A stretch of 20,058 bases of DNA from a virus: positions 1 to 20,058 of IMG/VR virus record IMGVR_UViG_3300046096_000092; one strand, 5' to 3'. Positions 1 through 20,058 of the stretch are shown piece by piece (the stretch's first letter is position 1; each line of letters opens with the position of its first letter). Below the pieces are notes generated by a model. It was not told where the DNA came from and did not search any database. It saw only the letters and a list, made by a program, of their open reading frames with translations. The position numbers and the translations under genes were made by a program.

Positions 1-366
1 ACTATGACGATCAGCCCCCCGATGATTGGCGCTAACTCTGCCCCAACGGATGCTGAACTGGCATACAAGAACATCAACGTGGCAAGCACATCCGCTACCG
101 CTGCAATCGTGTTCTTGAACAACAACGCCACGAGCATCAACCCATTCTGGCAAAAGGATGCAATCGAGATTCTGCCAGGGCGTTATGCCGTACCCGGTGA
201 CGCTGGTGTGGCCATCATGCGTGCAGCTACCGACCAAGGTATCGAGCTGGTAATGCAAAAGTTCTACGACATTGACACAATGACCACCAAGTACCGCTTG
301 GATACGTTGTTCGGTGTGGTGAACAAGCAGCCAGAGATGTCCGGCGTGTTACTGTTCAACCAGTAA
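1..366 (+). CDS. P22-type major capsid (coat) protein, C-terminal part
   Basis: The reading frame is open from the first base of the window, so this is the 3' end of a longer gene; the ATG at position 4 is probably internal. The visible 120 residues carry features I associate with the C-terminus of the P22 coat protein (gp5) family: a DAELAYKN-type segment, an NPFWQKDAIEIL segment and a C-terminal YRLDTLFGVV...PEMSGVLLFNQ tail. The protein would form the icosahedral head. It is followed at once by a strong intrinsic terminator and then by the P22 gp4- and gp10-like genes, which fits the P22 order. P22 coat protein is about 430 residues, so roughly 300 residues lie outside the window. The family call is by eye and is strengthened by the neighbours. 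Confidence 0.8.
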   Translation, partial: TMTISPPMIGANSAPTDAELAYKNINVASTSATAAIVFLNNNATSINPFWQKDAIEILPGRYAVPGDAGVAIMRAATDQGIELVMQKFYDIDTMTTKYRLDTLFGVVNKQPEMSGVLLFNQ

Positions 367-374
367 AGTGAATT

Positions 375-400
375 AGGAGGGGCTTCGGCCCTTCCTTTTT
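375..400 (+). terminator. Intrinsic terminator after the coat gene, UUCG tetraloop
   Basis: AGGAGGGGC (375-383) pairs with GCCCTTCCT (388-396) as nine base pairs with one G-U. The TTCG tetraloop is very stable, and a run of five T's (396-400) follows. This is a textbook rho-independent terminator, placed 8 bases after the coat stop codon. It probably lowers expression of the downstream tail genes relative to coat. The left arm also holds the only Shine-Dalgarno-like sequence before the next gene. Confidence 0.88.
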
Positions 401-404
401 AACT

Positions 405-776
405 ATGATTTTTCCTACTCACGTTTACCGCTGCCCAGGCTCCTACGTTATGACCAATGGGTTATCGTGGAGTTGTCAGACTGCGAATGACATTACAGAA
501 TACGACCAAGCTATCGAAGCTGGATGGTTTGCGACGATTGAACTAGCCACAGCCGCTGCGGGTGAGAGTGCGTATTCTCACAAAAAGATAGCTGAATGGC
601 GCAAGAAAAAGCTATCAAAAAAGAAAATCAAAAAGCAAGCAGTTAAAATAGAAGTGCCTATTGATTCACCCCCTACACGGGCAGAGCTTGAGCAAAAAGC
701 CAATGAACTGAATATCAAGTTCGACGGGCGAACTACTGATAAAAAACTGGCTGAGAAAATCGAAGGATTATTGTGA
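405..776 (+). CDS. Small virion-associated protein with C-terminal HeH/LEM-like domain
   Basis: A 123-residue protein. Residues 1-50 form a small domain (FPTHVYRCPG near the start, AIEAGWFATI at about 36-45). Residues 60-82 are a very basic linker with many lysines (RKKKLSKKKIKKQ). Residues 89-123 look like a HeH/LEM (SAP-like) helix-extended loop-helix domain, with TRAELEQKANELNI followed by FDGRTTDKKLAEKI. Such C-terminal modules are common in phage head-region proteins and are thought to bind nucleic acid. It lies between coat and the gp4-like gene, so a head-completion or decoration role is plausible but unproven. The ATG has no normal ribosome binding site; the nearest AGGAGG is inside the terminator stem, about 22 bases upstream. 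It ends in a 4-base GTGA overlap with the next gene. Confidence 0.72.
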   Translation: MIFPTHVYRCPGSYVMTNGLSWSCQTANDITEYDQAIEAGWFATIELATAAAGESAYSHKKIAEWRKKKLSKKKIKKQAVKIEVPIDSPPTRAELEQKANELNIKFDGRTTDKKLAEKIEGLL

Positions 777-1246
777 GCTACACAAAACGGCAGTTTATCA
801 ACGCATCGCTTGAAGAAATAGGTATCGCGGCCTATGACTTCGATATCTCTCCCGAACAGTATGAGAGTGCATTGCGTCGATTAGATTCGATGATGGCCAC
901 ATGGAACGCTAAAGGCATTCGGGTGGGCTATTCAATCCCTACAAGCCCCGAGAATAGCGACCTAGACCAAGAAACAACCGTACCAGATTCTGCCAATGAA
1001 GCCATTATCACCAACCTTGCGATTAAGCTCGCACCGGGCTATGGAAAGATGGTTAACAACGACACCAAGGCAACGGCTAAAGACGCATTGAACACACTAG
1101 CAGCCATTCATGCCATGCCATTGGAGCTACAACTGCCCGGTTCTATGCCTTCAGGCGCAGGTAACAAGTTTGTAGATATTCCATATCTGTCACCACCTAC
1201 TGACCCACTGTTAGCGGGCAATGACAGCGCTATCGACTTTAACTAA
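773..1246 (+). CDS. P22 gp4-like head completion / packaged DNA stabilisation protein
   Basis: A 157-residue protein that starts with GTG inside the stop of the previous gene (GTGA overlap). Length and sequence match the P22 gp4 tail-accessory family (166 residues in P22): a YTKRQFINASLEEIGIA start, an LRRLDSMMATWNAKGIRVGY segment at about 34-53, and a long flexible C-terminus rich in Pro, Gly and Asp. In P22, gp4 binds under the portal ring after DNA packaging and opens tail assembly, on which gp10 then builds. The gp10-like gene lies two genes downstream, which supports the call. The P22 protein also has reported muramidase activity; I see no clear catalytic motif here. Confidence 0.85.
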   Translation: MSYTKRQFINASLEEIGIAAYDFDISPEQYESALRRLDSMMATWNAKGIRVGYSIPTSPENSDLDQETTVPDSANEAIITNLAIKLAPGYGKMVNNDTKATAKDALNTLAAIHAMPLELQLPGSMPSGAGNKFVDIPYLSPPTDPLLAGNDSAIDFN

Positions 1247-1253
1247 GGTTCAC

Positions 1254-1601
1254 ATGACCACGATCAACCAACTATCTAGCTTGGACGCGCTGAGCAACGG
1301 CGACCAACTGCCAGTATTCTCGACAAGCAACGGCGATGCTCGAAAGTCAAGTATCTCGCTTTTACTGTCTTACATCGCGGCAAACCTGGGCAGTGCGGCA
1401 GGTACTTCGATTACCCTGACTGATTTTGTCAAAACAACCCCCGTAGTCGTTGCAAGCCTGCCAACAGGAACAGCAGGAACACGAGCGTGCGTAACCAACG
1501 CTACACAAACGCTAACCGCTGGAATTGGTGCGGTAGTAGTGGGTGGAGGCTCAAACACCGTCCCAGTGTTCCATGATGGGACTAACTGGCGCATTGGCTA
1601 A
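1254..1601 (+). CDS. Small fibre-like virion protein
   Basis: A 115-residue protein. The frame is open from an ATG at 1221, but that would overlap the gp4-like gene by 26 bases; the ATG at 1254 has an AAGG five bases upstream and begins TTINQLSSLDALSNGDQLPVF, a module that often starts phage fibre and decoration proteins. The C-terminal half (NTVPVFHDGTNWRIG) also looks like the end of phage fibre-type proteins. It is probably a minor virion component. It lies between the gp4- and gp10-like genes, where P22 has nothing, so it is an insertion relative to P22. The exact role is unknown. Confidence 0.7.
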   Translation: MTTINQLSSLDALSNGDQLPVFSTSNGDARKSSISLLLSYIAANLGSAAGTSITLTDFVKTTPVVVASLPTGTAGTRACVTNATQTLTAGIGAVVVGGGSNTVPVFHDGTNWRIG

Positions 1602-1616
1602 ACAAGGAGAATTAAC

Positions 1617-1910
1617 ATGACATTCGGCACACAATTCCGCCCCCGTGTAGGCGGCAATCTGGTAGTAACACCCGCTGCTGGTTCGGCTAACTCTGCAATC
1701 AATAGCCAAGATACAGCTATCCGATTAGCTAACAGTGGAGCAAATATCTGCTACGTGCGAGTGGGTGAGGCGGCACAAACTGCAACCACTGCGGACTTGG
1801 CAGTTTTACCAAATAGCACGGCAATCATTCAAAAGGCTGACGGTCACGCGAACATTGCTTATATTTCAGCCGCTGGAACTACTCTGAACATTCACACAGG
1901 CAGCATCTAA
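1617..1910 (+). CDS. Hypothetical small virion protein
   Basis: A 97-residue protein with a strong ribosome binding site (AAGGAG about nine bases before the ATG). It is rich in Ala, Thr and Asn, has no hydrophobic helix, and reads as an all-beta protein (alternating segments such as ICYVRVGEAAQTA and NIAYISAAGTTLNIH). The stop is immediately followed by the ATG of the gp10-like gene, so the two are probably translated together. Similar small proteins accompany gp10-like genes in podophages and are usually labelled hypothetical or structural. A head or tail decoration role is inference from position and composition only. Confidence 0.65.
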   Translation: MTFGTQFRPRVGGNLVVTPAAGSANSAINSQDTAIRLANSGANICYVRVGEAAQTATTADLAVLPNSTAIIQKADGHANIAYISAAGTTLNIHTGSI

Positions 1911-3311
1911 ATGCAAGTGCCGATTCTGAATGGGGTCTACACGGATGCAGGGCCGGACTTTCGGACTGCTTACCCGGTCAACCTGATACCTACTCCGGTA
2001 GAGAATGGAATCAGCAAGGGTTACTTACGCCCTGCGGATGGCATTGTCTCCAACGGTACAGGCCCAGGCGCTGACCGTGGCGGCATCAATTGGAACGGAA
2101 CTTGTTATCGGGTAATGGGCACAAAGCTAGTCAGCGTGGCTAGTAATGGAACCGTGACCACATTGGGCGACGTTGGCGGATCTGGGTTAGTCGTAATGGA
2201 TTACTCATTCGACCGCCTAGCCATTGCGTCTAGCGACAATCTATTCTATTGGAACGGCTCAACACTCACGCAAGTGACTGACGTTGACTTAGGCCCAGTG
2301 GTTGATTTTTGCTGGGTTGATGGATACTTTCTAACCACTGACGGCGAGTTTTTGATTGTCACTGAGTTAAATGACCCTACCTCAGTCAATCCATTGAAAT
2401 ATGGATCATCCGAGAGCGACCCAGACCCTATCAATGCGCTTATTAAACTCCGTAATGAAGTCTACGCATTAAACCGCTACACCATCGAAGTGTTCGATAA
2501 CGTGGGAGGGGATTTCTTTCCATTCGCTCGCGTATCTGGTGCGCAGATTCAAAAGGGCGCTATCGGTACGCATGGGAGTTGCGTATTTGCTGAAACCATC
2601 GCATTCTTAGGCAGTGGTAGAAACGAATCACCCGGCATTTATCTTGGCGCCAACGCAACAGCGACCAAAATCAGCACGTCTGAGGTTGATTTAGTGCTAC
2701 AACAGTTCACCGAAGTCGAGTTGCAAGGCGTAAAGATTGAAGCTCGCACCGACAGATCACACCAATATCTATACGTCCACCTTCCTGATAGGACGATGGT
2801 GTATGACCTGGCCGCATCGCAAGCACTTCAAACTAGCGTCTGGTTCACCCTTACCAGTTCTTTAACAGGATTTAGCCAATATCGCGCTCGCAATCTGGTT
2901 TGGGCGTATGACAAATGGCTAGTGGGTGACATATCTGGTTCGGGTGTTGGGTACTTTACCGACACCGTGGGCACTCATTGGGGCGATACGGTTCGCTGGG
3001 AATTCGGCACGTCGATTACTTACAACGCTGGCATGGGTGCAATTTTCAATCAGCTTGAACTTGTCGCACTCACCGGGCGGGTGGCACTTGGTGCAGATCC
3101 ACTAATCAGCACGTCCTATTCCATCGATGGAATAACTTGGAGCCAACCAAAAACCATAAGCGCCGGGAAAATTGGTAACAGGACTAAACGACTGGTATGG
3201 TTTAAGCAGGGTTCAATGCGTAACTGGCGAATACAGCGGTTTAACGGCACTACCGACGCGCATCTATCATTTGCAAGGCTAGAGGCTCAATTAGAGGCTT
3301 TGAGCGTATGA
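1911..3311 (+). CDS. P22 gp10-like tail hub / packaged DNA stabilisation protein
   Basis: A 466-residue protein, close to the 472 residues of P22 gp10. It begins PILNGVYTDAGPDFRTAYPVNLIPTP, then SKGYLRPADGIV and a repeated beta-strand pattern, as in the gp10 family. In P22, six copies of gp10 form the tail hub that plugs the portal-gp4 channel and carries tailspikes and tail needle. The start ATG abuts the previous stop codon and has no clear ribosome binding site, which suggests translational coupling. The end overlaps the next gene by ATGA. There is no signal peptide or membrane segment. The family call is firm from length, start motif and the gp4-like gene upstream. Confidence 0.87.
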   Translation: MQVPILNGVYTDAGPDFRTAYPVNLIPTPVENGISKGYLRPADGIVSNGTGPGADRGGINWNGTCYRVMGTKLVSVASNGTVTTLGDVGGSGLVVMDYSFDRLAIASSDNLFYWNGSTLTQVTDVDLGPVVDFCWVDGYFLTTDGEFLIVTELNDPTSVNPLKYGSSESDPDPINALIKLRNEVYALNRYTIEVFDNVGGDFFPFARVSGAQIQKGAIGTHGSCVFAETIAFLGSGRNESPGIYLGANATATKISTSEVDLVLQQFTEVELQGVKIEARTDRSHQYLYVHLPDRTMVYDLAASQALQTSVWFTLTSSLTGFSQYRARNLVWAYDKWLVGDISGSGVGYFTDTVGTHWGDTVRWEFGTSITYNAGMGAIFNQLELVALTGRVALGADPLISTSYSIDGITWSQPKTISAGKIGNRTKRLVWFKQGSMRNWRIQRFNGTTDAHLSFARLEAQLEALSV

Positions 3312-4423
3312 AGACCCTAAACCTAACACGCAATCAGCTTGCTGCTTTTCTCAAGGACCACGAATCTATAAAGCAGTTTGAGAATCTGTTTTCTGTAGTT
3401 GATGATATTGGGTCTAGTGGGTTTAACGAGCTTTTGGCTGACGCTGGCACAGCTATTGCAAAAGCTAACCAAGCATTAGATGCGCTGAATAATCTCGCCA
3501 AGAATCTTGAATATATCGCGCCTGACCCTTTAAACAATCACGTAAAAACTGATTACCTCGATATGTCCACCACTGCGCCAACTACGGGTGCGGTAGGGCG
3601 TATGCGATGGAACGATACTGACGGGACTATTGACGTTGGGATGAAGGGCGGTAACGTCAATCTCCAATTGGGTCAAGAGCAGTTTATCCGTGTGGTGAAC
3701 AAAACAGGCGCAACACTCACAGAGGCCGCTTACCAATGCGTGAGAATCTCAGGCGCACAGGGGCAGCGCCCAAAGGTTGCACTAGCCCAAGCGAATAACG
3801 ACGCAAACAGTGGCGACACTATCGGCCTAGTCACTGAAACCATTGCAGATAACCTAGAGGGATTCGTCACTACTAGCGGAATAGTGCGCGACATCAATAC
3901 GACCGGATCACTACAAAGTGAAACATGGGCAGACGGAGATATTCTATATTTATCAGGAACTACAGCAGGGCAAATTACAAACATCAAACCCAGCGCACCG
4001 ATTCACCTGGTTATTGTTGGTTATGTAATTCACGCGCACATTACGCAAGGAAAGATATTCGTCAAGGTTGATAACGGTTACGAGATTGACGAACTGCACA
4101 ACGTCAAAATAACCCCAACCGTATTGGCTGGCAGTCTGTTGATTTATGACGCGACCGTGGGTGTATGGAAAAACGCACGTCTGACGGCTGGGTCAAACAT
4201 CGCGATCACCAATGCAGACGGGTCTATCACGATAGCTACCGGGGCATCTATTACCTCGGACTTGAAAAACAACACCGGGCGCTTGATTGATTCGTCTGTC
4301 ACACTGACAAACGGATCAGCGGCAGCCGTGGCCACTATGACCAACGGCCCGACCGCAGGCAATCCGACAAAGTGGATACCCATAAATGATAACGGCACGA
4401 CAAGATATATACCAGCTTGGTAA
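3308..4423 (+). CDS. Virion structural / tail fibre-like protein in the tail-needle position
   Basis: A 371-residue protein. Residues 1-75 are helical (FLKDHESIKQFENLFSVVDD, then Ala/Asn/Leu heptad-like repeats), compatible with a trimeric coiled coil. Residues 85-260 form a beta-rich module (GRMRWNDTDGTIDVGMKGG, INTTGSLQSETWADGD), and the C-terminus holds IAITNADGSITI and ends WIPINDNGTTRYIPAW. I recognise this arrangement from phage proteins annotated as tail fibre or virion structural. It sits directly after the gp10-like gene, where P22 encodes the tail needle gp26, so a needle or central-fibre role is a reasonable guess. It is longer than gp26 (233 residues), and I see no direct gp26 similarity. 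Confidence 0.72.
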   Translation: MKTLNLTRNQLAAFLKDHESIKQFENLFSVVDDIGSSGFNELLADAGTAIAKANQALDALNNLAKNLEYIAPDPLNNHVKTDYLDMSTTAPTTGAVGRMRWNDTDGTIDVGMKGGNVNLQLGQEQFIRVVNKTGATLTEAAYQCVRISGAQGQRPKVALAQANNDANSGDTIGLVTETIADNLEGFVTTSGIVRDINTTGSLQSETWADGDILYLSGTTAGQITNIKPSAPIHLVIVGYVIHAHITQGKIFVKVDNGYEIDELHNVKITPTVLAGSLLIYDATVGVWKNARLTAGSNIAITNADGSITIATGASITSDLKNNTGRLIDSSVTLTNGSAAAVATMTNGPTAGNPTKWIPINDNGTTRYIPAW

Positions 4424-4432
4424 AGGACAAAA

Positions 4433-4768
4433 ATGACAGTTACATCAAAAGTATTAGTCGCTGCTAAACAAGCAGAGAATACACAAACCACACAATACAC
4501 CGCTACCAATTGCCGGGCAGTGATTGACAAAGCCACAGCCACAAACACCACGGCGGGTAATGTCACGCTATCGGTGAACGTAGTCACTGTAAGCGGGTCG
4601 TCTGGCGCCAGTAACTTACTTGTAAGCGCACGAGCCATTGCACCGGGCGAAACCTACACCCTCCCAGAGATAGTAGGGCACACGCTAGATTCAGGCGGAT
4701 TTATTTCTACCATTGCCAGTGCAGCAAGTTCAATCACTTTGCGAATATCTGGCAGAGAAATAACCTAA
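4433..4768 (+). CDS. Hypothetical small virion protein
   Basis: A 111-residue protein with a good ribosome binding site (AAAGGA seven bases before the ATG). It is rich in Thr, Ser, Ala and Val with regular beta alternation, a conserved-looking SARAIAPGETYTLPEIVGH segment at about 67-85, and no membrane helix. Proteins of this type often follow the fibre-like gene just upstream in podophages and are usually called structural or hypothetical. In P22 order it takes the position of gene 14, but I see no clear gp14 similarity. A minor virion role is inferred from position. Confidence 0.65.
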   Translation: MTVTSKVLVAAKQAENTQTTQYTATNCRAVIDKATATNTTAGNVTLSVNVVTVSGSSGASNLLVSARAIAPGETYTLPEIVGHTLDSGGFISTIASAASSITLRISGREIT

Positions 4769-4783
4769 TGTTGTAAAATGTGA

Positions 4784-4809
4784 CCGCTGAGAATATTTGC
4801 GACCAGCGG
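4784..4809. other. Intergenic stem-loop before the ejection protein genes
   Basis: CCGCTG (4784-4789) and CAGCGG (4804-4809) can pair around a 14-base A/T-rich loop, in the 64-base gap between the 111-residue gene and the gp7-like gene. There is no T-run after it on either strand, so it is not a standard terminator. It could shield transcript ends or set the ratio of the ejection proteins. A weak promoter match overlaps it (TTGTAA at 4771, TATTTG 17 bases later). Confidence 0.35.
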
Positions 4810-4832
4810 CATCTTGAAAAAAGGATTGTCCA

Positions 4833-5570
4833 ATGGGTTTACTTTCAGCAATAGGCGGCATAGCCGGAACCTTCCTAGGTGGTGGGCCATTGGGCGGCAT
4901 GATTGGATCAACTTTAGGCGGTGCGCTTGAAGGTCAAGAATCAGCAAGCCAAGCCGCTAACATTCAATCAGCATCCGCACAGGGCGGCATTGATGAACAG
5001 CGCAGGCAGTTTGATGCTATTCAAAAACTCCTACAGCCATATTCACAGGCAGGCCATGGCGCATTAGGCCAACAACAGGCATTACTCGGTCTATCTGGCG
5101 CACCTGCACAACAAGGCGCTATCTCTGCCCTTCAAGGCTCTCCACAGTACACCGCTATGCTGCAACAGGGCGAGAACGCCATGCTGCAAAACGCATCGGC
5201 AACGGGTGGGCTAAGGGGTGGAAATACTCAAGCGGCAATGGCTCAGTTTCGCCCAGCATTACTAGCACAGACAATTCAAGACCAATACGCTCGCTTAGGG
5301 GGTCTTACAAGTTTAGGACAAAACGCAGCGGCTGGAGTTGGTAACGCTGGTATGCAAACTGGCGCAAACGTTGCTAATTTAATTGGTCAACAAGGCGCAG
5401 CTCAAGCTGGTGGCGTCTTGGCTCAAAATCAACTTGGCAATGCTATCCAAGGTGGGTTTGGCCTGGCTAATACTCTTGGCGGATTTGGAAAACAAGGAGG
5501 CTCATTCCAAGATGTTGGAGGTGTTGGCTCTGCCACAAATTCGGCATTGGCCCAATACGGAATATTCTAA
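4833..5570 (+). CDS. P22 gp7-like DNA ejection protein
   Basis: A 245-residue protein with AAAGGA about eight bases before the ATG. Residues 1-33 are Gly-rich and hydrophobic (GLLSAIGGIAGTFLGGGPLGG), able to enter membranes. The rest is Gln/Ala/Gly-rich, with QRRQFDAIQKLLQPYSQAGHGAL at about 57-79 and NTQAAMAQFRPALLAQTIQDQYARLGGL at about 132-160, typical of phage DNA transfer (gp7-like) proteins. P22 gp7 (229 residues) is packaged in the head and ejected into the periplasm with gp20 and gp16, forming a route for DNA entry. The gp20- and gp16-like genes follow in the same order as P22, and lengths agree. Confidence 0.8.
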   Translation: MGLLSAIGGIAGTFLGGGPLGGMIGSTLGGALEGQESASQAANIQSASAQGGIDEQRRQFDAIQKLLQPYSQAGHGALGQQQALLGLSGAPAQQGAISALQGSPQYTAMLQQGENAMLQNASATGGLRGGNTQAAMAQFRPALLAQTIQDQYARLGGLTSLGQNAAAGVGNAGMQTGANVANLIGQQGAAQAGGVLAQNQLGNAIQGGFGLANTLGGFGKQGGSFQDVGGVGSATNSALAQYGIF

Positions 5571-5579
5571 GGAACACAC

Positions 5580-7022
5580 ATGGGACCAATAGATTACACC
5601 TCTCAGCTAAAAAACCCGTTTCAATCCGCTGTGCAGGGTATGCAATTGGGTGCTGGCATTCAAGGCATGCAAGCCCAGCAACGTGAAGAAGCGTTCAAAG
5701 CGCAGCAACAACAGGCCGCATTACAACAGCAACAGGCGCTAATGCAACAGGCACAAAACGCCGAATTAGCTCGGCGTAAGTTCTTTGCCAACCCCAACCC
5801 AACGATGCGCGATGCTGCTGAATTGGCTGCTTTCATACCTGAGAGCCAAGCCAAGGCCATGCAGCCTTATCTAGAGGGCATGAGCAAAGAACAACAGCAA
5901 GGAACGCTCAAATTCAACACCGAGGTTTTATCCGCTCTGCAAAATAACCCAACAGTGGCCATTCAGCTATTGAGGAAACGGGCGGATGGTGAAAAGAATA
6001 GCGGCGACCAAGAAGAGGCCGCACTTTATGAGCGATTGGCTGATTCTGCGGAAAAAGACGGCCCTGCTATGGCCTTCAAGGGATTATCTTCTATTGTGTC
6101 TGCACTGCCAGGCGCTAAAGATATGTTTGAAGCAGCAAGCAAGTTTTCAACTGAGCAACGGGCGGCAGAGCTACAACCATCTACTTTGTTAAAAGCACAA
6201 TCCGAAGCCAAGACTAAGGCGGTAGAGTCTGATTTTGCCCAGCGGCTGCAAGAGGCCGGACTGACTGAAAAGAATTGGAACGTCAAGAACCTGCAAAACC
6301 AAATCAATGTACGAGGTGCACAACTTGGTTTAGACCGTCAACGATTGGCTATGGATACCCAAGTCAAAATGGCAGAGCTAAGTTCTAAGCTGAACGACGT
6401 ACCTGAAAGCGCTCGCAAGTTGATTAACGATGCGGCAGTGACCGCAGGAGCTACAAAACAACAGGCCGCGCAATACAACGACCTTGCTGGTCGTATTAAG
6501 GACATTGGATCAGCGTGGGGCATAGCGGGTTCTAGTGCAGAATGGCTTAAGAAGGCCACAGGCGAACAAGGCGCAGTGAGTGCTTTGCGTCAAGAGTTCA
6601 CACGCCTGAAAAACTCAGCGGCGGTTAGTTCTCTACCCCCAGGCCCAGCTACTGACAAAGACATTGCGATGGTGATGGAAGGCTTCCCACCTGCCACAGC
6701 CAACCCTGCACAGTTGTCTAGCTTCTTGCGTGGCATGGCCAAACTCAAGGATATTGAATCATCCGTAGAGGGTGCAAAGGTCGATTGGTTAGCTGGAAAC
6801 CGTGGATCACTCACACGGGCAAGGGATACGTTCCAAGCTGGTGACTACGCTGTCAAACCAGGTGAAACATTCACAGACTTTTCTAGTCGTGTGGCTAAAG
6901 ATGTTTCACGCCGCTACTCTGGCGAAAATTCAGACCTTGCAAAAATCCCCACTAAGGACAATGTAGCCCCTGCTAATAACGTGCGATCCGCTGCTGACGC
7001 GATTTTGGCAGGAGGTCGCTAA
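5580..7022 (+). CDS. P22 gp20-like DNA ejection protein
   Basis: A 480-residue protein (P22 gp20 is 471). Residues 20-62 are a very Gln/Ala-rich coiled coil (QAQQREEAFKAQQQQ and following); most of the remainder is predicted helical, with further Gln/Lys/Glu-rich stretches at about 190-270. No membrane segment is obvious. P22 gp20 leaves the virion during infection and takes part in moving DNA through the cell envelope. The start has AAGGA eight bases upstream. The stop shares one base with the start of the gp16-like gene (TAATG), which has a perfect AGGAGGT upstream. The call rests on length, composition and place between gp7- and gp16-like genes. Confidence 0.78.
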   Translation: MGPIDYTSQLKNPFQSAVQGMQLGAGIQGMQAQQREEAFKAQQQQAALQQQQALMQQAQNAELARRKFFANPNPTMRDAAELAAFIPESQAKAMQPYLEGMSKEQQQGTLKFNTEVLSALQNNPTVAIQLLRKRADGEKNSGDQEEAALYERLADSAEKDGPAMAFKGLSSIVSALPGAKDMFEAASKFSTEQRAAELQPSTLLKAQSEAKTKAVESDFAQRLQEAGLTEKNWNVKNLQNQINVRGAQLGLDRQRLAMDTQVKMAELSSKLNDVPESARKLINDAAVTAGATKQQAAQYNDLAGRIKDIGSAWGIAGSSAEWLKKATGEQGAVSALRQEFTRLKNSAAVSSLPPGPATDKDIAMVMEGFPPATANPAQLSSFLRGMAKLKDIESSVEGAKVDWLAGNRGSLTRARDTFQAGDYAVKPGETFTDFSSRVAKDVSRRYSGENSDLAKIPTKDNVAPANNVRSAADAILAGGR

Positions 7023-8914
7023 TGGCAACTGCTGACGAATACGCAGCGTGGATTGTTAAGAACTCGAGCAAGCGTGGAACGCCTGAGTTCGATACCGTAG
7101 CCCAAGCCTACCAACAGGCCAAAGGCGAGGAAAACAACACGCAATTTGCTCAAGCCAACCAGCCCCAACCAACCCAACCCGGATTGATGGATAAAGCCGC
7201 AGGACTAGGCGAGGCCGCTTTAACTCTTGGAACTGGTGCTATCGGTGGCACTGTGGGCATGATGGGTGGCGCATTGGGTGGAATCGCTCAATCTATCCTG
7301 GGAGGTACTTTCGGAACTCGCGAAGCTAACCAACTGGTAGAGCAGGCCGCAACCAAAGGAGCCGCTGCACTTACCTACGAACCAAGGGGGCAATATGGCC
7401 AAGAGCTAGTCCAAGGTGCAGGGCAGGCATTGCAGTCAATCCCTCCGTTTATCCCTATCGTAGGCCCATTGGGTACAACCCTAGCCCAGGGCGCAAGGCA
7501 GGCCGCTTTACCTGCTATTGCAATGGCAGAGCGTGCAGTGCCTATGGTTCAAAAAGCAGGACAAGTAGTAGCCAACATCCCAAACACAGTGCGCGAGGCC
7601 GTTGGATTTTCTACCAAGACAGATACACCAAAACAAAACCTGCGCTCTGCCGTAGGGTCACAGGCTACACCGCTAGAACTTCAAAGGGCTACCGAAGCTG
7701 AGATGGCGGGTTTAAAGTTATCCGAAGGAGAGATGAAGCGCAGCCAAGAGCTATTGGCATGGGAAAAAGAAAAAGCCAAAACGCCAGAATATCAGGCTCA
7801 GTTTTTAGAGCGTCAACAGGAAAACAACCGCGCCGCATTGTCAAAATTTGAGCAAGTATTAGACGATACAGGCGCAGAGACTGGCGACTTGTCAAACACG
7901 GGAATTAAGGCAGTAGATACTCTAATGAGTGGCTACAAAGCCGAAAAAGCCAAAACCCGCAGCATGTACGACGCTTTCAGGGTATCCCCTGAAGCTGCAA
8001 TGGAAGTTGACGTTTCCCATGTTATTGGGTTTATCAACGAACAACCCGTGGGTGTATCTGGGATCACTGGAATCACTGACACAGCACGTCAAAACGCCGT
8101 CAGACTTGGCATTGCATCAATGGACGATAAAGGCGGCTTAGTTCCACTTCCTACTACATTAGGCAGGCTAGAGGACTTCCGTCAATCAGTATCAGCGATG
8201 GGCGCAGCGTCTCCCAATGACAAGCGCCTTGCATCCATGCTGAAAAGCTCGATCGATACCGCAGGCGACCCCGTAGGCGGGAACATTACAAGCGCCATGC
8301 GTGCGCAACGTACACGACAAGCTCAAAAGTACGAAAACCGCGCTATTGTGGCCAATCTATTGTTAGAAAAAAAGGGCATGTCTGACGCAAAGGTTCCGAT
8401 TGAAGATGTATTTCAAAAGACCATTCTTAGCGCACGCCCGTCAGAGATTCAGCATATCAAGCGGGTATTTAGCACTATTCCCGAAGGTCAACAGGCATGG
8501 AAAGAACTGCAAGGCGCTACCGTTCTGCACCTAGCTAAAGAGGCTGAAGCTGGTATGGGTGCGGATAACCTCCCAGTTATATCATCGGCAAAATTGAATA
8601 AAGCAATTGAAGCATTAGATCAAAATGGAAAACTTGATTTAGTTCTTGGCAAAAAATCCGCTGAGGAAGTGCGCAATTTGAACCAAGTTCTAAAATATAT
8701 CCAAAGCACCCCCCCGCTTACGTCAATCAATAACTCAGGCACAGCCCGAACCATGATGGCGCTAATGGCAGAGGGTGCAATTGCCGGTACGGTTACGGGC
8801 ATCCCACTCCCTATTGTTCAGGGTGTAAAAATGATTCGCGACCAAATTAAAGACCGCAAGATTAAAGAGCGCATTACCCGCGCATTGAATTACAAACCAG
8901 GAACCACTCCATGA
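7022..8914 (+). CDS. P22 gp16-like DNA ejection protein
   Basis: A 630-residue protein (P22 gp16 is 609). The first 35 residues (ADEYAAWIVKNSSKRGTPEF...AYQQAK) are a short motif common at the start of phage internal virion proteins. Residues 55-97 are Gly/Ala-rich and hydrophobic (LTLGTGAIGGTVGMMGGALG) and could insert in a membrane. A charged helical middle follows, with a second hydrophobic stretch near residue 580-605 (MALMAEGAIAGTVTGIPLPI) and a basic C-terminus. P22 gp16 is ejected first and helps DNA cross the inner membrane. AGGAGGT sits five bases before the ATG. It ends with an ATGA overlap into the tailspike gene. Confidence 0.78.
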   Translation: MATADEYAAWIVKNSSKRGTPEFDTVAQAYQQAKGEENNTQFAQANQPQPTQPGLMDKAAGLGEAALTLGTGAIGGTVGMMGGALGGIAQSILGGTFGTREANQLVEQAATKGAAALTYEPRGQYGQELVQGAGQALQSIPPFIPIVGPLGTTLAQGARQAALPAIAMAERAVPMVQKAGQVVANIPNTVREAVGFSTKTDTPKQNLRSAVGSQATPLELQRATEAEMAGLKLSEGEMKRSQELLAWEKEKAKTPEYQAQFLERQQENNRAALSKFEQVLDDTGAETGDLSNTGIKAVDTLMSGYKAEKAKTRSMYDAFRVSPEAAMEVDVSHVIGFINEQPVGVSGITGITDTARQNAVRLGIASMDDKGGLVPLPTTLGRLEDFRQSVSAMGAASPNDKRLASMLKSSIDTAGDPVGGNITSAMRAQRTRQAQKYENRAIVANLLLEKKGMSDAKVPIEDVFQKTILSARPSEIQHIKRVFSTIPEGQQAWKELQGATVLHLAKEAEAGMGADNLPVISSAKLNKAIEALDQNGKLDLVLGKKSAEEVRNLNQVLKYIQSTPPLTSINNSGTARTMMALMAEGAIAGTVTGIPLPIVQGVKMIRDQIKDRKIKERITRALNYKPGTTP

Positions 8915-10983
8915 GCGCCTTATCTATTCAAGTCCCATATCAAATATTCGCAGACTCTGATGGAACTCCATTGGATAATGGTTATGTTTGGATTGGTACT
9001 ACTAATCTTGACCCACGTACCAACCCGGTAAATGTGTATTTTGATGCTGCTTTGACGCAAGTTGCACCCAATCCACTTCGGACGGTAAACGGCTATGTTT
9101 ACAACGCCGGATCACCATCACAGCTTTATATTGACGGTGTGAATTTCTCGCTTCGTGTGGAAGATAAAAAAAGCGTTTTGGTTTACAGATTTCCTGACGG
9201 TTCTGGAATAAGCCCCAACGCATCCGGCATCGTTTACCTCCCCGCTGGCACTGGTGCGGTTGCTACTACGGTACAGGGTAAGCTAAGGGAGAGTGTTAGT
9301 ATTTTCGACTTTATGACATTGGCTCAAAAGTCTGATGTTTCGTCCGGCGCTGGGTCGATTAGTATTTCAGATGCTTGGCAAGCAGCCGTAAATTTCTGCA
9401 AAGCATCAACATGCAAGACCATAACAATGCCCTTTGGTGCTTATCTGCACACTGTACCTCTTGATGTGACTACATCGGCATGCAATGGTATTTCATTCGT
9501 TGCACAAGGTGGTAGAAAATCAGGTGTAACTATTAAGTGTTCGACTGACGGGTGGTGCGTAGATTTATCTGGGAGCGCATGGACAACGTGGGAAGGTTTG
9601 TATTTCATTCACGGGGTGAGTACACCAAGTAAGGGCGCATTCCTTCTAGGTGGAACAGCAGCAAACCCCGAATGCCTTTATCACAATTTTGATAACTGCA
9701 TGGTAGAGCTATACAACGCCTCTGCGCCATCGTCATTTGGCTCAATAGGCTTTGCGGTAATCGGCAGTGAGGAAAACACATTCCATGCTTGCAATGTTTT
9801 TGCCGATACCCCTTACTTGTTCTCAACTTTGTACGCGTCTATTTCAGCAGATTACCCAAGCCCGTACCAAACAATTCAAGCAAGTCATTCATGTGGTGTA
9901 AACACATTCTCTGGCGAAAACGTCGCAGTCACTTACGACAAGAAAAAATCTAACATATCTCTGTACGGGGCAAATACGATTAACTTTGGTAATATGTATT
10001 TTGGAAACATCAACATTACTACGCCAGGAACAAATCAAAATTGTATAAATGTATTGGGTGGTTCAGTCGATGCGGTCAGGGGGCAGTTCAAAGTTGAGTC
10101 AAAATCAACACTGCTGAATTTTGAAATAGGTGAACTTTTTGATTGGAAAATCTCAGTTGAGTTTGGCGCTGGGACAGACCCAACATACCCAGTAGTTAAT
10201 TTCCCCACGCCAAGCACGCTTGCAAAAAATAAAGTGCTTGGGTTTGAGTGCGACGTTGCTTACTACTCACCAGCAGATGCGTCGTTTCTATACAAGAAAC
10301 TCATTTCTGCACCCGGCGTTAGTAATGGTTCAGGAAACCAAGCGCCTGTGCTGTCCAACATCAAATTTAGAGTCAATCAGGACTCTGGCTTTCATGGAAA
10401 CCCATTCTTTCCTACACAGTTTTGCGGGGTAGGTGTTAATTGCGTAATGGAGTTTCCAGACTGTACGTACACCCTTAACAAGCATAAGCACGTTAAGCAG
10501 CTTACAGGGCAGGCTTATTTGGGTGTTGGTAACGGCACAGGAGACGTAATTGGAAAGGTGTATTTACCCGTAATCACCGCAGGATATTCAGCACGATCTT
10601 TGAATGTACGAATCAGCGGACTGATTTCTTCGATAAACGAGAGTAGTGGGGCGCAGGAAACTCTTGTGACTTCTTGTTATTTTGACACTGCAAAAGGTGC
10701 ATATTCCATTAACGATGGTGTTATCAGTGTTGCTGCAAACGGCGCATCCTCTGACCTAATACTAAACACAGCATCCATCGCAATGTCGAACAATGCAGGA
10801 TTAGCTTTATTCACCGGTATTGTTCTTGATATGACATACAACTCTGGACTGCGAACAATCGACCTCATTGCTGTGCCTAAAGGTTCTGGCGCGTCATTAG
10901 GTGGCGTGTTGGCTTTTGTAAACGATGTGTGTATGGAATTGACAACATCCGGTAGGACTCAAGAGCTGATTTACCTTTCATGA
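8911..10983 (+). CDS. Tailspike with P22-type head-binding domain and beta-helix
   Basis: A 690-residue protein. Residues 1-100 (IQVPYQIFADSDGTPLDNGYVWIG, NPVNVYFDAALTQVAPNPLRT, PSQLYIDGVNFSLRV) resemble the P22 tailspike head-binding domain, which docks on the portal-gp4-gp10 complex. Residues 115-135 form the neck seen in phage pectate-lyase-like spikes (VQGKLRESVSIFDFM). Residues 140-500 read as a parallel beta-helix with short Asn/Gly-rich turns, and 530-690 as a beta-rich C-terminal domain. It should recognise and possibly cleave the host surface polysaccharide; I cannot name the sugar or the catalytic residues. G+C drops in the beta-helix part (70 of 180 bases at 9901-10080), which fits acquisition by exchange. 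It overlaps both neighbours by ATGA. Confidence 0.85.
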   Translation: MSALSIQVPYQIFADSDGTPLDNGYVWIGTTNLDPRTNPVNVYFDAALTQVAPNPLRTVNGYVYNAGSPSQLYIDGVNFSLRVEDKKSVLVYRFPDGSGISPNASGIVYLPAGTGAVATTVQGKLRESVSIFDFMTLAQKSDVSSGAGSISISDAWQAAVNFCKASTCKTITMPFGAYLHTVPLDVTTSACNGISFVAQGGRKSGVTIKCSTDGWCVDLSGSAWTTWEGLYFIHGVSTPSKGAFLLGGTAANPECLYHNFDNCMVELYNASAPSSFGSIGFAVIGSEENTFHACNVFADTPYLFSTLYASISADYPSPYQTIQASHSCGVNTFSGENVAVTYDKKKSNISLYGANTINFGNMYFGNINITTPGTNQNCINVLGGSVDAVRGQFKVESKSTLLNFEIGELFDWKISVEFGAGTDPTYPVVNFPTPSTLAKNKVLGFECDVAYYSPADASFLYKKLISAPGVSNGSGNQAPVLSNIKFRVNQDSGFHGNPFFPTQFCGVGVNCVMEFPDCTYTLNKHKHVKQLTGQAYLGVGNGTGDVIGKVYLPVITAGYSARSLNVRISGLISSINESSGAQETLVTSCYFDTAKGAYSINDGVISVAANGASSDLILNTASIAMSNNAGLALFTGIVLDMTYNSGLRTIDLIAVPKGSGASLGGVLAFVNDVCMELTTSGRTQELIYLS

Positions 10984-11078
10984 CTAATAAAACCACCTAC
11001 ACCCTATTGGCAACCTCGCTAATCATCTTCTGGTCAACCCTCGTAGTTGTCATATGCAAACTGCAATCCAACTCCTAA
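10980..11078 (+). CDS. 32-residue single-helix membrane peptide
   Basis: A very short gene whose ATG overlaps the tailspike stop (ATGA) and whose last 25 bases overlap the next gene. The peptide begins MTNKTTYTLLATS, has a hydrophobic helix at about residues 8-26 (LLATSLIIFWSTLVVVIC), and ends with a polar KLQSNS tail. The first gene of the lysis cassette often encodes a small membrane protein, so it could be a holin partner, antiholin or a minimal spanin-like factor, but no family was recognised. The start/stop overlaps at both ends, the clear membrane helix and the lysis context are the evidence for a real gene. There is no obvious ribosome binding site; it is probably coupled to the tailspike. 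Confidence 0.55.
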   Translation: MTNKTTYTLLATSLIIFWSTLVVVICKLQSNS

Positions 11079-11248
11079 AATCCCGCACCATCGTCTTTGC
11101 AATCCTGCTGGCTATCCTGCCACTGTTCGCGCAGTACATCGGTGTGTTTAACCTCACACCAATTCAGCAAATGATTGCCATGCAGGTGATTGCTGCTATC
11201 GTTGCTGTGCTTCGATTGATTACCACTCAACCTATCTCTGAAAAATGA
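11054..11248 (+). CDS. Two-helix holin-like membrane protein
   Basis: A 64-residue protein. Residues 12-32 (TIVFAILLAILPLFAQYIGVF) and 38-57 (QQMIAMQVIAAIVAVLRLI) are membrane helices joined by a short LTP turn, and the protein ends TTQPISEK. Proteins of the form KSRT-helix-LTPxQQ-helix-TTxPISEK are frequent beside phage endolysins and are usually annotated as holin or membrane protein. It would permeabilise the inner membrane or modulate the main holin. It lies inside the end of the 32-residue gene and overlaps the next gene by ATGA; there is no visible Shine-Dalgarno, so translation is probably coupled. Confidence 0.68.
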   Translation: MQTAIQLLKSRTIVFAILLAILPLFAQYIGVFNLTPIQQMIAMQVIAAIVAVLRLITTQPISEK

Positions 11249-11526
11249 CAGACGCTAAAAAACCATATCCAGGCGGTGAACGACGCAGCGGGACACACGA
11301 GCATTTAGTCGACTCAATAATTACGGCTCTTAAGGTTCACTATCAACCCACCTGCCTAACAGAGCAGGAACAGCAATGGGTTAGGTTAGCCATTCAAGAG
11401 CAGTCCAATCGTGCCGCAATGCGCAAAGCGATTATTGAAAAATCATTAAGTGGCTTGGTGTGGTCTGGACTTGTGGGTCTTGGATACATCGTTCTTGATT
11501 ACATGAAAGCGCATGGTTTTAAATGA
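11245..11526 (+). CDS. Single-helix membrane protein of the lysis cassette
   Basis: A 93-residue protein. Residues 1-65 are soluble and helical (PYPGGERRSGTHEHLVDSII, then LTEQEQQWVRLAIQEQSNRAAM). One hydrophobic helix lies at about 68-87 (LSGLVWSGLVGLGYIVLDYM), followed by a short basic end. I have seen similar N-soluble, C-anchored small proteins between holin and endolysin genes of phages, generally without a function. It has ATGA overlaps with both neighbours, so the whole cassette is one translation chain. A role as antiholin or holin regulator is possible but not shown by any motif. Confidence 0.65.
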   Translation: MTDAKKPYPGGERRSGTHEHLVDSIITALKVHYQPTCLTEQEQQWVRLAIQEQSNRAAMRKAIIEKSLSGLVWSGLVGLGYIVLDYMKAHGFK

Positions 11527-11966
11527 CCCAGCTTTCACCACACTTTACAGTCGAAGAATTCTCCCAGTCACAGACAGCAGCTAGATTGGGAATCAATAAC
11601 GATATCCCGCTAGAACTATATGCACCCGCAAAAAGAACCGCCGAAGGACTTGAGCAAGTTAGATTGTTGCTTCGCGCTAACCCAATTCATATTAGCTCTG
11701 GTTACAGGTGCATTGATCTTAATCGTGCTGTAGGCTCTAAGGATACCAGCCAACACGTGAAAGCTGAGGCAGTTGATTTTACTTGCCCTACGTTTGGTAG
11801 TGTTGACAAAATCGTAAAGGCTATTGTTTCCAGCGACATCAAATATGACCAAGTAATACGTGAGTTTGATAAGCATGGCGGTGGATGGATACATATTTCA
11901 TTCAGCGACAAGCCACGCAAGCAAGCTCTGATCATCGATCAGGACGGAACGAGGGTATACACATGA
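11523..11966 (+). CDS. Peptidase M15-type endolysin (D-Ala-D-Ala carboxypeptidase fold)
   Basis: A 147-residue protein of the M15A family. SSGYRCIDLNRAVGS (58-72) and SQHVKAEAVDF (76-86) give zinc ligands His78 and Asp85, and GWIHISF (121-127) supplies His124. The N-terminal part (LSPHFTVEEFSQSQTA) is the usual lead-in. Members cleave peptide bonds in peptidoglycan, so this is the phage endolysin, degrading the host wall at the end of infection. No signal peptide or SAR helix is seen, so it depends on a holin for release; holin candidates flank it on both sides. It overlaps both neighbours by ATGA and has no strong ribosome binding site of its own. Confidence 0.88.
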   Translation: MTQLSPHFTVEEFSQSQTAARLGINNDIPLELYAPAKRTAEGLEQVRLLLRANPIHISSGYRCIDLNRAVGSKDTSQHVKAEAVDFTCPTFGSVDKIVKAIVSSDIKYDQVIREFDKHGGGWIHISFSDKPRKQALIIDQDGTRVYT

Positions 11967-12478
11967 ACGAACTATTAGCAAAACTTGCACCACTACTAGG
12001 TAGCGCCATTGCAGGCCCATTCGGGGCCATTGCAGCGTCTTTCATAGCTGACAAGCTAGGTGTGCCTGAAAAGACGGTTAAAGCCGTCAGCGAGGCTATG
12101 AGTGCGGATAAGCTAACACCAGACCAAGTAGCGCAAGTCAAGCTGGCTGAGATTGAGTTCAAAAAGTGGATGGACGACAATCAACTAAAGCGTGAGCAAC
12201 TAGTTTTTGATGATCGCAAGTCAGCACGCGAAATGCAAATATCCACAAAGTCCATCACACCGTCGGTACTAACATGGATTGTGGTAGTGCTTTGCCTTTC
12301 GTTTGAAGGCTTGATGTTGTTTGGACAAATGCCAAAACCAGTAAGTGAGATTGTGCTTGGCCGTGTACTTGGAACACTAGACGGGGCTTTAATGATGGTG
12401 TTGGCTTTCTGGTTTGGAAGCTCCAACGGTTCACAAAACAAAGACGCACTGTTGGCAAACAGCACACATGGAAAATAG
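11963..12478 (+). CDS. GTA-type three-helix holin
   Basis: A 171-residue protein. The frame is open from further upstream (ATG at 11885), but the ATG at 11963 overlaps the endolysin stop (ATGA) and starts directly with the conserved domain, so it is preferred. Hydrophobic segments lie at about 8-28, 102-121 and 134-153. Between the first and second is a charged amphipathic helix (VKLAEIEFKKWMDDNQLKREQ). An SITPSVLTWIVVV entry to the second helix and AFWFGSSNGSQNKDALL after the third match the GTA_holin_3TM-type family. It should form the membrane lesion that releases the M15 endolysin. It is the last plus-strand gene of the late region. Confidence 0.78.
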   Translation: MNELLAKLAPLLGSAIAGPFGAIAASFIADKLGVPEKTVKAVSEAMSADKLTPDQVAQVKLAEIEFKKWMDDNQLKREQLVFDDRKSAREMQISTKSITPSVLTWIVVVLCLSFEGLMLFGQMPKPVSEIVLGRVLGTLDGALMMVLAFWFGSSNGSQNKDALLANSTHGK

Positions 12479-12518
12479 AAACCCCCAAGCAATTGCACCT
12501 AAGTGCTTTTGATGGGGG
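12472..12518 (-). terminator. Probable terminator of the leftward early operon
   Basis: Read on the minus strand, CCCCCA (12518-12513) pairs with TGGGGG (12487-12482, one A-T then five C-G), with an inner GCAC-TTAG-GTGC hairpin, followed by TTTCTATTTT (12481-12472). It lies 15 bases after the stop of the last minus-strand gene and 4 bases after the holin stop, exactly where convergent transcription meets. The inner loop is not perfectly paired, so efficiency is uncertain. On the plus strand no T-run follows. Confidence 0.55.
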
Positions 12519-12532
12519 CCGTGTTGGGAATA

Positions 12533-12715
12533 TCAAACACACATTTTGAATTGCGGTGTCTGTAGCATGGAATATGGCTTTCCAATGCGTTTGTGCATGG
12601 TATTCATAGTCCTGAGTTTGATTTGCTCAAGCTGGCTTTGTCTGTACGCTGCGTGGCGGCGCATACGTCTGACGATGATGCGCCTGATTAGCGCTCTGTA
12701 ATCAGCGTCATTCAC
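12533..12715 (-). CDS. Small arginine-rich hypothetical protein
   Basis: A 60-residue basic protein, last gene of the leftward operon. It starts with GTG inside the previous stop (GTGA overlap), as do several genes of this operon. The N-terminal half is strongly basic and helical (RALIRRIIVRRMRRHAAYRQ), compatible with binding nucleic acid; the C-terminal half has no recognisable features. No family was recognised. A very weak GAAGGG-like ribosome binding site precedes the start. It could be a chance frame, but the exact 4-base overlap shared with the whole chain supports it. Confidence 0.5.
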   Translation of the reverse strand: MNDADYRALIRRIIVRRMRRHAAYRQSQLEQIKLRTMNTMHKRIGKPYSMLQTPQFKMCV

Positions 12716-12927
12716 TTGCTGCCCTTCAAAGTATCTACAATCATGCCGTAGGCCCAGTTGCTCGCCTCTTGAATCTCGCGCATTGCCACACGAAGTGCTG
12801 CATTTTCTCGCGCCATTGTAAGTTCACGTTCGCTGTCCTGCTTACGCATGGTGCGGATTGTTTCAAGCTCTTGTTCTGCTGTAAGTGCGCGTCGCGCCCA
12901 TTGTTTTGCGCTTAGTTCGCGGCTCAC
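12712..12927 (-). CDS. Small coiled-coil hypothetical protein
   Basis: A 71-residue protein starting with GTG in a GTGA overlap with the gene before it; GGATGG and nearby purines could act as its ribosome binding site. It is charged and almost wholly helical (KQWARRALTAEQELETIRTM, then ELTMARENAALRVAMREI), reading as a short coiled coil, with an EASNWAYGMIVDTLKG end. Short coiled-coil proteins of this kind are common in early operons of phages and have no assigned function. No membrane helix or known motif is seen. Confidence 0.6.
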   Translation of the reverse strand: MSRELSAKQWARRALTAEQELETIRTMRKQDSERELTMARENAALRVAMREIQEASNWAYGMIVDTLKGSK

Positions 12928-13121
12928 TTGTCACCATCCAACTTCATTGCCGATAGCGCATATTGCAGACTAGGCACGATTGCATCAAAGGTGGTTCGAT
13001 CAAAGCAGCTTTTTAGTTCAATCGTTGCGCCTCCTTCGTCAAACATGCTTACACGGGCGGCAAACATTTTTGCATCGTCGTCGTGTATCTCAAATACTGT
13101 TGGGGTTGCTGTGTAGGTCAT
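12924..13121 (-). CDS. Small hypothetical early protein
   Basis: A 65-residue, slightly acidic protein with an ATGA overlap at its start and GTGA at its end. AAAGG lies seven bases before the ATG. The sequence reads as beta-strands followed by a helix (TVFEIHDDDAKMFAARVSMF, then FDAIVPSLQYALSAM). Nothing in it matches a family I know. The tight overlaps and normal ribosome binding site support a real gene; its job is unknown. Confidence 0.6.
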   Translation of the reverse strand: MTYTATPTVFEIHDDDAKMFAARVSMFDEGGATIELKSCFDRTTFDAIVPSLQYALSAMKLDGDK

Positions 13122-13525
13122 GCTGTGCCTTTCAAAGCTTCTTTGATTGCATCTACGCGGTCAATCCATTTACTCCATTGATAACCGACTGCGTTACTTA
13201 TCACTACACCGTCCTTTGCTTCGTCTTTCCGCATCCATTGTCGCATCCAAAGTAGTTCCTTCATCACATCTCCAGTACGCGCCTGCGCTCCATATAGCTG
13301 CTGGCGTAGGGTGTTGTTTTCTTCCTTCAATGACGCCACAGCAAAATCGGCTGCTGCCATTTGCTCTTGTCTGCGTGTAATCGAGTTTTGCAGTTTGGTC
13401 TGCATCCGCTCGTGCTCTGCTTGCAGCGCTTCGATAGCGTCAACTACGTCGCTCGTGCAAACATCGGCGTATGGTTCAAACTGGTTTGTCTGCTTTAACA
13501 GGTGAAGTATTTCAGCGGTTGTCAT
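13118..13525 (-). CDS. Coiled-coil hypothetical early protein
   Basis: A 135-residue protein with AGGAAAC about six bases before the ATG. Residues 1-32 form a small helical start (AEILHLLKQTNQFEPYADVC), residues 30-88 a long coiled coil (VVDAIEALQAEHERMQTKLQNS through SLKEENNTLRQQLYG), and the C-terminus has a WMRQWMRKDEAKDG segment and a WSKWIDRVDAIKEAL helix. Leucine- and glutamate-rich proteins like this are frequent in phage early operons; they often carry such IEALQAEHERM patterns but have no known role. It overlaps both neighbours by ATGA. Confidence 0.62.
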   Translation of the reverse strand: MTTAEILHLLKQTNQFEPYADVCTSDVVDAIEALQAEHERMQTKLQNSITRRQEQMAAADFAVASLKEENNTLRQQLYGAQARTGDVMKELLWMRQWMRKDEAKDGVVISNAVGYQWSKWIDRVDAIKEALKGTA

Positions 13526-14034
13526 GTTTGTTTCCTAATTTGCTCTACTAGCTTATTTCTCTCAATCATTGCATTGTGCATTTGCATCGGGCTGCTATTT
13601 GTTGCAACTTCCTCAAACAAGTCGAGGCCATCCGCTATCTCTGCCAATGCAGGCCCATCAAAGCCCCATACACCCGTTTTTTCCCAGCGTATGCGTGTTC
13701 GTAGCAAGGAAGCGTCCGCAGTGTCTAGCACGTCCACCGCTGGGTTTTCGTTGCATGCTATCTGTGCATAACGTATCTTTGCTTCACCAAATGCCACAAT
13801 CAGCACATCGTAGTCATTGGAGGTTCCATTCCCGCTTTTCATGCGCTCAAACGCCATGCGGGTCTCGATAATCATTGCGCGGATGGCTTCAAAGCTTGGC
13901 ACTTTGGCAATCGCACCTGGTAGCAATTCGTCAGAATAGGCGCGGCACTTTGTCAAGGTGTTCAACCAAGCTGCGGCATTGTAGGTTTGGTCGGTGCGTC
14001 GCATCTTGCGTGCGTAAGTTGATAGCTTTTTCAT
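13522..14034 (-). CDS. Conserved hypothetical phage protein
   Basis: A 170-residue helical protein. It begins KKLSTYARKMRRTDQTYNAA, has a central AIRAMIIETRMAFERMKSG helix at about 50-68 and a DASLLRTRIRWEKTGVWGFDGPAL segment near 107-130, then LDLFEEVATNSSPMQMHNAM. I recall similar proteins in phages of beta- and gammaproteobacteria that keep the R-x-E-K/R-T-G-x-x-GFDGP motif, all without a function. No membrane helix or catalytic signature was seen. It overlaps both neighbours by ATGA; its own ribosome binding site is weak, so translation is probably coupled to the 80-residue gene upstream. Confidence 0.68.
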   Translation of the reverse strand: MKKLSTYARKMRRTDQTYNAAAWLNTLTKCRAYSDELLPGAIAKVPSFEAIRAMIIETRMAFERMKSGNGTSNDYDVLIVAFGEAKIRYAQIACNENPAVDVLDTADASLLRTRIRWEKTGVWGFDGPALAEIADGLDLFEEVATNSSPMQMHNAMIERNKLVEQIRKQT

Positions 14035-14273
14035 GGGAAAGATTGATCTAAATGCAGTGGATCAATGCTTAAGCCGCGCCATTCGTAAGTATCAACATCA
14101 TTGCTAAAACCCATGACGTCATATTTACTGCGCCCTGTTGATCCTGCGCTGTACCAGAGTTTAGTTTTCACGTCCCAGCGGCAAAAATGCTGGCATGTTG
14201 ACTTAGGAAGTCGAACGATATAACACCCGTCCCGCACAGGTCCGGTTCCAACTGGAAACCAATTAGTCATCAT
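14031..14273 (-). CDS. Small hypothetical protein with Trp/Tyr-rich beta domain
   Basis: An 80-residue protein starting ATG-ATG (either codon possible) with GGAGGA about six bases upstream. It reads as a compact beta protein: NWFPVGTGPVRDGCYIVRLP, then HFCRWDVKTKLWYSAG and DTYEWRGLSIDP. The pattern W-F-P-x(5)-PVR-x-G-x-Y followed by a Trp-rich strand and an EWRGL end occurs in small phage proteins of unknown function, a shape not unlike DUF551. It overlaps both neighbours by ATGA. No function can be proposed. Confidence 0.62.
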   Translation of the reverse strand: MMTNWFPVGTGPVRDGCYIVRLPKSTCQHFCRWDVKTKLWYSAGSTGRSKYDVMGFSNDVDTYEWRGLSIDPLHLDQSFP

Positions 14274-14575
14274 GATGTCATCCTCCGAATGTGATTAGCA
14301 ATCGACTTGCCTAACTGGTCTTGCGCATGTTCGTCCAAGTAATCAGCAGCACGTTTTGACATTGTTATCAGGTCGTCATCGCCCACCCATGTATAGAGAT
14401 TGCTGCGCTTTCCAGTCTCTTGTTTATATCCAACAAACTGCACATTACCATTGGCTATTTCTCGCTGTATCAAGTTGTTTGCGACACTCCTTGCACAGCC
14501 AGCAGCACGACCTAATTCGGTTGGTGTCCAATCATCTTCTCGCAATATCTGGCGCATCTTGTCGGATGTTTTCAT
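14270..14575 (-). CDS. Winged-helix-like DNA-binding protein
   Basis: A 101-residue protein. Residues 3-65 read as a winged helix: helix 1 (TSDKMRQILREDD), helix 2 (TPTELGRAAG), recognition helix (ARSVANNLIQREIANG) and a beta wing (NVQFVGYKQETGKRSNLYTWV). The C-terminal 30 residues form a further helix (ADYLDEHAQDQLGKSIANHI). It probably binds DNA and could regulate phage or host genes. It lies directly after the Gp157-family gene with an ATGA overlap; GAGGTTG about nine bases before its start may serve as ribosome binding site. The fold is inferred by eye. Confidence 0.62.
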   Translation of the reverse strand: MKTSDKMRQILREDDWTPTELGRAAGCARSVANNLIQREIANGNVQFVGYKQETGKRSNLYTWVGDDDLITMSKRAADYLDEHAQDQLGKSIANHIRRMTS

Positions 14576-15075
14576 TTTATTGACAACCTCACGCCTTGCA
14601 CCATACGTGCGCCTGGAATTTCATGTCCCACCTTCATAGCAGTAGCTAGTGCCTTCTTATCCACACGGGCAGGCGGTGGCTCTGGTGTCACCATGTATTC
14701 GGCCGGGATGCTTAGTGGGTCGTACACATCTACGCTAGCTGGGTTCTTTTGTATCTTCATTGTGAACAACGGGCATTCAATGCGCTCGATGTTCATTCGT
14801 TGCATGTTTTGCAAGATGTACTCCCGCAAACCTGTAGCAATCTTTGTCCGGTGCGCTTTGAGAGCCTGCAAACGTGCAATCTCTGCGTCAATCGCGGCAT
14901 GGTTAGACTCTGCACTGCGGGCAACGTATTCGATGTTTGCCGCTTTGGTGGCAATATCTTCAGGCAGGTTGCTTGCTTCTAGCGTGTCAGCTACGGTTGT
15001 AGCATCTAAATCAAGCTCTGCGAGTGTGTGGGCTAGTTCTAGGTACTGATTTGACAAATCAAAAAGTGAGGACAT
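14572..15075 (-). CDS. Gp157-family phage protein
   Basis: A 167-residue protein of the siphovirus Gp157 type. A DTLEASNLPEDIATKAANIEYVARSAESNHAAID region is followed by a coiled coil (IARLQALKAHRTKIATGLREYILQNMQ). Then come the typical ECPLFTMKIQKNPASVDVYD and IPAEYM motifs and a KKALATAMKVGHEIPGARMV end. The family was first noted in Streptococcus phages, where expression was linked to phage resistance. In proteobacterial phages it usually lies near single-strand annealing and SSB genes, as here; the biochemical role is not established. AAAGGA lies six bases before the ATG, and the start overlaps the previous gene by 17 bases. Confidence 0.8.
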   Translation of the reverse strand: MSSLFDLSNQYLELAHTLAELDLDATTVADTLEASNLPEDIATKAANIEYVARSAESNHAAIDAEIARLQALKAHRTKIATGLREYILQNMQRMNIERIECPLFTMKIQKNPASVDVYDPLSIPAEYMVTPEPPPARVDKKALATAMKVGHEIPGARMVQGVRLSIK

Positions 15076-15313
15076 TGGTTTCCTTTAGTAGTGCGCGGAT
15101 GGCTTTGCCTGCACGTTGCCCATAAATTTTTACGCCAGTTGGTATGTGTGTATCACATACGGTTGCGTCTGCAACTTTCGCCGCCTCTTGCAACGCATCT
15201 TGCCTAAATTGCAGCATTTGTTCTTTGGTGTAGGCATCAAAAAACATCCGGTTGTTTCCGTCTGGGCCTATCTGCTGCCCTGATTTCTTGAATGGTTCAG
15301 GTAGCTTGGTCAT
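15059..15313 (-). CDS. Small hypothetical early protein, first gene of a transcription unit
   Basis: An 84-residue protein with a good ribosome binding site (AAAGGAAACC before the ATG). It starts TKLPEPFKKSGQQIGPDG and has a helical middle (YTKEQMLQFRQDALQEAAKVADATV), a pattern seen in many short phage proteins of unknown function. Its C-terminal helix (GQRAGKAIRALLKE) runs into the 17-base overlap with the Gp157 gene. It is preceded by a 137-base gap holding a hairpin and a promoter candidate, so it probably begins a separate transcript running to 12533. Confidence 0.62.
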   Translation of the reverse strand: MTKLPEPFKKSGQQIGPDGNNRMFFDAYTKEQMLQFRQDALQEAAKVADATVCDTHIPTGVKIYGQRAGKAIRALLKETNVLTF

Positions 15314-15338
15314 TGGTTTCCTTTGTTTGTGTGCTTAT

Positions 15339-15369
15339 AGTGTAATCTAATTTGCTAGCGTTTTGTAAA
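15339..15369 (-). promoter_or_regulatory. Promoter candidate for the 15313-12533 genes
   Basis: On the minus strand, TTTACA (15369-15364) and TACACT (15344-15339) lie 19 bases apart, with the -10-like element about 26 bases before the ATG at 15313. The spacing is 2 bases longer than ideal and the -10 matches only four of six bases. The same arrangement (19-base spacing, then an A/C-rich leader and AAGGAAAC) occurs before the gene starting at 17005, which is the best argument for it. Confidence 0.4.
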
Positions 15370-15387
15370 ATATTTATAAATAAATTG

Positions 15388-15433
15388 GCACTGGTAGTGC
15401 GCTCCACAGAGAATCCCTAGAGGCTACCAGTGC
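15388..15433 (-). terminator. Long perfect-stem hairpin after the SSB-like gene
   Basis: GCACTGGTAG (15388-15397) and CTACCAGTGC (15424-15433) are perfect 10-base inverted repeats with a 26-base loop. It lies 17 bases after the SSB-like stop codon and just before the promoter candidate of the next unit. On the minus strand the hairpin is followed by a CAATTTATTTATAAATATTTT tract, which is T-rich but not a clean run, so it could be a terminator, a transcript stabiliser or a small structured RNA. The symmetry is seen directly; the function is inference. Confidence 0.5.
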
Positions 15434-15450
15434 AAAAAATCAGTCAAGCA

Positions 15451-16074
15451 TCAAAAAGGGATGCTGCCATCAGAATCGTCAAAAAACTGATCATCAGGCA
15501 TTGCAGCATGCGTGCGATGTGCCATTGGTGCGGTCTTCAATGGGTTATGTTTTAGAGCCTGCACCATTTTGGGCAATGCTTCAGGCACAGTCTTTCGGTC
15601 AAGAATTTCGCTCGCTGTTAGCTCTGTGCTGGCTTGAAACACACCGCGCAACACCATGCGGCTACCCACACCGCCATCTTGCTTCAGATAGTCCTCAGTG
15701 CCCAACAAGAATCCGATTGGCTTGCATAGCTCGGGGAAAATGCTTGCTTGCTTAGTTACGTCTTTTTTCTGATCGTAGTCGTAAACAGTTACATTGCCTT
15801 GTTTTGGTGACAAGCTTCGAAGCTGCAAGCAGGTCATCATCGCTTGGAGCAAATAGAAGCCACTCAGTTTCGTGCCGTCTGCTTTTTCCACATAAATTGA
15901 AACCTTGGTCTTTTGGCCTGCATCGCTGGTGAAATAAATGTTCAGACCTTTGGTTCCGGTTTTTGCGGTGATGTCTTCCGCTTGTGTGATTACGCCGAGG
16001 TACTTGCCAAGTTCTTTGATTTGGTTGCCTTGCGTGTCAGCTTTTCGTGCTGCGTTAATGTCGAGGTTATACAT
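15451..16074 (-). CDS. SSB-like ssDNA-binding protein with SSB-type acidic tip
   Basis: A 207-residue protein. It starts MYNLDINAARKADTQGNQIK, has a beta-rich body (GLNIYFTSDAGQKTKVSIYVEKADG, then GNVTVYDYDQKKDV, likely an OB-like or related fold) and ends DDSDGSIPF, very like the DDDIPF tip by which bacterial SSB recruits repair and replication proteins. Phage proteins with this start are sometimes annotated as single-stranded DNA binding. Its neighbour upstream is a Sak4-like ATPase, and Sak4 recombinases are known to depend on a partner SSB. Likely role: coat phage ssDNA and help strand annealing. AAAGGAAAA before the ATG is the ribosome binding site. The fold itself is not certain. Confidence 0.68.
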   Translation of the reverse strand: MYNLDINAARKADTQGNQIKELGKYLGVITQAEDITAKTGTKGLNIYFTSDAGQKTKVSIYVEKADGTKLSGFYLLQAMMTCLQLRSLSPKQGNVTVYDYDQKKDVTKQASIFPELCKPIGFLLGTEDYLKQDGGVGSRMVLRGVFQASTELTASEILDRKTVPEALPKMVQALKHNPLKTAPMAHRTHAAMPDDQFFDDSDGSIPF

Positions 16075-16094
16075 GGTTGCTTTTTCCTTTGTAG

Positions 16095-16748
16095 TTAAGC
16101 AGTGGTTTGGGGAATTGAGTAGAAGTCTTGAATGTCTTGATCAACTTGCGCTAAGTCGTTATCAATGTGCAGGTCTTTAAATAGTCCCATTGGACTTTTC
16201 GAGCAATCTTGCCCATTGGTCTGGGTGACAAACTTGTAATTGCCGTTTGTAACTTCGGTGCGCAGTACGATCGTAAAGTACCCCTCTGGCACAATAGTGT
16301 TGTCAACCATACGGCCAATTGTTTGCATACGAATGTTTCCAAATTCGTCTGTCCTGGTGTGTGCCATGATATACACGCGCCGATGATCAGCCAAGTCACC
16401 CGCAGCATTGAAGATGTTCCATGCCCCCTTGGCAACATCGTTGTATTTTGCATATCCAGTTTCTGCGCTTCTGTTTAATATCTCCGTCAGCATAACCGCC
16501 TGGTAATCATCAATCACAACAATGTCGTGAGGTGACTTACGCATGATTTTCTCAATCATGACCGGGTCGCTGGTTCGGATTACGTTGCCATCGTCCTGCA
16601 TGCTTACCCGCTTTTTCCATCCGGCTGATTTGAATGGCAGGGGTTTCTTGATGCACTGGATTAGCAGCGTCTTGGTTGGGTCTAGGTTTCTCAGGCTGGT
16701 GGATTTACCGCTGCCGGATGAACCTAGTATTAGTGCTGCAATGCTCAT
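16095..16748 (-). CDS. Sak4-like phage recombinase ATPase
   Basis: A 217-residue P-loop ATPase. Walker A is GSSGSGKST at residues 9-17, Walker B is DIVVIDD at about 75-81, and a YIMAHTR sensor-like strand follows near 136. Size and arrangement fit the Sak4/AAA_24 group of RecA-like phage single-strand annealing proteins. Such proteins promote recombination of phage DNA and work with an SSB, and here an SSB-like gene follows 20 bases downstream. An excellent GGAGGT lies before the ATG, which overlaps the previous gene by ATGA. No second domain is present. It could also be another phage P-loop ATPase; the SSB neighbour favours Sak4. Confidence 0.78.
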   Translation of the reverse strand: MSIAALILGSSGSGKSTSLRNLDPTKTLLIQCIKKPLPFKSAGWKKRVSMQDDGNVIRTSDPVMIEKIMRKSPHDIVVIDDYQAVMLTEILNRSAETGYAKYNDVAKGAWNIFNAAGDLADHRRVYIMAHTRTDEFGNIRMQTIGRMVDNTIVPEGYFTIVLRTEVTNGNYKFVTQTNGQDCSKSPMGLFKDLHIDNDLAQVDQDIQDFYSIPQTTA

Positions 16749-17005
16749 ACACCCACCTCCAACTGGTCAACCGTGTACACTGATTGCACGATTTTTGCAA
16801 ATTCTGCAATGTCTAGCGCTTCTTCTTTTGTGCCACGCTTTGGGTAAGCGGCCATACACAATAAAGCACGCATGCGTTTGTTTTGATTGTTTAGTTCCAA
16901 GATGTCATGCCGCGCATCTTCAAAGGCATATTGCACAGCAGCGGCTGATTGTTTTACCATTGCTGCGGGGCTGCAAAGGCTCCATTGTTCTATTGATCTG
17001 TTCAT
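16745..17005 (-). CDS. Small hypothetical protein upstream of the recombinase
   Basis: An 86-residue protein. The frame is open to an ATG at 17032, but the ATG at 17005 follows a clean AAGGAAAC ribosome binding site in the same leader type as other units, so it is the chosen start. The protein is helical (PAAMVKQSAAAVQYAFEDAR, then LELNNQNKRMRALLCM) with a KEEALDIAEFAKIVQSVY end, and has no known motif. It starts a transcription unit with the Sak4-like and SSB-like genes, ending in an ATGA overlap with the former, so it may aid recombination, but nothing in the sequence shows this. Confidence 0.62.
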   Translation of the reverse strand: MNRSIEQWSLCSPAAMVKQSAAAVQYAFEDARHDILELNNQNKRMRALLCMAAYPKRGTKEEALDIAEFAKIVQSVYTVDQLEVGV

Positions 17006-17031
17006 ATCGTTTCCTTGTTTGTTGAGTTTCA

Positions 17032-17062
17032 ATTGTAATCGCTTTTACTGTGTTTTTTGCAA
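17032..17062 (-). promoter_or_regulatory. Promoter candidate for the 17005-15451 genes
   Basis: On the minus strand, TTGCAA (17062-17057) and TACAAT (17037-17032; five of six bases match TATAAT) are separated by 19 bases, within an A-rich stretch. The -10-like element lies 26 bases before the ATG at 17005. The -35 part is inside the 3' end of the 50-residue gene. Spacing is long, so activity is uncertain, but it parallels the element before 15313. Confidence 0.42.
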
Positions 17063-17197
17063 TTCTTTTACATTTATTTCACTCATATCGTTAGGGTCTG
17101 GCGGGTATGGCACATCTAGCAGCTTGCAAAGTTCTTGCATAAGGCGGTAGGCTGTGTCTGATTCCATGCCAATAGAAAAGATGTCGGATGGTGTCAT
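17045..17197 (-). CDS. 50-residue hypothetical acidic protein
   Basis: A short gene whose ATG overlaps the stop of the 66-residue coiled-coil gene (ATGA). The peptide reads MTPSDIFSIGMESDTAYRLM, then a QELCKLLDVPYPPDPNDMSE stretch and an INVKELQKTQ end. It is acidic and helical with a Pro-rich turn and no membrane helix. No family was recognised. Evidence for a real gene is the exact overlap shared with the whole chain and the fact that it fills what would otherwise be an unexplained gap of about 190 bases in a packed operon. Confidence 0.6.
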   Translation of the reverse strand: MTPSDIFSIGMESDTAYRLMQELCKLLDVPYPPDPNDMSEINVKELQKTQ

Positions 17198-17394
17198 TTG
17201 TTTTTTAATTTCTGTTGCAATGACTGTCTAGGCATTTTTTTTAACCCTGCCACTTCTTTTTTTAGCTCTGCGATTTCTGCATCCATTCCCTGCAATCTAT
17301 TGCGTAGTGCATCAAAAATTGTCGTCATGGCGGCATCGAGTGCCTTTACATCGGATTGCGTCAATCCTGTTGGCGTTCTGTTGAATAGGCTCAC
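17194..17394 (-). CDS. 66-residue coiled-coil hypothetical protein
   Basis: The frame can be read from an ATG at 17553, but that version would overlap the 91-residue gene by 65 bases and contain the whole 33-residue gene. A GTG at 17394 has GGAGG seven bases upstream and overlaps the stop of the 33-residue gene (GTGA), so it is chosen. The protein begins SLFNRTPTGLTQSDVKALD and continues as a coiled coil (IFDALRNRLQGMDAEIAELKKEVAGLKKM) with a basic end. It resembles many short phage coiled-coil proteins with no known role. Confidence 0.62.
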   Translation of the reverse strand: MSLFNRTPTGLTQSDVKALDAAMTTIFDALRNRLQGMDAEIAELKKEVAGLKKMPRQSLQQKLKNK

Positions 17395-17492
17395 ATCATC
17401 CTCCGCATTGTTTCCAATGCACGCACAATGGATCGGTATGGTGTATGGCCGAATCGGTGATACATGGCGCACAGTCTGAAAAACGCAGTCAC
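17391..17492 (-). CDS. 33-residue basic hypothetical protein
   Basis: A very short gene between the 91- and 66-residue genes. It starts with GTG in a GTGA overlap with the previous stop, with a perfect GGAGGT five bases upstream, and ends in a GTGA overlap with the next gene. The peptide (TAFFRLCAMYHRFGHTPYRS, then IVRALETMRRMM) is basic and aromatic, like the short Y-R-R-x-G-x-S/T-P-x-x-A-(I/V)-R peptides often found in phage early operons. No function is known. Without it, the next gene would have no good start. Confidence 0.6.
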   Translation of the reverse strand: MTAFFRLCAMYHRFGHTPYRSIVRALETMRRMM

Positions 17493-17764
17493 TTGTCACC
17501 TCCGATGTGGTGGGCGCGTTCAATTCCACGGGCAAATAGATTTTCAAAATCACGCCCGTGGTGTCCTTTGTTATATTCGCTTATATAGATTTCTTGAATC
17601 TGCTCATCAGTCAACGAAACCTGTACTGGCTGCGCAAACGCTTCCGTCAGTGCTGTGCGGAGAGCTTCGTAGGATTCAACCGCCTCACTTACGTCCCATT
17701 CGTAGGTGCGAGCATCACGGATTTTGTAGGCCAGAGCCATTAGTGTGTCGACTGTGTGTATCAT
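17489..17764 (-). CDS. Small hypothetical phage protein
   Basis: A 91-residue protein with GAGGA about seven bases before the ATG. It is helical (VDTLMALAYKIRDARTYEWD, then VESYEALRTALTEAFAQP) with a second region VSLTDEQIQEIYISEYNKGH and an FARGIERAHHIGG end. The L-T-D-E-Q-I-x-x-I motif with a terminal F-A-R-x-I-E-x-A-H is common in small phage proteins of unknown function. Its start overlaps the acidic gene upstream by ATGA. Confidence 0.65.
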   Translation of the reverse strand: MIHTVDTLMALAYKIRDARTYEWDVSEAVESYEALRTALTEAFAQPVQVSLTDEQIQEIYISEYNKGHHGRDFENLFARGIERAHHIGGDK

Positions 17765-18123
17765 GCCAAATCCTCCGCAGTGATTTTCAGTTCTTGGACA
17801 TTAAGAACTCTCCAGTACCGAATGTTTACGTGCTTTTTTGCCCACTCCACAATTAACGCTTTCAGCTCAGCTTTTTCGTCGTCATCTACATCAGCAAAGC
17901 AGTTGTCGTACACCTCGCCAATTTCCTCGTAGGCGCGTTCGTCGCACACCTCCAGAAAGCTATCAACGTCAATGCAATACGCGTGACTTAGTGCGACTTT
18001 TTCGCCTTTCCAGTAGGTGGCTCCAATCTTGTCGTCGGTTTCTCCATAAAGATAATCAATTAGGTCGCCCATTGATTCGTGCTGGAAGTTTTCCTCGTCT
18101 GTGCTGTAGCAGTATTCAGTCAT
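17761..18123 (-). CDS. Highly acidic hypothetical early protein
   Basis: A 120-residue protein; the GTG at 18126 directly before the ATG is an alternative start. I count 30 Asp/Glu against 11 Lys/Arg, a strong net negative charge. Sequence landmarks are TEYCYSTDEENFQ at the start, ATYWKGEKVALSHAYCIDVDSF at about 35-57, ERAYEEIGEVYDN near 63-75 and a YWRVLNVQEL end. Related phage proteins with an F-x-x-D/E-E-R-A-Y-E-x-x-G-E core exist but have no function that I know. Strong acidity is also a trait of DNA-mimic anti-defence proteins; this is only a hint. Confidence 0.65.
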   Translation of the reverse strand: MTEYCYSTDEENFQHESMGDLIDYLYGETDDKIGATYWKGEKVALSHAYCIDVDSFLEVCDERAYEEIGEVYDNCFADVDDDEKAELKALIVEWAKKHVNIRYWRVLNVQELKITAEDLA

Positions 18124-18290
18124 CACACCACCCCAGCCAACAATACAGCCGTACCCACCACAGCTATGGCAATGATGATTAAGTCAGTTAGCAAGAATGG
18201 CGGCTCTTGCTTGATTGGCTCGCCCAGGTGATTGAAGTGCGTGCGGTATGCGTTGGGCTGGCAGTCGCTGTTTGTGTTACTTGCTCGCAT
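18123..18290 (-). CDS. 55-residue small membrane protein
   Basis: A short gene with AAAGGA about eight bases before its ATG. It overlaps the end of the HTH gene by 14 bases and shares its stop with the start of the acidic gene. Residues 1-33 are polar (SNTNSDCQPNAYRTHFNHLG and onwards); residues 34-55 form one hydrophobic helix running to the end (LTDLIIIAIAVVGTAVLLAGVV). The topology would be a C-terminal anchor. Small inner-membrane proteins in early operons sometimes block superinfection or alter host functions; no family was recognised here. Confidence 0.6.
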   Translation of the reverse strand: MRASNTNSDCQPNAYRTHFNHLGEPIKQEPPFLLTDLIIIAIAVVGTAVLLAGVV

Positions 18291-18495
18291 GGTGTTTCGT
18301 CCTTTCGCCTCTGGTGATAGTGTTGACGTCGATTTTTCCGTTTGAGAATGTTGCTAGTGAATTCGCCATAAAACAAGATGGTTGATTTTGTCCGCTGATT
18401 ACCCGGTACAGGTGAATTTGCGAGTAGCCCAACTTTGCTGCGACTCCTTTGATAGACCCACGAGGCAGGCTGGCGAAGTATTCGGCGATGGTCAT
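18277..18495 (-). CDS. Cro/YdaS-like helix-turn-helix protein
   Basis: A 72-residue protein. Residues 1-45 form a helix-turn-helix of the Cro/YdaS type: helix 1 (TIAEYFASLP), helix 2 (IKGVAAKLG), turn, and recognition helix (SQIHLYRVISGQNQP), followed by a basic tail. It likely binds an operator as a repressor or works as a YdaS-like regulator. AAAGGGGGA is a good ribosome binding site, and the start overlaps the DUF551-like gene (ATGA). It is too short to be a CI repressor with a cleavable domain. It is the fourth-strand partner of the Cro-like gene at 19396 only in the sense that both are small HTH proteins in opposite operons. Confidence 0.72.
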   Translation of the reverse strand: MTIAEYFASLPRGSIKGVAAKLGYSQIHLYRVISGQNQPSCFMANSLATFSNGKIDVNTITRGERTKHHASK

Positions 18496-18818
18496 ACATC
18501 CCCCTTTGGTGGTGAAGGTAGTGCCATCCAGTAGGTCTGATCACTACTGCAATACCCGCGTAATGGATTCTGTCCGTGTTGGTTGTTATCTACATGCAAA
18601 ATTGCATAATTTCCATTTTTTGCAGCGGTCTTAAAGTACACCAGAATATCTCTACCATCATTGGGCGCACTTAAAATAGGCAACCATGCTGGCTCGGCCT
18701 GCATCATCTGCTTGACGATGGCGATGGCTTCTGCTTCAACGCTAGTTGCATCGCGTGGTAGATTTGCATAACTACCTAACAATGTGAGTGCTTCTAAAAC
18801 TGTTTGTAATTGACTCAC
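18492..18818 (-). CDS. DUF551-like protein
   Basis: A 108-residue protein starting with GTG in a GTGA overlap with the previous gene; GGAAGG lies about ten bases upstream. The N-terminal 40 residues are helical (QTVLEALTLLGSYANLP). Residues 43-105 have the DUF551 form: PAWLPILSAPNDGRDILVYF, then a beta stretch, and YWMALPSPPKG at the end, matching the usual W-x-P-I-x-x-A-P-x-D-G ... H/Y-W-M-x-L-P-x-P-P. DUF551 proteins are frequent in phages and have no known role. Confidence 0.75.
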   Translation of the reverse strand: MSQLQTVLEALTLLGSYANLPRDATSVEAEAIAIVKQMMQAEPAWLPILSAPNDGRDILVYFKTAAKNGNYAILHVDNNQHGQNPLRGYCSSDQTYWMALPSPPKGDV

Positions 18819-19234
18819 ACCGCACCGCCTTCCATATCAGCATCGCGCCTGGCTTCCCATTGCTGCTCTGCCAAGTCGTATGCAGCTTGCTTGCGTTGGA
18901 TGTATGCGTGGTCGGTGCAATGTTCTTCAATCTGAGTCATTACTTTTGAATCTGCCACTAGGTTGAGGATGTCCATACCGTTGGCGAAAATGCCCAGAAT
19001 GTCATTCAATCCGTCAGCATCCGCATCGTATTGAATAACCAGCTCTGCGCCTGAGTTGGTTCGGAATGTTGTCTCCGTTCCGTTGGTCGCGGGCGTGTAT
19101 TGTTTTAGCTGATGGCACAGCATGGTTACTTCAGCTTGAAGACAGCCCACTTGATAAGCGAGCCGTGACAGTTGGTCGTGGCCACATTTAGCAGCAGCGT
19201 CTTCAGCGCGTTTGATGATTTGTTTGGCGTTCAT
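18815..19234 (-). CDS. Hypothetical protein, first gene of the leftward early operon
   Basis: A 139-residue protein with a clear AAGGAAAC ribosome binding site before the ATG. Residues 1-45 are helical (AKQIIKRAEDAAAKCGHD, then LAYQVGCLQAEVTMLCHQL). The middle contains DADADGLND at about 70-78, which has the D-x-D-x-D-G spacing of a calcium-binding loop, perhaps by chance. The C-terminal third is a charged helix (IQRKQAAYDLAEQQWEARRD). No family was recognised. As the first gene after the divergent control region it would be made earliest of the leftward set. Confidence 0.65.
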   Translation of the reverse strand: MNAKQIIKRAEDAAAKCGHDQLSRLAYQVGCLQAEVTMLCHQLKQYTPATNGTETTFRTNSGAELVIQYDADADGLNDILGIFANGMDILNLVADSKVMTQIEEHCTDHAYIQRKQAAYDLAEQQWEARRDADMEGGAV

Positions 19235-19395
19235 TCGTTTCCTTGGTTGTGTTGGTGTGTGGTAATTGTAAAGCCTTTTTCAATGCCATGCACATAAATT
19301 TGCAAAAAAAGTAAAATAGTTTTAACAAGGTCATGGCAATGGCGATGTAAACTGTGTTACATTACATGGGTCAGCAACTTTTAAAGGATTTACAC
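19235..19395. promoter_or_regulatory. Divergent early control region
   Basis: A 161-base gap between the leftward operon (start 19234) and the rightward Cro-like gene (start 19396), rich in A/T. The minus strand has a TACAAT at 19270-19265, 31 bases before the 19234 ATG, like the -10 elements before 17005, but without a good -35. On the plus strand no convincing consensus pair was found; TTAACA (19322) and TACATT (19358) are weak candidates. At least one promoter in each direction is expected from the gene layout. Confidence 0.55.
19345..19362. promoter_or_regulatory. Operator-like palindrome ATGTAA-N6-TTACAT
   Basis: ATGTAA (19345-19350) and TTACAT (19357-19362) are perfect inverted repeats with a six-base ACTGTG spacer, in the divergent control region 34 bases before the Cro-like start. 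A partial third half-site (TTACAT/TACATGG) follows directly. Size and place fit a dimeric HTH repressor binding site, most simply for the Cro-like protein encoded next to it. The palindrome is seen directly; the binding protein is inference. Confidence 0.5.
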
Positions 19396-19599
19396 ATGGC
19401 AATGACAAAACAGGAAGCTGTAGAGCTGCTAGGCGGCACGCCCAAACTGGCTGCACAGGCATTAGGGTACACGGTTCAACAAACAGTTTATACGTGGCCA
19501 GAAACCCTTAATCAAGCATTGGAAGACCGTGTTCGTGGGGCCGCTGCACGATTGAAATTAAAGCCAAAAAAGCACCACGCGCCCGACCAGCAAGCGTAA
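19396..19599 (+). CDS. Cro-like repressor
   Basis: A 67-residue protein. The frame is open from a GTG at 19354, but AAAGGA (19384-19389 region) lies just before the ATG at 19396, and the domain begins there, so this start is preferred; an ATG two codons later is also possible. TKQEAVELLGGTPKLAAQAL, then GYTVQQTVYTWPETLNQALED, match the Cro pattern (helix, G/F-G-x-x-x-x-A-A-x-A-L-G, recognition helix ending in Y/Q-W), followed by VRGAAARLKL and a basic tail. It should bind operators in the divergent region upstream, shutting down early transcription, like Cro of lambdoid phages. Confidence 0.75.
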   Translation: MAMTKQEAVELLGGTPKLAAQALGYTVQQTVYTWPETLNQALEDRVRGAAARLKLKPKKHHAPDQQA

Positions 19600-19634
19600 G
19601 CAGCTACACATTTAATAGCAACAAAGGAAACCCA

Positions 19635-19982
19635 ATGAAAATCACACCCGCACAGAAAAAGCTGCTCACCATCATTGCCCAGGCACCTCGACGCGCTGAA
19701 TATTTCACGCATAGCAAGGATGTAGCTACACCATTAAGCCCTACACACGTAGCAATGCGCCTGGGTGCAATGGTAGACGCTGGCCTCTTGTTTGAAGCCG
19801 AATCAGCGTTCCACATCACAAAGCTAGGACGTAGCCATCTTGACCTTGGAAACGTGGCGGCGACAAAAGATGCAACGCGCAAATACATCCCGTATGAAGT
19901 GGGCATGTGCGACCCGTTCAATCAACCGCAGCGACCTAACTCTGACCATTCGCACCTGCGCAGCGTGGGGTACCTATGCTAA
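19635..19982 (+). CDS. Winged-helix-like early protein
   Basis: A 115-residue protein with AAAGGAAACCC before the ATG. Residues 1-70 read as a winged helix: KITPAQKKLLTIIAQAPRRA, then THVAMRLGAMVDAGLLFEAE (recognition helix) and AFHITKLGRSHLD (wing and strand). The C-terminus (YIPYEVGMCDPFNQPQRPNS) is Pro-rich and probably flexible. Similar short phage proteins that begin TPAQ-x-x-L-L-x-I are common in early operons and are of unknown function. It follows the Cro-like gene by 35 bases and overlaps the next gene by seven bases. Confidence 0.65.
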   Translation: MKITPAQKKLLTIIAQAPRRAEYFTHSKDVATPLSPTHVAMRLGAMVDAGLLFEAESAFHITKLGRSHLDLGNVAATKDATRKYIPYEVGMCDPFNQPQRPNSDHSHLRSVGYLC

Positions 19983-20058
19983 AGCCTAAGCCAACCAACG
20001 CCTTCCACTGGCAAGGGCCATCCACACTAATCGACAAGATGGGCCGTCTAAAAAGCCA
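19976..20058 (+). CDS. Early protein, N-terminal part only
   Basis: The ATG lies inside the end of the previous gene (ATGCTAA, seven-base overlap), and the frame stays open to the window edge. The visible 27 residues start LKPKPTNAFHWQGPSTLIDK, then MGRLKS. They do not match a family I know. Position third in the rightward early operon would suit a replication or regulatory gene, but nothing visible shows it. The start could be a chance overlap; the tight packing of the neighbours favours it. Confidence 0.5.
   Translation, partial: MLKPKPTNAFHWQGPSTLIDKMGRLKS

Follow-up and report, generated by a model that had tools for sequence, protein, structure and literature searches.

Three short overlapping genes ahead of the Sak4/SSB module in a phage early operon

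The DNA analysed here is an entire IMG/VR virus record (IMGVR_UViG_3300046096_000092, 20,058 bases), called the window below. On its minus strand, between a gene of 91 residues and one of 86, lies what looks like a gap. An earlier reading, made from the letters alone, filled this gap with three short genes of 33, 66 and 50 residues, and set aside a 119-residue protein in the middle frame as spurious. This raises two questions. Which frames does the phage actually use, and what might genes this small be doing just ahead of a recombinase?

The plus strand of the window carries P22-type head-completion genes (head closure Hc3, phrog_578; adaptor Ad3, phrog_637) and an endolysin. An early operon on the minus strand encodes a Sak4-like annealing protein and a single-strand binding protein (SSB). 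The gene order before Sak4 is p121, p91, p33, p66, p50, p86, where the numbers are lengths in residues. The SSB gene comes next after sak4, and judged by this order and by similarity the recombination module is of the HK620 type. Coordinates are collected in Table 1.

Table 1 Features of the operon, with the related features placed on other records
Feature	Position	Strand	Remarks
p33	17391-17492	minus	33 codons, GTG start; core micro-gene of the close group
p66	17194-17394	minus	66 codons, GTG start; optional insert
p50	17045-17197	minus	50 codons, ATG start; core gene, in 10 of 13 compared loci the last one ahead of Sak4
p91/p33 junction	17489-17492	minus	GTGA overlap
p33/p66 junction	17391-17394	minus	GTGA overlap
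p66/p50 junction	17194-17197	minus	ATGA overlap
GGAGGT, p33 ribosome-binding site	17498-17503	minus	5 nt before the p33 GTG, within the 3' end of p91
GGAGG	17400-17404	minus	part of the p33 codons CGG-AGG (Arg-Arg); lies 5 nt ahead of the following gene's GTG
119-codon reading	17194-17553	minus	GTG start; overlaps p91, p33 and p66
Sak4-like single-strand-annealing protein	16095-16748	minus	phrog_2872, 5.8e-78; 44% identity to HK620 Sak4
Phage SSB	15451-16074	minus	phrog_743, 6.2e-32; 31% identity to HK620 SSB
p86	16745-17005 (from its ATG)	minus	inserted between the leader and Sak4 in the window phage
Conserved 39-nt leader AAGCGATTACAAT...AACAAGGAAAC	17006-17044	minus	between p50 and the next start codon
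p91	17489-17764	minus	gene before p33; variable family, replaced by other genes in some relatives
p121	17761-18126	minus	phrog_1672-like (4e-14), function unknown
p55	18123-18290	minus	small protein, one C-terminal hydrophobic segment
p91 family occurrences	window 17489-17764; L002:8672-9031; L011:8274-8417; L005:4018-4263		
BPP-1 ORF with RLYxLYR motif	NC_005357 38483-38575 (= L157:3495-3587)		blank in RefSeq, hypothetical in PV330005

Related loci, which carry L numbers here, were gathered by scanning IMG/VR with Sak4, p91 and p66. Some neighbours of the three genes are sporadic in them. Among the relative loci compared, p121 is present only in L082 and L083, and p86 has no tblastn match in the IMG/VR loci compared. 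The p91 family (MxHTVDTLMALA...) occurs in more than one copy on some contigs; its C-terminal parts vary and include QPVR-like strings. The leader ahead of the p86 or Sak4 start shows strong conservation in the relatives and may contain a promoter or operator.

Start signals and conserved frames

The coordinates of the three genes, and their links by GTGA, GTGA and ATGA, held up on recalculation: at all three junctions the start and stop codons overlap by 4 nt. Such overlaps are in themselves little proof of anything, because 15 of the 20 listed consecutive gene pairs on the minus strand overlap by exactly 4 nt.

The start signals say more. The perfect GGAGGT that had been noticed for p33 is indeed present, and the p33 start pairs with the anti-Shine-Dalgarno sequence at -10.8 kcal/mol, a value matched by 0.4% of the ATG and GTG codons on the minus strand. 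The p66 start, at -9.5 kcal/mol, is in the top 1.4% of these codons. Pairing at the 119-codon start is weak (-5.3 kcal/mol; 10% of codons are as good). No ribosome-binding site was found for p50 in the window phage, the pairing there being +0.2 kcal/mol (69%). In L005 the end of p66 contains AGAGGA, which is missing from the window. This suggests that p50 of the window, having no site of its own, probably depends on coupling, by termination-reinitiation. PMC10666635, a study of translational coupling, states that coupling requires such short overlaps.

The decisive evidence is conservation. All 13 distinct sequences keep the p33 frame open. Its pN/pS is 0.26, and none of 1000 permutations of the variable columns came out as low. 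For p50 the ratio is 0.25 over 12 distinct sequences, again with 0 of 1000 permutations as low. Both genes are under purifying selection in their own frames. The 119 frame, by contrast, has a pN/pS of 1.49 over the p33 DNA, and is interrupted by stops in four of the 13 sequences (L002, L004, L005 and L010). All four stops are TAA; they fall at just two positions, and three of them share one codon, so that at most a few independent events lie behind them. The sequence-only reading had proposed to compare synonymous and nonsynonymous change per frame in relatives, and had named conservation of the longer frame as what would speak against it; it is the short frames that are conserved.

For p66 there is one relative to compare with, L005, which is the sole other carrier found. 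Of the 10 differences between the two, 7 are silent and 3 change the residue; a result as low came up in 14 of 5000 permutations. This is support, not proof, that p66 is under selection.

L005 also bears on the 119-residue reading itself. That reading adds a 53-codon extension to p66, and inside this extension L005 has an in-frame TAA. This means that p66 there starts after the TAA, and that a 119-residue form is impossible in L005. It is true that in the window no stop interrupts the 119 codons, and that the frame aligns along its length with L005 at 77% identity. Where the extension has matches in other loci, though, these map to DNA that also codes for p91 or p33. That the middle frame really makes the 119-residue protein, leaving p33 as the spurious one, is next to inconceivable given the stops, the ratio of 1.49 and the weak ribosome-binding site, and this protein was rejected for its stops in relatives and its lack of selection. 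The earlier verdict of spurious stands; the ATG from which the protein was said to be read does not, since the reading begins at GTG 17551-17553 and the extension contains no ATG. On sequence grounds, the three short genes in the early operon look real.

Core genes and exchange at the junctions

There are 13 loci in which Sak4 has at least 84% identity to that of the window over at least 161 residues (L002-L012, L041 and L073). All of them have p33 and p50, and only L005 has p66. In this close group p33 and p50 are the stable core genes, and p66 is one of several interchangeable junction genes.

The neighbours of p33 were tabulated for 15 loci. L008, L073 and L089 are left out of this table as duplicates of L007, L012 and L087 over the p33 stretch; so are loci L077 and higher on contigs already represented, and L124/L125 are not in it either. 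In 14 of the 15, p33 overlaps the preceding gene by 4 nt, and in 14 the following one. What follows it varies: p50 in seven loci, p66 in two, a gene resembling PAPS reductase in two, a 95-, a 116- and a 72-residue gene in one locus each, and no overlapping gene in the remaining one. What precedes it varies too, and can be a p91-like gene, a 113-residue gene or the membrane-type p55.

The PAPS-reductase-like gene (phrog_424, 1.7e-43) sits in the p33/p50 junction of L003 and of L041 (4050-4814). In both it is an auxiliary metabolic gene occupying a micro-gene slot.

A second slot lies between p50 and Sak4. Of the 13 loci compared, 10 have nothing in it; otherwise it is occupied by p86 in the window, by an 83-residue gene in L096 and by about 210 extra nucleotides in L006. 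The L006 insert (4752-5004) falls within the conserved leader. In it is a candidate ORF of 67 codons, which starts at TTG and shares 4 nt with Sak4; the insert came nowhere near the gathering score of any Rfam family.

Because start and stop codons overlap at the gene ends, a junction can gain or lose an entire gene and the chain stays unbroken. A gene's ribosome-binding site usually lies in the gene upstream of the junction, and the 4-nt overlap would let a terminating ribosome restart. Swapping at the junctions could also reflect neutral mosaicism, and not design.

Further away the picture is less uniform. ORFs resembling p50 adjoin sak4 in the more distant loci L014, L015, L035 and L055. 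In Sak4 loci outside the close group, some of which have little upstream DNA, p33 was found only in L019; p33 is thus not essential to Sak4. Downstream of Sak4, some relatives have short ORFs with Gly-Tyr-Gly-Asp-type repeats (L012:4250-4429 and L087:5221-5454).

The proteins and their possible relatives

Both p33 and p66 are basic, with pI 11.3 and 10.0, and p50 is acidic, with pI 4.2. AlphaFold2 predicts two helices for p33 and two for p50, at low confidence (pLDDT 69 and 71); p33 is probably a small basic two-helix peptide. The earlier remark that none of the three has a recognised function agrees with searches of Pfam, PHROGs and NCBIfam. These gave no match with E below 0.1 for p33 and p50, and weak matches only for p66 (best Pfam 3.8e-4, under the cut-off of that family; best PHROG 5.5e-4, function unknown).

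Comparison with named phages likewise gave little. The window DNA has no DNA similarity to them, tblastn with p33, its L019 homologue and p50 reached E-values of 2 or worse, and tblastn with the L035 form of p50 and with the look-alikes from L146 and L154 (see below) gave nothing useful. There was no match of p33 in plasmids. None was found either in 399 genomes from the family of Acidovorax MR-S7, and this empty result is not evidence of absence. A wider p33 profile, run on 399 genomes reached via a Burkholderiaceae MAG (many of them shared with the Acidovorax MR-S7 set), gave four weak matches.

Clear relatives of p33 exist outside the close group. L019 has a homologue with 50% identity to that of the window, upstream of Sak4 with two small ORFs between, and L124/L125 have homologues with 59% identity. 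In L124 the gene after p33 is an ERF recombinase (PF04404, 7.7e-14), of a family other than Sak4. All three proteins, from the window, L019 and L124, share the motif RLY-x-(M/L)-Y-R-R-x-G and are encoded near a recombinase gene. The relation between p33, L019 and L124 can be called firm. The motif occurs in micro-ORFs of 30-36 residues, for which the label RLYxxYRRxG micro-proteins was coined in this analysis. The searched text of the literature, PMC11323111 included, names the group nowhere, which is not proof that it is unpublished.

Looser searches yielded look-alikes in L146, L154, L155, L171 and Bordetella phage BPP-1. The one in L146 lies between SSB and an AlpA gene. An AlpA gene also follows the one in L171, which came from one genome out of 398 at E 3.7e-7, so that these two have a flank in common. 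In L154 the look-alike is flanked by a family A DNA polymerase and a phrog_93 nuclease. BPP-1, reached via L155 at an E-value of 7, has the same two flanks: its 30-codon ORF lies between bbp42 (polymerase) and bbp43 (nuclease). A related polymerase turned up in 954 records; seven other phages from among them were examined, and none had such an ORF at this place between polymerase and nuclease.

A profile built from the close group only ranks L154, BPP-1, L155, L146 and L171 as the best-scoring among 1709 ORFs, above the P22 and HK620 stretches that were included; since the loci had been preselected by motif or similarity, this ranking is not unbiased. The similarities of BPP-1, L155, L146 and L171 to p33 are individually weak, and the BPP-1 match to the profile spans 14 residues only. 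L154 and BPP-1 are likely relatives of p33, and L155, L146 and L171 possible ones. Of the weak genome matches four were inspected, L146, L160, L161 and L171; L160 and L161 looked like chance. Two genes before its look-alike, L155 also has an ORF with a long alanine-rich repeat of AAWAAARN type (1771-2358).

Small genes at this place are not new. In the PL operon of P22 (NC_002371) the order is kil-arf-erf, and as in the window small early-left genes come directly before an annealing recombinase. There arf overlaps erf by 4 nt, and Arf, at 47 residues, is acidic like p50. P22 differs in that it uses Erf, where the window phage uses Sak4. A passage of PMC9836394 calls Arf uncharacterised and possibly a DNA mimic. 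In HK620 (NC_002730) the order is kil-hkaM-sak4-ssb-abc2, which like the window has a small gene, then Sak4, then SSB. HkaM has 62 residues and Kil 37; HkaM is called an orphan in one part of PMC5928155.

The comparison goes no further than this. With hhalign neither p50 nor p33 gave a meaningful alignment with P22 Arf or HK620 HkaM, and the p33 profile gave none with Kil of HK620 or P22. The idea that p50 or p33 is Arf or HkaM, or that p33 is Kil, was rejected for want of detectable homology, so a likeness of position and character is claimed, not membership.

The exchange of genes also has a parallel. Lambdoid phages are known for gene mosaicism, and like the group studied here they exchange genes among related recombinase-carrying phages; in the present group the exchanges are read from comparison of contigs alone. 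Part of PMC3945230 documents relaxed recombination by Rad52-like enzymes; the text of it that was searched does not mention Sak4.

Possible roles of the micro-genes

The best explanation overall is that these are three genuine, coupled micro-genes, with p33 and p50 as the core and p66 as an insert, and with an accessory role in recombination or replication. As a whole this explanation is held with considerable confidence. The genes would be translated in a coupled way as part of the leftward early operon of a phage that has P22-type head-completion genes and a Sak4/SSB module. Most likely p33 is an accessory factor of phage recombination or replication. Being small and acidic and lying beside sak4, p50 may be a Sak4 partner, in the slot held by arf in P22 and hkaM in HK620. 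Both are most likely accessory micro-proteins of recombination or replication, with a biochemical role that is putative; the assignment of this role to p33 and p50 is a best guess, and one that may well prove wrong.

A second, tentative suggestion goes further and should be met with some doubt. It is that p33 is a member of a widespread, unmodelled class of basic phage micro-proteins of 30-36 residues, with the motif given above, which would aid single-strand annealing or replication alongside unrelated recombinases (Sak4, ERF). Members would often be paired with a tiny membrane protein, and would be easily missed in annotation, even in BPP-1.

The tiny membrane protein also underlies the main rival, in which p33 would work at the membrane or against the host, in takeover or growth inhibition like Kil of P22 and HK620, together with the adjoining small membrane protein. 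Relatives of p55 directly precede p33 in L012 and L087, and a similar protein does so in L019. In L124 a hydrophobic ORF of 32 residues takes this position and shares 4 nt with p33, and in L155 another short ORF with one hydrophobic segment precedes the look-alike. The kil gene moreover holds the equivalent place in P22 and HK620. Yet p33 has no similarity to either Kil, the look-alikes in L154, BPP-1 and L146 have no such membrane gene directly before them, and in the window two genes separate p55 from p33. A role at the membrane or on the host is on balance unlikely.

Alternatively, the three genes might share no role and be accessory genes of the ordinary, short-lived kind, kept together only by operon compaction and mosaic exchange. 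The sporadic occurrence of p66 and p86 fits this, as does the fact that 4-base overlaps are the rule in this operon (the 15 of 20 pairs noted earlier). It fits poorly with p33 and p50, which have been retained, and kept under selection, through many rearrangements. This too we would not expect to be the answer.

Finally, p33 might be kept mainly as a DNA or translation element, either as the ribosome-binding site of the next gene or as a homology patch for recombination, with the peptide being unimportant. The bases of the last p33 codons (ATG CGG AGG A.G) hardly vary and include the site for the gene that follows, whichever it is, and exchanged genes flank p33 on both sides. The Arg-Arg codons are CGG-AGG in 13 of 14 close loci, all 13 of which have an overlapping gene after p33. 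The fourteenth, L087, is the informative one. Here p50 is a 10-codon remnant and the codons are CGC-CGC, so that the two residues are kept and the ribosome-binding site is lost. This separates the constraint on the protein from that on the site, in what is one event; the peptide persists despite the loss. In the first 25 codons, silent sites vary freely (pS 0.46 against pN 0.12), and L019 and L124 still have the peptide, retaining roughly one half to two thirds of its residues. That p33 is kept mainly as a DNA or translation element is quite improbable.

Over the first picture, the analysis adds that p66 is an optional insert to a p33/p50 core, that p50 has no ribosome-binding site in the window phage, and that p33 has relatives elsewhere.

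Tiny coupled genes in early operons are easily lost if a gene caller favours the longest frame or imposes a minimum length. Here conservation resolves the real frame, and exposes a core pair, p33 and p50, leading into the Sak4 module. In addition, p33 leads to a small group of poorly annotated phage micro-proteins, to which an ORF of the cultured model phage BPP-1 probably belongs. With this ORF and the Sak4 system of HK620, a part played in recombination or replication could be tested directly in phages that are in culture.
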